A stretch of DNA of 64,000 nt. Source: Bremerella sp. P1. GTDB lineage: Bacteria; Planctomycetota; Planctomycetia; Pirellulales; Pirellulaceae. The translations under genes and the position numbers were made by a program. Below, one piece after another: positions 1 through 64,000 of the stretch. Each line of letters begins with the position of its first letter. Within the stretch, counting starts at the first letter, position 1. Below the pieces are notes generated by a model. That model was not told where the DNA came from. It saw nothing but the letters and a program-made list of their open reading frames with translations, and ran no database searches. The stretch is taken from assembly GCF_028748185.1 (NCBI RefSeq), contig NZ_CP118164.1, positions 744,001 to 808,000 of the forward strand, given 5' to 3'.

Positions 1-609
1 GAGATCAAGGAAGGGGAAGACCAAGACATCGAAGCCCAAGCCAAGGCCCGCGAGAAGATTTTGCAAGACAACGATGCCAAGATGACCGAGTATCGTGAAA
101 TGAAGAACCTGGCCACGCGAAAGATCTACGAGCTGAACACACGTTTTGCCGACTGGTATTACGTGGTGAAAGCCGAGGACGTTGCCAAGATCTTGCTCAA
201 TCGTGATCAGTTGGGCGTCCCAATCAATCAACCCACCAACCAGCCCAGCGGAGTACCAGGACGCGTCTTCCCAGGCGGTCCAGGCACGGGCATGATGCGA
301 CCACCTGCTGCCCAGCAGCCGATGACTCAGCCAATGCCTCAATCGGAACCAATGGATAAGCCGGCTTCTGAGGAGCCAGCCGATCAACCGCCAGCCGATC
401 AACCGCCAGCGGGCGACAAACCAGCCGGCGACGAAACTCCTAAGGAAGAGGCTGCTACCAAAGAAGAGCCGGCTGAAACTCCAAGCGAGCCAATGAAGCC
501 AGCCGAAGATATGGCCGAACCAGCAACTGAGGAGAAACCGGCCGAAACCGAAGAAACCCCAGACGCAACGCCAGAAAGCGACACGCCGGCCGAGGAATCT
601 GCGGAATAA
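1..609 (+). CDS. C-terminal part of a planctomycete protein, possibly DUF4340 family (5' end outside window)
   Basis: The reading frame is open from the first base, so the gene begins before the window. The visible 202 residues start as a charged helical stretch, then a short conserved-looking block (NTRFADWYYVV, residues about 45-55), then about 130 residues of low complexity. That tail is Pro/Gln-rich first and Glu/Ala/Pro/Thr-rich later, with a tandem ADQPP repeat near 379-408. The FADWYYVV block resembles the end of DUF4340 proteins of planctomycetes; this is recalled similarity and uncertain. The acidic PET-rich tail has no enzymatic motif and is probably disordered. The gene ends at TAA and is followed by a tRNA gene. 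Confidence 0.6.
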   Translation, partial: EIKEGEDQDIEAQAKAREKILQDNDAKMTEYREMKNLATRKIYELNTRFADWYYVVKAEDVAKILLNRDQLGVPINQPTNQPSGVPGRVFPGGPGTGMMRPPAAQQPMTQPMPQSEPMDKPASEEPADQPPADQPPAGDKPAGDETPKEEAATKEEPAETPSEPMKPAEDMAEPATEEKPAETEETPDATPESDTPAEESAE

Positions 610-742
610 GCGATAAAAGTTTCGCGAAGACCAACTCCATCGCGATCCTTTCCGCTCAGGCTGTGTCGTTTCAACGAGGACAACCTGATACCCTGCCGAG
701 AATGGACGCGAGTGATTTGCCGGTTTCCGCGAACACTTCGCC

Positions 743-770
743 TTGGCGTTCGCGTTACATCAGCTAGAAT
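743..770 (+). promoter_or_regulatory. Candidate sigma-70-type promoter of tRNA-Arg
   Basis: TTGGCG at 743-748 and TAGAAT at 765-770 are separated by 16 nt, and the -10 box ends 29 nt before the tRNA. A 7-bp dyad (CGCGAAC 728-734 with GTTCGCG 748-754) overlaps the -35 region. Called from consensus similarity only. Confidence 0.4.
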
Positions 771-799
771 CTAGGGAACTTGGTTTCCCCCAAGCTTTT

Positions 800-873
800 G
801 CGCCCATAGCTCAGCCGGATAGAGCAGCGGTCTTCTAAACCGCAGGTCGCAGGTTCGAATCCTGCTGGGCGTG
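800..873 (+). tRNA. tRNA-Arg, anticodon TCT
   Basis: All four arms can be folded by eye. The acceptor is GCGCCCA with TGGGCGT (G1-U72 wobble). The anticodon stem is GCGGT/ACCGC around loop CTTCTAA, giving anticodon TCT. The T arm is GCAGG-TTCGAAT-CCTGC and the discriminator base is G. The 3' CCA is not encoded, since CTTTTC follows, so it must be added after transcription. It decodes AGA arginine codons. Confidence 0.95.
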
Positions 874-993
874 CTTTTCTTTCTGCGGGCGCTGGGGCGT
901 CACTCTTCGCCAGGATACTTTCTATCCGCCTTACGATGCATTTGTCGGCAATTGCCGGTAGGCTGAACGATCAATCTTGGAGGGCATCTTGCT

Positions 994-1926
994 GTGAATG
1001 AATCGGTAACAGATCGAAAAAGAGGGTGCCTCATTGGCTTGGCCGTGGGGGATGCGCTCGGGGCTGCCGTCGAATTCAAACCGCCGGGCTCATTTCCACC
1101 GGTGACAGGCTACCGCGATGGTGGTCCTCATCGTCTGGATGCAGGTCAGTGGACTGACGATACCAGCATGGCCCTGGCGTTGGCCGACAGTATCGGCCAG
1201 GCTGGCTGGGACCTTAACGATCAGGCATCACGCTACCTTTCCTGGATGCAAGGCGGAGCCTATTCCGTGAATGGCATTTGCTTCGACGTCGGCATCGCGA
1301 CGCGAGGTGCCCTGCTTCGCTTTGAAGCTTCGCAGGATGCCTACTCGTCCGGAGATCCCTCAATACGCGCCAGCGGCAATGGATCGATCATGCGTCTGGC
1401 GCCCGTGCCGATTCATTACGCTGAATGCTTTCCGGATCGAATCAATGAGCTCGCCACCCATGCTGAGCAGTCCAGTATTCCCACACACGCCAGTCCAATT
1501 TGCCTGTCGGCGTGCCGTTACATGGCACTGGTGCTTGCCGGTTTTATTTATGGCTTAGAGCGAGATGTCGTTCTTGATCCGAAGTGGGAAGCACTCGAGC
1601 AGCTGAAATCACTTGCCCCGCTCGCCCCTGAGATCAACGAGATTGCCGACGGTAGCTTTCGCCGACGAGAGCCGCCTGAGATTGTAGGCAGCGGTTACGT
1701 CGTCAAAAGCCTCGAGGCATCCCTGTGGGCGTTTGCTCGCTCGGATAACTTTGAGGACGCCGTGCTGGACGCTGTGAACCTCGGGGATGATGCCGATACA
1801 ACAGGCGCGGTCTGTGGTCAGTTGGCCGGGGCCTACTGGGGTGAAAGTGGCATTCCGGAATCACTACGAAACGGACTCGATAAGCCTGACATGCTTGAGA
1901 AAGCCTTGGCGAGTATCACCGGCTAA
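994..1926 (+). CDS. ADP-ribosylglycohydrolase family protein
   Basis: A 310-residue cytosolic protein of the DraG/ARH fold, which removes ADP-ribose from proteins or hydrolyses related ADP-ribosyl compounds using a binuclear Mg2+ site. Diagnostic motifs are visible: GLAVGDALGAAVEF near the N-terminus, the metal-binding WTDDTSMAL (residues about 53-61), GNGSIMRLAPV in the middle and the C-terminal GDDADTTGAV metal motif. Length fits the family. The start is GTG at 994, chosen because GGAGG at 979-983 lies 10 nt upstream. No ADP-ribosyltransferase gene is near, so the substrate is unknown. It is a free-standing gene between the tRNA and larE. Confidence 0.9.
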   Translation: MNESVTDRKRGCLIGLAVGDALGAAVEFKPPGSFPPVTGYRDGGPHRLDAGQWTDDTSMALALADSIGQAGWDLNDQASRYLSWMQGGAYSVNGICFDVGIATRGALLRFEASQDAYSSGDPSIRASGNGSIMRLAPVPIHYAECFPDRINELATHAEQSSIPTHASPICLSACRYMALVLAGFIYGLERDVVLDPKWEALEQLKSLAPLAPEINEIADGSFRRREPPEIVGSGYVVKSLEASLWAFARSDNFEDAVLDAVNLGDDADTTGAVCGQLAGAYWGESGIPESLRNGLDKPDMLEKALASITG

Positions 1927-2016
1927 GCGTTTTCCGCCAGAGGGAATTTGTCTAAAATAGTAGATCGGTTCTGACCCACTACCCTGCACCATTCACGCTC
2001 ACGCGCCGCTCTGCCC

Positions 2017-2853
2017 ATGACTTGCGATCCTTCACTTTCGGCCAGCGAGCGACTGCTCAACTGGTTTCACGACCTCGATTCCTGCCTGGTTGCTTTCTCA
2101 GGTGGTGTCGATAGTAGTGTCGTGGCCAAGGCCGCCGCGCTCGCGTTGGGGGACGAGTCGTTTGCGGTAACGGCCAAGAGCCCGAGTGTTGCTGAGCGTG
2201 ATCTGCGAATCGCCAAGGAGACAGCCGAGGCCATTGGCATTCGGCACGAGGTGATCGAGACGGCCGAACTGAATCGACCAGGCTATGTGGCCAACGCTCC
2301 TGATCGCTGCTTCCACTGTAAGTCGGAATTGTACGATCACCTTTCGGCGATTCGTGCAAAGTACGAAACGGCCGTGATCGTGAATGGGGCGAACCTCGAT
2401 GACCGGGGTGACCATCGCCCAGGAATGATCGCCGCAACCAACGCCGGCGTCCGCTCTCCCCTTTTGGAGTGCGAGATCGACAAAGCCACGCTCCGCGAAA
2501 TTGCCAAGCTGTGGGATATCCCGGTTTGGGATCGCCCTGCTTCGCCGTGCCTGGCAAGTCGGATCGCGTACGGCGTTGAAGTCACGCCCGAGCGTCTGAA
2601 GATGGTGGAACTGGCAGAAGAAACGCTTCGTTCGCTCGGCCTTCGCGATCTCCGCGTGCGTTACCACGAGGGTGATTTGGCCCGCCTGGAAGTGCCCATT
2701 GAAGCAATCGAGTGGCTCGCCAAGCCAGAGACGCGTGAAACGCTTGAGCAGCGTCTAACCGAAATCGGCTTCAAGTTCGTCACGCTCGACCTGGGTGGCC
2801 TGAAGTCTGGCAGCTTGAATCAATTGATTCAGGTATCGCTCAACGAGACTTAA
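2017..2853 (+). CDS. larE: ATP-dependent sacrificial sulfur transferase LarE
   Basis: A 278-residue PP-loop ATPase. In the lactate racemase pathway LarE adenylates a pyridinium biscarboxylate and donates its own cysteine sulfur to make the nickel-pincer cofactor. The PP-loop SGGVDSS is at residues 28-34, and a CFHC motif (Cys98, Cys101) follows. The conserved PASPCLASRIAYG segment carries Cys178, the position of the sulfur donor in characterised LarE. The C-terminal half matches the family in order and length. No larA, larB or larC is present in the window, so it is an orphan here; it may serve cofactor synthesis with distant genes or another thiolation. Start ATG at 2017. Confidence 0.9.
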   Translation: MTCDPSLSASERLLNWFHDLDSCLVAFSGGVDSSVVAKAAALALGDESFAVTAKSPSVAERDLRIAKETAEAIGIRHEVIETAELNRPGYVANAPDRCFHCKSELYDHLSAIRAKYETAVIVNGANLDDRGDHRPGMIAATNAGVRSPLLECEIDKATLREIAKLWDIPVWDRPASPCLASRIAYGVEVTPERLKMVELAEETLRSLGLRDLRVRYHEGDLARLEVPIEAIEWLAKPETRETLEQRLTEIGFKFVTLDLGGLKSGSLNQLIQVSLNET

Positions 2854-2891
2854 ATACGCAGCCGCGTCAGCTAACTTCTTTCGCAGTGCAT

Positions 2892-2925
2892 AAAAAAAGC
2901 TCGTTCGCCGAAATGACGAACGAGC
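2892..2925 (-). terminator. Rho-independent terminator of the gene at 2947-3840
   Basis: A 9-bp stem, GCTCGTTCG (2899-2907) with CGAACGAGC (2917-2925) and a 9-nt loop. On the minus strand it is followed by TTTTTTTA (2891-2898 reversed). It lies 22 nt past the stop codon of the minus-strand gene. Confidence 0.85.
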
Positions 2926-2946
2926 GTGAATTCTTGTATGTGCCAA

Positions 2947-3840
2947 CTAGCTGGCGAAGATGCGATCCATTCGATCGGCGATTTCCGTGAGACGCTCGCG
3001 TCCGCCGCCGGAGATTTCTGCGGTGGCCCAGCCTTGGTAATCAATCTCGCGTAGGTTGGCCATAACCTTCGGCCAGTCGACATCCCCTTCCAAGAGCTTG
3101 GCACCGAAGCCTTTCCCCTTGCCGAAGTCTTTGATGTCGAGCTTCTTGATGCGTGGACCGAGGATCGGTACCCACTCGTGCGGTGGCGAGTACTTCACGG
3201 TGTTACCGACGTCGAAGTAGGCGCCCACCATATCGCTATCGATTTCGTCGATGAAGCGAGCGGTCTCTTTCGGATCGGTCAGGAAGTTGTTCCAGACGTT
3301 TTCCATCAGAATCTGAATGTTGAGCTCTTCGGCAAGTGGCAGGGCCTTCTTGATTTGCTCGATCGAGCGGTCCCAGCACTGGTCGTAAGTGACATCCTTG
3401 TTGACAACGCCTGGGACCAGCAACACGCTGGTTCCACCGTACGACTTGCTGGCATTGATCGCCGTGAACAGCCCCTCAAGCCCCTTCTGACGCACTTCTT
3501 CATCTGGGTCGGAAAGACGCGTATTCCAGTGAATGGAATCGACCACACCATGCACGGGTATTCCCGAGACCTCAACCGCCTTTTGAACTTCTTCCGCTTC
3601 AGGACCACCCGGCGAGTTCAGTTCGACGCCGTCAAACCCCAGTTCCTTTAAGACGGTCATCTTCTCGGCCAGCGTACCCTTCACGCCAACCATCCCAATC
3701 TTGACCGCCTTCTTGATTCGCTTCTCGCCGGAGGCCGTTGTATTGTCTGCCGCCAACAAGGATGCCGGGGTTGAAAGCGCAAGGCCTGCTGCTGCGGCGG
3801 CGGAACAGTTGGCCAGGAATTCTCGGCGGGAAGTGGACAT
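2947..3840 (-). CDS. Tat-exported sugar phosphate isomerase/epimerase-like TIM-barrel protein
   Basis: A 297-residue protein of the AP endonuclease 2/xylose isomerase-like TIM barrel superfamily, common in planctomycetes and probably acting on sugars in the cell envelope. The N-terminus is a twin-arginine leader (MSTSRREFLANC, then an Ala-rich hydrophobic stretch ending near SLLAAD). Family features include VKIGMVGVKGTLAEK, GFDGVELNSPGG, the strand-end ILMENVWNN, GAYFDVGNT and KLDIKDFGKGKG, which carry the acidic and His-type metal ligands of this fold. I place the start at ATG 3840 rather than 3888 because the Tat leader begins there. It has its own terminator. The substrate cannot be deduced. 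Confidence 0.85.
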   Translation of the reverse strand: MSTSRREFLANCSAAAAAGLALSTPASLLAADNTTASGEKRIKKAVKIGMVGVKGTLAEKMTVLKELGFDGVELNSPGGPEAEEVQKAVEVSGIPVHGVVDSIHWNTRLSDPDEEVRQKGLEGLFTAINASKSYGGTSVLLVPGVVNKDVTYDQCWDRSIEQIKKALPLAEELNIQILMENVWNNFLTDPKETARFIDEIDSDMVGAYFDVGNTVKYSPPHEWVPILGPRIKKLDIKDFGKGKGFGAKLLEGDVDWPKVMANLREIDYQGWATAEISGGGRERLTEIADRMDRIFAS

Positions 3841-3867
3841 CGGCAGGACCTCGAACAAGAAATAAAG

Positions 3868-3901
3868 AAGGGTTGGTACGGTCTTCATCGTACCAACCCT
3901 T
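3868..3901 (-). terminator. Hairpin terminator between the DUF4912 gene and the TIM-barrel gene
   Basis: A perfect 13-bp inverted repeat: AAGGGTTGGTACG (3868-3880) with CGTACCAACCCTT (3889-3901) and an 8-nt loop. On the minus strand the stem is followed by CTTTATTTC, a weak U-tract. It sits 87 nt downstream of the DUF4912 stop and 27 nt upstream of the next start, so it could also work as a 5' leader hairpin of the TIM-barrel gene. Confidence 0.65.
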
Positions 3902-3987
3902 GCGCGAATTTGAATGCTTGGCAGGGGAATAAATAAGAAGGAATTCCTAGCAAAATCCTTCTTTCGCCCCCCAAAGTGACGAATCGA

Positions 3988-5187
3988 CTAGCTACCGTTC
4001 GACTCGCGTGGATCGTGGGAAATTGGATCCATGGCCTTCGTGTTTCGCTCAACCGCCAAAGCGATCGTTCGCTGTTCCAGACCATCCTTCGAGCGAGCGA
4101 CGATCGGGAAGATCTGACGCTTGTCGGGGAAGTCCATCTTCACCATGAAGGTGCCATCCTCGCGAACCTTGACAGGCTCACCGGAGAGGGTGACGTAAGA
4201 ACCGGCTTTGGTCGAGCCAACAACAATCATTTCGACTTCGATGTTGAGATCGAAGTCATGATTCGGCTTGCCATTGGAGAACTGATCGCCCACCAAACCC
4301 AACCGGGCAGCCATCGGCATTCCAACAGGGCGACGGAAACGCTGCTCGAGCATTTCACGCAGTTCGCCGTCGGAATGTTCTTCGTCGGCACCACCACTGA
4401 GGGCGTAGATCTTCTCGACGTTGTCAGCCACATCGTCCCAGTTCCCGTCGATCTCTTCGCAGGAGCCAGGTCGTGGCGTGGTAACGACATTACTACGAGC
4501 AATCGCGTGGAATCGTCCGTTGGTGGCCAGGTAACCCAGGTGACAGCGATAACTCTTGGGAGGATCGACGACGTCGATGTACCAATTCTTAACGCCACCA
4601 TGAATCTCGATCTGCTTGACCAATCGCTCGGAACCACTGGTCATGACTTCGCCATCGACTTCCGTCACGCGAAGTACAGGAATCGACGTATGCCAGTCTT
4701 GGGCCAGAGCGGCCTTGGCACGATCGATTGCCTTGCGGGAAACTTCCCAGCAGGCATGAAGCCAATAAGAGTCGCGAACCATTAAGACCAAGCGATCCGC
4801 ACCTTGTTGATCGGATGGGTTGGTCCCTAAGTCCTTAGCGGCCTGGCGTTGTTCGTACATCGTACGGATCGACTCGACCACTTTTGGATCCGACTTCTTA
4901 ACCGGCTTAGCCTTCGCAGTGCGGCGTTTAGTGGTTGCCGCCGGCTTGGCCTTGGCAACGGGAGGCTTCTTGGCCGATGCTGCCGGCTTGGCAGGAGCTG
5001 CCTTGGCCTTTTTGGGCTTGCCGTTGGACTTGCTCTTGGCCGAGGTGCCACTCGACTTGGCGGCTTTGATCAACGCCTTGACGAGTTCATCCTTACGCAT
5101 CGCGTGCCAACCGGTCACACCGCGACGCTTCGCCATTTGAGCTAAATCCTTTGCTGTATATTCCTTGAGTGAAGCGGCGGTGATCAA
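3988..5187 (-). CDS. Rho-N domain / DUF4912 protein
   Basis: A 399-residue protein. Residues about 1-45 form a Rho termination factor N-terminal (SAP-like) nucleic-acid-binding helix bundle (YTAKDLAQMAKRRGVTGWHA, then MRKDELVKAL). Next comes a Lys/Ala/Pro-rich, histone-H1-like basic linker of roughly 70 residues. The DUF4912 domain follows (LVLMVRDSYWLHACWEVS, HGGVKNWYIDV, LGYLATNGRFHAIARSNVV). The C-terminal part is an uncharacterised beta-rich stretch. Start: TTG at 5187, because AGGAGG (minus strand, 5195-5200) is 7 nt upstream; the frame is open back to 5259 without better support. The architecture suggests DNA or RNA binding, but the function is unknown. Confidence 0.85.
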   Translation of the reverse strand: MITAASLKEYTAKDLAQMAKRRGVTGWHAMRKDELVKALIKAAKSSGTSAKSKSNGKPKKAKAAPAKPAASAKKPPVAKAKPAATTKRRTAKAKPVKKSDPKVVESIRTMYEQRQAAKDLGTNPSDQQGADRLVLMVRDSYWLHACWEVSRKAIDRAKAALAQDWHTSIPVLRVTEVDGEVMTSGSERLVKQIEIHGGVKNWYIDVVDPPKSYRCHLGYLATNGRFHAIARSNVVTTPRPGSCEEIDGNWDDVADNVEKIYALSGGADEEHSDGELREMLEQRFRRPVGMPMAARLGLVGDQFSNGKPNHDFDLNIEVEMIVVGSTKAGSYVTLSGEPVKVREDGTFMVKMDFPDKRQIFPIVARSKDGLEQRTIALAVERNTKAMDPISHDPRESNGS

Positions 5188-5194
5188 GATTAGT

Positions 5195-5200
5195 CCTCCT
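5195..5200 (-). promoter_or_regulatory. Shine-Dalgarno site that fixes the TTG start of the DUF4912 gene
   Basis: A perfect AGGAGG on the minus strand, 7 nt before TTG 5187. It is one of the few strong ribosome binding sites in the window and argues against the longer frame beginning at 5259. Confidence 0.75.
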
Positions 5201-5259
5201 GGCTCAAAGGATGTGAGGCTTACGTCGACTGGGGGAGTGTTCACATCGCCCCGAGGCAA

Positions 5260-5867
5260 AACGAATTTGGGGGTCGTCGTCCATGACAGTGGTCACTCGA
5301 CACGCCCCGCTCGATCCCTGAGCAGAAGCTTCACCTGAAACGCAAGTGAAAAGGGAAGTGAAATGAACTTGCGAAAAGGCCAATTACGGGGATGCAACTG
5401 GCTAATAGTTGTTGGGTAGGCTGTTCTCATTGCTGGCAACCAGCCGACGGCGACTTCCGGAAAGCCGAATTTGACTCCATTAAACCGCTATTAGCGAATT
5501 TTATGGAGGAATGCCGAACACTACTCCCGAGCGACTCGGAAACAGCTCTGCAGGGTGGCTTTCTAAATGTGCCGACAGATTTCGATTGTAGCTAAACTGA
5601 GGTAGAAATGCAACGTACCACTCCCAGGTGATACGCCGCGAAAGTGGTTCTGGTTTTGCATTTTTCCAGAAGATGTGCGCTCTACAGAAGATTTTTCGCT
5701 GGATGCCCACGCCTTGGCCCAGAGTCGATCCGGCAATCGAGCCATCCAGCCCTGTGGAGGTATATGGACTGCCCTCACAGGAATTGCCTTGTCGGTCATT
5801 CTGAAATGCCTGGGATGGACTTTGTGAAAAATTCCACGAATTCCCTCGCTGCGGCGGTTTCACCTGA
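5260..5867. other. Gene-free stretch between divergent DUF4912 and ATP synthase genes
   Basis: About 600 nt with no convincing gene. Short frames exist (for example 5392-5595, plus strand) but show no recognisable protein, no ribosome binding site and unusual composition. The stretch should hold the minus-strand promoter of the DUF4912 gene and perhaps upstream control sequences for the atp operon. No repeat or strong hairpin was noticed. Confidence 0.5.
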
Positions 5868-5896
5868 TTGACCCTGCCCATGGGATGAAATAGATT
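5868..5896 (+). promoter_or_regulatory. Candidate promoter of the ATP synthase operon
   Basis: TTGACC at 5868-5873 and TAGATT at 5891-5896 are separated by exactly 17 nt, about 100 nt before the first atp gene. Consensus match is 5 of 6 and 4 of 6. It was found by eye and not tested against background. Confidence 0.35.
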
Positions 5897-6000
5897 GACC
5901 GCCATGAGTTCATGGCAAGCTCCGACGAGCATATAGGAAAGCGAGCCGGAAGTCCCCTTTAGCAAAGGCAAACGCCTTGGCACCTCCCCTCCAACCGGAC

Positions 6001-6255
6001 ATGTCTCCGATTGCGAGAGCCTATCTGTGGGTAGGACGGATTTTTTCAATCTGCGGCGAGATGCTTTTGCCAGGTCTATTGGGTTATTGGCTCGACCAGT
6101 CCCTGGGCTTCCAGTTTTCCATTTTTGCTCTGATCGGATTTTTCGTCGGGCTCGTGTTTGGCATGACGCACTTGGTGCTGATGGCCACAACGGAACAGAA
6201 AAGCGGACGTGCGGAGGGCGCCTCCGGTGAAGTGGATCAAGACGATCCGCAGTAA
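6001..6255 (+). CDS. AtpZ/AtpI-like small membrane protein
   Basis: An 84-residue protein with two predicted membrane helices (about ARAYLWVGRIFSICGEMLLPGL and FSIFALIGFFVGLVFGMTH, described loosely) joined by the motif GYWLDQSLG, typical of the AtpZ/AtpI family that precedes atp operons. These proteins help assemble the c-ring or transport Mg2+/Ca2+ for the F-ATPase. The tail is short and polar. The start is ATG 6001; an in-frame TTG at 5977 would add eight residues and cannot be excluded, and neither start has a ribosome binding site. First gene of the operon. Confidence 0.75.
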   Translation: MSPIARAYLWVGRIFSICGEMLLPGLLGYWLDQSLGFQFSIFALIGFFVGLVFGMTHLVLMATTEQKSGRAEGASGEVDQDDPQ

Positions 6256-6291
6256 ACCTCCGCAGACCTGAATGCCCCGCAAGACGAAGTG

Positions 6292-6738
6292 ATGAATACC
6301 CCCCAAGCCAACACTTCTGAAAAGCAAAATGCCCAACTGGTATGGCGAGACTTTCTGCCATGCCTGTGGATGCTGCTAGGAGTGCTCGGAGTATTCCCAT
6401 TCTTTGCGGCCTATGGCTATACTCGCTTCGAGCTTCACGGCGTCTTTGCCGCGATCACTGCTGCATCGGTGGTACTGTTTGCGATGGAAGCCGCGATCCT
6501 CTCCGCTATTTTCCTGAAAAACACCGAACTCCGTGTCCAATCCGTGCTGCTGGGAATGTTTTTCCGAGCAGGAATTCCACTAGTTTTTGGAATGTTGATG
6601 CACAAGGCGGGTGGCCCGCTTGCTGAGGCCGGATTGTTTGGCATGATATTGGTCTATTACCTTTTGACCCTCGTGGTCGAAACCATATTGGCTGTCCAAC
6701 TCGTATCGCAGACATCCACTATTAAGAAAGCCGTCTAA
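6292..6738 (+). CDS. ATP synthase subunit I-like membrane protein
   Basis: A 148-residue hydrophobic protein with four probable membrane helices (residues about 24-45, 53-75, 83-103 and 113-135). Position between the AtpZ-like gene and atpB, and size and topology, match AtpI-type subunits that assist c-ring assembly. Sequence conservation in this group is low, so the name rests on context. Start ATG at 6292, just after an in-frame GTG at 6289. The stop is 3 nt before atpB, which suggests translational coupling. Confidence 0.7.
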   Translation: MNTPQANTSEKQNAQLVWRDFLPCLWMLLGVLGVFPFFAAYGYTRFELHGVFAAITAASVVLFAMEAAILSAIFLKNTELRVQSVLLGMFFRAGIPLVFGMLMHKAGGPLAEAGLFGMILVYYLLTLVVETILAVQLVSQTSTIKKAV

Positions 6739-6741
6739 CCA

Positions 6742-7974
6742 ATGGCCGCTGACGAGATCCTGCTCCACATCAAAGACAGTTACTACTTCGAGGTTCCGAA
6801 GTGGTTGTGGAAGCACGATCATGAGTCACATTCCGACTTTCCTGATGTCTGGGTCAAGCTCGATCCAGGCTTTCAAACGTGGCAAGCCCACGAGGTCTAT
6901 CAGCGCCTGGCGGAAGATGAAGCCGAAGGCCTCCCGAGTGAAGAGGACTTCCTTCACGACTACGAACATTGGCAACATGAGCCAGGCAACCACGGCAAAC
7001 CCATCAAGCGTTTTCTGACCGAAAAGGTTGCCGAGAATGCCGCTGGTGGAGACACTCTGGTCTGGGCCATTGATGGCCTGGAAGTGGTAAACGACTACAC
7101 CGTTGCCGAATACAAGCAATTGCCCGCGGATCACGAGCATGTTAGTTGGGCACCATCCAAGGTCGACGGCTACAACCACGCGTTGAGCGGCAAGATCTTG
7201 ATCCCGCAGCCGTTTGGTGGTGAGCTTCGCAACCTTTATCAAAAGGAAGCTGGCTTTGCGATCTCGAAGTTCATGGTCATCGAATTTTTCGTGGCCGTGA
7301 TCATCTCGGTTGTCTTCATTGCTTACGCCAAGCGAGTTTCCCAGGGACAACTGCCCAAGGGTTGGTTCTGGAATTTGATCGACGTCTTCATCACGTTCCT
7401 GCGTAAAGATGTCGCCAAAGCAAATATTCACCACGGTGCCGACAAGTTCGTTCCGATCTTGTGGACCCTGTTCTTCTTCATCCTGGGTTGCAACCTGTTT
7501 GGTTTGATTCCCTGGATGGGTTCCCCCACCGGTTCCATTAGCGTCACCGTCACGCTTGCCTTAGCGGTGCTCTTTATAGGCATGGGCGCCGGAGCGCAAG
7601 AATTCGGGGCGGTTGGGGTTTGGTTGAACCTGGTTCCTGGCATGGAACTTCCGACGGTCATCGCCATTATCATCAAACCGATGATGTTCGTAATCGAAAT
7701 CTTAGGCTTGTTGATCAAACACGCGGTGCTTGGCATTCGTCTTTTAGCGAACATGGTAGCGGGGCACGTGGTGCTTTTAGCCATCATGGGATTGGCAGTA
7801 CAAATTCAGACAGCGGTTGGCGTGCCCAGTGCAGTCGCCTGGCCGGTTGTCCTTGTGATTTTGGTTGGCAGTGTGCTCTTGAGTTGTCTCGAATTGTTCG
7901 TGGCATTCCTGCAAGCATACGTCTTCGCGTTGCTCACGGCATTGTTCATCAACTCAGAGACTCACAGTCACTAA
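6742..7974 (+). CDS. atpB: F-type ATP synthase subunit a, N-terminally extended
   Basis: The proton-channel subunit of the membrane sector. The C-terminal 240 residues are canonical: helix 1 at about 175-197, NLFGLIPWMGSPTG (251-264), then the channel helix with the essential arginine in GIRLLANMVAGH (Arg333, equivalent to E. coli Arg210), then the final helices near 345-405. At 410 residues it is about 140 longer than usual. The extra part is a soluble N-terminal region of about 170 residues rich in Trp, His, Asp and Glu (for example HIKDSYYFEVPKWLWK) before the first membrane helix. Similar extensions are known to me from planctomycete AtpB; no function is assigned. Start ATG 6742. Confidence 0.93.
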   Translation: MAADEILLHIKDSYYFEVPKWLWKHDHESHSDFPDVWVKLDPGFQTWQAHEVYQRLAEDEAEGLPSEEDFLHDYEHWQHEPGNHGKPIKRFLTEKVAENAAGGDTLVWAIDGLEVVNDYTVAEYKQLPADHEHVSWAPSKVDGYNHALSGKILIPQPFGGELRNLYQKEAGFAISKFMVIEFFVAVIISVVFIAYAKRVSQGQLPKGWFWNLIDVFITFLRKDVAKANIHHGADKFVPILWTLFFFILGCNLFGLIPWMGSPTGSISVTVTLALAVLFIGMGAGAQEFGAVGVWLNLVPGMELPTVIAIIIKPMMFVIEILGLLIKHAVLGIRLLANMVAGHVVLLAIMGLAVQIQTAVGVPSAVAWPVVLVILVGSVLLSCLELFVAFLQAYVFALLTALFINSETHSH

Positions 7975-8088
7975 GTTGACGAGAAATTGGCTCATACAGC
8001 CAATGCCCGCATCGCTTCCGTTTTGAATGTTTTTGTTTCACTGAGATACGCGTAAACGCCTTTTGTTACGGTTGAGGAGACCTGTTCC

Positions 8089-8379
8089 GTGATCAACTTT
8101 GTCAAATTGAGCATCGTGAGTGTTTTTGCTTTGCTCGCACTTACCGCTCCCGCCATGGCCCAAAGCAACGTGGGTGACCTGAAACTGAACTACATCGGTA
8201 TCGGCTTGGTGGTTATCGGTGCCGGTTACGGTATCGGCAAGCTGGCTGCCAGTGCTCTGGAAAGCATGGCACGTCAACCGGAAGTTTCCGGTAACATCCA
8301 GACGGCCATGATTATTGCCGCCGCTCTTATTGAAGGTTTTACCTTCTTCGCGCTGGTTATTTGCTGGTTCGGCCCGTAA
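8089..8379 (+). CDS. atpE: F-type ATP synthase subunit c
   Basis: A 96-residue proteolipid forming the rotor ring. A signal-like leader (residues 1-24, ending PAMA) precedes two helices joined by the conserved ARQPE loop (61-65). The ion-carrying carboxylate is Glu82 in AALIEGFTFF. The Gln and Ser/Thr partners that mark Na+-binding c subunits are not seen at the expected places, so proton coupling is inferred. Start GTG 8089 with GAGGAG at 8074-8079. The leader makes it longer than the common 70-85 residues and resembles cleavable N-termini of some c subunits. Confidence 0.95.
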   Translation: MINFVKLSIVSVFALLALTAPAMAQSNVGDLKLNYIGIGLVVIGAGYGIGKLAASALESMARQPEVSGNIQTAMIIAAALIEGFTFFALVICWFGP

Positions 8380-8441
8380 CTCATTTGCGTCGCCGACGCC
8401 GTTTGTTTTCGTTCCCCCAGCATTTCCGGAATTGATTTGAT

Positions 8442-9269
8442 ATGCGCAGCAACTATTTGAAACGCACGCACTGGAGTGGTCTCACGGTCCTCCTGCTATT
8501 GGGCATCTTCCTGGCTCCGGCCTGGTCCCAGGATGACGAACCCAAGCCTGCGGAGTCAGATCCTGCGCCCATGGCCGCTGCTGAGGAAGAAGCGCCGGCC
8601 AAGGAAGCCGAACATGCCGACGAGGCAAAGCACGCCGATGGCGAGCATGCCGAGGGCGAACACAAAGACGGTGAGCACGTCGAAGGCGAGCCCGGTCATG
8701 ACGAGGAACATGCCGATGGAGATCACGGCCACAACCCTCATGACCTGTCGCACAACGACGGCAGCGAAATGCTTTCAGCACCACACGAGCCAAGTCTCGA
8801 TCTGGCGCTGTTCACGTTGATTGTGTTCATTCTGCTGGTGGTTGTGTTGGGCAAGTTTGCCTGGGCACCGATTCTCAACGGCCTCAAAGCCCGTGAGAAC
8901 TCGATGGAAGGCAAAATGAAGAAGGCGGAAGAAATGTACGAGCAAGCCAACGCCAAGTTGGCCGAGTACACCCGTCAGCTTTCCGAAGCCCAACAGGAAA
9001 TCAAGCAGATGCGGGACGAAGCGATCAAAACGGCTGACGATAAAGCCAAGCAGATCGTGGAAGCTGCCCAGCAGTCGGCTTCGGCTGAGCGTGATCGTGC
9101 GATCCGCGAAATCGATGCCGCCAAGGGTGCCGCGATCAACGAACTAGCTCAAGCTTCGGTCAACATGGCAGTCGACCTGGCGGGACAAATCACCCGCAAG
9201 GAACTGACCCCCGAAGACCACGCTAATTTGATTCAGGATTCGATTTCCAAGCTGCCTAGCAACAACTAA
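8442..9269 (+). CDS. atpF: F-type ATP synthase subunit b with His/acidic extension
   Basis: The peripheral stalk subunit. A signal peptide (residues 1-29, cleavage near AWS-Q) is followed by an unusual hydrophilic region (about 31-118) in which a degenerate EHADGEH-type repeat places 11 His among Glu/Asp/Gly/Ala between residues 58 and 104. Then come the membrane helix (about 119-137, LALFTLIVFILLVVVLGKFA), a WAPIL boundary and the long Lys/Glu/Ala coiled coil typical of subunit b to residue 275. The canonical protein is about 160 residues, so about 110 are extra. By topology the His-rich part would lie outside the cytoplasmic membrane. Start ATG 8442. Confidence 0.92.
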   Translation: MRSNYLKRTHWSGLTVLLLLGIFLAPAWSQDDEPKPAESDPAPMAAAEEEAPAKEAEHADEAKHADGEHAEGEHKDGEHVEGEPGHDEEHADGDHGHNPHDLSHNDGSEMLSAPHEPSLDLALFTLIVFILLVVVLGKFAWAPILNGLKARENSMEGKMKKAEEMYEQANAKLAEYTRQLSEAQQEIKQMRDEAIKTADDKAKQIVEAAQQSASAERDRAIREIDAAKGAAINELAQASVNMAVDLAGQITRKELTPEDHANLIQDSISKLPSNN

Positions 9270-9331
9270 GCAGCCTCGCGTTATCGAACCCAAGTAACGA
9301 CTTCACCTCCGTCAGGATATCCTTCAGCACC

Positions 9332-9964
9332 ATGGCTGGAACATCTTCCGACAAACAGACGTTCGATCTCAGCCGGCAACGCATTGGCTCGGTTTACGCC
9401 AAGGCGTTGCTCGGGGCCGCCGATGACGCTGGCCAGACCGACGTCGTCCTGGACGAATTCGGCTCACTGATTCTCGACGTGATCGATCAACGCGATGATC
9501 TGCGTCATGCAATCTCGGGCAGTATTCTTTCGGAAGATCAGCGGATCGCCGTGCTGGACAAAGCCTTTGGTGGCAAGATGAACCCCGTCTTGCTGACCTT
9601 CCTGAAGGTGGTCACCCAGCACGAACGCCAAGACTGCCTGCGGGAGATCTACGCCGCCGCCGTGAAGCTCAACAACGAGCGTCTCGGCCTGGTGGAAGTC
9701 ACCGCAACTACGGCTACCGAACTTCCCCAGGAAATGTCGGACAGCCTGACGGCCAGCTTGAAAGCCAAACTGGGCCGGGAAGTCGTTCTCAAGTCAGAAG
9801 TCGATCCGAGTGTCATCGGTGGACTGGTCCTGCATGTTGGGGACACGGTCTTTGATGGCAGCGTCGCCAACCGCCTGAAGCAACTTCGGCAAAAGGCCCT
9901 CGAAACCACGGCTCAGCAGGCGAAGGCGTCGCTCGAGCGATTCACCAATTCAACGCAGAGTTAA
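9332..9964 (+). CDS. atpH: F-type ATP synthase subunit delta
   Basis: A 210-residue OSCP/delta protein connecting the alpha3beta3 head to the peripheral stalk. Family signs are the N-terminal helical segment (RIGSVYAKALLGAADDAG), and the C-terminal block VDPSVIGGLVLHVGDTVFDGSVANRLKQLR cited here only in part: IGGLVLHVGDTVFDGSV. The N-terminus is about 20 residues longer than minimal delta subunits. It sits between atpF and atpA as in the classical gene order. Start ATG 9332. Confidence 0.92.
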   Translation: MAGTSSDKQTFDLSRQRIGSVYAKALLGAADDAGQTDVVLDEFGSLILDVIDQRDDLRHAISGSILSEDQRIAVLDKAFGGKMNPVLLTFLKVVTQHERQDCLREIYAAAVKLNNERLGLVEVTATTATELPQEMSDSLTASLKAKLGREVVLKSEVDPSVIGGLVLHVGDTVFDGSVANRLKQLRQKALETTAQQAKASLERFTNSTQS

Positions 9965-9984
9965 AGCAGTAGACGGTAAGTTCC

Positions 9985-11511
9985 ATGAAATTCAACGCGG
10001 ACGAAATCGCTTCTGTCATCAAGCAGGAGATCCAACAGTTCGACACGCAAGTTGACGTGCGAGAAGTTGGACGTGTCCTGGAAGTGGGTGACGGTATCGC
10101 TCGGGTCTATGGCCTTTCCGGCATCATGGCCGGTGAAATGGTCGAGTTCCCCAATGGCACAATCGGCCTGGCCTTCAATCTCGAAGAAAACAGCGTCGGT
10201 GTGATCATTCTGGGTGACTACCTCACCATTAAGGAAGGTGACGAAGTCAAAGCCCTCGGCACGCTGCTTTCCGTTCCTGTTGGTGATGCCGTGCTCGGCC
10301 GCGTGGTCGACCCGCTGGGCAACCCACTGGACGGAATGGGCCCGATTCAATCCGGCGAAACTCGTCCGGTTGAATTCCTGGCTCCTGGCGTATCGGAACG
10401 TCAGCCGGTTCACGAACCAATGCAGACCGGTATCAAGGCCGTCGACGCCATGACCCCGGTTGGTCGTGGTCAGCGTCAGCTGATCATTGGTGACCGTAAG
10501 ACAGGCAAGACCGCTATCGCGATCGATGCCATCCTCAACCAAAAGAACACCGGCGTGAAGTGCTTCTACGTCGCCGTGGGTCAGAAGGACTCGTCGGTTG
10601 CCGGTGTGGTCGAAGTGCTTCGCCGCAACGGTGCGATGGACTACACCACGGTCATCGTTGCTGGTGCCAGTGCCCCTGCCCCGCTGCAGTACGTGGCACC
10701 ATACGCTGGTACGGCCATGGCCGAGTACTTCATGTTCAACAAGCAAGCTGCTTTGATCGTCTACGACGACTTGTCGAAGCAAGCTGCCGCCTACCGCGAA
10801 CTGTCGCTACTGATGCGACGTCCGCCAGGTCGTGAAGCTTACCCGGGTGACGTGTTCTACTGCCACAGCCGCCTCTTGGAACGTTCGTCTAAGCTGAGCG
10901 ATGAGCTGGGTGCTGGTTCGCTCACCTCGCTGCCAATCATTGAAACACTCGAAGGCGAAGTTTCCGCCTACATTCCGACCAACGTGATTTCGATTACCGA
11001 TGGTCAGATTTACTTGCAGCCTGACTTGTTCTTCGCTGGTATTCGCCCGGCCATGAACGTCGGTATTTCCGTTTCTCGCGTGGGTGGTAACGCCCAGATT
11101 AAGGCGATGAAGAAGGTCGCCGGTGGTCTGCGTCTCGACTTGGCTTCCTTCCGCGAATTGGAAGCGTTCGCCCAGTTGGGTACGGAACTCGACGAAGCCA
11201 CTCAGCGCCGTCTCGATCGCGGTTACCGCATGGTCGAACTGCTGAAGCAGGGCCAGTACAAGCCGATGGTCGTGTTCGATCAGATTCTCAGCATCTACGC
11301 AGGTACCCGTGGTCACTTGGACGAAGTGCCCGTGGTCGACGTGCTGCGATGGGAAACCGAATACCTCGATTTTGCGAAGGCCAAGTACCCGCAAATCATC
11401 GAGAAGCTGGAAGAAACCAAGGACCTGACCGACGAAGTTCGCGATCTGATGGAAACGGCAATCGCCGAATTCCAGAAGACCTTCGTCCCGTCGGAAACTG
11501 CCGAAGTTTAA
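9985..11511 (+). CDS. atpA: F-type ATP synthase subunit alpha
   Basis: A 508-residue non-catalytic nucleotide-binding subunit. The N-terminal beta barrel carries [14 protein letters not shown]. The P-loop GDRKTGKT is at residues 169-176, and the signature [14 protein letters not shown] precedes the C-terminal helical domain. Length and order are canonical, with no missing motif seen. Start ATG 9985, 20 nt after atpH. It assembles with beta into the F1 head on the cytoplasmic side. Confidence 0.98.
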
Positions 11512-11546
11512 TCGCCCCGCCGCGATCCTTATAGTTACTAGAAGCA

Positions 11547-12437
11547 ATGGCCAATCCAAGAACCCTCGACAAACGCCGCAAGTCGGTTCGCAATATCAAG
11601 AAGATTACGCGAACGATGGAGCTCATTGCCACGGCTCGCTTCAAGCAAGCCATGGATCGAGCATCCGCCGCGACGGCGTTCACGCAGCGAATCACGCAGT
11701 TAGTCAAAGACTTGACCGCGGCTGATCTGCAGTTCGAGCATCCCTTGCTGGAAAAGCGGGATTCGAAGAAGAAGGCCGTCCTGCTCGTGCTGACTTCCAA
11801 TCGCGGTCTGTGCGGTGGTTACAACGGAAACATTTGTCGTGCTGCGTTCCCTCGCTTGAAGGAGCTGCAGGCAGAATACGATGAAGTCGAATTGCGAATC
11901 TCCGGTAAGAAGGGGATCGCGATCTTCCGTATTCAACGGAAAATGACGCCCGAACAGAGTTATCTTCACTTCGAAGATAAGCCGAAGTACGAAGAGGTCG
12001 AGCCGATTGCCGTGGATCTTCTGGATGGTTTCCAGGCCCACGAAATCGATCGTCTGGACGTCGCATACATGAAGTTTGTTTCCAGTGCTCGCCAAGAGCC
12101 AACCCTGGAAACGCTGCTTCCGCTGGGTGCCCTCGAAGGCGTCTCGGAAGGTGACGCTAACGCGGCAAAGGGTTCCAACTACGAGTTCATTCCTTCCGCG
12201 GAAAGTATCCTGGAAGAAGTCGTGCCGACCAGCTTCAAAGTGAAGTTGTTCAAGTGTTTTCTGGACGCGGCCGTCTGCGAGCAGATTGCTCGTATGATTG
12301 CGATGAAGGCAGCAACCGAGAACGCGAACGACCTGATTAAGTACCTGTCTCGCGAATTCAATCGTGCACGACAGAGCCGAATTACTAACGAAATTATGGA
12401 AATCATCGGCGGCGTCGAAGCTCTGGCCAGTTCCTAA
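11547..12437 (+). CDS. atpG: F-type ATP synthase subunit gamma
   Basis: A 296-residue central shaft subunit. The N-terminal helix motif RRKSVRNIKKITRTMELIA and the C-terminal helix (ESILEEVVPTSFKV, then ARQSRITNEIMEIIGG with the conserved NEIMEI block) form the antiparallel coiled coil that rotates within the head; SNRGLCGGYN marks the Rossmann-like middle domain. The middle region includes about 10 extra residues (EGVSEGDANAAKGS) compared with minimal gamma subunits. Start ATG 11547. Confidence 0.96.
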   Translation: MANPRTLDKRRKSVRNIKKITRTMELIATARFKQAMDRASAATAFTQRITQLVKDLTAADLQFEHPLLEKRDSKKKAVLLVLTSNRGLCGGYNGNICRAAFPRLKELQAEYDEVELRISGKKGIAIFRIQRKMTPEQSYLHFEDKPKYEEVEPIAVDLLDGFQAHEIDRLDVAYMKFVSSARQEPTLETLLPLGALEGVSEGDANAAKGSNYEFIPSAESILEEVVPTSFKVKLFKCFLDAAVCEQIARMIAMKAATENANDLIKYLSREFNRARQSRITNEIMEIIGGVEALASS

Positions 12438-12483
12438 CGAGCTTTGTGCGTAGCCCCGATTCCCACAAAACCTATTGGTCTGA

Positions 12484-13956
<1,473 letters not shown>

Positions 13957-13959
13957 TCA

Positions 13960-14361
13960 GTGCCTTCCATCCAATGCGTCGTGGTCACGCCAGAAAAGAC
14001 CGCACTCGAAACGACAGCTGACTTCATCGCCCTGCCACTGGCAGACGGCGAAATGGGGATTGGTGAAAACCATGCCCCCGTCATCGGTCGTCTCGGCTAC
14101 GGCGAAATGCGAATCGTTTCCGCCGGCGAGACCAAGCGTCTGTACGTCGACGGTGGCTTCGTCCAGATCGCCGACAACGTGGTTAATATCCTGACCGGCA
14201 AGGCGATTCCGTCCAGCGAAATCGACGTCGATCAGGCGGAAAAGCAGCTTGAGGAAGCATCCAAGGCTGTTGCTCCGACCGACGAACTCGCGGCAATCAA
14301 GACGCGAAACCTCGAGCAGGCTCGCAACCAGATCCGAGCCGCCAAGCGATCCGCCAACTAG
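13960..14361 (+). CDS. atpC: F-type ATP synthase subunit epsilon
   Basis: A 133-residue subunit: the N-terminal beta sandwich (CVVVTPEKTALETTADFI, then ADGEMGIGENHAPVIGRLGYG) is followed by the C-terminal helical hairpin (VDQAEKQLEEASKA, then LEQARNQIRAAKRSA). It links gamma to the c-ring and regulates ATP hydrolysis. Start GTG 13960, only 3 nt after the atpD stop, implying coupled translation. Last canonical gene of the operon. Confidence 0.95.
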   Translation: MPSIQCVVVTPEKTALETTADFIALPLADGEMGIGENHAPVIGRLGYGEMRIVSAGETKRLYVDGGFVQIADNVVNILTGKAIPSSEIDVDQAEKQLEEASKAVAPTDELAAIKTRNLEQARNQIRAAKRSAN

Positions 14362-14385
14362 TTCGGCGTCGCTCACGATCTTCTT

Positions 14386-14420
14386 CTGATAGCATCCATC
14401 AACGTTCTTGATGCTATCGG
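14386..14420 (+). terminator. Hairpin at the end of the ATP synthase operon
   Basis: GATAGCATC (388-396 of the 14 kb block) pairs with GATGCTATC (14410-14418); C386-G420 and a T-G wobble extend it to 11 bp with a 13-nt loop. No U-tract follows, so it may be a 3'-end-stabilising or Rho-assisted structure rather than a classical terminator. It lies 25 nt past the atpC stop. Confidence 0.45.
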
Positions 14421-14579
14421 AAATTCTGCGATTTGGCCGCAATCCAATGCGCTGCCAGATTGTCTATCTTACCGAAACGCCACCGCTGGTAATCTGCGCG
14501 GGAAAAGGCATCTTCTTACAGAAGATTCCGTGCGACAACGATTCCCTTTCTGGTCGATCATTTCAAAGAAGTACCGGCA

Positions 14580-15152
14580 ATGCCGCTACGTGAATGCATC
14601 GAGGGTGAAGGTAGAGTCAGAATGCGTCCAGATTCACAGCTTGGAAAATCGGAAGCCCATCTGTCCGGCGAAGGCCGCCGGTCAGCTGCCTCGCTGCGGA
14701 TTTCCCGCGGCCTGGTCAATCAGCGCGAGCGTGAAATCGAAGTCCCCGTGTTTACCCTGGGATCTGCCGCCGACTGCGACTTGATCCTGGGCGACGAGCA
14801 ATTTCCTGAACTTTACGCCTACATTCTCCGTACACACGACGGATACCGACTCCGCTGCCTGACGGCCGAGCCCATCCTAACGGTTAATGGCGAGGATATC
14901 GTCGCGACGCAGCTGCAAAATGGGGATCGCATTCGCTGCGGCCCTTACGAGTTCCACTTTCAAAAATCGGTCAACTCTTCGGTTCAATCGTCAGAGTTGC
15001 CCCAATCACAAACACCAATCGTTGACATGCCCTGGGTTGCGACCGACGGCCAGGCCCGGGACGGCATCGACACTGTCCACTGTTTGCTTCGCGATATTCG
15101 GACGCGAATCAACGGCGGATCATTCACTGAAGCACTTCGCCGGTCCGCCTGA
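14580..15152 (+). CDS. Degenerate FHA-like domain protein
   Basis: A 190-residue protein. Residues about 55-125 look like an FHA beta sandwich: FTLGSAADCDLILGD at the first strands, a middle ILRTHDGYRL, then TVNGEDIVATQLQNGDRIRC and GPYEFHFQ. The residues that bind phosphothreonine in true FHA domains are not intact: the GR pair reads GS and the SxxH motif reads FPELYAY. It may therefore be structural. The last 60 residues are Ser/Gln-rich and then helical (HCLLRDIRTRIN). The start is uncertain; ATG 14580 is used, and ATG 14622 would still keep the domain. It is followed 36 nt later by a small gene that may share its transcript. Confidence 0.65.
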   Translation: MPLRECIEGEGRVRMRPDSQLGKSEAHLSGEGRRSAASLRISRGLVNQREREIEVPVFTLGSAADCDLILGDEQFPELYAYILRTHDGYRLRCLTAEPILTVNGEDIVATQLQNGDRIRCGPYEFHFQKSVNSSVQSSELPQSQTPIVDMPWVATDGQARDGIDTVHCLLRDIRTRINGGSFTEALRRSA

Positions 15153-15188
15153 CTCGGCATAACCCCGTGAATCGGAAGAGTAGGTTTG

Positions 15189-15386
15189 ATGCAACCGATT
15201 GCTCCTATCTTAGGAAATGAGCCAATATCGCTCATGCCATACGAGGACGACGTGCTCGAGTCGCTGCGCCAAAGTCGAACGGCGATTGCCACGAGCGACG
15301 ATCCGACGGTGATCATCTCGGCACGTTGCGACCTCTTGAACGATGAACTTCAAGACCTATACGAGCGTTTGCTGGCGACCAGCTGA
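15189..15386 (+). CDS. 65-residue hypothetical protein
   Basis: A small acidic protein, beginning MQPIAPILGNEPISLM and ending in an amphipathic helix (LLNDELQDLYERLLATS). I do not recognise a family. Support for a real gene: it is co-directional with the FHA-like gene 36 nt upstream, its composition matches neighbouring genes, and the start ATG 15189 (just after an in-frame TTG at 15186) is plausible; the upstream GAAGAGTAGG is only a weak ribosome binding site. It could be a partner of the FHA-like protein; that is inference from position only. Confidence 0.5.
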   Translation: MQPIAPILGNEPISLMPYEDDVLESLRQSRTAIATSDDPTVIISARCDLLNDELQDLYERLLATS

Positions 15387-15439
15387 GTTCTTCTCAGAAC
15401 AAGTTGCCAACGCGAAGCAGGCCTATTAGCATCGGAGTC

Positions 15440-18079
15440 GTGAACGAGAACTCCGCATCATCCCAGGTCCGCCCCGATTCGCTGCATCGCTTGCGAACCT
15501 ACGTGGGCATTTGGCTGCCCTTTCTTTTTCTGGCGAGCTTCTTCTTCGGCAAAGCTTTCGCCTATCAAGAGCAGTTCCTCTTTCGCGATGCTGCACACTT
15601 CTATTACCCTCTGTTTCACGAAGTAACGCGGCAGTGGAAAGCAGGCGAAGTTCCCCTTTGGTCTCCCTTCGATGGCCTTGGGATGCCGCTGGCGGCCGAC
15701 GCGACGCCCAGTGTGTTTTATCCCGGCAAGCTGGTCCTTTTGACGCCGCTGGGCTTCAACTTTGGCATGCGCATGTACGTGGCGATGCACTTTGCCCTGG
15801 CCTACGGTGGCATGGTCTGGGCCGCACGCATGTGGGGATGCTCGAACTGGGCAGCCGTCCTTGCAGCGATCACCTACGCGTTTGGCGGCCCCGTTCTTTC
15901 GTATCACGCGAACATTATCTTTCTAGTCGGCGCAAGTTGGCTTCCCTTTGCCTTGGCAACCGGCTGGATGCTGGCCCGCCGCCCTTCCCTGCTCCCAGGC
16001 ATTGGTTTGGCCCTGGCACTCACCATGATGATCTTGGGAGGCGATCCCCAACTGGCCTTCCATACGATGATGATGCTGGCCATGGCGGCCGTCTTATTTG
16101 TCCTCCCCTGGCGTCGACTCGCCAGTTGGAGACAGTGGATCCAGTGGCGCGCGTTTCGTATCGGGGCACTGGTCGCTTCGGCCTTATTGGCCGCGGGCTT
16201 GTCGGCCATTCAGATTCTACCGACCAGCGAGTGGGCGTCGCGAAGTTTACGAGCGACGACCGATCAGCCTCGCAGCGTCTACGAGCTTGCCCGAGGCGTA
16301 GGAGCCGGAGAGAAAGACCGCTGGAATGCTCTGCTGGGCAACCCGACGCCGAATACGCATGCGCGGCACAGCTACGATTTCAGCATCGGACCGTGGAACT
16401 GGCCCAATATGTTGGTCGCTAATTTCAGCGGTAGGATGTATCCGAAGAATGAACGTTGGGTACGTGCAATCCCTGCGGAAGGACGAATCTGGTATGCCTC
16501 GCTGTTCATGGGCACACTGGCCATGTTTCTCGCCGGCTACGCGATTTGGAACCGTCCGTCGCGGCGCGTCGATCGCTGGTTGGTCGCCATTGCACTGTTT
16601 GGCCTGATCGCTAGTCTCGGTTGGTACGGCTTGGGTTGGCTGATCCTTGAAATCGGTTACAGCTTGGGCTGGGAAGGTGAGAACCTGTCGATCGGATCAC
16701 CGTTTGGCGGCCTGTATTGGCTGCTGAATATGGTCGTCCCCAAGTATGCCCAGTTTCGGTATCCAGCGAAGTGGTGGATCTTCCTGGCGTTTGCCTTGCC
16801 GCTGCTGGCGGGGCGAGGGCTCGATCAACTTCGTATCACGAAGCGAGGACTTCGATCGACGGTCATCGTCGCATCGGTACTTCTTTTGGCCGGCGGTATT
16901 GTTCTGGCGAGTGCCGCTTGGCTTTCGTCGATGATTCCCAGCATACCGAACGATACGCTATACGGCCCGCTCGACTCAGCGGCCGGTATCTCCCAGATGG
17001 CAGTTGGACTGATCTCGGCAGGTTTGGCCCTGGCTGTGGGTATCGCTGGCGTGCGTTTCTTGCCACGTCGATTGGCACTCATGCTCGTATTGAGCGTGGC
17101 AACCTTGGAACTGGCGATCGGCAACGCGTGGGTCGCTCCGACAGCGTCGCAGGATTTATGGAATCAAAGCGGTTTCGATCTGACGTCCCAGCCGCTGGAA
17201 GCGAGGAACTTTCACCCCATCAACTTCTTCGATCGCACAGAAAACAGCTACCCGCCTGAGTTTGCCGAGACGGGCTCGGACGATCGCATGATCGCCGGAC
17301 TCAAGATTGATCGCCAAAACAGATTTCCACGTTTTCAACTTATCGATACCGTTCGCTCTGCACCTTCGGTGGTAAGCATCACACCCCGCGATTATGAAAC
17401 GATCTGGACGCTGGCCCGGTCGGATCGAAAGCTGATGAACTTCAGTTGGGATATGCACGGCATCCAGTGGATCGCCACGAATGGACCGTGGCCGGAAGCA
17501 TTCTGGCAAGCCGATATCGACTGGACTTCGCCGATCGATTCGTTGCCACCCAAAGAAGACTTCTCAAAGACCAGGGATCTTCTCGAGGCACTAGAAAACG
17601 ATGACCAACTGCGGAACCTGAAGATTACCAATTGGAAGCGATTGCCATTCACCTATAAATGGGATTCGACCATTCATTTTCCGGTCGTCCTCGAAGCCTC
17701 TCCCCAAGACCAACTCAAGCAGCCGGCGGCACCTCCAACGGCCAGCGTAGTCACCAAGCTCGACCGCACAAGCGCTGGCCAGATGACCCTACATTTGAAT
17801 GGCAGCCAACCTGGCTGGGTCATTTTCCGAGAATACTTCGACCCCGGCTGGCAGTGTACCATCACCGATGCCCAAGGCTTTGAGCGCACCGGCATACCGA
17901 TCTTTCGTGCGAACCGTATCCTGATGGCCGTTCCTGTCTCTGCCGGCGACACCACGGTTACGCTCACCTATTGGCCCCGATCGTTTGTGATAGGAGCGGT
18001 GGTGTCTGGCCTCAGTTGCCTAGCCTTGCTGGTCTTGTTACTGACCAAGGCTTGCTTGGCCATTCTCAAACGGCGTTAG
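15440..18079 (+). CDS. YfhO-like polytopic membrane protein
   Basis: About 879 residues. The N-terminal helix is followed by [16 protein letters not shown] and [27 protein letters not shown], clipped here to key parts: acidic RD and the FYP segment resemble GT-C glycosyltransferases. Then come some 11 membrane helices to about residue 570 and a large soluble C-terminal domain ending in a beta-rich block ([13 protein letters not shown]), typical of YfhO proteins, with a final membrane helix. YfhO-type proteins are thought to transfer sugars onto cell-envelope polymers; the donor and acceptor are unknown here. Start: GTG 15440 or TTG 15404; neither has a clear ribosome binding site. Its stop overlaps the convergent gene by 4 nt. 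Confidence 0.8.
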
Positions 18080-19050
18080 ATTTGGAAATTGAGTTCCGGT
18101 TGCAAATCTTCGACCGCTTCGGATCGTAGTCGCAGCCGAGGCTTTTCCAAAAGGACCGTTGTGTTGGGATCGACACTTCGGGTGAGCCACACGCTGGAGC
18201 CTACCACGCTGTGGTTTCCTACCACGGTACGTCCACCCAGCACGGTCGCGTTGGCATAGATCACCACGTGATCTTCAATCGTCGGGTGACGTTTCATGCC
18301 ACGGACGATGTTGCCTTCGTTGTCGGTATCGAACGACAAAGCACCCAGCGTCACACCTTGGTACAGCTTAACATGCTTGCCGATCTCGCAGGTCTGGCCA
18401 ATCACCACGCCGGTGCCGTGATCGATGAAGAAGAAACTTCCGATCGTCGCGCCGGGGTGAATATCGATACCGGTCTGCTTGTGAGCCCACTCGGTCATCA
18501 TACGCGGAATGAACGGCACGCCCAGCTTGTACAGCGAGTTGGCCACACGATAAACGGTGATCGCTTCCAGACCTGGGTAGCAGAAGATCACTTCGTCCAG
18601 GTTGGTGCAGGCCGGGTCGCCATCGTAGGCCGCTTGTACATCGGTGGCCAGGATGTCACGCAGGTCGGGAATACGATTTAAGAACTCAATGGCCATTGCC
18701 TGGCCTTTGGCTTCGTAGTCGGTCTCTTCAAGCGGATTGCAGGTATCCGGCTTGCCGTTGACGCGTTCGTCGTGCCGCAAAGCCCGAGCAATTTGATTGG
18801 TCAGCTTATCGTGCAAGCCATCGATCAGGTCGCCCACATGGTAAGTGATATTCCCCATGTGCAGACCCTCGCGGCGCTGGTAGCCGGGGTAGAGTATCTC
18901 TTTGACGTCTTCGATGATCTCGATCACGACGTCGTAGTTAGGCAGCGGGCAGTGACCGAGATGGTTGATTTTGCCAATCTGCTGGTACGTACTGACGATG
19001 CGATCGGTCAGCGTGGGAAGATCTTCTTTCAGACGTGCATCGGATGCCAT
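18076..19050 (-). CDS. cysE: Serine O-acetyltransferase
   Basis: A 324-residue enzyme making O-acetyl-L-serine, the carbon precursor of cysteine. The helical N-terminal two thirds ([14 protein letters not shown], then [20 protein letters not shown]) is followed by the left-handed beta-helix: [21 protein letters not shown] with catalytic His residues, [19 protein letters not shown] and [11 protein letters not shown]. It belongs to the longer EpsC/SATase type with about 60 extra N-terminal residues. No O-acetylserine sulfhydrylase gene is in the window. Start ATG 19050. Convergent with the YfhO-like gene, sharing the bases TTAG. Confidence 0.92.
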
Positions 19051-19321
19051 GGCGATTATCCTTCTATTTTGAACCGAGGGAGAGAGTAGTTACTGGTGGA
19101 ACAGGTCTGTCGTGGCAGCAAGTGCCAGCATGCGTTGGGGTTAGCAACAACAGAGGCAGGTTCGACAGTAACAGGTTGCCAGCAGATGCATGGTTCGGTT
19201 CAAGTTTGCCGGTTGCATGGACTTTTCCACAGGGTTATCAGGGTTTGGATGCCCGGCCTGATAGTTTGGTCACCAATGTTTTCGACGTGATGGGCAGTTA
19301 AATTGACCCTTATGGGAACAA
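19051..19321. other. Gene-free stretch upstream of cysE
   Basis: About 270 nt that must contain the minus-strand cysE promoter. I see no gene, no tRNA and no repeat. A single DnaA-box-like word (TTTTCCACA, 19223-19231) is present but isolated. Confidence 0.45.
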
Positions 19322-19372
19322 CCAATAAAAATGCCCTCGCTTTCGTATTTTCGCAAAGTTGAAAGCGAGGGC
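19322..19372 (-). terminator. Rho-independent terminator of the EF-G-like gene
   Basis: A perfect 12-bp stem GCCCTCGCTTTC (19333-19344) with GAAAGCGAGGGC (19361-19372), 16-nt loop. On the minus strand it is followed by ATTTTTATTGG. It lies 37 nt after the stop of the gene at 19409. Confidence 0.85.
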
Positions 19373-19408
19373 AAGCACACGGATGGAGATCCACGGCGAA
19401 ATCGTGGA

Positions 19409-21502
19409 TCAGCTCTCGTCGTCTTCTTCGATATGCTGACGATGCCTATCCTGCAGATGGGCAGGCAACGGAGCATAGTGCGAGAAGCTCATGCTGTAAC
19501 TCCCCTGCCCTCCCGTCAGACTGGAAAGGGCTCGAGCGTACGACGAAGTCTCGGCCAAGGGGACGACACAGACCACCGTTTGCATGTTCGCTCCGGCATC
19601 CTGGGTTCCCGAGATCTGACCTCGCCGCGTCGCCATGTCGCTGTACACGTCGCCGACACAGTCGATCGGAACGGTGACATGCATATCGACCATCGGTTCC
19701 AGCATCTGTGGTCCGGCCTGCTTGCAAACTTCGCGCAGGGCTGCCGAGGCGGCAATCCGGAACGCGGTTTCCGAGCTATCGACTGGGTGATGCTTTCCAT
19801 AGTGGACTTCGACGCAAAGGTCTTGCAGCGGATAGCCTGCCAGCACGCCTTTGTGGACACGATCGAGCAGCCCCTTTTCGACTGCCGGCATGAAGTTGCC
19901 AGGAATCGAGGCTCCCACGATCGAATCGATCCACAGGAAGTTCATCGCCTCGAAGTAATGGACATGCTTCATACTGGGGAAGTTGTCCTTCGTAGCGAAC
20001 TCCGAGATTTCGGTCCCTTGCGGTAGCGGCTGGATACGAATGTGCACCTCGCCGAACTGCCCGCGACCGCCGGACTGCTTCTTGTGGCGGTAGGAACCAT
20101 GCGCCGGGAAGGTAATCGATTCCCGGAACGGTACCCGCGGTTCGTACGTTTCAATTTCGAGATGATCGCGGCGAGCCAGCTTCTCTTGAATCAGTGACAA
20201 GTGAAGTTCGCTCATGCCACGCAGTACCAGCTCGTGCGTTTCCTCATCATGCTCGATGCGGATCGTTGGATCTTCTTCTAAGAGCTTATGCAGGGCCACA
20301 CTCAGCTTGGCTTCGTCGTTACGACTCTTCGGACGAATCGCCACGCCGACCATCGGCTGGGGGAAGTCAATGTTGGGAAGTTCCAACTCCCCTTCGTTGG
20401 TACCGGTATGCAGTTGCTCCATCTTGGCTACGGCCACAATATCGCCGGGGCCCGCTTCATCGATTGGTTCCAGATGGTTGGCCTGTACGTCCAACAGTTG
20501 CCCAATCCGTAGCCCCTTACGGCCATTGCTGCCAGGCAGGGTCATATCTTTACGAAGCGTTCCGTTGTAAACGCGGATGTAGCTTAGCTTCTGGACGAAT
20601 GGATCGATCCGAGTCTGGAATACCTGGGCCGCGAGCGGACCGTCCGGGTCACCGGAAAGTTCGATCTCGGAACCATCCCCATTCTTGGCTTTGCGATGGA
20701 CCATCGACGGAGGCAACGAACAGAGTGCCATCGCGTCGAGCAGTTCGGAAATACCAACGGCCTTCTTGATGCTGCAGCAGACGATCGGAATCAGCGTTCC
20801 GTTGGCGACCGCTTTGGGGATGAGGGCCTTCAAATCTTCGTTAGTGGGCACTTCGCCTTCGAAGTAGCGTTCCATCCATTCTTCGTCCGCCTCGATAGCC
20901 GCTTCTACGAGCGACTCTTTATAAATGGCTGGATCGATGGGGGCGTTGGACGTGTCGGCCTTCTCATCGAGAATATCGACGACACCAACGATGGCGCCGT
21001 TCTCTAGTCGAGGAAAGCTGATCGGAACGCAGGCCTGGCCGAACGTCTCGCGGATCGATTGCATCAAGGACGCGAAGTCGAGGTGCTCGGTATCGATCTT
21101 GTTGACAACAATCATCCGGCCAATGCCGGCCTTTTCGGCTTCTTGAAAAACACGCCGCGTATTGACGGCGATACCTGCGTGCGCGTCGATGACGATCATG
21201 GCCGTGTCGGCTCCGCGCATGGCCGAGATGGTATGGCCAATGAAGTCAGGGTAGCCGGGAGCATCGATTACGTTGAAGCGAAGTCCCTGATGTTGAAAGT
21301 GGGCGAGAGTCGCCTCAATGGAAAGATGGTGAGCCTTTTCCTCCGGCTCGAAATCGCAGACACTCGTTCCGTCGTCCACACTGTGCGTTCCGTCCACCGC
21401 GTGCGTTATCTCAAGTAGGCGGTCGATCAGGCTCGTCTTCCCAGTCGAACCATGACCGCATAAGACAATATCGCGGACGGTCTCTGTTGCACAAGTTGCC
21501 AT
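19409..21502 (-). CDS. Elongation factor G-like GTPase (EF-G2 type paralogue)
   Basis: A 697-residue five-domain translational GTPase. The P-loop is GHGSTGKT (16-23) instead of the EF-G form AHxDxGKT. Switch I reads KAHHLSI (56-62), so the RGIT threonine that senses GTP is replaced by Ser61. G3 is DAPGYPDF (80-87) and G4 is NKID (about 135-138). Domain IV follows near HKKQSGGRGQFGEVHI. These changes match the EF-G-like family that coexists with canonical EF-G and may act in stress or recycling rather than translocation. No ribosomal operon is nearby. Start ATG 21502; a strong terminator follows. Confidence 0.88.
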   Translation of the reverse strand: MATCATETVRDIVLCGHGSTGKTSLIDRLLEITHAVDGTHSVDDGTSVCDFEPEEKAHHLSIEATLAHFQHQGLRFNVIDAPGYPDFIGHTISAMRGADTAMIVIDAHAGIAVNTRRVFQEAEKAGIGRMIVVNKIDTEHLDFASLMQSIRETFGQACVPISFPRLENGAIVGVVDILDEKADTSNAPIDPAIYKESLVEAAIEADEEWMERYFEGEVPTNEDLKALIPKAVANGTLIPIVCCSIKKAVGISELLDAMALCSLPPSMVHRKAKNGDGSEIELSGDPDGPLAAQVFQTRIDPFVQKLSYIRVYNGTLRKDMTLPGSNGRKGLRIGQLLDVQANHLEPIDEAGPGDIVAVAKMEQLHTGTNEGELELPNIDFPQPMVGVAIRPKSRNDEAKLSVALHKLLEEDPTIRIEHDEETHELVLRGMSELHLSLIQEKLARRDHLEIETYEPRVPFRESITFPAHGSYRHKKQSGGRGQFGEVHIRIQPLPQGTEISEFATKDNFPSMKHVHYFEAMNFLWIDSIVGASIPGNFMPAVEKGLLDRVHKGVLAGYPLQDLCVEVHYGKHHPVDSSETAFRIAASAALREVCKQAGPQMLEPMVDMHVTVPIDCVGDVYSDMATRRGQISGTQDAGANMQTVVCVVPLAETSSYARALSSLTGGQGSYSMSFSHYAPLPAHLQDRHRQHIEEDDES

Positions 21503-21616
21503 AACTAAACTCCTTTCGTGCTTTGGGAATAGACACGAGAAAAGGGCTTTCCCACGTGGGGAGTACCACGGGGAACCTCTTCTCCGTGGGGTGATTTGTC
21601 TATGGCTATTTATGGG

Positions 21617-22396
21617 CTATTCGTCGTTGTGTACCGCTTCAGGTTGTGGATCTTGTGGCTTGGTTGATAACTCAGGTTGTTGTTCGGATGAACTGGTTGT
21701 CCCAGGTCGATAAACGGCCGGGTCGGATGCGTTTGCTTCTTTTGCTTCGACGACGATGAGGTGAACATGTTGATCCCCCATAGGTGCAGCGAAGACTAAC
21801 TTCGAGGTCGGAAACTCTCCTTCGTAAGCAAGAGCCCCGGCCACCTCGTCGAAACGCCCAAGGCGTTGATCGTCTACCGTCATTATACGTGGTTGACGAT
21901 TTGCCGTGTGGGCTTCGACCCGAAACATCAACTGTCCGCCAACTTTTCGTACGCCCCAGAAACCAGCAAACTCACCGCTCTTGAATTCGGGGTGAGGGCT
22001 GGTGGAAGCACTGATCACGGCAGGACGAATGTAGGTATAGGTATCTGCCTGACGAGGCCAAGAGGCAACCGTCATCTGCTTTTCGTAGAGTGGTTTCTCG
22101 GTCCGGCTCTGCCGCCGGATGAGCTCAGCAATCTCATCCTTCGGGTCGAGTGCCCAGCGGTAGGACGAGTCGTCGATCACATGGAATTCAAGCCCCAGGC
22201 GATCGACTTCCTGGGCTGGTAGCGTGACGACCTGGTAGCTCACTAGGCACTTGGCCGGTCGGAAGTAAGAAAGGTAACCAAACACGCCGGCAAACAGGGC
22301 GACGATCACCATCATCGCGCCCAGGCTAAAGCGTAGTCCCCAAGTTTTGCCCGAGCTTGGGACGACCGATTCAGAAGTCAGATCACGCTCGGGCAT
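21617..22396 (-). CDS. Hypothetical membrane-anchored protein
   Basis: A 259-residue protein I do not recognise. A 25-residue polar N-terminus is followed by one membrane helix (about 26-47, LGAMMVIVALFAGVFGYLSYF) and then an outside domain with several beta-type segments (SYQVVTLPAQEVDRLGLEF, VGGQLMFRVEAHT), ending in a Ser/Gln/Pro-rich tail. The layout resembles planctomycete secreted proteins of unknown role. Start ATG 22396, 13 nt after hisA, so it is probably the last gene of a hisH-hisA transcript, although no functional link to histidine synthesis is visible. Confidence 0.7.
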   Translation of the reverse strand: MPERDLTSESVVPSSGKTWGLRFSLGAMMVIVALFAGVFGYLSYFRPAKCLVSYQVVTLPAQEVDRLGLEFHVIDDSSYRWALDPKDEIAELIRRQSRTEKPLYEKQMTVASWPRQADTYTYIRPAVISASTSPHPEFKSGEFAGFWGVRKVGGQLMFRVEAHTANRQPRIMTVDDQRLGRFDEVAGALAYEGEFPTSKLVFAAPMGDQHVHLIVVEAKEANASDPAVYRPGTTSSSEQQPELSTKPQDPQPEAVHNDE

Positions 22397-22409
22397 AGAA
22401 CTTAATTGG

Positions 22410-23132
22410 TTACCTCACACCGCCAGCGGCTTCGACCGCCTGACGTACGGTTAATCGGCCTTCGTATAAGGAACGTCCCACGATCGCACCGTCCAGTCCG
22501 GCGGCGGTCAGGTTCTTCACGTCCTCGACCGAGGTGACACCGCCAGACGCAACGACTGGCACTTTAACGGCTTCTTTCATGGCCTGCATGGCTTCGACAT
22601 TCGGACCGGCCAGCATGCCGTCGGTAGCGATGTCGGTGTAGATAATGGCCGCCATGGGCAGATGTTCGAACGTTTTGGCCAAGTCGATCGCCGAGGTGGT
22701 GCTCACCTCCAGCCAGCCATCGGTGGCGACCATGCCTTCTTTGGCATCGATTCCGACAACGAGCTTTTCCGGGAATTTCTCGCACATGGCGGCAAACCAA
22801 TCGGGCTCACGCAGGGCCTTGGTGCCGATCACCAAGCGGGCCAGTCCGAGATCGAGAAGTTCGTCAATGGTCTTCTCATCGCGAATCCCGCCACCGACTT
22901 CACAGGGAATGTCGACAGCGGCAACGATCGCAGAGATCGCGTCGCGGTTTTTCAGACTTCCGTCCTTGGCCCCATCCAAGTCGACCAGATGGAGACAATC
23001 GGCTCCTTCATCGACCCATCGTTTCGCCATTTCAGCCGGGTCATCCCCGTAGACCGTTTCGCGGTTGTAGTCTCCTTGTTGGAGTCGCACGCATTTGCCA
23101 CCGAGAAGATCAATGGCCGGCCAAATTTGCAT
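22410..23132 (-). CDS. hisA: Phosphoribosylformimino-5-aminoimidazole carboxamide ribotide isomerase
   Basis: A 240-residue (beta/alpha)8 enzyme catalysing the Amadori isomerisation of ProFAR to PRFAR in histidine synthesis. The catalytic Asp8 sits in PAIDLLGGKCVRLQQGD; the second catalytic Asp is in YTDIATDGMLAGPN; phosphate-binding loops are VASGGVTSVEDV and GAIVGRSLYEGRL. Start ATG 23132. It is downstream of hisH with a 117-nt gap that contains a 7-bp hairpin (CGCCGAA 23149-23155 with TTCGGCG 23167-23173) just before the start. hisF, the partner of HisH, is not in the window. Confidence 0.95.
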   Translation of the reverse strand: MQIWPAIDLLGGKCVRLQQGDYNRETVYGDDPAEMAKRWVDEGADCLHLVDLDGAKDGSLKNRDAISAIVAAVDIPCEVGGGIRDEKTIDELLDLGLARLVIGTKALREPDWFAAMCEKFPEKLVVGIDAKEGMVATDGWLEVSTTSAIDLAKTFEHLPMAAIIYTDIATDGMLAGPNVEAMQAMKEAVKVPVVASGGVTSVEDVKNLTAAGLDGAIVGRSLYEGRLTVRQAVEAAGGVR

Positions 23133-23249
23133 CGTGGGTCCCTTTCTCCGCCGAACGGCCGAACCCTTCGGCGTCCTGGCAATATCTCACAAGAGGTAAC
23201 AATCAGCAAGAAAATTCTTGCCACTAGATCAAGTTAATGCGGGGGATAT

Positions 23250-23858
23250 CTACGCCAACTGGGCAAAGTTGTGAAGCACCGTCAGCCCAGCCTGTTGGCT
23301 TTTTTCGGGGTGGAATTGGGTAGCGTAGAGGTTGTCTTTCCAGACGGCAGCGCAAAAAGGGCTGCCATAATCGGCCGTAATCGCGACCACATCGTCGCTT
23401 TCTGGAACGACATAGTAAGAGTGAACGAAGTAGAAATTCGTCCCCTCGTCGATCCCTTCAAAAATGGGCGGTCGGTGCACGAAGTGAGCCTGATTCCAAC
23501 CCATATGGGGGACTTTAAAGCCATGGGGCAGTTCAAACTTCACGACCTTGCCAGGCAGAATCCCCAGGCCTTCGTGTTCGCCCCCTTCGTAGCTGACGTC
23601 GAACAGCATCTGCAGGCCCAGACAAATCCCAAGAAACGGGGTCCCGGCTTCAATCTGATCGCGGATCGGGCCTTCAAGGTCTCGGCGACGGATCTCATCG
23701 ACCGCGTCTCCGCATGCTCCCACGCCAGGCAGAACAAGCTTGGTTGCCGCGGCTATCTCTTTTGGGTCGCTGGTGATATGCGCGGCGTGCCCCGTCTTTT
23801 CAAAGGCTTTTTGGACACTCCGCAGGTTACCCATCTGGTAGTCGACGATCGTGATCAT
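23250..23858 (-). CDS. hisH: Imidazole glycerol phosphate synthase glutamine amidotransferase subunit
   Basis: A 202-residue class I glutamine amidotransferase supplying ammonia to HisF. The nucleophile Cys79 lies in FLGICLGLQMLF, the His-Glu pair is in QFHPEKSQ near the C-terminus, and the oxyanion strand region is LPGVGACGDAV. Length is standard. Start ATG 23858. It leads a small cluster hisH-hisA-membrane protein. Confidence 0.95.
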   Translation of the reverse strand: MITIVDYQMGNLRSVQKAFEKTGHAAHITSDPKEIAAATKLVLPGVGACGDAVDEIRRRDLEGPIRDQIEAGTPFLGICLGLQMLFDVSYEGGEHEGLGILPGKVVKFELPHGFKVPHMGWNQAHFVHRPPIFEGIDEGTNFYFVHSYYVVPESDDVVAITADYGSPFCAAVWKDNLYATQFHPEKSQQAGLTVLHNFAQLA

Positions 23859-24002
23859 CAGGCGAGCAAGTTCACTATTCGAGGCAAATCAACGACAGAA
23901 ACGCAGCGGGAAGAAGCATCCCCACGGCAGACACAACCCATGGACAAAAGTTCGCCCAAGGGCCCTATTGTAGTTCGTTTTGGCCTGACTGGTTAGGCGG
24001 TA

Positions 24003-24026
24003 GAAAAGGTTCCCTGGGGGAAACCT
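24003..24026 (-). terminator. Terminator of the OmpA-type lipoprotein gene
   Basis: On the minus strand AGGTTTCCC pairs with GGGAACCT with one bulged base and a tight loop (24007-24026), followed by TTTTC. It lies 26 nt past the stop at 24052. Confidence 0.55.
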
Positions 24027-24051
24027 GGAGTGCGTCTCAGATGCATGTGTT

Positions 24052-24852
24052 CTAATTGTCGGACTGGGGATAGATCACCAGGTCGACGCGTCGATTCTTC
24101 TGCTGACCGACCGGAGTGGCGTTGGAAACGACCGGATGGTTCGATCCGTGTCCTACGACGACCAGTCGCGAGGGATCCATGCGGTAGCGTGAGGTCAGCT
24201 GGTCGAAGACGGTTTGGGCCATGCTGGCCGACAGTTGATGGTTGGACGTGTAAGGGGGCATCGCCGGCTGATTGTCGGTGTGCCCTTCGATGCCAATCTT
24301 GTTCTGAGGGAAGTCCCTTTGCAGGGTACTGGTCAGTTGCGAGAGGATGTTGTCCGAGTTGGGAATCAACGAGTTGGTTCCGGTCTGGAACAACGCGTCG
24401 GCCGGGATCTCGATACGGAGTACATCGCCATCCTGCCGGGCAGTGACGCCGGGGATTTGAATCTTGTTGAGTTCCGAGGTCAGACTGTTGTTCGGCCGAA
24501 TCACCGCACCACCGCGGTACTGGGTCGAAGCCATCATGGTCTGAACTTTTTGCTGCTGTTCTTTGGCCAGTTCCTGCGACTGTGCCAGTTGGCTAGTCGT
24601 GTCGTTCAGTTGGCGACGAACGAGCGAGAGCTCATCCTGCAAGATCTTCTGCTGCTGTTGGGACTGAGCCAGCTGCGAGTGGAGATCCTGGTTCGAGGCA
24701 TCCAAGCCAGAAGCACGGCGTTCAAATTCAGCGATCTGGGCCTGAGTTTGCTGCTGCGCAAGGACTTGCTGTTGCCGCCAGGCTGCATTTTGATTGCAGC
24801 CCAAGCCAGCAAGTGCTAGCGAGACCAAGGTGAAACAGCACAAACGAAACAT
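24052..24852 (-). CDS. OmpA-family peptidoglycan-associated lipoprotein
   Basis: A 266-residue protein. Residues 1-19 form a lipoprotein signal with lipobox LAGLGC. A Gln-rich coiled coil follows (about 25-105, QQQTQAQIAEFERRASGL as an example), and then the OmpA-like peptidoglycan-binding domain at about 150-262, with IGIEGHTDNQP and the conserved NxxxGxxxNRRVD pattern seen as NATPVGQQKNRRVDLVI. It would tether the outer membrane to peptidoglycan, supporting a Gram-negative envelope. Start ATG 24852. Free-standing, with its own terminator. Confidence 0.88.
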   Translation of the reverse strand: MFRLCCFTLVSLALAGLGCNQNAAWRQQQVLAQQQTQAQIAEFERRASGLDASNQDLHSQLAQSQQQQKILQDELSLVRRQLNDTTSQLAQSQELAKEQQQKVQTMMASTQYRGGAVIRPNNSLTSELNKIQIPGVTARQDGDVLRIEIPADALFQTGTNSLIPNSDNILSQLTSTLQRDFPQNKIGIEGHTDNQPAMPPYTSNHQLSASMAQTVFDQLTSRYRMDPSRLVVVGHGSNHPVVSNATPVGQQKNRRVDLVIYPQSDN

Positions 24853-24914
24853 GGCAGGCCGTGTCGGCTAAGGGCCGGGGAAACTTGAGGCAAAATCAGG
24901 AATTGCGGCGGATA

Positions 24915-25508
24915 TTAACAACCCACCCTATCATCGACAAGATCGATTTCGTGCCCGGCGTCCTCGAAAGTCGCGGCCAGATCAAGAGATGGGATCTCGC
25001 GGCGGAAGTTTCCCAGTGGCTCGGCTGGAACCGGCAGCCACCCGTGCCGCGGATACTCGCCATAGAAGCGTTTGATGAAGTGCCGACCCGAAAGGTGCTC
25101 GCAGTGGGTCTCCCACCCCAGACGCTGCATCAGCCGCGAGCTGATCTTCTCGTTGGAAAGCTCGCAGACGCTGGCATTGGCCCGGCGGACTTCGGCTACC
25201 CAGTCCAGAACTTCCAGGCTGCGGCGAAGGGTCTTCCAGGTCGTCTGCCGGGTCGATTCGACGTAGGCCAAGGTCAGAAAGCCGGGCGAACTGATCGGGA
25301 AGTTGTAATACAACCGAACGTGATCCCCACCCCGGCGATGCTTCCAACGACCGAGCGTTTCGATCTCCAGCCGGGAAATCAGCTTCGGCCACGGACGTAG
25401 CGTCAGCGAGTGGAATGTGCCTGATTCCACTTGGATAACGCCATAGCGTCGGCGGCGCACAAGATCAGTGGCGCTGTTCAAGTTGTTGGTGGTTTCGATC
25501 CAGAACAT
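24915..25508 (-). CDS. Conserved hypothetical protein with GNAT-like C-terminal part
   Basis: A 197-residue protein. The first half is rich in basic and aromatic residues (LVRRRRYGVIQVESGTFHSL). The second half has VCELSNEKISSRLMQRLGWE followed by GRHFIKRFYGEYP. The pattern of an Asn before a helix and an RxGW turn resembles the end of GNAT acetyltransferases, but the acetyl-CoA binding loop (Q/RxxGxG/A) is not obvious. No signal peptide. I do not assign a function. Start ATG 25508. It lies 62 nt downstream of the prepilin peptidase stop. Confidence 0.65.
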   Translation of the reverse strand: MFWIETTNNLNSATDLVRRRRYGVIQVESGTFHSLTLRPWPKLISRLEIETLGRWKHRRGGDHVRLYYNFPISSPGFLTLAYVESTRQTTWKTLRRSLEVLDWVAEVRRANASVCELSNEKISSRLMQRLGWETHCEHLSGRHFIKRFYGEYPRHGWLPVPAEPLGNFRREIPSLDLAATFEDAGHEIDLVDDRVGC

Positions 25509-25570
25509 GGGTGAGGTCCTCGAAGCAAGGATAGCTCACCGTTTAGAGGCCGTTTGTAGCGATTGTGCGG

Positions 25571-26869
25571 TTACGCTTCGTCCGGATAGATGAACGTGAA
25601 CTTGATCCAGACCCACGCCATCAGCATGCCCCCCAGCACCAACGGCAGAGCCAGGAACAGTGCCGGCAGCCAGGGTCCCAGGCCCAAGAGCGGGCCATAC
25701 TGCTGCCATAATCCTCCCCAGAAGATCATCGCGATCAGCGTTCCGATACACAGGTAAGGACCGTACGCCAGGTAGGCATCTCCGGTAAGCAGATAGTTCA
25801 CGATGGCAAACAAGCACGCAATGAACGGCGCGAGGAAGAAGATCACCATCACCGGCTGCCAGCCGATGTAGGCCCCAATCATGCACATGAGCGTCACATC
25901 ACCAAAACCCATCGCTTCCTGCCCCATCGCCAAGCTGGCAAAGAAACGGACCATCCAGATCAACAAGCCGGCAAAGGCCATTCCCAGCAGTGCCGAGAAC
26001 ACCGATTGCCAGACAGCCTCGCCACCCCACATCCATGCGGCCGAGACGAACGCAAGCAAAAGGGCCAGCATGCTCAGGTAGAACCAGTTCAGCGAGTAAC
26101 GTACGAAGCTGGCTACCAGGTAACGGAAGAGTTTCGTCATCCCTCCTTTAGTCCAGATCAGCTTCGGGCAAAGGGCGAACCACCAACTAACCGCCAATAT
26201 GAGACCAACCACCAAGGCCGAGCTTCCATTCCAAGCCGCAGGCCAGTCACTCAGTGCAGCCGCATGCAGCGGGATCGCTTCCATCTGGCTTCCCGGCTGT
26301 GACAACCCGAAGAAAGGCCGCCCTTCCGGGATCGGCAGTCCCACGAAGGGAAGCAACCAACAGAAGACGAGTGCCACCAGAAAGCCGGGCACCGTGACGT
26401 AGTCAGGGATCGTGCGTGAATCGAAGTCGATAAACGTGGCAATCACCATAAACGAGATCAACACGATGTGCTGCAAGTAGATCGAATGCAACGCCGCCTG
26501 GCTGAGCGGAACGTTGACCGTGATGGGAACCAGTTCTCCTGAGATCACCCAGTGGTAATACCAGGCAAAGAAGAACCCGCAGCCCAGTTCAATCAACAGC
26601 GGCTGCACCCAGTGACCGGTTCCATGCACCTTGCTTTCACGGGCAAGGCCGAGCCAGCCGAAGACCGGTACTTTATCCAACAAGCTGCGCGGTGGGACGT
26701 CAGGATGTGGCTTGCTCCAGGGATCGTAATTCTTGGGCACCCACGTCCAGCGATAGATGGCTCGGTTGAGTTGCCCGGCCACGATCGCACCGAAAACGAA
26801 AAGACCAATCAGTCGCACATTCAGCGGAAGTCCAATCCATAGCGCGACGACATTCTCCCACCAAGCCAC
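25571..26869 (-). CDS. A24-family prepilin peptidase
   Basis: A 432-residue polytopic aspartic peptidase that cleaves, and in many homologues N-methylates, type IV prepilins and pseudopilins at the membrane. The two catalytic aspartates are seen in FIDFDSRTIPDYVTVPG and in GFGDVTLM. The N-terminal region (VPPRSLLDKVPVFGWLGLAR) matches the methylase segment but lacks the paired CxxC cysteines of PilD. About 100 extra residues with membrane helices separate the two Asp motifs. Start GTG 26869, one base after the aroK stop, so translation is likely coupled. A DUF1559 pseudopilin at 59074-59982 is a possible substrate. Confidence 0.88.
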   Translation of the reverse strand: MAWWENVVALWIGLPLNVRLIGLFVFGAIVAGQLNRAIYRWTWVPKNYDPWSKPHPDVPPRSLLDKVPVFGWLGLARESKVHGTGHWVQPLLIELGCGFFFAWYYHWVISGELVPITVNVPLSQAALHSIYLQHIVLISFMVIATFIDFDSRTIPDYVTVPGFLVALVFCWLLPFVGLPIPEGRPFFGLSQPGSQMEAIPLHAAALSDWPAAWNGSSALVVGLILAVSWWFALCPKLIWTKGGMTKLFRYLVASFVRYSLNWFYLSMLALLLAFVSAAWMWGGEAVWQSVFSALLGMAFAGLLIWMVRFFASLAMGQEAMGFGDVTLMCMIGAYIGWQPVMVIFFLAPFIACLFAIVNYLLTGDAYLAYGPYLCIGTLIAMIFWGGLWQQYGPLLGLGPWLPALFLALPLVLGGMLMAWVWIKFTFIYPDEA

Positions 26870-26870
26870 G

Positions 26871-27407
26871 TTACTGTTCTTTCTTCACTAAGGACGACGG
26901 GAGTTGGTCCAAGATCGTTTGCGTCACCTGTTGGGGTGACTTACCTAACGTATCGATCGTCAGGTCGGCACACTGCTCGTAAAGCGGAGTACGCTCGGTC
27001 AGAACTTCTTCGATCTCATCCAGAATCGATTTGCCGGTCAAACTGGGCCGACGAGCCTGAGTCGATGCATCGCCTGTTAGCCGCTTGGCGATCTCCTCCG
27101 GCGAAGCCGTCAGCCAAACCGTAAAGCAATGATCGGCGATCTGTTTGCGGTTCTCTTCCCGCAGAATCACTCCGCCACCCAAGGACAGGATATGATCAGA
27201 CCGCTGCGCCAGTTCGATCAGTGTTTTCGTCTCAAGATCGCGAAAGCCAGCTTCGCCTGCGTCAGCAAAGATCTCGGCGATCGATTTACCGGCTTGCTTC
27301 TCCACGTAGATATCGGCATCGACCAGCGGCCACTTCAGCTGCCCAGCGAGCAGCCTGGCGACGTGCGATTTGCCGGTTCCGCGATATCCGATGAGTGCCA
27401 GATTCAT
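26871..27407 (-). CDS. aroK: Shikimate kinase
   Basis: A 178-residue P-loop kinase making shikimate 3-phosphate. The P-loop GYRGTGKS is at residues 7-14; the substrate-binding DADIYVE follows, then FRDLE and the LSLGGGVIL loop. The lid region is TGDASTQARRPSL. Length is standard. It sits 14 nt downstream of aroDE and one base before the prepilin peptidase start, so three genes appear to form one transcript covering three consecutive shikimate steps plus a peptidase. Start ATG 27407. Confidence 0.93.
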   Translation of the reverse strand: MNLALIGYRGTGKSHVARLLAGQLKWPLVDADIYVEKQAGKSIAEIFADAGEAGFRDLETKTLIELAQRSDHILSLGGGVILREENRKQIADHCFTVWLTASPEEIAKRLTGDASTQARRPSLTGKSILDEIEEVLTERTPLYEQCADLTIDTLGKSPQQVTQTILDQLPSSLVKKEQ

Positions 27408-27421
27408 GTCCGTACGATCGC

Positions 27422-28912
27422 TTAACCTGTTCGGACCGCACCGGTCAGTCGCTTGAGTGTGCTACGCATCAGTTCACGGGAAGTCTCGACGCCGGTAAAG
27501 TGCTTAAACTGCAAGGCAGCCTGGCGGACGAACATTTCGACGCCGGTCACCACGCGTGCCCCCACTGCCCTGGCTTCCTTCACCAGCAACGTTTGTTCCG
27601 GATTGTAGACCGTGTCGAAGACGATCATGTTGTGTTTGATCCAACGCTTCTCAAACGGTGATTCGTTGACGTTGGGATGCATGCCGACGGGTGTCCCATT
27701 GATCAAGATATCGGGCTGAACCGATCCTCGATCTTCCCAGTGAATATGCCGACACTTGAAGTGCTCAGCCAGTTCCTCGGCGTTCTCCAGTGTACGGCTG
27801 GAAATCGTCACAGTGGCTTTTCGCTGAATCAAAGACCAGACAAGCCCACGCGAAACGCCGCCACTGCCCAGCATCAGCACTTTGAGCCCTTCCAGCGATC
27901 CGCCTTGTTGCTCTGGCGGAAGCATCGTATCAAGGCTTTCCATCGCCGAGTCGCAATCGGTGTTGTAGCCTGAAGGTCCCCCTTCATCGAAGATGATCGT
28001 ATTGGTCGCGCCGACCCCTTTGACCGCTTCATCAGGTTTTTTGACAAAGTTGACCGCGGCTTCCTTGTGAGGAATCGTGATGCTCAAACCCTTCACGCCC
28101 AGTTGAGGACAGACCTCGTTGAAGAATACACCCAGGTGTTCTCGCGGCACACGGAAGGGAAGATAGCGACGGTTCATGCCCTGTTCGCTGAACGCCGCGT
28201 TGTGCAAGTGAGGGCTCAAGCTATGTCCGATTGGGTCGGCTACCACACCATACAGTTCAGTTTCGTCGGTAATCTCTTCGTACCGGTAGAGATCGACCAT
28301 CTGTCGAAAACCGATTTGCCCCGGAGCCAGCGTACGTTCGTTGGAACTGGTCGCGAAGGTGAATGGACAACCGAAACGTCCCCCCAAAATCCGTGAAGGC
28401 ATCCCCATGTCGCCCATGCAGAGACCGATCGTGGGGATCTCGCTGCGGCGAGCCAGTTCCAGGATGCGGACGTTGTCTTGCGGCGAGTTCGCCATGGTGG
28501 CGATCTTGATGATATCGGGATCAAGTCGCTGCATCCGCTTGTGCAGACCATCCAGGTCAGCAGGCGTCTCGCGGAAGTTGTGGTAGCTGATGATCCGCTT
28601 CGTTTTGCCATAGCGCGGAATCGATGCCGCGATATCTTCTTCAATGTCGATGTAGTCGACGCCTTCAGCAATGGCCGTTCGCAAAACCATTTGCCGTTCT
28701 TGCTCGTCACCGGCATAGCGGCCGCCATCACGTTCACGGCGGTAGGTGATCACCACCGGACTGGGGCGATTGTCGAGCAGGCGTTTGAGTTTGATCGTCC
28801 CGTTGATGTAGTCGAGACGCAACTCGCACAACTGAGCCCCCTGTTCGACCAGGTGCTTGTGCTCGGCAACGATATGTTTATGTCGGCCGCGGCCGATACT
28901 AACGCAGATCAT
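27422..28912 (-). CDS. aroDE: Bifunctional 3-dehydroquinate dehydratase / shikimate dehydrogenase
   Basis: A 496-residue fusion. Residues about 1-215 are a type I dehydroquinate dehydratase (Schiff-base lysine in IIKIATMANS, catalytic His in SYHNFRETP). Residues about 225-490 are shikimate dehydrogenase, starting at YGVVADPIGHSLSPHLHN, with KGLSITIPHKEA carrying the catalytic Lys and the NADP loop VLMLGSGGVSRGLV. The arrangement is like plant and chlamydial AroDE and is known in planctomycetes, so substrate channelling is likely. First gene of the aroDE-aroK-peptidase cluster. Start ATG 28912. Confidence 0.94.
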   Translation of the reverse strand: MICVSIGRGRHKHIVAEHKHLVEQGAQLCELRLDYINGTIKLKRLLDNRPSPVVITYRRERDGGRYAGDEQERQMVLRTAIAEGVDYIDIEEDIAASIPRYGKTKRIISYHNFRETPADLDGLHKRMQRLDPDIIKIATMANSPQDNVRILELARRSEIPTIGLCMGDMGMPSRILGGRFGCPFTFATSSNERTLAPGQIGFRQMVDLYRYEEITDETELYGVVADPIGHSLSPHLHNAAFSEQGMNRRYLPFRVPREHLGVFFNEVCPQLGVKGLSITIPHKEAAVNFVKKPDEAVKGVGATNTIIFDEGGPSGYNTDCDSAMESLDTMLPPEQQGGSLEGLKVLMLGSGGVSRGLVWSLIQRKATVTISSRTLENAEELAEHFKCRHIHWEDRGSVQPDILINGTPVGMHPNVNESPFEKRWIKHNMIVFDTVYNPEQTLLVKEARAVGARVVTGVEMFVRQAALQFKHFTGVETSRELMRSTLKRLTGAVRTG

Positions 28913-29005
28913 GAATTCATCTCGAAGTCGTCAGACCTCGATGGGGTACGACGGGGTTAGGCATGACGGGGGGCACAATGCCCTAGCCAGGGTAAACTGA
29001 CTATT

Positions 29006-30925
29006 TTACGTGCGTTGGAATCTCCGGTCGAGTTCCTCTTTGGTAAAGACCAACGCCGTGGGACGGCCGTGGGGGCAATGATGGGCGTCCTGGCAAAGAT
29101 GCCGCAATTCAAGCAAAGCGTCGATTTCTTCGCTGGAGAGACGATCTCCGGCCTTGATGGCGGCCTTGCACGACATCATGTGCAGCAGTTCGTCCAAAAG
29201 ATCTCTTTTTTCGAGATTCTTCCCCTCGGTCAGCAGTTGATCGACCACTTCTCGCACGATTTCCGCCGGTTTGCGACGTCCAAGAATCGCCGGATAGCTG
29301 CGAATGAGGATCGTATCGCCGCCGAATGCTTCGACTTCGATGCCGACTTGCTGCAACGTTTCAGTAGCTCCGTCGACCGCAGCGAACTCTTGGGCGGATA
29401 GATTCAACGTCTCGGGAACCAACAATCGCTGCACCTCAAGCCGACGAGCCAGGGCCTTTTCGCGCAGCTCTTCGTAAAGGATCCTTTCGTGCAGCGCATG
29501 CTGATCAATGACGGCCATCCCTTCGTCCGTCTCGGCAATCAGATACCGGTTATGCAATTGAATGGCTCGCTGCTGCGAACCGACGCCGCCTCCTTGAGTT
29601 GGCATGGGAGTCGGCTCAGTTGATTCCTCTTCGGCGGCTTCCTGATTCCGCACATGCGCTGGGGTGACCCCACTGGGAATCGGCGGCAATGGTAAGCTGC
29701 CTGCCCCGACGGCCGACCGATCGATCGGATTGAGCTGAAGCGGAGTATGGCTCGGCGAACGGAAGTCGAGGTCGAAGTCGGCCTGGCGACGCTCAGCCGA
29801 ACCACTGGAAGTTGCGTCCGTATCAACAGCGCCCTTCGCCCAAGCGACCAGTTCTTCGCGCAGGGCTTCGGTCGACGGGGTATCGCCGTGTGCCGAACGA
29901 ACCTGATCGTCTGCGGGGCGATAGGTCGCATCCAGGTTCGAGCTAAGAAACTTCGTCCGCAGCGTGCCCAACAGCTGGCTATAGATTCGACCGCTGTCCT
30001 GAAAGCGAACTTCCAGCTTGGTCGGGTGGACGTTCACGTCGACCATCTCAGGCGGCATCGACATTTGCAAAAAGGAAATCGGATAGCGACCATGCAGCAG
30101 CAGCCCGCGGTACGCTTCCCCGAGGGCATGCTGCAGCGCGCGATCCTTGATGAATCGTCCGTTCAAAAACAGATACTGCATCCGGTTGTTACTGCGACTG
30201 AAACGTGGGTTCCCGACGAAACCGCACAGCGTGACCTGATCGTTTTCGCTTTCGACCTCAATCAGTTGGTCGGCGATTTCCTCGCCAAAGAAAATACGAA
30301 TCCGTTCGCGAAGGTCCTGGCAGGGCGGCAGGTCATGAACCTGACGCGAACCATGTTTAAGCGTGAAGTGAACGTGCGGATAAGCCAACGCCATCCGAGT
30401 GAACGCTTCGCTGATGTGGCCAAATTCGGTCTGGGTTGTCTTCAGGAACTTCTTTCGAACCGGCGTATTGTAAAACAGGTTGCGGATCTCGATGATCGTC
30501 CCCGGCGGGCAGCCACATGGCTGGGCTTCCTGCACGTTGCCCCCATGCACGAGCATCTCGTTGCCGCAGTCGGCATCGTGGGTGCGGCTGCGAAGCAGGA
30601 AGTGACTCACCTCCGAGATCGATGCGAGGGCTTCCCCGCGAAAGCCGAGGGTGCGGACATGGAACAGATCGTCGGCGTTACCGATCTTGCTGGTCGCGTG
30701 CGAAGCGATCGTCAGCGGCATGTCTTCCGGCGCGATGCCGCAGCCGTCGTCGGCGATGCGAATGAGTTCGGCCCCACCGTGCTCGATGGTGACGTCAATT
30801 CGCGTGGCGCCGGCGTCGAGCGAGTTTTCCATCAGCTCTTTGACGGCGCTTGCCGGGCGCTCGATCACTTCGCCTGCCGCGATCTTGTTGACGACACTTG
30901 CAGAAAGTTGTTGAATCTTCGGCAT
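29006..30925 (-). CDS. mutL: DNA mismatch repair protein MutL
   Basis: A 639-residue GHKL ATPase. N-terminal motifs: VIERPASAVKELMENSLDAG, DDGCGI, and HATSKI with TLGFRGEAL. A variable Ser/Pro-rich linker follows (about 340-445). The C-terminal domain carries the metal-dependent nicking-endonuclease motif DQHA(x2)E(x4)E, seen as DQHALHERILYEE, plus SCKAAIKAGD and CPHGRP. This is therefore the nicking type found in bacteria lacking MutH. No mutS is in the window. Start ATG 30925, 36 nt after the response regulator stop, so it may be read from the same transcript. Confidence 0.96.
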   Translation of the reverse strand: MPKIQQLSASVVNKIAAGEVIERPASAVKELMENSLDAGATRIDVTIEHGGAELIRIADDGCGIAPEDMPLTIASHATSKIGNADDLFHVRTLGFRGEALASISEVSHFLLRSRTHDADCGNEMLVHGGNVQEAQPCGCPPGTIIEIRNLFYNTPVRKKFLKTTQTEFGHISEAFTRMALAYPHVHFTLKHGSRQVHDLPPCQDLRERIRIFFGEEIADQLIEVESENDQVTLCGFVGNPRFSRSNNRMQYLFLNGRFIKDRALQHALGEAYRGLLLHGRYPISFLQMSMPPEMVDVNVHPTKLEVRFQDSGRIYSQLLGTLRTKFLSSNLDATYRPADDQVRSAHGDTPSTEALREELVAWAKGAVDTDATSSGSAERRQADFDLDFRSPSHTPLQLNPIDRSAVGAGSLPLPPIPSGVTPAHVRNQEAAEEESTEPTPMPTQGGGVGSQQRAIQLHNRYLIAETDEGMAVIDQHALHERILYEELREKALARRLEVQRLLVPETLNLSAQEFAAVDGATETLQQVGIEVEAFGGDTILIRSYPAILGRRKPAEIVREVVDQLLTEGKNLEKRDLLDELLHMMSCKAAIKAGDRLSSEEIDALLELRHLCQDAHHCPHGRPTALVFTKEELDRRFQRT

Positions 30926-30960
30926 CCGCTGCCAACTCCCTTCGATTCGGCCAGACGAGA

Positions 30961-32409
30961 TCAGTCGCCGCGTAATCCGTATTCTTTGATTTTGCGATAG
31001 AGGGTTCTCTCACCAATCCCCAGCAGCTTGGCCGCTTCTTCACGATTGCCGCTGGTCGCTTTGAGCGTTTCGCCAATCAACCACTTTTCAACTTCGCTGA
31101 TCGGCTGACCTACCATATTGGGCATTTCGCCGTTGGCGGAAACAGCCGGCTTGGGGTCGATCGGTGGGACTAGGTCGTCCCCTTCCTGAATCAACTCGGG
31201 CGGAAGGTCGTCGAGCCCGATCGTACCATCCAAATCGAGTACGACCATGCTCTCGGCAAAGTTCCGCAGTTGCCGAACGTTGCCTGGCCAGTCGTAGTCC
31301 AAACAGCGCTGAAAAACCGTTCGATCGATTCCCCGCACCTTCTTGTCGTGCTTTTTGGAAAAGACCTTCAGGAAGTGATCGAACAACGGCAGGATATCAT
31401 CGGGGCGTTCCCGCAGCGGCGGCAACTGTACCGTCACGATCCGCAGGCGGTGGTAAAGGTCAGAGCGGAACGTGCCTGCTGCAATGGCGTTTTCCAGATC
31501 GGCATTGGTCGCCGAAAGGAGCCGCACGTTGATACGGATCGGCTTATTCTCACCGACGCGAGTAATCTCGCCTGACTCCAGCACCCGTAACAGCTTGACC
31601 TGGGTGGCCATCGGCATGTCGCCGATTTCATCCAGGAACAACGTCCCGCCGTTGGCATATTCTAGTCGACCGATCCGTTCGCTGGCGGCGTCGGTGTAGG
31701 CCCCTTTGGCGTGACCGAACAGTTCGCTTTCCAGCAGGTGTTCGCTCAGCTCGGCACAGTTCAGGGGAACGAACGGCTTCTTCTTGCGAGGGCTGTTCTG
31801 GTGAATGGCCTGAGCGACGACTTCCTTCCCGGTACCGGTCTCGCCCAGGATCAGCACGCTGGCATCGGTCGGGGCGATACGCTGCAATCGCTGCACGACC
31901 TGCCGCATCTTGTTGCTCGAATAGATGAGCCCTTCGAAGCCGAACTTCTCGTCCAGCCGCCGCATCAATTCCGAGTTCTGCCGTTTGAGCTGAATCGTCT
32001 GAGCCGCTTTGAGCGCCGCCGCGCGAAGCTTATCTGGGGTGAGGGGCTTTTCCAGGAAATTGAGCGCTTCGTTCTGCATCGCCTCAACGGCAGTCGAGAC
32101 AGTCGCATGCCCCGTGACGACGATCACTTCGCAGTTGGGTCGGTTCTCTTTGGTGAGTTGCAAGATGCCCATGCCGTCGATGTCGTTCATGACCAGGTCG
32201 GTCACGACAATCTCGAACGGTTCGGCCAGGATCTTCTCGGCCCCTTCCGGCCCGCTGGTAGCCACGGTGCAGACAAAACCGATCCGTTCCAGGCTCTCAG
32301 CCATGGTCATGGCGTGGGCCTTGTCGTTGTCGACGACCAGCACGCGGAACTGGTCCGGCTGAACGTCGAGCGTATCGGATTGTGGCTGGGTTTGGGCGTC
32401 TTGCGTCAT
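30961..32409 (-). CDS. NtrC-family sigma-54-dependent response regulator
   Basis: A 482-residue regulator. It has an N-terminal receiver domain (VLVVDNDKAHAMTMAESL, phosphoacceptor in VVTDLVMNDIDG), then an AAA+ domain with GETGTGKE and GGTLFLDEIGDM, and a C-terminal Fis-type helix-turn-helix (EEAAKLLGIGERTLYRKIKEY). The sigma-54-contacting GAFTGA loop reads GAYTDA. Start ATG 32409 (MTQDAQT); the frame extends to 32436 without support. Its likely partner kinase is the gene at 32833-33621, upstream on the same strand but separated by a palindromic element. No obvious sigma-54 promoter was spotted nearby. Confidence 0.92.
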   Translation of the reverse strand: MTQDAQTQPQSDTLDVQPDQFRVLVVDNDKAHAMTMAESLERIGFVCTVATSGPEGAEKILAEPFEIVVTDLVMNDIDGMGILQLTKENRPNCEVIVVTGHATVSTAVEAMQNEALNFLEKPLTPDKLRAAALKAAQTIQLKRQNSELMRRLDEKFGFEGLIYSSNKMRQVVQRLQRIAPTDASVLILGETGTGKEVVAQAIHQNSPRKKKPFVPLNCAELSEHLLESELFGHAKGAYTDAASERIGRLEYANGGTLFLDEIGDMPMATQVKLLRVLESGEITRVGENKPIRINVRLLSATNADLENAIAAGTFRSDLYHRLRIVTVQLPPLRERPDDILPLFDHFLKVFSKKHDKKVRGIDRTVFQRCLDYDWPGNVRQLRNFAESMVVLDLDGTIGLDDLPPELIQEGDDLVPPIDPKPAVSANGEMPNMVGQPISEVEKWLIGETLKATSGNREEAAKLLGIGERTLYRKIKEYGLRGD

Positions 32410-32481
32410 GCCACCATCGTACCGAAGAAGTGCCAATTCCTCTAGAACCGTTCTCTTGTTGAGGTTCTAGGAAGAAAGGAT

Positions 32482-32803
32482 TAGCCACAGAGCACACAGA
32501 GGTCATCGAGCGAAGAATTTTTCAAATCACAGGCTCGGTACTCGCAGAGCGGGTGGCCCAGAGAGATCCCTCTCTGGGTCGGCATTGCCGACAAGCGGCT
32601 AATGCATAAGGCTTGAAGGAGGTAGAAACTTTCTCTCTTGTTCATGCTCGATGCATGAGCCTCTCGTGGCCTGAGGCCACCCAGAGAGAAATCTCTCTGG
32701 GCCACCCGAATAGCTCGATATGTTCCATCTCCCCATATCTTATCCGTGACCATCCGTGGTCAATAATTCTTCATCTCAGTGCTCTCTGTGACCTCTGTGG
32801 CTA
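32482..32803. repeat. Nested palindromic non-coding element with about 38-nt terminal inverted repeats
   Basis: The outer arms are 32482-32519 and 32765-32803. Read inward, both carry TAGCCACAGAG, ACAGAG, GAG and GAAGAATT at matching spacing with a few substitutions. Inside is a second inverted pair: about 32551-32583 and 32676-32708 share GGGTGGCCCAGAGAGAT. Each inner copy is itself a hairpin (CCCAGAGA/TCTCTGGG at 557-578; CCCAGAGAGA/TCTCTCTGGG at 32680-32701). Further dyads are GCATT...AATGC and GTGGCC/GGCCAC in the centre. It fills the gap between the kinase and regulator genes and encodes nothing recognisable. Confidence 0.8.
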
Positions 32804-32832
32804 TTCCCTCTTCCACGTGAGCGATACAAACG

Positions 32833-33621
32833 CTACCCATCTGATTCCATCGACTCCGGCGCCTTCTTGCTTCCGATTCGCTTGGGCAGAGGGAATTCCA
32901 GCGTAAATTGCGTCCCACGCCCCAGTTCGCTTTGCACGTCGATGGTCGCGTGGTGGGCTTCGATAATCTTCTTAGCCAGCGGCAATCCGAGCCCCGAGCC
33001 CCCCTCCTTGGTCGAATAGAACGGATCGAACATCCGCAGGGCTGTTGTATCGCTCATGCCGCAGCCGGTATCGACCAGCCGCAACAGCACGCCACTGCGA
33101 AACTCGCGGGTTTGCACCATCAGTGAGCCCCCGTCCGGCATCGCCTGAATCGCATTGACCACCAGGTTTAACAGGGCCGAATAAAGCAGCTCGGCATCCA
33201 GATCGATGCTGGGCAGTTCCGAGTCAAGATAACGAATAATCTCGACCCCTTGGCGATCGGCCTGAGGCTCGACGAAGTTGAGTACGCGCTCGATCTGCTC
33301 GTTCAAACTGCCCGGCAAGAGATTGAGATCGCGGATCCGGGCAAACCGCAGAAAGTCATTCAAAAGCCCCTGCAGGCGCTCGCACTGCTCCTGCACCGTC
33401 TCGATCTTCTGTTTAGCCCGTCGCTGCTGAGGCGTCTGCGGGTCGTCCAGATCTTCGGCCAGCAGTTCCATATTCATCCGAATGACCGACAACGGCGTCT
33501 TGATCTCGTGCGCCAGCGAGCCTGCCAGGCGGGCGATCTCGTTGTACTGATCAACCAGGTACTGATCACGCGACTTTTCGCGAGACGGCTCGATCGAGTC
33601 ATGGGAGGAAGAATGATCCAT
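32833..33621 (-). CDS. Soluble histidine kinase (NtrB-like)
   Basis: A 262-residue kinase without membrane helices or a sensor domain. HisKA: His38 in GSLAHEIKTPLSVIRMN. HATPase: NLVVNAIQAMPDGG (N box), DTGCGMS (G1), FDPFYSTKEGGSGLGLPLAKKI (described in part; F and G2 boxes). A short polar N-terminus rich in Ser/Asp/Arg precedes HisKA. The tail is basic. It probably phosphorylates the NtrC-type regulator encoded downstream. Start ATG 33621; GTG 33633 is an alternative. The signal it senses is not visible in the sequence. Confidence 0.9.
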   Translation of the reverse strand: MDHSSSHDSIEPSREKSRDQYLVDQYNEIARLAGSLAHEIKTPLSVIRMNMELLAEDLDDPQTPQQRRAKQKIETVQEQCERLQGLLNDFLRFARIRDLNLLPGSLNEQIERVLNFVEPQADRQGVEIIRYLDSELPSIDLDAELLYSALLNLVVNAIQAMPDGGSLMVQTREFRSGVLLRLVDTGCGMSDTTALRMFDPFYSTKEGGSGLGLPLAKKIIEAHHATIDVQSELGRGTQFTLEFPLPKRIGSKKAPESMESDG

Positions 33622-33708
33622 GGTTGTTCTCACGAAAACGCCCGGAGCACTTACGTACTCCGGGCGATCGATGTTATCGGTTGAACTCAGAACTATCGCT
33701 CGAAGCTC

Positions 33709-35958
33709 TTAGTCTTCACGACGAGGACGTCGGCGTCCGCGGTCACCGCCTCGGCCTCCGCGATCACCACCACGGTCGCCACGGTCACGGCGTTCACCGC
33801 CACGTCCGCCTCGGTCACCGCCACGCGAGCCAGCGGTTTCGAGTTCTTCGTCACCTTCGCCGGCTGGGGCATCGCCGCCTGGCAAGGTAGCCTTGTGGCT
33901 CAGCTTAACGCGGTCGTGCTCGTCGACCAGCAGGACCTTCACGGCCAGCATGTCACCGACCTTGACCACGCTGTTGACGTCCGAAACGTATTCGGTCGAC
34001 AGTTCGCTGATGTGGCACAAGCCGTCGCGGCCTGGGAGGATTTCGACGAATGCACCGAAGTCCTTCACGCTCGTGACGCGGCCTTCGTAGATCTTGCCGA
34101 CTTCGACTTCACCGGTGATGGCCTGAACGCGAGCCATGGCGGCTTCAGCCCATTCCAAGTTGCCACTGGCAACAATCACGGTACCGTCGTCTTCGACGTC
34201 GAGCGTCGCGCCGGTTTCTTCCTGAATGGCACGAATCGTCTTGCCGCCAGGACCGATCAGCAAGCCGATCTTTTCTGGGTTGATCTTGGTTCGCATCATG
34301 CGCGGAGCCCACTTCGATGGCTCGTCCTTCGGCTGGCTGATGGTGGTCAGCATCTTGCGAAGGATCTCGATTCGGGCTTCGCGAGCCTGAACCAGCGTCT
34401 TGCGGATGATTTCCTCGTTGATCCCCTTGATCTTGAGGTCCAACTGGATGCCGGTGATACCGTTCTGGGTACCAGCGACCTTGAAGTCCATGTCGCCATG
34501 GTGATCTTCTTCGCCCAGGATGTCGGTCAGCAGGACGAAGTCGTCCCCTTCCTTCACCAGGCCGATCGAGATACCGGCAACCGGGTTGGTGATCGGCACG
34601 CCAGCGGCCATCAGACCGAGGGTCGCACCACAGACCGAAGCCATCGAGCTGGAGCCGTTGGATTCGAGAATGTCGGAGATCACACGTACCGTGTAGGGGA
34701 AGTCTTCGGCAGGCGGCAGAACCGGGTTCACGCTACGTTCAGCCAAAGCACCGTGACCAATTTCACGACGGCCTGGGCCACGAATCGGACGACATTCACC
34801 CACCGAGAAGCTAGGGAAGTTATAGTCGAGCATGAACTTCTTCGAGTACTCGTCGATCAAACCGTCGACACGCTGTTCGTCACGTGGGGTACCCAGGGTA
34901 ACGGTGATCAGCGATTGGGTTTCACCACGTTGGAAGACGGCGGAACCGTGAACGCGTGGCAGAACGTCGACCTTGCATTCGATGCCACGCAAGCTCTTCG
35001 CGTCACGACCATCGGTACGGGTACCACTGAGGATCAGATCACGCACAACGCGTTCTTCCAGGTCATGCCAGGCAGTACCGAACGCACCTTCGTCGATCGC
35101 ACCTTCGGCGGCTGGATCTGGAATCAGTTCTTCCTTGACCTTGGTCTTCAGTTCGCGAACCTTGTCGGCACGATCTTGCTTGCCGGTGGTTTGCTTGGCC
35201 GATTTCAGGTCCGCATAGTACGAATCCATCAGCTTCTGATAGAGACCACCATCGTCTGGCTCGGCGTACTCCATCTTTTCTTTGCCGGCCTTTTCGGTCA
35301 GCTCGATCTGCAGGTCGCAGATTTCCTTGACCACTTCGTGGGCCTTCATGATCGCGTCGGCCATCTCGTCTTCGGGGATTTCTCGCGAGAAACCTTCGAT
35401 CATCAAGACCGAATCCTTGCTACCCGAGATGATCAGATCGAGATCGCTTTGTTCCAGTTGCTCGAACGAGGGGAACACAACCAGTTCGCCATCGACACGG
35501 CCCAAGCGAACGGCAGCCAAAGGACCTTGGAACGGCATGTGCGAGATGCAAAGCGCGGCCGAGGCACCATTCATGGCAAGCACGTCACCGTCGTGCATTC
35601 GATCGCTGGCAACCACGCTGGCTTGAATCTGAACTTCGTCGTGGTAACCCTTGGGGAACATCGGGCGGATCGGACGATCCATCAGGCGCGACGAGAGAAT
35701 TTCTTTGGTGGTAGGGCGACCTTCTCGCTTGATGAAACCACCAGGGAACTTACCAGCAGCAGCGGTTCGCTCGCGGTAATCACAGGTCAGGGGAAAGAAG
35801 TCAGTCCCAGGCCGAGATGGGCCGGTGACGGTGGCGACAAAAACAACCGTCTCGCCGTATTGTACGAGCACTGCCCCGTGGGCTTGCTTGGCTAGAAAGC
35901 CAGTTGTAAGGGATAAGGTTTCATTGCCGATCTGCTTCTCTACACGAATTTCTTCCAC
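33709..35958 (-). CDS. pnp: Polyribonucleotide nucleotidyltransferase with Arg/Gly/Asp-rich tail
   Basis: A 749-residue 3'-5' phosphorolytic exoribonuclease. It has two RNase PH domains (first: KFPGGFIKREGRPTTKEIL; second: GTPRDEQRVDGL and MDFKVAGTQNGITGIQLD), then a KH domain at about 555-620 (IGLLIGPGGKTIRAIQEETG) and an S1 domain at about 620-695 (YEGRVTSVKDFGAFVEILPG). The last 45 or so residues are almost only Arg, Gly, Asp and Glu in RGGDRGGRGG-type repeats. Start: GTG 35958, giving the normal N-terminus VEEIRVEKQIG; the frame runs open to 36096 but that part is not PNPase-like. It follows rpsO, the common bacterial order. Confidence 0.95.
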   Translation of the reverse strand: MEEIRVEKQIGNETLSLTTGFLAKQAHGAVLVQYGETVVFVATVTGPSRPGTDFFPLTCDYRERTAAAGKFPGGFIKREGRPTTKEILSSRLMDRPIRPMFPKGYHDEVQIQASVVASDRMHDGDVLAMNGASAALCISHMPFQGPLAAVRLGRVDGELVVFPSFEQLEQSDLDLIISGSKDSVLMIEGFSREIPEDEMADAIMKAHEVVKEICDLQIELTEKAGKEKMEYAEPDDGGLYQKLMDSYYADLKSAKQTTGKQDRADKVRELKTKVKEELIPDPAAEGAIDEGAFGTAWHDLEERVVRDLILSGTRTDGRDAKSLRGIECKVDVLPRVHGSAVFQRGETQSLITVTLGTPRDEQRVDGLIDEYSKKFMLDYNFPSFSVGECRPIRGPGRREIGHGALAERSVNPVLPPAEDFPYTVRVISDILESNGSSSMASVCGATLGLMAAGVPITNPVAGISIGLVKEGDDFVLLTDILGEEDHHGDMDFKVAGTQNGITGIQLDLKIKGINEEIIRKTLVQAREARIEILRKMLTTISQPKDEPSKWAPRMMRTKINPEKIGLLIGPGGKTIRAIQEETGATLDVEDDGTVIVASGNLEWAEAAMARVQAITGEVEVGKIYEGRVTSVKDFGAFVEILPGRDGLCHISELSTEYVSDVNSVVKVGDMLAVKVLLVDEHDRVKLSHKATLPGGDAPAGEGDEELETAGSRGGDRGGRGGERRDRGDRGGDRGGRGGDRGRRRPRRED

Positions 35959-36171
35959 TTTTTCCGTCCTACACAGCGCACCAGAGAACTTCCGAGAGGG
36001 CTTGCGCCAAGAAGGTATGGGCCTGGAGGAGAGAGGGGCCCGGCCATTTGGAACATCCAGTGCTTGGTTCAATATAAGTTGAGGCCCACCGCACAATCTT
36101 CAATAGAGCGGAACCTCGTAAGGTTGCCCCGCCAGCCAATTTTTTTCCACCACCGGCCGGGGCGTGGTAAA

Positions 36172-36200
36172 GACGCGCGAAAGCCCCTGGGGCGCGCGTC
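36172..36200 (-). other. GC-rich hairpin in the rpsO-pnp intergenic region
   Basis: GACGCGCG (36172-36179) pairs with CGCGCGTC (36193-36200), 8 bp, 13-nt loop with an inner CCCC/GGGG tendency. Read on the minus strand it is followed by TTTACC. It may be an rpsO attenuator or a processing site in the pnp leader; in E. coli the pnp leader hairpin is cut by RNase III. Function here is inference. Confidence 0.45.
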
Positions 36201-36230
36201 TTCAGGCTAATTCCATTGCCAGTAACATGA

Positions 36231-36258
36231 GAGGCTCGTCCTTCTAGGTACGAGCCTC
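36231..36258 (-). other. Second hairpin just after rpsO
   Basis: GAGGCTCGT (36231-36239) and ACGAGCCTC (36250-36258) form a 9-bp stem with a 10-nt loop, 27 nt past the rpsO stop. No U-tract follows on either strand, so termination without Rho is doubtful. Confidence 0.5.
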
Positions 36259-36285
36259 CTTCGACCAGACCGAAGCAGCAATACG

Positions 36286-36555
36286 CTACTTACGAATACC
36301 AAGCCGTGCCAGCATATCCAGATACTTCTGGGGGTCGTGCCGCTTCAGATAATCGAGCAGGCGACGACGACGACTCACCATGGCAAGCAACCCGCGACGC
36401 GTCGCGTAGTCCTTGTGGTGCTTCTTCATGTGCTCCGTCAGGCTGTTGATGCGACTGGTCAAAATCGCAATCTGAACTTCCGGGGAACCCGTGTCCTCGC
36501 CACCACGTTGGAAATCCTGGATGGCATCGTTCTTCTTTTCTTTGGTAATCGACAT
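36286..36555 (-). CDS. rpsO: 30S ribosomal protein S15
   Basis: An 89-residue 16S rRNA-binding protein of the small subunit platform. Diagnostic blocks: [19 protein letters not shown], then [20 protein letters not shown] and [11 protein letters not shown]. Length is exactly that of the family. Start ATG 36555 without a strong ribosome binding site. It lies upstream of pnp on the same strand with a 327-nt gap containing two hairpins. Confidence 0.98.
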
Positions 36556-36795
36556 GGGCGACTTTACTTACGTCCGCAAGTAGGGTGACTTCTTCTTAAC
36601 TACAATAACAACAAGGACTTGTGAAACCACAAGGCCGCCCGCGACTTCCAAAACCGCGGACACCAGCGCATCAAACTCATCCTCAATCTCTTGATAAGAC
36701 CGTTAATTTAGCAGTGCAAGCTGATTTTGCAACGCCTAATAGCCCCTACGAGCCCAGAATGCTGCCGAGGTTTTCCGTAAAACCGCCCACGCTGC

Positions 36796-39306
36796 CTACT
36801 CTACCACCATTAGCGGTCCATCTTGCCAGGATGTCACCTCCGCAGGCCGGCCATCGGCTGAAAGCCGGATTTCGATCATTCCACTAGCGGCCGTATTAAG
36901 CCAAACCGACTCGCCTGGCTCAGCTTCTTTAGGCCCAAGAATATCCCGGGAGCCGCTGCTGACCACGATCCACTCCGGCTGACACCAACGGTAAAACGAC
37001 TCGGCATGGCTGTGCTGGCTGCCGTGATGCGGGGCCATGACCACATCGCAGTCGATCGGCCGCTCGACAATCACCGCTTCGGTCCCCGGCGATTCCAAGT
37101 CGCCAGGTAGAAGAATGCGGCGTCCTTGGTATTCGATCAACAGAACGATACTGTTGGCGTTGTCGCGTCCCAGCACTCCCTTGCGAGTCGGATGGAGAAT
37201 TGTCAGATCGACATCGGGATGTGCCTGCAAGCTTCTGCCTGCCGTTAAGGTGCGCAGGGGAATGCCGCGCTGGCGGATGTCGTCCAACAGCACCGAGACC
37301 AAGTTGCTGGGGATCTTCTCCATCAAGTCCGAACAGTAGATGGCCCCGACCGAGAATCGCTCGAGGATTTCCGGCAAGCCGTTGTAGTGATCGGCGTCGT
37401 CGTGAGAAATGATGACCGCATCGAGGTGCTGGATTCCTTTGCTCCATAGCACGGCCGAAAGAGACTGGCAGGCCCGCTTCGGCGAACCGAGACGCCCGCA
37501 GTCATAAAGCAGGTTACGTCCCTCAGGCAGTTCCACCAACACGCAGGTGCCATGCCCCACGCTGACGAACGTGCACACCAGATCGTCCCGGGTGCTGGAT
37601 TCAATTGCCTGGACCGTCCCCCAAACAAACCCAACCGTCAGCCAAAGCGCCACCACAGCGACGCTCCAACGCATGGGAAAACGACAGGTAATCATCAGAC
37701 AGCCGACGATTCCCGCTACTCCATAGAACCCAATGACCCACCACGCCGGAGGCCCGGCAGACCAAAGCATGAAACCAGCGTGCTGCTGAGTAAAGGTGAC
37801 CGTTTCCTGCATCGCCCACAGAGGGCACGATACAAGCCATGCCATCCATGGCGTCGCCACCGGTACCGCCATCGACACTGCTAGAAGCAACAACATCCCA
37901 GCGAGTGCGCACCCCATGGGAAGGATGAGGATAGGCGAAAGGATAATCGTCCACGGAGAAGCCGCATGAAAGTGGAACAGGACCAACGGCAACGTCACTA
38001 GCCACACAACCAGCGACGCTACGAACATCCCGCCGAACCAGTGAACCACATGCCGCCAACACTTCACCGGCCAAGGGCGCGTGATCTCGATGAGATTTTG
38101 CAGCGGGTCGGCCTCTTTCGTCATCGTTTGATAGCCGGCAAGCCACGCCAGCGACGCGACCGCCACAAACGAAAGCTGCGTTCCGGCTTGAAAGATTTCG
38201 GTCGGATTCCAACAGAGAACCAAGACCCAGGCCGCCGCCAAGCTGTTCCAAAACATGGGGCGACGATACAGAATCATCGCCACACAGAACGCCCCAACCA
38301 GAATCGAGGCCCGCACGATTGGTGGCCGGGCGTCGACGAGAATCACGTAAGCCACCGTCATCAGCAGCAAGCAAGCCGCCGGTAACCAGGCTGGTCCTGG
38401 CAAGAATCGCAATAGCCAATAGGCAACCAGCGCCAAGATGCCTAGGTGTAAGCCTGACAACGCCAACAAGTGAACGGTACCTGTTTGGCGAAAGGCCTCG
38501 TCGGTGGCATCGGCCAAACGTTCGCGACGTCCCAGGAAGATCGTTTCGGCCAGGCCATCGAGTCCCGGTGGAATGGCCGCCGCTAACTCACCGCTGACGT
38601 AATGCCGGACGTCGCGAATCGGATCCCATAACGACCACCTGGTCGGAGCGCCGGTCTCTTGCAGACACTGCGAAAAACCACTTCGCAGAAACGTCCGCCG
38701 ACGGTTTGCTCGGGCCCAGTCGGCAAAATCGAACTCGCCTGGATTCAATGCGGCTTCCGAACACGTTGCTTGGGCAAACACCAAAATCGACTGACCGGGG
38801 CGAACGTCGAGTGTATCTCCGGAGACGTAAATCTCGGTATCGCCGGAAGCGACCTCCCAGGTGGCTCCACTGCGAATCTGACGAATGCGAAAGGGCACCT
38901 TCCACTGGTTAGGCAATTCAAACTCAAACGCCGAAGCGGGCGACTTGGCAGGCAAAAATCGGGGGTAATCGAGGACCGTTCCCTGCAAGGCCACCGGCTG
39001 CTTATCGGCCGACAGACCGCGGCTTAACTCTGTCGATCGATAGAGGTTCCAGTGGCCATGATGCAGCATCCCGCCAAACGCCGCGACAGCGAGTAGCAGC
39101 GTCACACTTGCCGAGCGTTCACTTCGCCGCGACCACAACAGCCCCCACAGCACCAACAAACTGCCTAAGAGCACCAGCCAGAGGGGCATCGAAACCTGGA
39201 GGAACGCATCCCCAATCACCCCCAGCGTGATGGCGGGCGCAAGCAGGACCAGCGGACGATAGATCGTACGCTCGCGCCGTGCCGAAGAAGTCTGCGAGGA
39301 TGCCAA
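36796..39306 (-). CDS. comEC: ComEC/Rec2-family DNA uptake channel protein
   Basis: An 836-residue membrane protein. The N-terminal part has two to three membrane helices and a beta-rich outside domain (DUF4131-like). The central competence domain shows the family motif HLLALSGLHLGILALV with around eight helices. The C-terminal metallo-beta-lactamase-like domain has HDDADHYNG and PHHGSQHSH metal-binding motifs. ComEC moves single-stranded DNA into the cytosol in natural transformation; a prepilin peptidase elsewhere in this window is compatible with a type IV pilus uptake route, but no other com genes are here. Start TTG 39306 is uncertain; no ribosome binding site is seen. Confidence 0.9.
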   Translation of the reverse strand: MASSQTSSARRERTIYRPLVLLAPAITLGVIGDAFLQVSMPLWLVLLGSLLVLWGLLWSRRSERSASVTLLLAVAAFGGMLHHGHWNLYRSTELSRGLSADKQPVALQGTVLDYPRFLPAKSPASAFEFELPNQWKVPFRIRQIRSGATWEVASGDTEIYVSGDTLDVRPGQSILVFAQATCSEAALNPGEFDFADWARANRRRTFLRSGFSQCLQETGAPTRWSLWDPIRDVRHYVSGELAAAIPPGLDGLAETIFLGRRERLADATDEAFRQTGTVHLLALSGLHLGILALVAYWLLRFLPGPAWLPAACLLLMTVAYVILVDARPPIVRASILVGAFCVAMILYRRPMFWNSLAAAWVLVLCWNPTEIFQAGTQLSFVAVASLAWLAGYQTMTKEADPLQNLIEITRPWPVKCWRHVVHWFGGMFVASLVVWLVTLPLVLFHFHAASPWTIILSPILILPMGCALAGMLLLLAVSMAVPVATPWMAWLVSCPLWAMQETVTFTQQHAGFMLWSAGPPAWWVIGFYGVAGIVGCLMITCRFPMRWSVAVVALWLTVGFVWGTVQAIESSTRDDLVCTFVSVGHGTCVLVELPEGRNLLYDCGRLGSPKRACQSLSAVLWSKGIQHLDAVIISHDDADHYNGLPEILERFSVGAIYCSDLMEKIPSNLVSVLLDDIRQRGIPLRTLTAGRSLQAHPDVDLTILHPTRKGVLGRDNANSIVLLIEYQGRRILLPGDLESPGTEAVIVERPIDCDVVMAPHHGSQHSHAESFYRWCQPEWIVVSSGSRDILGPKEAEPGESVWLNTAASGMIEIRLSADGRPAEVTSWQDGPLMVVE

Positions 39307-39370
39307 CTTGAAACGCTTGAGCCAAGGAACGATGCTGAAAGGAATAAGCCTGTTAGTATCGCACTGGTTG

Positions 39371-39399
39371 CCTCGGCACTCAATTTTTTCGTGCCGAGG
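39371..39399. other. Hairpin between divergent comEC and sulfatase genes
   Basis: CCTCGGCAC (39371-39379) and GTGCCGAGG (39391-39399): perfect 9-bp stem with an 11-nt loop containing six Ts. There is no U-tract outside the stem on either side, so it is more likely an operator or a leader structure than a terminator. It is 71 nt before the sulfatase start. Confidence 0.5.
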
Positions 39400-39469
39400 G
39401 GCCCAAAGTTTGTTAACTTAGTGCACTCACCTCACGTCTCATCCCTTCCTCACCCCGAGCCTTCCTACC

Positions 39470-40834
39470 ATGCTAAAACAATTACTGCTTGGCGTTTTCG
39501 TCGCCGTTTTCTCCCTGCTGACTTGCTGGCAAGATGCGTCCGCTGCCGATCGACCGAACTTGATCTTCCTGCTTACCGACGACCAGCGATGGGACGCACT
39601 CGGCTGCATGGGGAACCCGGTCATCAAGACACCCAACATCGATCGCCTGGCGGAAGAAGGGGTTGTCTTTGAGAATGCCTTCGCGACGACTGCCATCTGC
39701 GCAACCAGTCGTGCTTCGTTCATCACCGGGCAATACGCTCGTCGACATGGCATCGTTGATTTTCGTGCCGTGCTCACCCCAGAAGCGTTCTCTCAGACCT
39801 TCCCTGCCCTGCTCCGTGCCAATGGTTACCAAACGGCTTTCATCGGCAAATGGGGCGTCGGCAACCAGCTTCCCGCTGATCAGTACGACTACTGGAAAGG
39901 CTTCTCCGGCCAAGGCAAGTACTTCGTCGACGGGCGTCCACACATGACCAAGCATCTGGAAGACCAGACACTGGAGTTCCTGGATACTTGCTCGCCTGAA
40001 AAGCCCTTCTGCCTGCAAGTGAGCTTCAAAGCCGCTCACTGCCAGGACGGTCCAGGCTGGCAGTTTCAGCACGCCCCGAAGTACGCCGAGTACTACGAAG
40101 ACGACACGATTGTGCCAGCGGAAACCGCTAACGACGAGCACTACCAGAAGCTTCCCAAGCAGCTGCAAGGAGGCGAATCACGCGTTCGCTGGCACCGCCG
40201 TTTCGATGGAGACGAGATGGTGCAGAAGAACATCAAGGATTACTACCGCTTGCTGACCGGCGTCGACGACTTCGTCGGTGCGATGGTTGCCAAGCTCCAG
40301 GAAAAGAAGCTGGCCGACAACACGGTCATCTTGTTCACTTCCGACCATGGTTTCTTCCTGGGCGAGCACGGCCTGTCCGGCAAGTGGCTCATGTATGAAG
40401 AATCGATTCGTATCCCGATGATCGTCTTTGACCCGCGTCTACCCAAGAACAAGCGGGGACAACGCCGTGAAGAGATGGTCCTGAACATCGATGTCGCTCC
40501 AACCCTGCTAGACCTGGCCGGCATCGAGCCATCTTCGGTGATGCAAGGACAAAGCATGAAGGGTCTCGTCGAGGGCAACCAGTCGAGTGGCTGGCGGACC
40601 GAGTTCCTCTACGAGCACCTCTTCCCCCACGCGACCATTCCTCAAAGTGAAGGAGTACGGGAAGACCGTTGGAAGTACGTGTTCTACCCCAAGAGCGAGC
40701 CTAAACTGGAACAGTTGTTCGACTTGCAGCAAGACCCGCACGAGGTCAACAACCTGGCCGATGACCCCAAGCATACCGACAAGCTGAAGGCCATGCAGGC
40801 TGAGCTCGATCAGATGCGAACCTCGCTTCAATAG
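39470..40834 (+). CDS. Secreted sulfatase (type I, formylglycine-dependent)
   Basis: A 454-residue sulfatase with a signal peptide (residues 1-25, ending DASA-A). Metal-binding Asp residues are in LIFLLTDDQRWD. The signature is CATSRASFITG: Cys78 would be converted to formylglycine, and the usual CxPSR proline is Thr80. The C-terminal half has DHGFFLGEHGLSGKW (active-site Asp/His) and a substrate-domain ending near LQQDPHEVNNLA. It probably removes sulfate from marine polysaccharides in the periplasm. Start ATG 39470. No formylglycine-generating enzyme or anaerobic maturase is in the window. Confidence 0.9.
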   Translation: MLKQLLLGVFVAVFSLLTCWQDASAADRPNLIFLLTDDQRWDALGCMGNPVIKTPNIDRLAEEGVVFENAFATTAICATSRASFITGQYARRHGIVDFRAVLTPEAFSQTFPALLRANGYQTAFIGKWGVGNQLPADQYDYWKGFSGQGKYFVDGRPHMTKHLEDQTLEFLDTCSPEKPFCLQVSFKAAHCQDGPGWQFQHAPKYAEYYEDDTIVPAETANDEHYQKLPKQLQGGESRVRWHRRFDGDEMVQKNIKDYYRLLTGVDDFVGAMVAKLQEKKLADNTVILFTSDHGFFLGEHGLSGKWLMYEESIRIPMIVFDPRLPKNKRGQRREEMVLNIDVAPTLLDLAGIEPSSVMQGQSMKGLVEGNQSSGWRTEFLYEHLFPHATIPQSEGVREDRWKYVFYPKSEPKLEQLFDLQQDPHEVNNLADDPKHTDKLKAMQAELDQMRTSLQ

Positions 40835-40845
40835 CGGCACCTGTT

Positions 40846-40876
40846 GGCTTCCTGCCCATTCTCGTGGCAGGAAGCC
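40846..40876 (+). terminator. Hairpin after the first sulfatase gene
   Basis: A perfect 11-bp stem GGCTTCCTGCC (40846-40856) with GGCAGGAAGCC (40866-40876), 9-nt loop, 12 nt past the stop codon. No T-run follows. Placement suggests a transcript end. Confidence 0.55.
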
Positions 40877-40978
40877 CCCTGTCATGGGCCAACTTCTCGC
40901 TTTCAATTTGCCAGATGCGATACCTTCGGTACGATAAACCAGACGCAAACGTTTTGCGTTGAGAAGGGATTGTTGCGT

Positions 40979-41518
40979 ATGGCTAGTAATTCTGACTTTG
41001 CTTTTCAGTCGCCACCCAGGTTTTCTCTCTGGGCAATGGCTTGGCTTTTAGCGTTGTGTGGCGTGGTGTTCGCCATCCTTCGCCTGGTCGGTCCTTTTGC
41101 CGCTTATATGACGGTTTTGTTTCTGATCGTCGTGCTGGTGCACCTGGGAGCTTCGTATCTCAGCCATCGACTGGGACATCAACGCAAGAGACATCGCGAC
41201 CAGCAAGAGACACCACCCAGCCCGCCAACAGCACGCAGCCGCAAATGGAAGTCACCTAACCTGGCCGAGCGGACCGGGCTTTCTCCCTGGCAGATCCGCC
41301 TAGTGAGCCAAGCCACGTTGACCGGGGCGATTATTGGAGCGGTGAGCAGCACCTGGGTCCCGCCGCAGCAGTTCAACTACGCCGTGATGGGCGTCTGCCT
41401 GGTGAGCGGCGCAGCACTGACCGGTATGGGCTGCTTTGTGCTGAGCAACTTGATCGAGAATGCCTGGCGGTCGCTGGTATCAGCCCGCCAAGGCGAGTAC
41501 TCGCAAGCGATCGATTAG
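40979..41518 (+). CDS. Hypothetical four-helix membrane protein
   Basis: A 179-residue protein of unknown function. It has two membrane helices near the N-terminus (about 19-39 and 42-64), a basic loop (HRLGHQRKRHRDQQ, then Ser/Pro/Thr-rich), and two more helices at about 115-137 and 140-163. There is no enzymatic motif. Start ATG 40979, chosen because the open frame before it lacks a start with support and GAAGGGA lies 10 nt upstream. It ends 14 nt from the convergent pyk gene with no terminator in between. Confidence 0.65.
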   Translation: MASNSDFAFQSPPRFSLWAMAWLLALCGVVFAILRLVGPFAAYMTVLFLIVVLVHLGASYLSHRLGHQRKRHRDQQETPPSPPTARSRKWKSPNLAERTGLSPWQIRLVSQATLTGAIIGAVSSTWVPPQQFNYAVMGVCLVSGAALTGMGCFVLSNLIENAWRSLVSARQGEYSQAID

Positions 41519-41532
41519 AAATCGTCCCGATT

Positions 41533-42993
41533 CTAGTCCTGCGGCTTTTCAACGCGGTGAACCACCACGATGTATTCGGCCGACTGCATGATACCGCCAC
41601 CGGTGATGAAGACCACGCGGTCACCTTCTTCCAGGTAGCCGTTGGAAAGTCCCCACTGGTCGATGAAGCGACGCAGCTGAATGCCGTTGTGCACGGGTGC
41701 ATTGGCAATCGGAGTAACACCCCAGTACAAGCACATGCGGCGAAGTGCTGCGTCGGAGTCACTCACGCTGATCGTAGGAATCGCGTCGCGAAGCTTGGCC
41801 TTCGTTAGTGCCGTACCACCAGTTCGCGTTGCAGTGACCAATAGCTTGGCATCCAGGTGCTCGGCGGTAATCGATGCACCGGAAACAACGGCCTGAGTGA
41901 TGGGGTGCACCTGAGCAACGCGATTGTCGATCTTGCGAGCCGGTCCGCGTTCGTCCATCCACATCTTTTCGGTGGCCAGCATGATGCGGTTCATCATCTT
42001 CACCACGGCCACGGGGTGAACACCCACGGCCGTTTCGCCCGAAAGCATACATGCATCAGCACCATCCAAGATGGCGTTTGCCACGTCAGTCGCTTCGGCA
42101 CGGGTCGGACGGTTAGAGGTTGTCATGCTGTCGAGCATCTGCGTCGCCACGATCACCGGGCGACCGATTCGCGAGCAGGTCGAAACGATCAGCTTCTGCG
42201 AAGCAGCCACTTCGGCGACGTCGATTTCGACGCCCAAGTCACCACGAGCAACCATCACGCCGTTCGACTCGCGAACGATCTCTTCGAGGTTGTCGAGTGC
42301 TTCACGCTTTTCGATCTTGGCAATGATGAATGCACGCGATTCGTGCTGCATCAACAGGTCACGCAGGTGACGCAGATCGTCCGCTGAACGAACAAAGCTC
42401 AGGCTCACGTAGTCGAGATCGTTCTCGGCGGCCCACTTCACGTGTTCAATGTCTTGAGGGGTCAGCGCTTCAACGCTGAGCTTGGTGCCGGGAAGGTTAA
42501 TCCCCTGGCGGCTGCGGATCGGACCAGCCTGAACAACTTTGCAGGTCGCGGTGTCGGCAGTCTTCTCGATCACGTTCATCATGACCGTACCGTCCGCGAG
42601 CATCACGTCGTTACCAACTTCCAACTCGTCGATCAGTGGTTCGTAGTTGCAAGTCAGGGTTTTGGGTTCGGAGCTATTTTCGCCTCGGACGAAAGTATAA
42701 ATCTCGTCTTCGTGGCAATGCACGATATCTTCAGGCAAGGTGCCCAATCGAATCTTGGGACCGGAAAGGTCAGCCAGCGCGGCGATCGGGCGACCGACCT
42801 TTTCGCTGATCGCACGGATGTTACGTACGACTTCGGAGTGATCCTTCAAGTCGCCGTGGGCAAGGTTCACACGGAACACATCCACGCCGGCGAGGATCAG
42901 TTCTTCCAGCATCTCAGGGGTACGGCAAGCCGGACCAACAGTGGCCACGATTTTCGTGCGAGCACGGTTCGGAAAGATTCGAGCAGCGGACAT
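41533..42993 (-). CDS. pyk: Pyruvate kinase
   Basis: A 486-residue glycolytic enzyme making pyruvate and ATP from phosphoenolpyruvate. N-terminal ARTKIVATVGPACRTPE, then VFRVNLAHGDLKDH (family RxNFSHG, here varied), DLSGPKIRLG, the catalytic IAKIEKREALDNLEEI with its lysine, MVARGDLGVEI and VIVATQMLDSM. The C-terminal allosteric domain ends at VVHRVEKPQD. Start ATG 42993 (MSAARIF); the frame extends to 43047 but that adds nothing PK-like. It stands alone; regulation is not visible. Confidence 0.95.
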   Translation of the reverse strand: MSAARIFPNRARTKIVATVGPACRTPEMLEELILAGVDVFRVNLAHGDLKDHSEVVRNIRAISEKVGRPIAALADLSGPKIRLGTLPEDIVHCHEDEIYTFVRGENSSEPKTLTCNYEPLIDELEVGNDVMLADGTVMMNVIEKTADTATCKVVQAGPIRSRQGINLPGTKLSVEALTPQDIEHVKWAAENDLDYVSLSFVRSADDLRHLRDLLMQHESRAFIIAKIEKREALDNLEEIVRESNGVMVARGDLGVEIDVAEVAASQKLIVSTCSRIGRPVIVATQMLDSMTTSNRPTRAEATDVANAILDGADACMLSGETAVGVHPVAVVKMMNRIMLATEKMWMDERGPARKIDNRVAQVHPITQAVVSGASITAEHLDAKLLVTATRTGGTALTKAKLRDAIPTISVSDSDAALRRMCLYWGVTPIANAPVHNGIQLRRFIDQWGLSNGYLEEGDRVVFITGGGIMQSAEYIVVVHRVEKPQD

Positions 42994-43463
42994 AGCTTCG
43001 TTGCCAGTTAAATCGTGAGTGCAAGAAGTAAAGAGAACGACACGCATAAATCTAGCCCATCGTTTAGCAGATGACGATGGGGTTTTGAGAATCCTTAACC
43101 ATTGCGTATGCCCATACAGCGTGGATTTTTCTCACTTTGAGGCTCATTTCATTTGAGAAACTTATATCCTTTGCGCATAAGGGGCACGGTTTCCACCTAG
43201 AGGGCCGCTTACGGGAACTGTTTTTCCTTGTTGAATACCCCGAGAAGATTGCGGGGAAAGATGAAGTCGGCCCATTTTTTGACTTTTTGTAGTACACATA
43301 CGCGCAAGAGGCTATTATAAAAACCCTAACCCCATTACCTGAACCATAAGTCAGGCCCTCACCCCCTTGTGCCCATGCAAGGGGATTCGCCACTTGAATG
43401 TCTGCGGTTACGCGCAGTCTACACGGTCTACTTTTCCATCCTTTCACCTTGGGAGCTTCCGCT
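42994..43463. other. 470-nt intergenic region between divergent pyk and oxidoreductase genes
   Basis: Contains promoters for both flanking genes by necessity, but I could not choose boxes with confidence. The middle (about 43240-43330) is AT-rich. A 127-residue frame on the minus strand (43064-43447) has no recognisable features and is rejected. No repeat or terminator was seen. Confidence 0.45.
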
Positions 43464-44876
43464 TTGAGTCCACGCCCTTCCGATCGACGATCCTTTCTGA
43501 AAACTTCAGCTGCAACGGCTGCTGCGGTCTCCGTTCCTTATATCTTCACCAGTCAAAGCGCCCTGGCTGACGAGCAAAAGTCGAGTGAATCGAACGACCG
43601 ACCATTGGTCGGCTGCATTGGTACCGGTAGCCGCTGGAACGCCGTCGGCCCCAATGCGATGCAACTGGGTGACGTCGTTGCCGTGTGTGATGTCGACGCC
43701 AACCACGCCAATGGTGCGAAGAAGAGAGTCATGGACACCCAATCGAAAAAGGGTGTTCAGCGCGACGTCGATGTCTACGAGGACTACCAGAAGATTCTCG
43801 AGCGCAACGATATCGAAATCGTCACCATCGTGACCACCGACCATTGGCATTCCAAGATTGCCATCGAAGCGATGAAGGCCGGCAAAGACGTTTACTGCGA
43901 AAAGCCGCTGACGCTGACCATCGATGAAGGTAAGAAGATCTGTCAGGTCGCCAAGGAAACCGGTCGCGTTTTCCAGGTTGGTACGCAGCAGCGAAGTGAA
44001 ATGGGCCTGCGGTTCCTCCAGGCAATCGCTTTGATTCAGGCTGGCCGCATCGGTGATGTTCAGCACGTAGCCGTCGCGATTGGTGGCTCGCCGACCAGCA
44101 ACTCGATTCCAGTCGTCGATGTTCCCAATGGATTGAACTGGGAAAAGTGGCTGGGCCAGGCGCCGCTGGTCGACTATCGCTGGGCGAAAGAAGGCAACCA
44201 GACCAAGACGCGCTGCCACTACGAATTCCGCTGGTGGTATGAATACTCTGGCGGCAAGCTGACCGACTGGGGTGCTCACCACGTCGACATTGCCCAATGG
44301 GGCATCGGTCAGAGTGGCGACGGACAGGGCCCAACCTCGATTGAACCGATTTACGCCAAGCATCCGGTCGACTTCAAAGACGGTATGCCGGTTCAAGATG
44401 ACCGCTACAACTGTGCGACCAACTTCCACGTCAAAGCGACCTTCGACAACGGCGTGGTGATGGACATCAAGGACTCGCACCAGGCTGAGCTGGGCTTCGG
44501 CAACGGGATCATGTTTACCGGAACCAAGGGCCGATTCCTGGTCAACCGCGGCAAGATCGCGGGTGCTCCGGTCGAAGAACTGAAAGAAAACCCGCTGCCG
44601 GAAAATGCCATCGCCGAGATTTACGGCGGCAAGATGCCTGCGGCCCGGAATGCTCACATGGCCAACTTCTTTGAGTGTGTGAAGACGCGGAAGCTGCCAA
44701 TTTCCGACGTGTTTACCCACCATCGAGCCTTGACCACGTGTCACCTGTCGAACATCGCCATTCGCTTGAATCGGTCGCTGAAGTGGGATCCGAAGAGCGA
44801 GCAGATCCTGGGTGATGACCAAGCCAACGCGATGCAAACAAGGAAAGCTCGCCAAGGTTACGAAGTGACCGTATAA
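43464..44876 (+). CDS. Tat-exported Gfo/Idh/MocA-family oxidoreductase
   Basis: A 470-residue NAD(P)-dependent sugar dehydrogenase-like protein. A Tat leader ([13 protein letters not shown], then a hydrophobic Ala/Val stretch ending near ALADE) is followed by the Rossmann fold ([16 protein letters not shown]) and the family motif [15 protein letters not shown] containing the EKP signature. [11 protein letters not shown] carries the conserved His of the catalytic region. Start TTG 43464 is preferred because the Tat leader starts there and GGGAG sits about 8 nt upstream; ATG 43398 would add 22 residues before the leader. Such exported family members are numerous in planctomycetes; the substrate is unknown. 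Confidence 0.88.
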
Positions 44877-44902
44877 TCACAACTCCCATCATGCACTCCC
44901 CT

Positions 44903-44943
44903 AGCCCCTGGTTCGTCTTGATCGGATCAGGGGCTTTTGTTTG
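44903..44943 (+). terminator. Rho-independent terminator of the oxidoreductase gene
   Basis: An 8-bp stem AGCCCCTG (44903-44910) with CAGGGGCT (44928-44935), 17-nt loop, followed by TTTGTTT. It is 26 nt after the stop codon. Confidence 0.8.
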
Positions 44944-44994
44944 GCATGCCAACCCGAAGATCACGCAACTTAATAACGACATAGAACGACAACG

Positions 44995-45804
44995 GTGACA
45001 TATTGGAAGGATAAAGTCGCGGTGGTGACCGGAGCCTCGCAAGGTTTCGGAAAAGTCCTTGCTCAGCAACTCATCGACCAGGGATGCCACGTCGTGCTGG
45101 CGGCACGGGACCAGCAGAAGCTCAGCGCGGCGGCTACCCAACTCGATGCGGACGGCAAGCAAACGTTCTGCGTACCGACCGACGTAACCAACGACGATGA
45201 CGTGGTACAGCTTCTGGATGAAGTCCAACAGAAGTACGGCAAACTCGACGCCTTGTTCAATATCGCCGGCGTCAGTTCGCGCGGACTTGTTTGCGATACC
45301 TCGATTGACGAGTTTCTTTGCTCGTACGATTTGAACGTCCTGTCGGCCGTTCGCTGCATTCAAGCAGCCAAACCGCTGTTGGAAGCTTCTCAGGGACACA
45401 TCGTTAACATGGGCTCGTTGGCCTCAAAAAGTGCTGCCAAGTTCATGGGTCCCTATGCCACCTCCAAGTTCGCTCTGGCAGGGCTCAATCATCAGTTGCG
45501 TCTTGAAATGGCCAATGCCGGCATCCACGTGATGCTCGTTTGCCCTGGCCCCATTGCTCGCGAAGACGCCGGAACGCGCTATACCCTGCAGACAACCGAC
45601 TTGCCTGATACGGCTTCAAAGCCAGGGGCTGGCGTGAAGCTCAAAACGATCGATCCTCAAACGCTTGCCGAAAGGGTCCTCAAAGGCTGTGAAAAACGTC
45701 AGACCGAGATAGTAGTTCCAGGCAAGGCGCGACTTCTATTTGCCATTGCTCAACTATCTGGAGCCTGGGGGGACTGGGTTTTACGACGATTTACGTCCTC
45801 GTGA
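44995..45804 (+). CDS. Short-chain dehydrogenase/reductase
   Basis: A 269-residue NAD(P)-dependent SDR of the classical type. The cofactor loop is TGASQGFG (residues 12-19), the NNAG motif reads NIAG, the catalytic Ser is in VNMGSLASKS and the YxxxK pair is YATSK. The C-terminal part (CPGPIAREDAGTR) and a final amphipathic segment suggest membrane association, as in DHRS7-like members. Start GTG 44995. Substrate unknown. It has its own start after a strong terminator, so it is transcribed separately from the oxidoreductase. Confidence 0.87.
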   Translation: MTYWKDKVAVVTGASQGFGKVLAQQLIDQGCHVVLAARDQQKLSAAATQLDADGKQTFCVPTDVTNDDDVVQLLDEVQQKYGKLDALFNIAGVSSRGLVCDTSIDEFLCSYDLNVLSAVRCIQAAKPLLEASQGHIVNMGSLASKSAAKFMGPYATSKFALAGLNHQLRLEMANAGIHVMLVCPGPIAREDAGTRYTLQTTDLPDTASKPGAGVKLKTIDPQTLAERVLKGCEKRQTEIVVPGKARLLFAIAQLSGAWGDWVLRRFTSS

Positions 45805-45939
45805 CGCTCGTCGAAACCCTTTGGAAAATTTCTAAGATCCGTGGGAGTTCGATTGGTTGAATCACCCCCGGCAAGGGCGTATGATGCACATCACCTACCT
45901 TGCCTCAATCGCTATTCAACTAATCTGCCGAGTTGCCTC

Positions 45940-47352
45940 ATGGTTTATCACTTCTCCCATTCGGGCTGGCGCTTGCTCCTGCTTGCAATCGTCACGACGT
46001 GCTGCGCTGATTTTGTTAACGCTCAAGACGATTCCCAACCCAAGAAGCCGAACTTCGTCGTGATCTTCTGCGACGACCTGGGCTACGGTGACTTAGGTTG
46101 CTTTGGCAATCCCACGATTCGCACCAAGCATCTCGATCAGATGGCGACCGAAGGGATGAAGTTCACCCAGTTCTACGTCGCTGCTTCGGTATGCACTCCT
46201 AGCCGTGCCGGGTTGATGACCGGCCGATTGCCATGCCGCAGTGGCATGTGCAGCAATACGCGGCGCGTGTTGTTCCCGAACTCGAAGGGAGGACTTCCGG
46301 CCGAAGAAGTCACGATCGCCGAAGCACTGCATGATGGTGGCTACGCGACCGCTTGCATTGGCAAGTGGCACCTGGGACATCACAAGCAATATCTGCCAAC
46401 CAATAACGGGTTCGATTACTACTTCGGTATTCCTTACTCGAACGACATGGACCGGATCAGTTCGGCCCCCAAGGGTCGCAAGTCGTTCTGGGAGCCCAAG
46501 AGCGAATACTTCAACGTTCCTTTGATGCGGAACGAAGAGATCATCGAGCGTCCCGCCGATCAGACGACGATTACCCGGCGGTACACCGAAGAAACCATCA
46601 AATTCATCGAGCAGAACCAGGACAAACCATTCTTCGTCTACCTGGCTCATTCGATGCCGCATATCCCTCTGTTCCGCTCGCCGGAATTTGAAGGAGTGAG
46701 CCGTCGCGGATACTACGGCGACGTCATCGAAGAGATCGACTGGAGCGTCGGGCAGGTCTTGCAGAAGCTACGCGACACAGGCCTCGACGAGAACACGCTG
46801 GTCGTCTTCTGCAGTGACAATGGCCCTTGGCTGATCTTCGATGATCACGGCGGGTCGGCTGGTCCGCTACGTGACGGCAAGGGCAGCACCTTTGACGGGG
46901 GCATGCGAGAACCCACCATTTTCTGGTGGCCGAAAACCATTCCCGCGGCCGAAGTCACCGCGGATGTCGGCAGCACGATGGACCTGATGGCGACCTTTAC
47001 GTCGCTGGCCGGACTGCCGCTACCATCCGATCGCAAACTCGACAGCTACGACCTGACTCCAGTCCTCAAGCAAACCGGCAAGAGTAACCGCGAGGCCCTA
47101 TTCTATTATCGAGGTTACGAATTGATGGCGGTTCGCGTCGGCCCGTGGAAGATGCATCTCAAGACCCAAACCGGATATGGTCAACCGAAAGCAGAAGTTC
47201 ATAACCCACCGCTGCTTTACCAACTGGAAGAAGACCCCGGCGAATCGAGGAACCTGGCCAAGGAGAACCCTGAGGTCATCGAGTCGATTCAAAAAGTGAT
47301 CGAGCAGCACCAGAAGGAAATGGTGTTCGCCGATTCCCAACTCGAACTTTAA
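45940..47352 (+). CDS. Secreted arylsulfatase-type sulfatase
   Basis: A 470-residue sulfatase. The signal peptide covers residues 1-28 (ending FVNA-Q). Metal-binding [18 protein letters not shown] leads to the canonical formylglycine motif [12 protein letters not shown] with Cys85. [11 protein letters not shown] carries the conserved Lys and His, and VFCSDNGPW the metal Asp-Asn. The C-terminal substrate domain ends at VEH-type residues near [14 protein letters not shown]. Start ATG 45940, since 33 extra residues before it are not signal-like. It is 38 nt upstream of xylA and may share a transcript, linking desulfation to pentose use; that link is inference. Confidence 0.9.
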
Positions 47353-47390
47353 GAGTAAAACTTCACACCCCTTTTTGTTTGGAAAGAACC

Positions 47391-48701
47391 ATGACTGCTT
47401 TTCCTGAAGTTGGAAAGATCGAATACGAAGGCCCCGAGTCGCGTAATCCGCTGGCTTTTCGTTGGTACAACCCGGATGAAGTGGTCGAAGGCAAGACCAT
47501 GAAGGAGCACTTCCGCTTCAGTGTGACCTACTGGCACACGTTCCGCGGAACCGGTGCCGATCCTTTCGGTCCTGGCACGGCGGTTCGTCCTTGGGACGAT
47601 GGCACCGACTCGGTCGAGAACGCCGTCAATCGCGTGAAGGTGGCTTTCGAGTTCATCGAAAAGCTGGGCGCGCCTTACTATGCGTTCCACGATCGCGACG
47701 TTGCCCCCGAAGGTGCCAACCTGAAGGAAACCTACAAGAACTTCGACACCGTGGTCGACGCACTGGAAGCCGAACAAGAACGTACCGGCATCAAGCTGCT
47801 GTGGGGCACGGCCAACATGTTCAGCAATCCTCGCTTCATGCATGGTGCCGCGACCAGTTGCAACGCCGACGTGTTCGCTTACTCGGCATGCAGCGTGAAG
47901 AAAGCCATGGAAGTCACCAAGCGACTCGGTGGCGAGGGCTACGTGTTCTGGGGTGGTCGCGAAGGTTACCAGAACCTGCTCAACACCGACATGAAGCGTG
48001 AGCTCGATCACCTCGGCAAGTTCCTGCACATGGCCGTCGATTACGCCAAGGAAATTGGCTTCACCGGTCAGTTCATGATTGAACCGAAGCCGAAAGAACC
48101 GACCAAGCACCAGTACGACTTCGATTCGGCCAACTGCCTGGCGTTTCTCAAGTCGTATGGTCTGGACGATCACTTCAAGATGAATCTCGAGACCAACCAC
48201 GCTACGCTGGCCGGTCATACCATGCAGCACGAACTGGAGTACTGCGGCATGAACGATATTCTGGGTTCGATCGATGCCAACACCGGTGACCTGCTGTTGG
48301 GCTGGGATACGGACCAGTTCCCCACCAACTACTACCTGACGACCGAGTGCATGCTTTCGATTCTGAAGTATGGCGGTCTGGGCAGCGGTGGTGTGAACTT
48401 CGACGCTAAGGTTCGCCGCGAAAGCTTCGAGCCAATCGACCTGTTCTATGCTCACATCGGTGGTATGGATGCATTTGCCAAGGGTCTGAAGATCGCTGCG
48501 GCGATTCGTGCCGATGGCAAGCTGGCCGATTTCGTCAAAGATCGCTACTCGAGCTGGGACAGCGGCGTCGGTGCCGATATCGAAGCCGACAAGCACGACT
48601 TCAAGACGCTCGAAGCTTACATGCTCGAAAAAGGCGAAGCCAGTCCGAACTCCAGTGGTCGCCAGGAACTGTTGGAACACATCTTCAACATGTACCTGTA
48701 A
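47391..48701 (+). CDS. xylA: Xylose isomerase
   Basis: A 436-residue TIM-barrel enzyme of the longer class II type, converting D-xylose to D-xylulose (and glucose to fructose) with two divalent metals. Active-site motifs: [13 protein letters not shown] (catalytic His/Asp), [29 protein letters not shown] (metal Glu), [16 protein letters not shown] (metal His) and DTDQFPTN. Start ATG 47391 with GGAAAG 8 nt upstream; a TTG at 47379 is in frame but unlikely. A strong terminator follows. No xylulokinase is in the window. Confidence 0.96.
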
Positions 48702-48753
48702 TCACCGCAAACGGTGGAATACTGGCCTATTTGTGGCCGCTTGAATCACTAAA

Positions 48754-48793
48754 ATGGATTGCCATCCACCGGGGCGGCAATCCATTTTTTTTT
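48754..48793 (+). terminator. Rho-independent terminator of xylA
   Basis: A 10-bp stem ATGGATTGCC (48754-48763) with GGCAATCCAT (48776-48785), followed by a run of nine Ts (48785-48793). It shows that the next gene cannot start inside this stretch. Confidence 0.92.
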
Positions 48794-48814
48794 GTGGCCC
48801 CGATTCTTATCGGC

Positions 48815-48820
48815 GGAGGG
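48815..48820 (+). promoter_or_regulatory. Shine-Dalgarno site fixing the GTG start of the PAS kinase
   Basis: GGAGGG at 48815-48820, 7 nt before GTG 48828 and just after the xylA terminator. It settles the start against the upstream open frame from 48759, which runs through the terminator stem. Confidence 0.7.
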
Positions 48821-48827
48821 CCCAGAC

Positions 48828-50333
48828 GTGCAACCAGAGAAAGACAGCTGCTACCGCGGGGAAACAGCGGAAACACGGGCCTGGAAGGCTGCCGATATCG
48901 AGCTCGAGAACAAGCAACTACGCAAGCGCAACGCGGAACTCGAGAATCTCATTTGCTCAGCACCAGTATACATCGTCGCCATTGAACCGGATGGCGAACT
49001 GACCTACGTCAATTACTTTCCGACCGAGCACTACGATCGAATCGTCGGTCACAATATCCGCGACTTCGTTTCTGAGGAAGACGGCGTAACCCTGGGCGAG
49101 GCGATTGAACGCGTTCTGAGAGAAGGAAAGACGCAGAAACTGAGGGTTCGTAGTTTAGCCTCAAATACCGTTCAACAAGTTCGCTATGCCCCTCTCACAA
49201 CTCCTGATGGAAAGAAAAAGGTTGTGGGAGTTACCTTCGATGCCACCGACGAGCAAGACGTGGTAGATGCCTTGCAGGAAAGCAAGGAGAAGATCGAAGC
49301 GGAACTGGGCGAAAGCGACGAGCGTTTTCGCACCATGGTCGAGATGACGCCTGTACCGGTGGTGATCTCTGACATGGAGACTGGCCGGGTCTTATCAGGT
49401 AACCACGCGTTGGCCGAAACATTCAAGACTCCCTACGAAACACTCCAGGAGCAGATCACCGGTGATTTCTACGCCGACCCTGCTCAGCGTCAGGCCCTTA
49501 TCGAAAAGGTTGCCAACAATATCCCGATCCGGGGCATGACGATGAAACTGAAAACGGCGGAAGACGACATCTGGTGGGCCGCCGTCTACCTCGATCGAAT
49601 CACCTTCGCTGGCCGCCCTGCCCTGTTGGCCTGCTTCCTGGACATTAGTGTTCGCAAGCAACGGGAAGAAGAAATCTTGCGAGACCGTCGGGCCCTGCGA
49701 CGGTTGCTCGACACCAATGAACGAGACCGGCGCCTGATCGCCTACGAAATTCATGATGGCGTGGTCCAAGATATGACGGGCGCGTTGATGTTTATGGAAA
49801 CAGGCCTCAGCTTCATTCCTGCGGAAGCGGATGGCCGAGAGGAACTCATGCGCGGGACGGAGTTCCTCTCCGACGCGATTGGTGAGATTCGTCGACTGCT
49901 CAATGGCCTCAGACCGCTGAGCCTGGAGCAAGGCGGAGTCATTGCGGCGCTTGACGACATCGTCACGCGCATGACGGAAGAAGGCTTCGTGGTCGACTTT
50001 GAACATTCCGTTCAATTTGACCGGCTTGCTCCATCACTGGAAATGGCCATCTATCGCACCGTGCAAGAAGGTGTGAACAATGCCCGCAAACATAGCGGTG
50101 CCAATGGAGTCCGCGTTTCCATCCAGCAAGAGAACAAAACGATTGTGCTGGAGATATCCGACGCAGGATGTGGCTTCGCCCCCGACAAAGTCGATCCCAG
50201 ACGCTGCGGTATCTCGGGGATCCACGAACGCGCCAGTTTGCTGGGGGGCATGGCCCAGATCGATACGTTCCCAGGCAAGGGAACAACGATCACCGTCTCG
50301 CTTCCCCTGGGTGACTTTATTGACAGCGACTAG
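48828..50333 (+). CDS. PAS-domain histidine kinase (NarL-partner, HisKA_3 type)
   Basis: A 501-residue soluble kinase. An N-terminal coiled segment (ELENKQLRKRNAELEN) leads into PAS1 (about 36-140), a second coil, PAS2 (about 155-290), then a HisKA_3 dimerisation domain with phospho-His near residue 308 in YEIHDGVVQDMTG. The HATPase domain has VQEGVNNARKHS, DAGCGF and GISGIHERASLLGG. Such kinases usually pair with LuxR/NarL regulators, but none is adjacent. Start GTG 48828 supported by GGAGGG. The stop overlaps the convergent cheA-like gene by 4 nt (CTAG). Confidence 0.9.
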   Translation: MQPEKDSCYRGETAETRAWKAADIELENKQLRKRNAELENLICSAPVYIVAIEPDGELTYVNYFPTEHYDRIVGHNIRDFVSEEDGVTLGEAIERVLREGKTQKLRVRSLASNTVQQVRYAPLTTPDGKKKVVGVTFDATDEQDVVDALQESKEKIEAELGESDERFRTMVEMTPVPVVISDMETGRVLSGNHALAETFKTPYETLQEQITGDFYADPAQRQALIEKVANNIPIRGMTMKLKTAEDDIWWAAVYLDRITFAGRPALLACFLDISVRKQREEEILRDRRALRRLLDTNERDRRLIAYEIHDGVVQDMTGALMFMETGLSFIPAEADGREELMRGTEFLSDAIGEIRRLLNGLRPLSLEQGGVIAALDDIVTRMTEEGFVVDFEHSVQFDRLAPSLEMAIYRTVQEGVNNARKHSGANGVRVSIQQENKTIVLEISDAGCGFAPDKVDPRRCGISGIHERASLLGGMAQIDTFPGKGTTITVSLPLGDFIDSD

Positions 50334-52513
50334 GCCACCGTGCTGGGCACCATCGATTTGATGATTTCCGGAACGCTGATCACCAAGGACAACCGTCCGC
50401 CACCTAGTTGGGCGACACCACTGATCCGATTGCAGTTTTCCAGTACGTTCTGCAGATCGTTGACGACCACTTTCCGCTTGCCGATCACGCGATCGACCAG
50501 GAAGCATGCGGCCCCTTGCTTTCCGGCGACCAAGACCGCGGCGTGCTTCGACTTGTCTTCCCAGCGTTCGGCCGATCCGAGTTCCATCTGGTCGGCCAGC
50601 GACACGACCGAGACCGTCTGCCCACGAACAACCGCCATCGGCAGACCGTGGCAGGTCTTAATCTCGCGAGTATCGATTTCCATCACTTCGCGGATGTTTT
50701 CGAATGGGATCACAAACTGTTCTTGATCGACACCGACCAGCAACCCTTCGATCACCAGCACGGCCTGACGAATCGGAATTTCGATCGTAAACGTAGTGCC
50801 TTGGTTTACAGCCGACTCGACATGTACCTCGCCGTCGTGGTCGCGAATCGTGGTTCGCACCACATCCATGCCCACACCACGACCGGAAACGTCGGTAATC
50901 TTTTCGGCGGTCGAAAACCCTGGGTGGAAAACCAAGTCGATGACCTCAGCGTCCGGCATTGCCTGAAGCTGTTCGACTGGCATGATCTGTTTGTCGATGG
51001 CCTTCTGACGAATGCGGCTGGCATCGATACCACGCCCATCGTCTCGAATGGTGATCACGACATGAGTACGAGTTGTCTCGGCCTTGATCCACAAGTTACC
51101 CGTTTCGCCCACACCACGTTCCACTCGCTGTTGAGGCGTTTCAATGGCATGGTCGGCCACGTTGCGAATCATGTGCGTCAGCGGCGAGTCGAGGTCTTCG
51201 ATCAACGACTTATCGACTTCGACTTCGTCGCCTTCGATATGAACATCGATCTTCTTACCCAGGTCGCCGGCCAACTTGCGAGCCATCGGAGGAAACTTCG
51301 ATAGCAGGCCTCGTACCGGGACTTTCCGTAGCGAAACGACACTCTTTTGCAGTTCGTTGGCTTGGGTCGAGAACGTGACGTTGATTTGACGCAGTTCTTC
51401 AACCAATTCGCCGATCGATTCCGACACGGCCATCCGGCACTGCACGTCCTTCAATCGTTCGCAGGTAATGAACAATGCGGAGACGTCATCCAGGAAGCGA
51501 TCGAGGTGATTTTCGTTGACGCGAATCGAGCGAGCCCGTTTGGCTTGTTGGGCTGCAGGGGATTCAGACGCGGCAGCCTCGGGCGTCGACTCTTTCGCTG
51601 CCGGAGCCGCTTCGGCTGGCTCTTTTGCTGGGCTGAGTCGTTCGATGACAGCGGCAACGTTTGCCCAAACAACCGAAAGAAGTCCTTCGTCGACACCGAT
51701 CGGACTTTGGTAAATGACTTTGAAATCCTTGAGGGCCGCTTCGAGCTTTTCCTGATCGCTCGTGTCTCCGTTGGCACGACAAATCATCGCAAAGTCTGCC
51801 AGGCGATCCAGAACCAGGGCCGAACGATCATCGTTCCAGCCACCATCTTCCGGCCATACAAACGCCTCGCCGACGCTCTGAACCAGGGTCGAAATGTCTT
51901 CCCCACCGACTTCAAAACGTCCGGCCAGCACGTCCTTGGGGTCCAGGGCAGAACCTTCTTCCGCCTCGGCTTCTTCATCCGAGCTACCGATGAGCTGCGC
52001 CAGTTTATCCGACCAACGCAGCGATTCGGGGAAGCCAGCGGCGTTCATCTCTTGAGCGAGTGAGTGCAGCTCTTTGAGCATTGCCTCTTCGCTGGAGCAG
52101 CCACCTTCCGAGTCAAGTGACAACTCGGCAATGCGTTCCAGAAGCGAGACTTCCTCGGTCGAGAGTTCATCACGAATATCGTTTTGCTCGACTTCCTGCA
52201 AAAGCCCATTGATTCGATCGAACGAATCGATCAGCGCACGATTGAGATCTTCGGTAAGCGCCAGCTTTTGGTTGCGGATGTCGTCGAGTGTATTTTCGAC
52301 CGAATGGGCGAACTTCTTGATGACCGACAAACCAAAGAAACCAGCGTTTCCTTTGATGGAGTGGACCGTTCGAAATACGCCATTGATCGGATCCGAGTTG
52401 CCCGGATTGTGCAAGTACGCGGTAATCTGATCAGCGAGTCCATGAATCGAGTGAAGCGATTCATCGATAAACGCTAAAAGAAGTTCGTCGTTTGAGTCTA
52501 CGGTCGTGGTCAT
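50330..52513 (-). CDS. cheA: CheA-type chemotaxis histidine kinase
   Basis: A 727-residue kinase. The Hpt domain (1-110) has phospho-His51 in FRTVHSIKGNAGFFG. A helical linker with an Ala/Glu/Pro-rich stretch follows (about 305-330). The dimerisation domain comes next, then the HATPase at about 400-560 (HMIRNVADHAIETP, DDGRGID, GRGVGMDVV). A CheW-like regulatory domain occupies about 570-720 (VIPFENIREVMEI, LVDRVIGKRKVVV). Start ATG 52513. No cheW, cheB, cheR or methyl-accepting protein is in the window; the receiver protein gene 47 nt upstream may be its response partner. Confidence 0.92.
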   Translation of the reverse strand: MTTTVDSNDELLLAFIDESLHSIHGLADQITAYLHNPGNSDPINGVFRTVHSIKGNAGFFGLSVIKKFAHSVENTLDDIRNQKLALTEDLNRALIDSFDRINGLLQEVEQNDIRDELSTEEVSLLERIAELSLDSEGGCSSEEAMLKELHSLAQEMNAAGFPESLRWSDKLAQLIGSSDEEAEAEEGSALDPKDVLAGRFEVGGEDISTLVQSVGEAFVWPEDGGWNDDRSALVLDRLADFAMICRANGDTSDQEKLEAALKDFKVIYQSPIGVDEGLLSVVWANVAAVIERLSPAKEPAEAAPAAKESTPEAAASESPAAQQAKRARSIRVNENHLDRFLDDVSALFITCERLKDVQCRMAVSESIGELVEELRQINVTFSTQANELQKSVVSLRKVPVRGLLSKFPPMARKLAGDLGKKIDVHIEGDEVEVDKSLIEDLDSPLTHMIRNVADHAIETPQQRVERGVGETGNLWIKAETTRTHVVITIRDDGRGIDASRIRQKAIDKQIMPVEQLQAMPDAEVIDLVFHPGFSTAEKITDVSGRGVGMDVVRTTIRDHDGEVHVESAVNQGTTFTIEIPIRQAVLVIEGLLVGVDQEQFVIPFENIREVMEIDTREIKTCHGLPMAVVRGQTVSVVSLADQMELGSAERWEDKSKHAAVLVAGKQGAACFLVDRVIGKRKVVVNDLQNVLENCNRISGVAQLGGGRLSLVISVPEIIKSMVPSTVA

Positions 52514-52560
52514 GTTGAGTCTCAAGGTTGCTGGCTAAGCGAATACGTCAGGATTCAGGC

Positions 52561-53025
52561 TTACTGCGAAGATCCGGCAGTATTCAATTCGCTTGCTCGT
52601 CGATTCTTCAGTTCATGCAGACATCGCCACCAACGCTCGACCTTGACGAACGTGGCGTCCAAGGTTTCCATCAATGGAGTAAAGTCAGGCATTGGCTTGA
52701 AAAAGCATGCTTCCGCTCCGCCGCGTAGCGATTCCAAGACCGTCATCTGCGAAACCAGGCCGGTCATCATGATGACCTGAATACCCCCGTCGTAGGCCTT
52801 GATCTCTTGCAGCAAATCCAAACCGTTCACGCGGGGCATATCGATATCGAGGATGCAGACCCGGCAGTTGGAGTTCAGCAAGTGCTTCAGAGCCTGTTCT
52901 GGCCTGACCAGCGACGTGACCTGGTAACCTTCCTTGGTTAAGCGATGGTTGGCAATCTTCAGGAAGACATCATCGTCGTCGACGTGAAGCACCTGTTTAT
53001 CGCTACTGGATGAAATCGTTGTCAT
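52561..53025 (-). CDS. Single-domain response regulator (CheY-like)
   Basis: A 154-residue receiver protein. The acidic pocket is in LHVDDDDVFLKI, the phosphoacceptor is Asp60 in ILDIDMPRVNG, Thr in IMMTG and Lys in CFFKPM. About 30 extra C-terminal residues form a helix (TFVKVERWWRCLHELKNRR) without a DNA-binding motif. Start ATG 53025, with the leader GGGCAGGAT before it. It precedes the CheA gene on the same strand by 47 nt, so it is likely its phosphorylation target. Confidence 0.88.
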   Translation of the reverse strand: MTTISSSSDKQVLHVDDDDVFLKIANHRLTKEGYQVTSLVRPEQALKHLLNSNCRVCILDIDMPRVNGLDLLQEIKAYDGGIQVIMMTGLVSQMTVLESLRGGAEACFFKPMPDFTPLMETLDATFVKVERWWRCLHELKNRRASELNTAGSSQ

Positions 53026-53138
53026 ATCCTGCCCCACTTCTCTTGCAAAGCGCAAAACTATTCTTGGCAAGGGTAGGACGTGATTTGTGATCAGCAAGCC
53101 AACACCTAGAGGAAGCGCGGCATCTAATCGGCAAACGC

Positions 53139-53759
53139 TTAGAACGGAATGCCGCGAGTGTTCAATGCTTCACGCAAGTCGGCCGGACTGGTGAACAATA
53201 CGGCGTCATAACCCGCATCAGCCGCACCAGCGACATTTTCCTCACGATCGTCCACGAAGAAGATTTTTTCGGGAGAGACATCACATAACGCGGCTGCTTT
53301 GAGGTAAATCTCGGGATCAGGCTTCATCGTCCCGAGCCGAAAGCTGAGCGCGTGAATCGGGAAGTAGTCATCCAGAAAGGGAAACGGCTTCCCCAGGCAA
53401 TATTCCCAGTGAGCGTCGCACGTGTTGGATAGGATTCCCATCCGCTTGCCGGCAGCATGCAAGGCTGCGGCAATTTCAATGGTGCCGGGAATCGGGTGGA
53501 AGATATGCGAGGCCGCATGGCAAACATCTTCCAGCTTGGCCTCCACATCGTACCGATCGCACAGCCACTGGTGCAGATCCAGCGTCGTGATCTCGCCCCG
53601 CTCGTACTTCCACTGCTGACCCGAGTGAAAGACATCGCTGCGAATGGATTCGGCGCTCGTTTCAAGAACATCGGCCAATTGTCGACAAGCGATCTCGTGA
53701 TCGAAGTCGAGCAGCACCTTGCCCAGATCGAAGTAAAAGAACTCGAGGGTGGAACTCAT
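53139..53759 (-). CDS. HAD-superfamily hydrolase (YihX-like)
   Basis: A 206-residue phosphatase-like protein. Motif I reads YFDLGKVLLDFD, i.e. the nucleophile Asp11 with Gly where most HAD enzymes have the second Asp, as in YihX-type sugar phosphatases. Motif II is ILSNTCDAHWEY, motif III has the Lys in RLGTMKPDPEIY and motif IV is FFVDDREENVAGA. A small helical cap lies in between. Start ATG 53759, 12 nt after the DUF1080 gene, so the two probably share a transcript. Substrate unknown. Confidence 0.88.
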   Translation of the reverse strand: MSSTLEFFYFDLGKVLLDFDHEIACRQLADVLETSAESIRSDVFHSGQQWKYERGEITTLDLHQWLCDRYDVEAKLEDVCHAASHIFHPIPGTIEIAAALHAAGKRMGILSNTCDAHWEYCLGKPFPFLDDYFPIHALSFRLGTMKPDPEIYLKAAALCDVSPEKIFFVDDREENVAGAADAGYDAVLFTSPADLREALNTRGIPF

Positions 53760-53771
53760 TTCCGCCGCTGC

Positions 53772-54407
53772 TTACAACTTCTTCAAACGAATGTTGCGAT
53801 ACCAGGCTTCGCACTTCGGTCCGGAATGAATCTGCAGACCGATAATGCCTGACTGGGGAATGTTGTCGTCCGGTTCATGATAGTCGACCGTTTTGACATC
53901 GCCGACCCAGATCTGAATGTGCTTGCCTTGGGCTCGAATCTTGAGCGGGACAAACTCCTTGTCGGCAAGCGTCTTCTTCAACTTTTCCGCGTCGCCTTCA
54001 ACCAGGAACTTGCGGCGGCGTGACTCGTCGTAGAGAGCACCCCAAATTGGTTTATCGCCGGACCAACCGATGTCGCACTGATAGCCAATGACTTCGTGGT
54101 GATCAGGAATTCGCTTGCTGCGGAACTGGACGCCAGCGTTCTTGCCATCCCCTACCAGCTTGGCTTCCAGGGTCAACTCGAAGTCGGCGAACTCTTGTTC
54201 GGTGCAAAGAAACTCATTGCGTGGGATATCTTGATCCAAACGCCCAGCCACCACGGCCCCATTCTCGATGCGGAACCAGTCGAGATTACCTTCCCAGCCG
54301 GCAAACGAATCTTGATTGAATAGCAAATCTTCGTCGGTCTCGGCGACGACAATCGAAGTCATACCCAGCGTCAGCAGGCAGACAAGCAGCAGGAAATTGA
54401 TCTTCAT
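53772..54407 (-). CDS. Secreted DUF1080 (3-keto-disaccharide hydrolase-like) protein
   Basis: A 211-residue exported protein: signal peptide 1-22 (ending VVA-E) and one concanavalin-like beta sandwich, with GWEGNLDWFRIENGAVVAG, FADFELTLEAKLV and NAGVQFRSKRIPDHHEVIGY. The family was named for 3-keto-glycoside hydrolysis, and it often occurs with Gfo/Idh and sulfatase genes in planctomycetes. Start ATG 54407. It leads a two-gene unit with the HAD phosphatase. Confidence 0.87.
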   Translation of the reverse strand: MKINFLLLVCLLTLGMTSIVVAETDEDLLFNQDSFAGWEGNLDWFRIENGAVVAGRLDQDIPRNEFLCTEQEFADFELTLEAKLVGDGKNAGVQFRSKRIPDHHEVIGYQCDIGWSGDKPIWGALYDESRRRKFLVEGDAEKLKKTLADKEFVPLKIRAQGKHIQIWVGDVKTVDYHEPDDNIPQSGIIGLQIHSGPKCEAWYRNIRLKKL

Positions 54408-54642
54408 ACTCGCGGAGGGCTCCCGAGGTGGGTCGCACGGATGAGTTGGAAAGGTGTGGCCTAACAGCCAATTTTACCTCAACGCCCCCCCTCAGGTCAG
54501 AGCAGAAATGCCTGTATTTGCATGGTTAAGGCAGTTTTTACGCAATTCCTGACGATCCTGGCGGCATTTCGCTTGTCTGGCTAGAATAACGGATTCCTTA
54601 TTGATGACTCTCGCCCCTCTAGTATGAAGCAGGAACCTTCGC

Positions 54643-56322
54643 GTGTCTCAGCCCCTGAACAAGTACAGCTCGCGTATCACTCAACCGAAAAGCCAAGGTG
54701 CGTCCCAGGCCATGTTGTATGGAACAGGGATGACTGACGAGGACATGCAAAAGGCTCAAGTCGGTATCTGCAGCGTTTGGTACGAAGGCAATACCTGTAA
54801 CATGCACCTCAACAAGCTGGGCGAAGAGGTCAAGAAAGGCGTTGTGGCTGCTGACCTGGTCGGCATGCGATTCAATACCATCGGCGTGAGCGATGGGATC
54901 TCGATGGGTACCGAAGGGATGAGCTTCTCGCTTCAGTCCCGCGACCTGATCGCCGACTCGATCGAAACGATCATGGGTGGCCAATGGTACGACGCCTTGG
55001 TTGCCATCCCTGGCTGCGACAAGAACATGCCAGGCTGCTTGATCGCCATGGGGCGACTCAACCGTCCATCCCTGATGGTTTACGGCGGGACCATTAAGCC
55101 TGGTCATCGCAATGGCGATAAGCTGGACGTCGTCTCGGCGTTCCAGTGCTACGGCCAATACCTGGCCGGTACGATTTCCGAAGACGAACGTAAGGAGATC
55201 GTTCGCAAGTCGTGTCCTGGTGCCGGTGCTTGCGGCGGGATGTATACGGCTAACACGATGGCTTCCGCCATTGAAGCATTGGGCATGTCCCTCCCCTTCT
55301 CGGCCAGTATCCCAGCCGAAGACCCCGGCAAGATCGACGAGTGCCACCGAGCCGGTGCCGCCATTCGCAACCTGCTGGAGAAAGACATCAAGCCGCGCGA
55401 CATCATGACGCGCGAAGCTTTTGAAAATGCCATGGTCATTGTCATGGCCCTGGGTGGCTCGACCAATGCCGTGCTGCACTTGATTGCCATGGCCCGCAGT
55501 GTCGATATCGACCTGGGCTTGGAAGACTGGCAGGCCGTCAGCGATCGCGTGCCGATGCTGGCCGACTTCAAGCCAAGCGGAAAGTACGTGCAAGAAGACC
55601 TGCACAAGATCGGCGGCACGCCCGGCGTGATGAAGTACCTCTTGAAGGAAGGCCTACTCAACGGCGACTGCCTGACCGTCACCGGTAAGACGCTTGCTGA
55701 GAACTGTGCCGAAACGGCTGACCTGACCGAAGGCCAGGACATCGTACACACCTTGTCGAACCCCATCAAGAAGACCGGCCACTTGCAGATGCTGTTCGGC
55801 AGTTTGGCTCCAGAAGGTGCTGTCGCCAAGATCACCGGTAAGGAAGGTCTTCAGTTCAGCGGTCCGGCCAAGGTGTTCGATTCCGAAGAAGACATGCTGC
55901 ACGCCTTGGAAGATAAGAAGATCGTCAAGGGAGACGTGGTTGTGATTCGCTACGAAGGCCCGAAGGGTGGACCTGGCATGCCAGAAATGCTGACCCCCAC
56001 CTCGGCCATCATGGGTGCCGGTCTGGGTGCCGACGTGGCCCTGCTGACCGATGGACGCTTCTCCGGTGGTTCGCACGGTTTCATCGTCGGACACGTTACC
56101 CCCGAAGCCCAGGTGGGCGGCCCGATCGCTCTGGCCCAGGACGGCGACATCATCACGATCGACGCCGACAAACGTGTGATCGATCTGGAAGTTCCCGAAG
56201 AAGAACTGGCCAAGCGCAAAGCGGCCTGGACCGCTCCACCTTACAAGGTGAAGCGAGGTACGCTGTACAAGTACATCAAGAACGTGAAGAGCGCTTCCGA
56301 AGGTTGCGTGACCGACGAGTAA
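54643..56322 (+). CDS. ilvD: Dihydroxy-acid dehydratase
   Basis: A 559-residue Fe-S enzyme making 2-keto acids for isoleucine and valine synthesis. The cluster cysteines are in [10 protein letters not shown] and [17 protein letters not shown], and the substrate loop [12 protein letters not shown]-equivalent reads [14 protein letters not shown]. Full length and canonical. Start GTG 54643 without a ribosome binding site. It is flanked by a 235-nt promoter-bearing gap and a strong terminator, so it is a single-gene unit. Confidence 0.95.
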
Positions 56323-56376
56323 GCTAGATCTCGTCAACGGCATCCATTGTCGTGAACGATGCACTCGCGAACCATG

Positions 56377-56419
56377 AAGAGCTGTTCTGCAAGATGTTTG
56401 CGGAACAGCTCTTTCTTTT
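56377..56419 (+). terminator. Rho-independent terminator of ilvD
   Basis: A perfect 11-bp stem AAGAGCTGTTC (56377-56387) with GAACAGCTCTT (56403-56413), followed by TCTTTTG. It is 55 nt past the stop codon. Confidence 0.85.
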
Positions 56420-56458
56420 GCGACTCACTTTACGCGACCGTCTCCGTCGCCATCACGG

Positions 56459-58813
56459 TCACCGATCGTTCGTATCGACCTTCGCCCAAAATGGATGCAA
56501 GCGGTCTGCCCGGGTCCGGGCATCTTCCAGCATAACTTCGGTCGATGGCGTTACGTTGTTGCCGTAATTGCGTCCGTCGTAGGTGACGGTCATCCGCTCG
56601 TCGAAGTTGACGATGTCCGGCGTCAAATAAATGTTGGCTTTGCCGGTGCCACTTTTGATCAGAACACCATTGGTGGCCAGCACCTTCGCTTCGATCTTCA
56701 CCGGAACTTTCTTCGGTTCTGGGTAGTTGGCCGGCAACACCAGGCTGCGTTCAGGAAAGTCGCTCACTTCCAGCCAGAAGAAAAAGTTGTCCCACGGCCG
56801 CATCGAAACGACCTCGTATTCCTTGGGGAAGAAGTCACGTTTGTGCAGGTCCATCCAGCGAAAAAGATCCTGGATCTCGTCCTGAAAATGTTCGTGCCCT
56901 CGACCGCGATATTCGACGATGGTCGTGTCGAAGTTCGTCTTCGTCAGGTAGCGGTCAAAGTCGCGTGAATTGACCTCACGCTTATTCCCATCAAGCTCTC
57001 CGCAAACGAAGTACAGCGAAACGTTCCGGGCATTCTCCCAGTAGCGTGCGACGTACTTATCGGCCTTGGCAACGATCGGAATCACGCCGGCCCACAGATC
57101 GGGATGGGCCAAGCCGATATCCCAGGCTGCGTCTCCTCCCATCGAGTGACCGCTGAGGAACACTCGATCAGTATCGATCGAGAAGTGTCGCAGAGCATGC
57201 CGCAAGCTGAACAAGACAGACGCATGTTCGTAGGCGGAATAGTTGTATTCAAACTGGTGCTCTTCGGCCCACATCGGTGCGATGACGATGTACCCATTGC
57301 GGGCAGCCTGACCGGTGCGGATCTTGGCCTTCTCGCTATGCGAGCCTGCCCACCAGTCGACCTGCTGTTCGGCGGTAGTACCGGCTCCGTGGAGGGTCAC
57401 AATCGTGGGATACTTGCGGTAGGGATCGTATCCTTGCGGCAGCTGAACGTAATAAAAGAAATCGGATCGCCCAGGCACGCCTGGGACTCGCATCAGGTAA
57501 TAGCCTGGGATTTCGGAAGCGGTCTCTGGCTCGGCATTGCCCAGCGGCGGTTTCATGAACTGCAAGATCTTGGCGACATACGCCGGTGCACCACCTTCCA
57601 TGCCCTTTAGCTTTTCCAGAATGGCGCGGCGATCGACATCGTTACGGTTGCTGACGTATTCACTGACAAGATCACGGGCCTGAAAAACGCTCAACGAGAC
57701 AGCCAGGTTTTCCTGCGAACTGTTTGGCCCCAGGATCCAACCGCTGATGGCCAACGCCAGCTTCTCGTCAAGCTTCAACGACGGGTCGTCCGACAATCGC
57801 AGGTAAGGCCCCAGCCGATCCATGTTGTTGATGTTCAACTCGGCTTCCATCTCGGCAATTGCGGCTTCGACGTTCGGCTTCTGGGTCGGATCGGTAAACG
57901 CTTCCAGGTGCTCTTTCAGCAAGCCAAACATCTTGTCGCGGCGTTCGTAAGCCGTCTGATACTCGGTGAGCATCGATTTCACCTTCAACAGCGTCGAGCT
58001 GGCAACCTTGTCGCCGGGAAACTTGTTCAGCATGCCGTAGGCCAGATTGTGCTGCCCGGTATCTTTGCGAAGCTCGACCTCATCGATCAGGGTCGTGGCG
58101 CTCAGCTGAATGAGTTCTTCGTATTGCTTGCCGAACTGCTTCTTCAAGTCCTCGAAGTCATTCATCAGGGCCGACAACTCGGCGGCGGCGTCGCGGTAGC
58201 GTTCGGCCTGCAGGTAGAGCCGCACGATCTGTAGTCGCTGGGCGGCATCCTTGGCGTCGATCCGCCGCATCAGAATCTCACTCAGCTTGTCGCGCGGAAT
58301 GCTGCTGGTGCGGATGCGCATGTCCCACACATAGGGACTATCGGCCATCAGACCTTCGACGCGCGTCCACTCCGGCGTGATCTCGGTGATGCCCTGGATG
58401 ACATCGACTGGCCCGCGGGCCGTTTGCATGGAATAGATTCGGCGACCGAATTCGTCCCACGGAGTCACTCGAATGCCTTCGCCAACGGCGTGCACGCTTC
58501 GTCCGGAAACGGCTACCCGCTGATCGATCTTGATCCGCTCAACCGGCGTGGGGGCAGCCTCTTGGACGTCTTGAACCTGGTAAGTCGAGACAAACGTTCG
58601 CTTCAGATCGTTATCGACCAGAACGATCAACTGGTTGTCGACCGCGCCGGCGGTGGGTGTTTTGAGTGGGTCATCACTCATGCTGGCGATCTTGCCGACC
58701 GAACCTTCCAAACGCATCCCGTTCTTGAGTTCTACGATCGTGCCCCAGGCCGACGGAGGTACGCACAGCCAGATGACACCCAATGCGATGAGAGAACTTG
58801 TTCGTCGTTTCAT
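56459..58813 (-). CDS. Secreted alpha/beta hydrolase with large helical N-terminal region
   Basis: A 784-residue exported protein. Signal peptide 1-23 (ending SAWG). Residues about 25-150 are beta-rich and 150-430 are helical and repeat-like (tetratricopeptide-type character, e.g. LQIVRLYLQAERYRDAAAEL). Residues about 445-680 form an esterase/prolyl-oligopeptidase-like fold: IVTLHGAGTTAEQQ, nucleophile in FLSGHSMGGDAAWD, acid in CGELDGNK, His in RGRGHEHFQDE. The C-terminal 90 residues are beta-rich. It could be a polysaccharide esterase or peptidase; I cannot choose. Start ATG 58813; the signal peptide decides against the longer frame. Confidence 0.85.
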   Translation of the reverse strand: MKRRTSSLIALGVIWLCVPPSAWGTIVELKNGMRLEGSVGKIASMSDDPLKTPTAGAVDNQLIVLVDNDLKRTFVSTYQVQDVQEAAPTPVERIKIDQRVAVSGRSVHAVGEGIRVTPWDEFGRRIYSMQTARGPVDVIQGITEITPEWTRVEGLMADSPYVWDMRIRTSSIPRDKLSEILMRRIDAKDAAQRLQIVRLYLQAERYRDAAAELSALMNDFEDLKKQFGKQYEELIQLSATTLIDEVELRKDTGQHNLAYGMLNKFPGDKVASSTLLKVKSMLTEYQTAYERRDKMFGLLKEHLEAFTDPTQKPNVEAAIAEMEAELNINNMDRLGPYLRLSDDPSLKLDEKLALAISGWILGPNSSQENLAVSLSVFQARDLVSEYVSNRNDVDRRAILEKLKGMEGGAPAYVAKILQFMKPPLGNAEPETASEIPGYYLMRVPGVPGRSDFFYYVQLPQGYDPYRKYPTIVTLHGAGTTAEQQVDWWAGSHSEKAKIRTGQAARNGYIVIAPMWAEEHQFEYNYSAYEHASVLFSLRHALRHFSIDTDRVFLSGHSMGGDAAWDIGLAHPDLWAGVIPIVAKADKYVARYWENARNVSLYFVCGELDGNKREVNSRDFDRYLTKTNFDTTIVEYRGRGHEHFQDEIQDLFRWMDLHKRDFFPKEYEVVSMRPWDNFFFWLEVSDFPERSLVLPANYPEPKKVPVKIEAKVLATNGVLIKSGTGKANIYLTPDIVNFDERMTVTYDGRNYGNNVTPSTEVMLEDARTRADRLHPFWAKVDTNDR

Positions 58814-58980
58814 ACAAACACGGAAGAGAGAAAGGCGCGAAATCGTTTCCAAATTATAGATTAGGTCAAACGCCGCTCCATCCAATGGTTCTCAAGCGAC
58901 TGCCCACTACCATTATCGAGGAACCTGCCAGAGGGGCAATAAAATCGTTACAGATCGTTCTACCGTTTCCCACCATTGGC

Positions 58981-59023
58981 AAAAAAACAGGGGGCAACAC
59001 CCGGTTGATACCGGATGTGCCCC
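58981..59023 (-). terminator. Terminator of the DUF1559 gene
   Basis: On the minus strand AGGGGGCA pairs with TGCCCCC (with CCGG inner arms), followed by TGTTTTTTTGCC. It lies 50 nt past the stop of the gene at 59074. Confidence 0.8.
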
Positions 59024-59073
59024 CTTTGCCTCGATTTAGAAGAGAGTCGAGAAGAGCAGCCTCGGGGGGGGAT

Positions 59074-59982
59074 TTAGAACTCGCCCAGCACTTGGCCGTC
59101 GCGAGATGCCATCAGGTTTCGCCAAGTATCGACTTGGATCGTTTCGGCAATAAAGCGGCTTGAGCCATCGCAAAGCACGATCTGCACGCCGCCGGGATGA
59201 CGACTTCGGGCAGCGAACATCGAAGGAGCACTCGACGTGGCAACATCGCACGGAAGGTTCTTCTGCGGCAAGTTATTGCAGTAGCTGGCGCTGTAAATAC
59301 GATCCGGCTCCGAAGAGTTTGGCATCAGGTAGCCAGAAACCGAGCTTCCATCGCCCCACCAGGAATAGGATCGCAGGTCTTGTCCTTCGGCCTGGAGTTT
59401 CTCGGCAAACAATACGGTGTTGGCGGTGCCGTCGGTAATGTCGCGGAAACCAAAGTACCCTGCCGAGCCGACATTGTCTGAGACGTACTTGAATGGTGCT
59501 CCCTTGAACTCGACACCATTGACGGTGCCTTGTGCGTAGCCCGTGTTTCCGAAGTTCGCCCCATAGTTATGCGACGTGATCGTCCCGAACGGTTCGTTCG
59601 GCGAGTCACTCGGACACGATAACGCGCTCAGCCGGACCACGGTGACGTCCGTATTTTGACTGCCGCTATAACGAGCCGTATCGTCGTAGTACTTGTCGGT
59701 AATGTTGTAGTTGCTGTACAGATTGTCCTGTTCGATGAACGGCAGGATCGAGACCTGCCAGGTTCCCCAACAACAACCGTAGGCACCGCCAGGAAAGTTA
59801 ATGTACGTGTCGTGATAGTTGTGGATCGCCAAGCCTAGTTGCTTCAGGTTATTCGAACACTGCATCCGGCGGGCAGCTTCTCGGGCCTGCTGCACCGCAG
59901 GCAGAAGCAAGGCGATCAATACACCGATGATGGCAATCACAACAAGAAGTTCGACGAGGGTAAATCCTCGCAAAGCGCGCAT
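59074..59982 (-). CDS. DUF1559 pseudopilin-like protein
   Basis: A 302-residue protein characteristic of planctomycetes. The type IV prepilin leader and helix ([20 protein letters not shown]) are cleaved by a prepilin peptidase before Phe. Next is [23 protein letters not shown], the family block, and the C-terminal H-x9-DG motif ([12 protein letters not shown]). Start ATG 59982 (MRALRGFT), not 59994. It follows a small lipoprotein gene on the same strand with an 83-nt gap, a pair seen repeatedly in these bacteria. Surface or pilus-like role is inferred; the peptidase at 25571-26869 is a candidate processor. Confidence 0.93.
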
Positions 59983-60065
59983 ACGACGAACCACGTTAAA
60001 GCTCCAAAAGAAGGAAAAAGATGTAGTAGCTTGGGAGCAGATGAGGTGTGGGTGTTTGTCGCCGC

Positions 60066-60515
60066 TTAGGGGATGGCGAATTGAAACGAATTCTCCTCTC
60101 CATCAACGACCGTAATGGTTTGTTCGCTCTTGCTATTCCATTTGGAAGGAATGCGTTCTTTCGGCAGGGCGCGTCGTGACTCACCAGGCTCGCCTGCCGC
60201 CATCTCGTTGGCATCGGCACTGTTCACGCGAACGGTATACGTTCCCGGCGGTAATCCCCGCTGGCGATCTAAAGCAAACTTTCCGTCCAGGATCGTGGCT
60301 CCGCCAGGTCGACCCGTGGTGCGATCTTGCGGGTCGAAAGAGATCGAACCGGTATCCAGCGGCTGATTGCTCAAGGTGACTTCGCCAGTGACTGCCTGAC
60401 GATTCAGCGGATCGGCAGTACCCCCACAGCCGGCTAACAACAAAGTGCTCACACTCACAACCAGCATGAGTCCTACAGCATCAATTCGCTTGGTCCAGTC
60501 CTTCGACACAGGCAT
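60066..60515 (-). CDS. Small secreted lipoprotein (carboxypeptidase-regulatory-like fold)
   Basis: A 149-residue protein with a lipoprotein signal (lipobox LLAGC, Cys30 or nearby). The mature part looks like a single beta-sandwich: [20 protein letters not shown], then [20 protein letters not shown] and a C-terminal strand [16 protein letters not shown]. This pattern (a T-G-x-V-T start and a PGTYTVR strand) is the usual companion of DUF1559 genes. Start ATG 60515. First gene of the two-gene unit. Confidence 0.85.
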
Positions 60516-60838
60516 GCGGAAACTCGATCTGAATGAAGAGGAAAAGAAACCGAGACTAACTTGCCGCCTTACGCTTTGGTCGCGGTCGGTTTGACCACAC
60601 TAAAACGATGGGTTTTATGCTATAATGATGTCACGAAATATCAAGTCCTAAAAAATATTTCATAGTAATTGGCCAAAGAGTGATCACCTGCCCTGGGAGC
60701 ACGACTTTGCGGATTCCGCGCGCAACATCCCATGAAGCTTAAGCTTAGTGCTGACACATCGCCGCTGGTGCATATTTGCCGCTGCCAAGAGCGTGCGGCT
60801 AAGAAGGTGGGGCGATGAACAAAGATTGATCGTGGCCG
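60516..60838. other. Gene-free stretch between HAD and lipoprotein genes
   Basis: 323 nt, AT-rich near 60600-60670. It must hold the minus-strand promoter of the lipoprotein gene (TTGATA near 60640 with a weak -10 is possible). An extended -10 (TGCTATAAT, 60618-60626) faces the plus strand, where no gene follows. The 12-nt palindrome AAGCTTAAGCTT lies near 60736-60747. No terminator found for the HAD gene. Confidence 0.45.
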
Positions 60839-61474
60839 CTACCCGGAGTATTCGATCACTAGCGGCAACAGTTCGTCCATGTGCCCAAAGCAGTGTACAC
60901 TTTCCGACGACGTATAGCTGCCGGCCGGGTCGTAACGCAAGACGCGCATGCCGGCGGTGACCGCGGCCGAGACGCCCACATCACTATCTTCGACGACGAT
61001 ACATCGCTGGGTCGTCACCTTCATTGCCTGGGCAGCATGCAGAAAGATGGCCGGATCAGGCTTCCAGGCACCAATCTCGTAGCAACTAAACACGTCGCTT
61101 CCAAAGAACGGAGCCAGTCCGCAGACGTTCAGTGCGAGCTCGATCTTGGGCTTGGGTGCGCTCGAAGCCACGCACCGCGCCAGGTGTAGCTTTTCAAGCA
61201 TGGCCAACACACCGGGCATGGGCTTCAGTTCGGCTTCAATCCGCGACGCGGCATATTCGCGGTAATCGTTCTCGAAGTTAACGGGCAGCGTTCGGCCGAG
61301 CCGCTTTTCGACGTCGGCCATGATGTTGGCCATTCGCTGCCCGCGGTATCGCTCGGAAATGACAGCCAACGGTTCGCCAAGTTCCGGCAGCATATCCAAT
61401 AAGGCCTGAGAGCCGAGGGTCTCGCTGTCGACCAACGTGCCGTCCAAATCAAATATCACGCACGGGTCGGACAT
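60839..61474 (-). CDS. HAD-superfamily phosphatase/phosphoglucomutase-like protein
   Basis: A 211-residue HAD protein of the beta-phosphoglucomutase/GPH group. Motif I is IFDLDGTLVDSE (Asp8, Asp10), motif II VASSAPKPKIE, motif III lysine in GAWKPDPAIFLHA and motif IV VVEDSDVGVSAA. The helical cap lies at about residues 18-85. Start ATG 61474. Substrate unknown; likely a sugar phosphate or related metabolite. Downstream of the gene at 61515-62108 with a 40-nt gap. Confidence 0.88.
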   Translation of the reverse strand: MSDPCVIFDLDGTLVDSETLGSQALLDMLPELGEPLAVISERYRGQRMANIMADVEKRLGRTLPVNFENDYREYAASRIEAELKPMPGVLAMLEKLHLARCVASSAPKPKIELALNVCGLAPFFGSDVFSCYEIGAWKPDPAIFLHAAQAMKVTTQRCIVVEDSDVGVSAAVTAGMRVLRYDPAGSYTSSESVHCFGHMDELLPLVIEYSG

Positions 61475-61514
61475 GGCCGGAAGAACATTCCCTCAAAAGA
61501 TGACCGCTCGTGGG

Positions 61515-62108
61515 TTACCAGATGCGGCGGGGCGAGCAAGCGGCCAGACGTTTCGAGGCCAGTCGCGGGTGACTGGCGGTTAAGCGAAGATTCGGACGGT
61601 CTTCCAACTGGGAAGCTGTCTCCAAGTCACCTAACAAGAAGCAAAGATCGTCGCCGGTGGTGGTCGTTACCACATCCATCATGCCAGAAGGGGACCGAAC
61701 CAGTCGCTGCTTCTCAACATTCAAGCTGAAATAAGCCAGCAGATCTTGGCGATCGGACAGATAGGTGATGCGGTACGGGTCGTCGGCCGAGCCGTCCCCC
61801 GTTTCCAAGAGACCCTGCAGGATCGATTCGGTGACGAAACGCTCGAGTTCGGCATCGTCATCGCAGCCCATCTGCTGGGCGGCAATCGATGCATAGAGAT
61901 GTGCCGAAGGAGATGCTACCCAGGCAAACGGCATCATTTCGGTCTGCTCGAACATTTGTTCGTAGCAGCCGCGCTGGCACAAATCGGCCAGTTGGTTTAC
62001 GAAGCTTCCTGCCGAACAAAAGTCGGTTTCCGTTTTCACTTCCTCTTGAAGTTTCAGGAAACCTTCTCGGCTAGGTGCTTCGAGAAATGCCTGGTAGTAA
62101 TCGATCAT
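61515..62108 (-). CDS. Hypothetical protein
   Basis: A 197-residue acidic protein I do not recognise. It is predicted to be mostly helical in the first half (FLKLQEEVKTETDFCSAG, then LADLCQRGCYEQMFEQTEMM), followed by a mixed half with TYLSDRQDLLAYFSLN and a short basic C-terminus. No signal peptide or membrane helix. Codon use matches neighbours and the frame is intact, so a real gene is likely. Start ATG 62108; an inverted repeat 82 nt upstream could be its control site. Confidence 0.65.
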   Translation of the reverse strand: MIDYYQAFLEAPSREGFLKLQEEVKTETDFCSAGSFVNQLADLCQRGCYEQMFEQTEMMPFAWVASPSAHLYASIAAQQMGCDDDAELERFVTESILQGLLETGDGSADDPYRITYLSDRQDLLAYFSLNVEKQRLVRSPSGMMDVVTTTTGDDLCFLLGDLETASQLEDRPNLRLTASHPRLASKRLAACSPRRIW

Positions 62109-62409
62109 TCAAAGCCTTCAGAACGGGTTCGCTTGGAAGCAAACTTGCAAGTGACTTTTGTTTTGCAAGGTTTGCCGTAGCGACTTGAATGACATGCAAG
62201 CATGTCACTCTTCTTTAGACTAACGACGACGTTTTAAAAACGCAATAACTTACGCGTTGTTTGTCGCATGATTTTGTGATGCTGTTTGTCATGTTTCATC
62301 AAACAACAACCGCGCGCGGTATGCATTTCGAACCATAGCTCTTCAAAGCGCGAAGGCAACTGACTTGTTCACGCGAAGCAAACGCGCACAGCAAACTTTC
62401 ATGTTGCCG
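62109..62409. other. Gene-free stretch with a perfect palindrome
   Basis: About 300 nt without a gene. TGACATGC (62190-62197) and GCATGTCA (62200-62207) form a perfect 8+8 dyad with a 2-nt centre. Near 62257-62295 the word TGTTTGTC occurs twice. The region should contain the minus-strand promoter of the 62108 gene. Confidence 0.5.
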
Positions 62410-62455
62410 ACAAGAAACAAAACACGCCGCGAACACTACGAAGTGCTGCGGCGTG
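62410..62455 (-). terminator. Rho-independent terminator of the YjfB-like gene
   Basis: Minus-strand CACGCCGC (62448-62455 reversed) pairs with GCGGCGTG (62423-62430 reversed), an 8-bp stem with an inner hairpin, followed by TTTTGTTTCTTG. It is 26 nt past the stop at 62481. Confidence 0.8.
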
Positions 62456-62480
62456 ATGTGTTTCGCTAGTCGAAAAGAGC

Positions 62481-62681
62481 TTAGCCGGTCGTGTTGATCA
62501 AGTTACCGGTACCTGGCGACTTGCTAATTCGTGCGGCGGACTCAATCAGCTGTACGGCGGCATCGCCTTGCAGCTTTTGAGCATCCAAAGACTTCTTCGC
62601 CACGGCGATATCGACCTGATTCTGTACCTGAGATTGTTGAATCGCACTCGCTTGTGCTGCGATCCCATCGACACTTGCCAT
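62481..62681 (-). CDS. YjfB-like small motility-type protein
   Basis: A 66-residue helical protein matching the YjfB/putative motility protein pattern: an N-terminal VDGIAAQASAIQQSQVQNQV, then DIAVAKKSLDAQKLQGDAAV and a short tail. In other bacteria YjfB-like genes are often controlled by flagellar sigma factors; function is unknown. Start ATG 62681 (MASVDG), since the longer frame to 62723 adds basic residues unlike the family. It has a clear terminator and a possible sigma-28-type promoter (62758-62786). Confidence 0.75.
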   Translation of the reverse strand: MASVDGIAAQASAIQQSQVQNQVDIAVAKKSLDAQKLQGDAAVQLIESAARISKSPGTGNLINTTG

Positions 62682-62757
62682 TTCCTGCTCCCAAGGGGTG
62701 TTTCTGAGTCTGCGGCAGGCCACTTTTCTTCAAGAAAACGACCACACCGTGTCTCTT

Positions 62758-62786
62758 TCATCGGCAAAAGGGGGCGAAAGACTTGG
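62758..62786 (-). promoter_or_regulatory. Possible sigma-28 (FliA)-like promoter of the YjfB-like gene
   Basis: Minus strand: CCAAGTCT (62779-62786) resembles the -35 TAAAGTTT at five of eight positions, and GCCGATGA (62758-62765) matches GCCGATAA at seven of eight. The spacing is 13 nt rather than the usual 11, which weakens the call. It is 76 nt upstream of the start. Confidence 0.25.
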
Positions 62787-62834
62787 TCAAATCGTGACCA
62801 GAAGAAAGTTGTGCTTATTTTTCCGGTTAGATGA

Positions 62835-62958
62835 GGAAAACCGCAGAGCCAAGAGCAAAGAAAACCACCGCGGATTACGCAGATATTCGCGGATGCGGAG
62901 AGGATCGCCTTTGGCGATCTTAGTTATCAGCGTCGATCCGCGTACTCTGCGGTTTTCC
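62835..62958. repeat. Non-coding dyad element with 14-bp perfect terminal inverted repeats
   Basis: GGAAAACCGCAGAG (62835-62848) recurs inverted at 62945-62958. Between them is a string of related words (GCGGATTACGC, ATATTCGCGGAT) and a 7-bp hairpin GATCGCC-TTT-GGCGATC (62903-62919). It ends 3 nt before the stop codon of the VWA gene and encodes nothing. It resembles in style, not in sequence, the element at 32482-32803. Confidence 0.7.
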
Positions 62959-62961
62959 CTC

Positions 62962-64000
62962 TTACCCCAAGACTTCTCGCTTGCGTTGGATGTAATCCCA
63001 CACCACGTACCGGTCCAAATCGTTGCCGGCGGTGAAGAAGACGCGGCCTTTGGTCGATTCGGCCAGGCGGTAGGCAAAGCGGATGTCTTCTTCACTCTGC
63101 GACCAGCTGGGGACCAGGAACATGTTGATCGTGATGCCCTGCTGCTGACAGAGCTTGCCTTCCCGCATCGTGGCCGCTTCGGTCCGTTCGTCCGGCGGAT
63201 AGAGCAAAAAGAGCTCATGCCCTTCGAAGTGAGCCGTCGGCAGGCCGTCTGTTATCAAAATGATCTGCCGGTTGGGTGTATCCTGGCTGCTGAGGAAAAG
63301 TCTTGCCTGCTGCAGGGCATGCTGGATGTTGGTGAAGTGAGGTGGAATTCGATATTCGCTCACCTCAGGCTTGCTCATATCGGCCCTCAGCCGAACGACC
63401 GGATCATGAATGGTCACCGGTTTGGGCAACAAACCAATCACTTCGCCTGGGGCAACCGGCTTGGCGAAAGAGTACATCTCGATCATTTGCAGGAAGTCAC
63501 CGGGGAACTCACTGCGGATAAGCCCCTGCATGGCCAGGGCCATCCGCTTGACGTTGGCGTACTGGGCGTCGTACCGCATGCTCCCGCTCATATCCATGAT
63601 CACGCAGGTCGCACACTTCGGGTTGTTCTTCGTCTTGTGAATAACGATGTCTTCGCTCCGCATTTGCAGCGGCCGCTCGTCCCCCTGGCGCAGCATCGCG
63701 TTGATCAGCGTCTGGGGGATGTCCATATTGGTCAGCGAATCGCCGAACTCGTAATCCTTGGTCGATTGCAGTTCGACCGCCCCTTCCCCTTCGATCGGTC
63801 CTTGATGCCGCCCCGAGCGTGACGCTTGCAGGTTGCTGAAGATCCGCTCGAGCAGTTTTCCCTGGAAGATCTTGTACGCTTGCGGCGTCAGGTGCACGTG
63901 CCCCGACTGGTTGGTCAGGCCCTGCTGCTCGGCTTGCTCGCGCAGATATTGTTCGACCTGCCGCTGCAGCTGCATCAGCTGTTCCATCTCGCCGGGGTCG
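62962..64000 (-). CDS. VWA-domain protein (5' end outside window)
   Basis: At least 345 residues are visible and the frame stays open to the right edge, so an internal Met at 63987 is probably not the start. The N-terminal part is helical and Gln-rich (QLQRQVEQYLREQAEQQGL). The von Willebrand A domain has the MIDAS motif DMSGSM, later threonine/aspartate positions near HFTNIQHAL and ILITDGLPT. The last 40 residues include VFFTAGNDLDRYVVWDYIQ. Such VWA proteins in planctomycetes often occur with MoxR-type ATPases; none is visible here. A metal-dependent protein-binding role is inferred. Confidence 0.85.
   Translation of the reverse strand, partial: DPGEMEQLMQLQRQVEQYLREQAEQQGLTNQSGHVHLTPQAYKIFQGKLLERIFSNLQASRSGRHQGPIEGEGAVELQSTKDYEFGDSLTNMDIPQTLINAMLRQGDERPLQMRSEDIVIHKTKNNPKCATCVIMDMSGSMRYDAQYANVKRMALAMQGLIRSEFPGDFLQMIEMYSFAKPVAPGEVIGLLPKPVTIHDPVVRLRADMSKPEVSEYRIPPHFTNIQHALQQARLFLSSQDTPNRQIILITDGLPTAHFEGHELFLLYPPDERTEAATMREGKLCQQQGITINMFLVPSWSQSEEDIRFAYRLAESTKGRVFFTAGNDLDRYVVWDYIQRKREVLG

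Follow-up and report, generated by a model that had tools for sequence, protein, structure and literature searches.

Our analysis suggests that the long palindrome lying between a histidine kinase gene and a sigma-54 (NtrC-type) response regulator gene of Bremerella sp. P1 arose by stepwise nested insertion, a reading to which, taken as a whole, we give a probability of about 0.7. The outer repeat, here called A, would be a gene-less relative of small elements built around genes of the GxxExxY family, and a second, REPIN-like repeat, here called B, would have landed inside it. B would be copied by a REP-associated tyrosine transposase (RAYT), and A would be spread by the GxxExxY nuclease.

A preliminary description of this DNA had placed a single element of 322 bp at positions 32482-32803 of the window, by which we mean the whole stretch of 64,000 nucleotides that was analysed. 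It had noted outer inverted arms, a second inverted pair inside them and hairpins within each inner copy, all between the kinase and the regulator. This nested anatomy was confirmed by an inverted-repeat search of the window, which recovered outer arms at 32478-32510 and 32775-32807 (33 nt, 79% complementary), inner arms at 32550-32628 and 32630-32708 (79 nt, 75% complementary) and 22-nt hairpins at 32557-32578 and 32680-32701. The palindromic nest is real, but it dissolves into separate nested families, with A extending to about 32470 and 32816 and B occupying 32551-32707. The features of the locus are as follows.

30961-32436, minus strand: ORF of the sigma-54 (NtrC-type) response regulator, downstream of the insertion (Pfam profile match)
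32833-33633, minus strand: ORF of the histidine kinase, upstream of the insertion (Pfam profile match)
about 32470-32816: A, the outer layer, with inverted arms of tandem seven-letter words, CACAGAG, and CACGGAT inside
32470-32519, plus strand: outer arm of A, left copy, GGAAGAAAGGATTAGCCACAGAGCACACAGAGGTCATCGAGCGAAGAATT (pattern match at genome position 776482, 1 mismatch)
32770-32816, minus strand: outer arm of A, right copy (pattern match at genome position 776784, 0 mismatches)
32740-32769, minus strand: inner CACGGAT-type arm of A, made of tandem words of the same type as the arms of the GxxExxY gene in the congener G006
32551-32707, no strand assigned: B, the 157-bp REPIN-like repeat in the loop of A (genome copies and an alignment of 22 copies)
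32557-32578, no strand assigned: first hairpin of B, left half (pairing conserved in 22 copies)
32579-32591, no strand assigned: second hairpin of B, left half, TCGGCATTGCCGA (two-sided changes in 22 copies)
32667-32679, no strand assigned: second hairpin of B, right half, TGGCCTGAGGCCA (two-sided changes in 22 copies)
32680-32701, no strand assigned: first hairpin of B, right half (inverted-repeat search and pairing in 22 copies)

The true start of the regulator is probably an ATG within its ORF, and the next ORF after it (29006-30925) is one that we take to be mutL. The left-side partner of the inner CACGGAT-type arm is lost or degraded. Another A-like element is present in the window at 62837-62957, with CGCAGAG and CGCGGAT words in inverted arms.

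The order of insertion could be read from the kinase-regulator junction in eight congeners, gaps being taken as the distances between the ends of tblastn matches. In five of them (G001, G002, G004, G005 and G008) the junction is a gap of 63-97 bp that contains neither A nor B. G006, whose kinase has the highest identity (97%), carries A without B, the window genome carries both, and G003 and G007 have other sequence at this position. Because A stands alone in G006, is filled by B in the window genome and is missing together with B from five congeners, A must have come first and B must have landed later inside it; for this one site, the only one at which presence and absence of A were compared, the genomes of the relatives show that order. 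At the empty sites of G001 and G004, one flank shares ACGTGGCA and the other CGGTTCTAGAGG with G006, and no target duplication was seen there by eye, about 20 nt at one edge of this single site being ambiguous. Among the 17 junctions shown, from 30 loci, a third one with arms of this kind is that of G037, a more distant genome of the same order, whose A-like arms have other words (CGCAGAG, CGCGGAG) and are perhaps an independent insertion.

The same comparison bears on the idea that the 322 bp move as one unit. Such an element would account for the presence of B inside A in G004 and G006 as well, and twice within one A of the Bremerella sp. P1 genome; yet it is contradicted by G006, with its A devoid of B at the very same site. 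Moreover, in the Bremerella sp. P1 genome 11 of the 13 paired A elements lack a full B, and six of the nine B copies are located outside paired A arms. We consider a single mobile unit next to inconceivable.

When the genome was searched with the palindromic element, its middle and the ends matched separately. B is present in nine copies of at least 100 bp in the 6.96-Mb genome (window copy counted), and the pattern of the A arms has 30 matches at three mismatches or fewer, against one for a control pattern. These arms form 13 pairs, 11 of which span 137-208 bp, with a median of 169. The pair of the window is longer (322 bp) because B sits inside it, and that at 4897957-4899097 reaches 1140 bp and encloses two B copies and a RAYT gene. 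By eye, 11 of the 13 pairs have CACGGAT-type words inward of their CACAGAG-type arms, on one side or on both; the element of the window has kept them on a single side. A is thus short, non-coding and multi-copy, has inverted ends, and is found at a site that is filled in G006 and empty in most congeners, all of which is MITE-like, the last point for one site. The suspicion in the preliminary description that this locus holds a dispersed element, possibly a non-autonomous mobile relic, has therefore held up, as further copies occur in the genome and the junction is empty in close relatives. Correction of the two arms of one A as a pair is not supported, median likeness being 40 within and 39 between A copies (13 elements). 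The loop of an A element at 413029-413197 contains a single short hairpin, GGCCCAGAGA...TCTCTGGGCC, that may be left over from B, and a second palindromic repeat family (GTGTGCCACTG...) is located inside A elements in G006 (2757700-2758300) and in the Bremerella sp. P1 genome near 2350180.

Alternatively, A could be a structural or regulatory site maintained by the host for its function, comparable to protein-binding REP clusters, and merely used by the GxxExxY genes. The tandem words follow one another at a spacing of 8-9 bases and in this resemble repeated protein-binding sites, and A pattern matches were obtained in all nine genomes of the genus. However, the number of matches varies from 1 to 46 within this one genus, the low counts being near that of the control pattern, and a site kept for its function would hardly be absent from the junction in five of eight congeners. 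We regard this explanation as improbable.

The inner repeat has a different history and, apparently, a different helper. In an alignment of 22 copies of B from three genomes, 98.0% of the cells in the four local hairpins are paired, and two-sided changes number 36, compared with 11.9 for shuffles. The letters of the second hairpin differ between the two halves in several copies, so that each half is seemingly kept as a hairpin unit of its own; this seems to be what single-strand recognition by an HUH transposase would need. In the Bremerella sp. P1 genome, two B copies enclose a RAYT gene, at 4898366, whose product scores 94.1 bits with NCBIfam REP_Tyr_transpos (cut-off 80), stays under the IS200 family cut-off (transpos_IS200, 29.3 bits vs 55) and is not a classical IS200/IS605 transposase. 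Two related RAYTs, 62% and 53% identical to it, are present in G008, where each sits between half-units of the plan GGGTGG-hairpin-GCCGACAAG, with hairpin letters unlike those of B. Judged by its letters and its neighbours, B is a double-hairpin repeat of the REPIN/TIRtron kind: it is a dispersed inverted pair of hairpin units, and a RAYT-type gene is flanked by the same repeat in the Bremerella sp. P1 genome and by variant half-units in G008. A GTAG or CGTC tag is absent from B, whose full-length copies start, by eye, with GG[GT]TGG or close variants.

The distributions of B and of these RAYTs in the congeners speak against a simple dependence of the one on the other. G006 contains B and has no match to the RAYT of Bremerella sp. 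P1, G004 contains B and RAYTs that are only about 30% identical, and G008 contains the closest RAYTs among the congeners and has no match to B; the numbers of B in G004 and G006 are lower bounds, 40 of 71 and 40 of 41 candidates having been scored. G006 also has B at one further site, 107788, which in G001 and G008 is empty. The Bremerella sp. P1 genome has two other RAYT genes, at 4237253 and 3121072, which adjoin other repeats, AAGAAAAGGGGTCAGGTCTCTTTT and CACGCCCAAGTCCGCTTGGGCGTG. By eye, a B copy and a right A-type arm are present in G004 (C14:1700-2600), with a flank like that of the RAYT locus of Bremerella sp. P1 and no RAYT between them.

B was found within paired A arms at five of the 56 B loci of at least 100 bp in the three genomes, against about 0.14 expected when the intergenic share is assumed to be 12% (range 0.08-0.20). 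Three of these cases, in two elements, belong to the Bremerella sp. P1 genome (G000), one to G004 and one to G006. The excess is strong in G000 alone (P 1.6e-6, the two RAYT-side copies, which may be one event, being counted as separate events) and marginal in G004 (P 0.042) and G006 (P 0.068) alone. It is tempting to suggest that B tends to land in the palindromic A. At 2735400-2736200 of G006, left arms of A and a B copy are followed by a new transposase-like gene, presumably of the IS110 type, as if an insertion sequence had entered this nest.

The identity of A emerges from the arms that surround GxxExxY genes in the same genus. The Bremerella sp. P1 genome has a single PF13366 gene (PDDEXK_3; NCBIfam GxxExxY), located between inverted CGCGGAT arms, and such a gene is present in four of the nine genomes of the genus. 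In G008 it is bracketed by arms of the outer type of the window, TTAGCCACAGAGGACACAGAGATCACAGAG, and its flank is identical to the right arm of the window at 35 of 42 positions and to the left arm at 37 of 46 (local identity). The GxxExxY genes of G000, G006 and G007 lie between CACGGAT- or CGCGGAT-type arms, as in the inner pair of A. In addition, the A copy at 2350180 matches the flank of the GxxExxY gene of its own genome (43/49). The inner-arm remnant of the window scores above shuffles against the GxxExxY flanks of G006 (26 vs 20 and 32 vs 26) and not above them against the flanks in its own genome (24 vs 25 and 18 vs 22). Since arms of both types found in A enclose GxxExxY genes in this genus, we take A, most plausibly, for a relative of GxxExxY elements that lacks the gene. 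How many A arms a genome has does not follow from whether it has the gene: 25 and 26 arms were counted in G001 and G004, which show no PF13366 match, and only four in G007, which has the gene.

The words of A had been associated with planctomycete genomes in the preliminary description, but they are not special to them, as CACAGAG-type words flank GxxExxY genes in many phyla. Within the phylum, the 150-nt flanks of 77 of 85 PF13366 loci match each other as an inverted repeat above every shuffle (88 loci were at hand and three were dropped; they were drawn from the best matches and lean to strong members of the family). At 300 nt further out, only two of the 85 exceed the shuffled maximum. Measured against the flanks of other loci (95th percentile), 48 of the 85 exceed at the gene and ten at 300 nt further out, the former value being modest because PF13366 loci share one word grammar. 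A wider scan of named genomes covered 78 of the best 80 of at least 583 confirmed relatives, with taxon labels assigned by hand; the shuffled maximum was exceeded at 57 of these 78 loci, in Pseudomonadota, Chloroflexota, Acidobacteriota, Verrucomicrobiota, Bacteroidota and other groups, and not at the one archaeal locus of the scan. Six viral GxxExxY loci were also found.

Under a strict test for tandem words, whose rule misses the case of G008, 89 of 171 loci had them on both sides and 113 on either, compared with none and one for shuffled flanks and with 10 and 27 for the wrong orientation. The first word is identical on the two sides in 75 of the 89. At kinase loci, used as a control, exact inverted words of at least 11 nt occur in two of 30 and a tandem word in one of 30, in a set that includes two loci with A. 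Among GxxExxY loci, the word follows the protein: on the protein tree of 95 loci (the label of G008 being given by hand), 39 word changes are needed, vs 58.1 for shuffled labels (minimum 52 of 300) and 57.2 (minimum 51) for shuffling within groups, which are coarse for part of the genomes. Such agreement would also come from shared descent of the element and its gene.

PF05635 four-helix (23S rRNA IVP) genes of the phylum have flanks of short inverted tandem words as well, such as AGTGGTTAGTGA and TTAGTTGTTAGT, in a vocabulary unlike that of GxxExxY loci. Their flanks exceed the shuffled maximum as inverted repeats at 26 of 28 loci; the corresponding control at 300 nt (1 of 28) carries little weight as its shuffled maximum is 58, with medians of 15 and 15. 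These genes are relevant to the proposal of a passive role for the arms, as a landing pad or recombination cassette that traps small genes (GxxExxY, RAYT, PF05635), with GxxExxY playing no role in their spread. A pad of this sort would explain why one A pair of the Bremerella sp. P1 genome encloses a RAYT and two B copies instead of a GxxExxY gene, why A arms are plentiful in genomes that lack this gene, and why PF05635 genes too are provided with inverted arms. The words nevertheless differ from one gene family to the other, the CACAGAG-type tandem word being found in none of the 28 PF05635 loci, and among GxxExxY loci the word tracks the protein tree. We consider a passive pad unlikely, if worth bearing in mind, and prefer to view the GxxExxY protein as a partner of its arms.

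This protein has the sequence hallmarks of the PD-(D/E)XK nuclease superfamily. The product of the gene in the Bremerella sp. P1 genome matches the family profiles well above their cut-offs (119.7 bits vs 22 for PF13366 and 126.2 vs 35 for TIGR04256). It also has the catalytic D and (E/D)xK residues: D63 and K75 are present in 19 of 19 rows, and E73 in nearly all, replaced by D in this gene. A fold model with a pLDDT of 95.0 (35 rows) has SSO0001 (4ic1) as its best match, at middling values (Z 9.4, 3.3 Å, 96 residues), followed by other PD-(D/E)XK proteins, including archaeal Holliday junction resolvases (Hjc 1gef, Z 7.1). A Foldseek search with the model returned no match at an E-value of 0.001 or better (best 0.009), and sequence search found no relative with a known structure. 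Reading a mechanism from the fold was rejected, as the matches spread over several nuclease families at similar Z. Our hypothesis is that the GxxExxY protein cuts the arms or the cruciforms that they can form. Among the matches listed, the open-access literature on GxxExxY/PF13366 offered passing mentions only, with no role described.

For the two-component genes themselves, the insertion widens the gap between kinase and regulator from 63-97 bp to about 400 bp and would load a joint transcript, if there is one, with a stable structure. As the preliminary description proposed, this could conceivably uncouple expression along a kinase-regulator-mutL transcript or serve as a site of RNA processing. 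The large structured RNA anticipated by the preliminary description is indeed predicted: as RNA, the minus strand of 32482-32803 folds at -167.7 kcal/mol, vs a mean of -104.3 (sd 5.5) for 100 shuffles, none of which is as good (z -11.6), although any long palindrome would do so. A role as promoter or terminator was rejected, as a sequence scan of 32350-33000 found no sigma-70-like promoter and a single terminator-like site, located on the strand opposite to the genes. A known RNA family was rejected too, the only match reaching 14 bits against a gathering score of 40.

Taken together, these observations lead us to propose the following scenario. A, a non-coding repeat of about 170 bp, would first have entered the gap between kinase and regulator, and B, with two hairpins per half, would then have landed in its loop. 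A RAYT-type HUH/tyrosine transposase would copy B by acting on single-stranded hairpins, while the GxxExxY nuclease would act, or would have acted, on the arms or on their cruciform, repair or copying then spreading A. We infer the movement of either repeat by its protein. Nested insertion of small repeats is an ordinary event, and the order is unusually clear here; what stands out is the nature of the outer repeat, best regarded as a relative, without a gene of its own, of the arm system that is widely spread around GxxExxY genes.

More generally, and more tentatively, GxxExxY genes and their inverted arms of tandem words could represent very widespread and undescribed small mobile elements, which would owe their spread to a PD-(D/E)XK nuclease at work on the arms rather than to a transposase. 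Copies that lack the gene, A among them, would belong here, and PF05635 four-helix genes, which have their own words, may be a second branch. We put this at somewhat less than an even chance. GxxExxY (TIGR04256/PF13366) is a common protein family for which we found no role described. Should inverted, word-built arms indeed surround its genes in many phyla, with a word that goes with the protein and with copies lacking the gene strewn over genomes, then a role for the family could be put to the test, and a common type of intergenic repeat would be accounted for. Among the matches listed, no description of GxxExxY arms was found in the open-access literature, and papers beyond these could hold one; a search for an arm-word repeat was uninformative, with no title concerning one among the best 15 of 10,919 matches. 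In any case, the window makes it easy to read how repeat families insert into each other, since close relatives reveal which event came first.

MITEs and their kin are small non-autonomous inverted-repeat elements. A resembles them in being short and non-coding, in having inverted arms and many copies, and in being present or absent at the site tested. Unlike MITEs, it has arms made of tandem words, such arms enclose a nuclease-like gene and not one for a transposase, and no target duplication was seen at that site. REPINs consist of two inverted hairpin units around a short spacer, occur in many copies and are linked to RAYTs. B shares this plan, spacer, copy number and RAYT link included, and differs from REPINs by its greater length, by a second hairpin in each unit and by its head sequence. 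REPINs are among the closest known systems to B (Bertels and Rainey, 2011, PMC3116915). The other close systems are REPtrons and TIRtrons, in which RAYT or TIRYT tyrosine transposase genes are associated with REPs or with terminal inverted repeats (Di Nocera et al., 2013, PMC3733652); that study also reports repeat-flanked tyrosine transposase genes in R. baltica. Compared with what is described there (PMC3733652), B is likewise a dispersed hairpin repeat, organized in inverted pairs, which itself or as a variant flanks a RAYT gene, but it has the head GGGTGG rather than GTAG or CGTC and is 157 bp long with two hairpins per half. For the GxxExxY elements, a parallel is offered by 23S rRNA intervening sequences with an S23 (PF05635) gene, such as the Coxiella IVS (PMC4990558), likewise a small element with one small gene, whereas GxxExxY elements use another protein family and other words. 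The PF05635 genes of the present set, which presumably lie outside the rRNA context, also have inverted word-arms.
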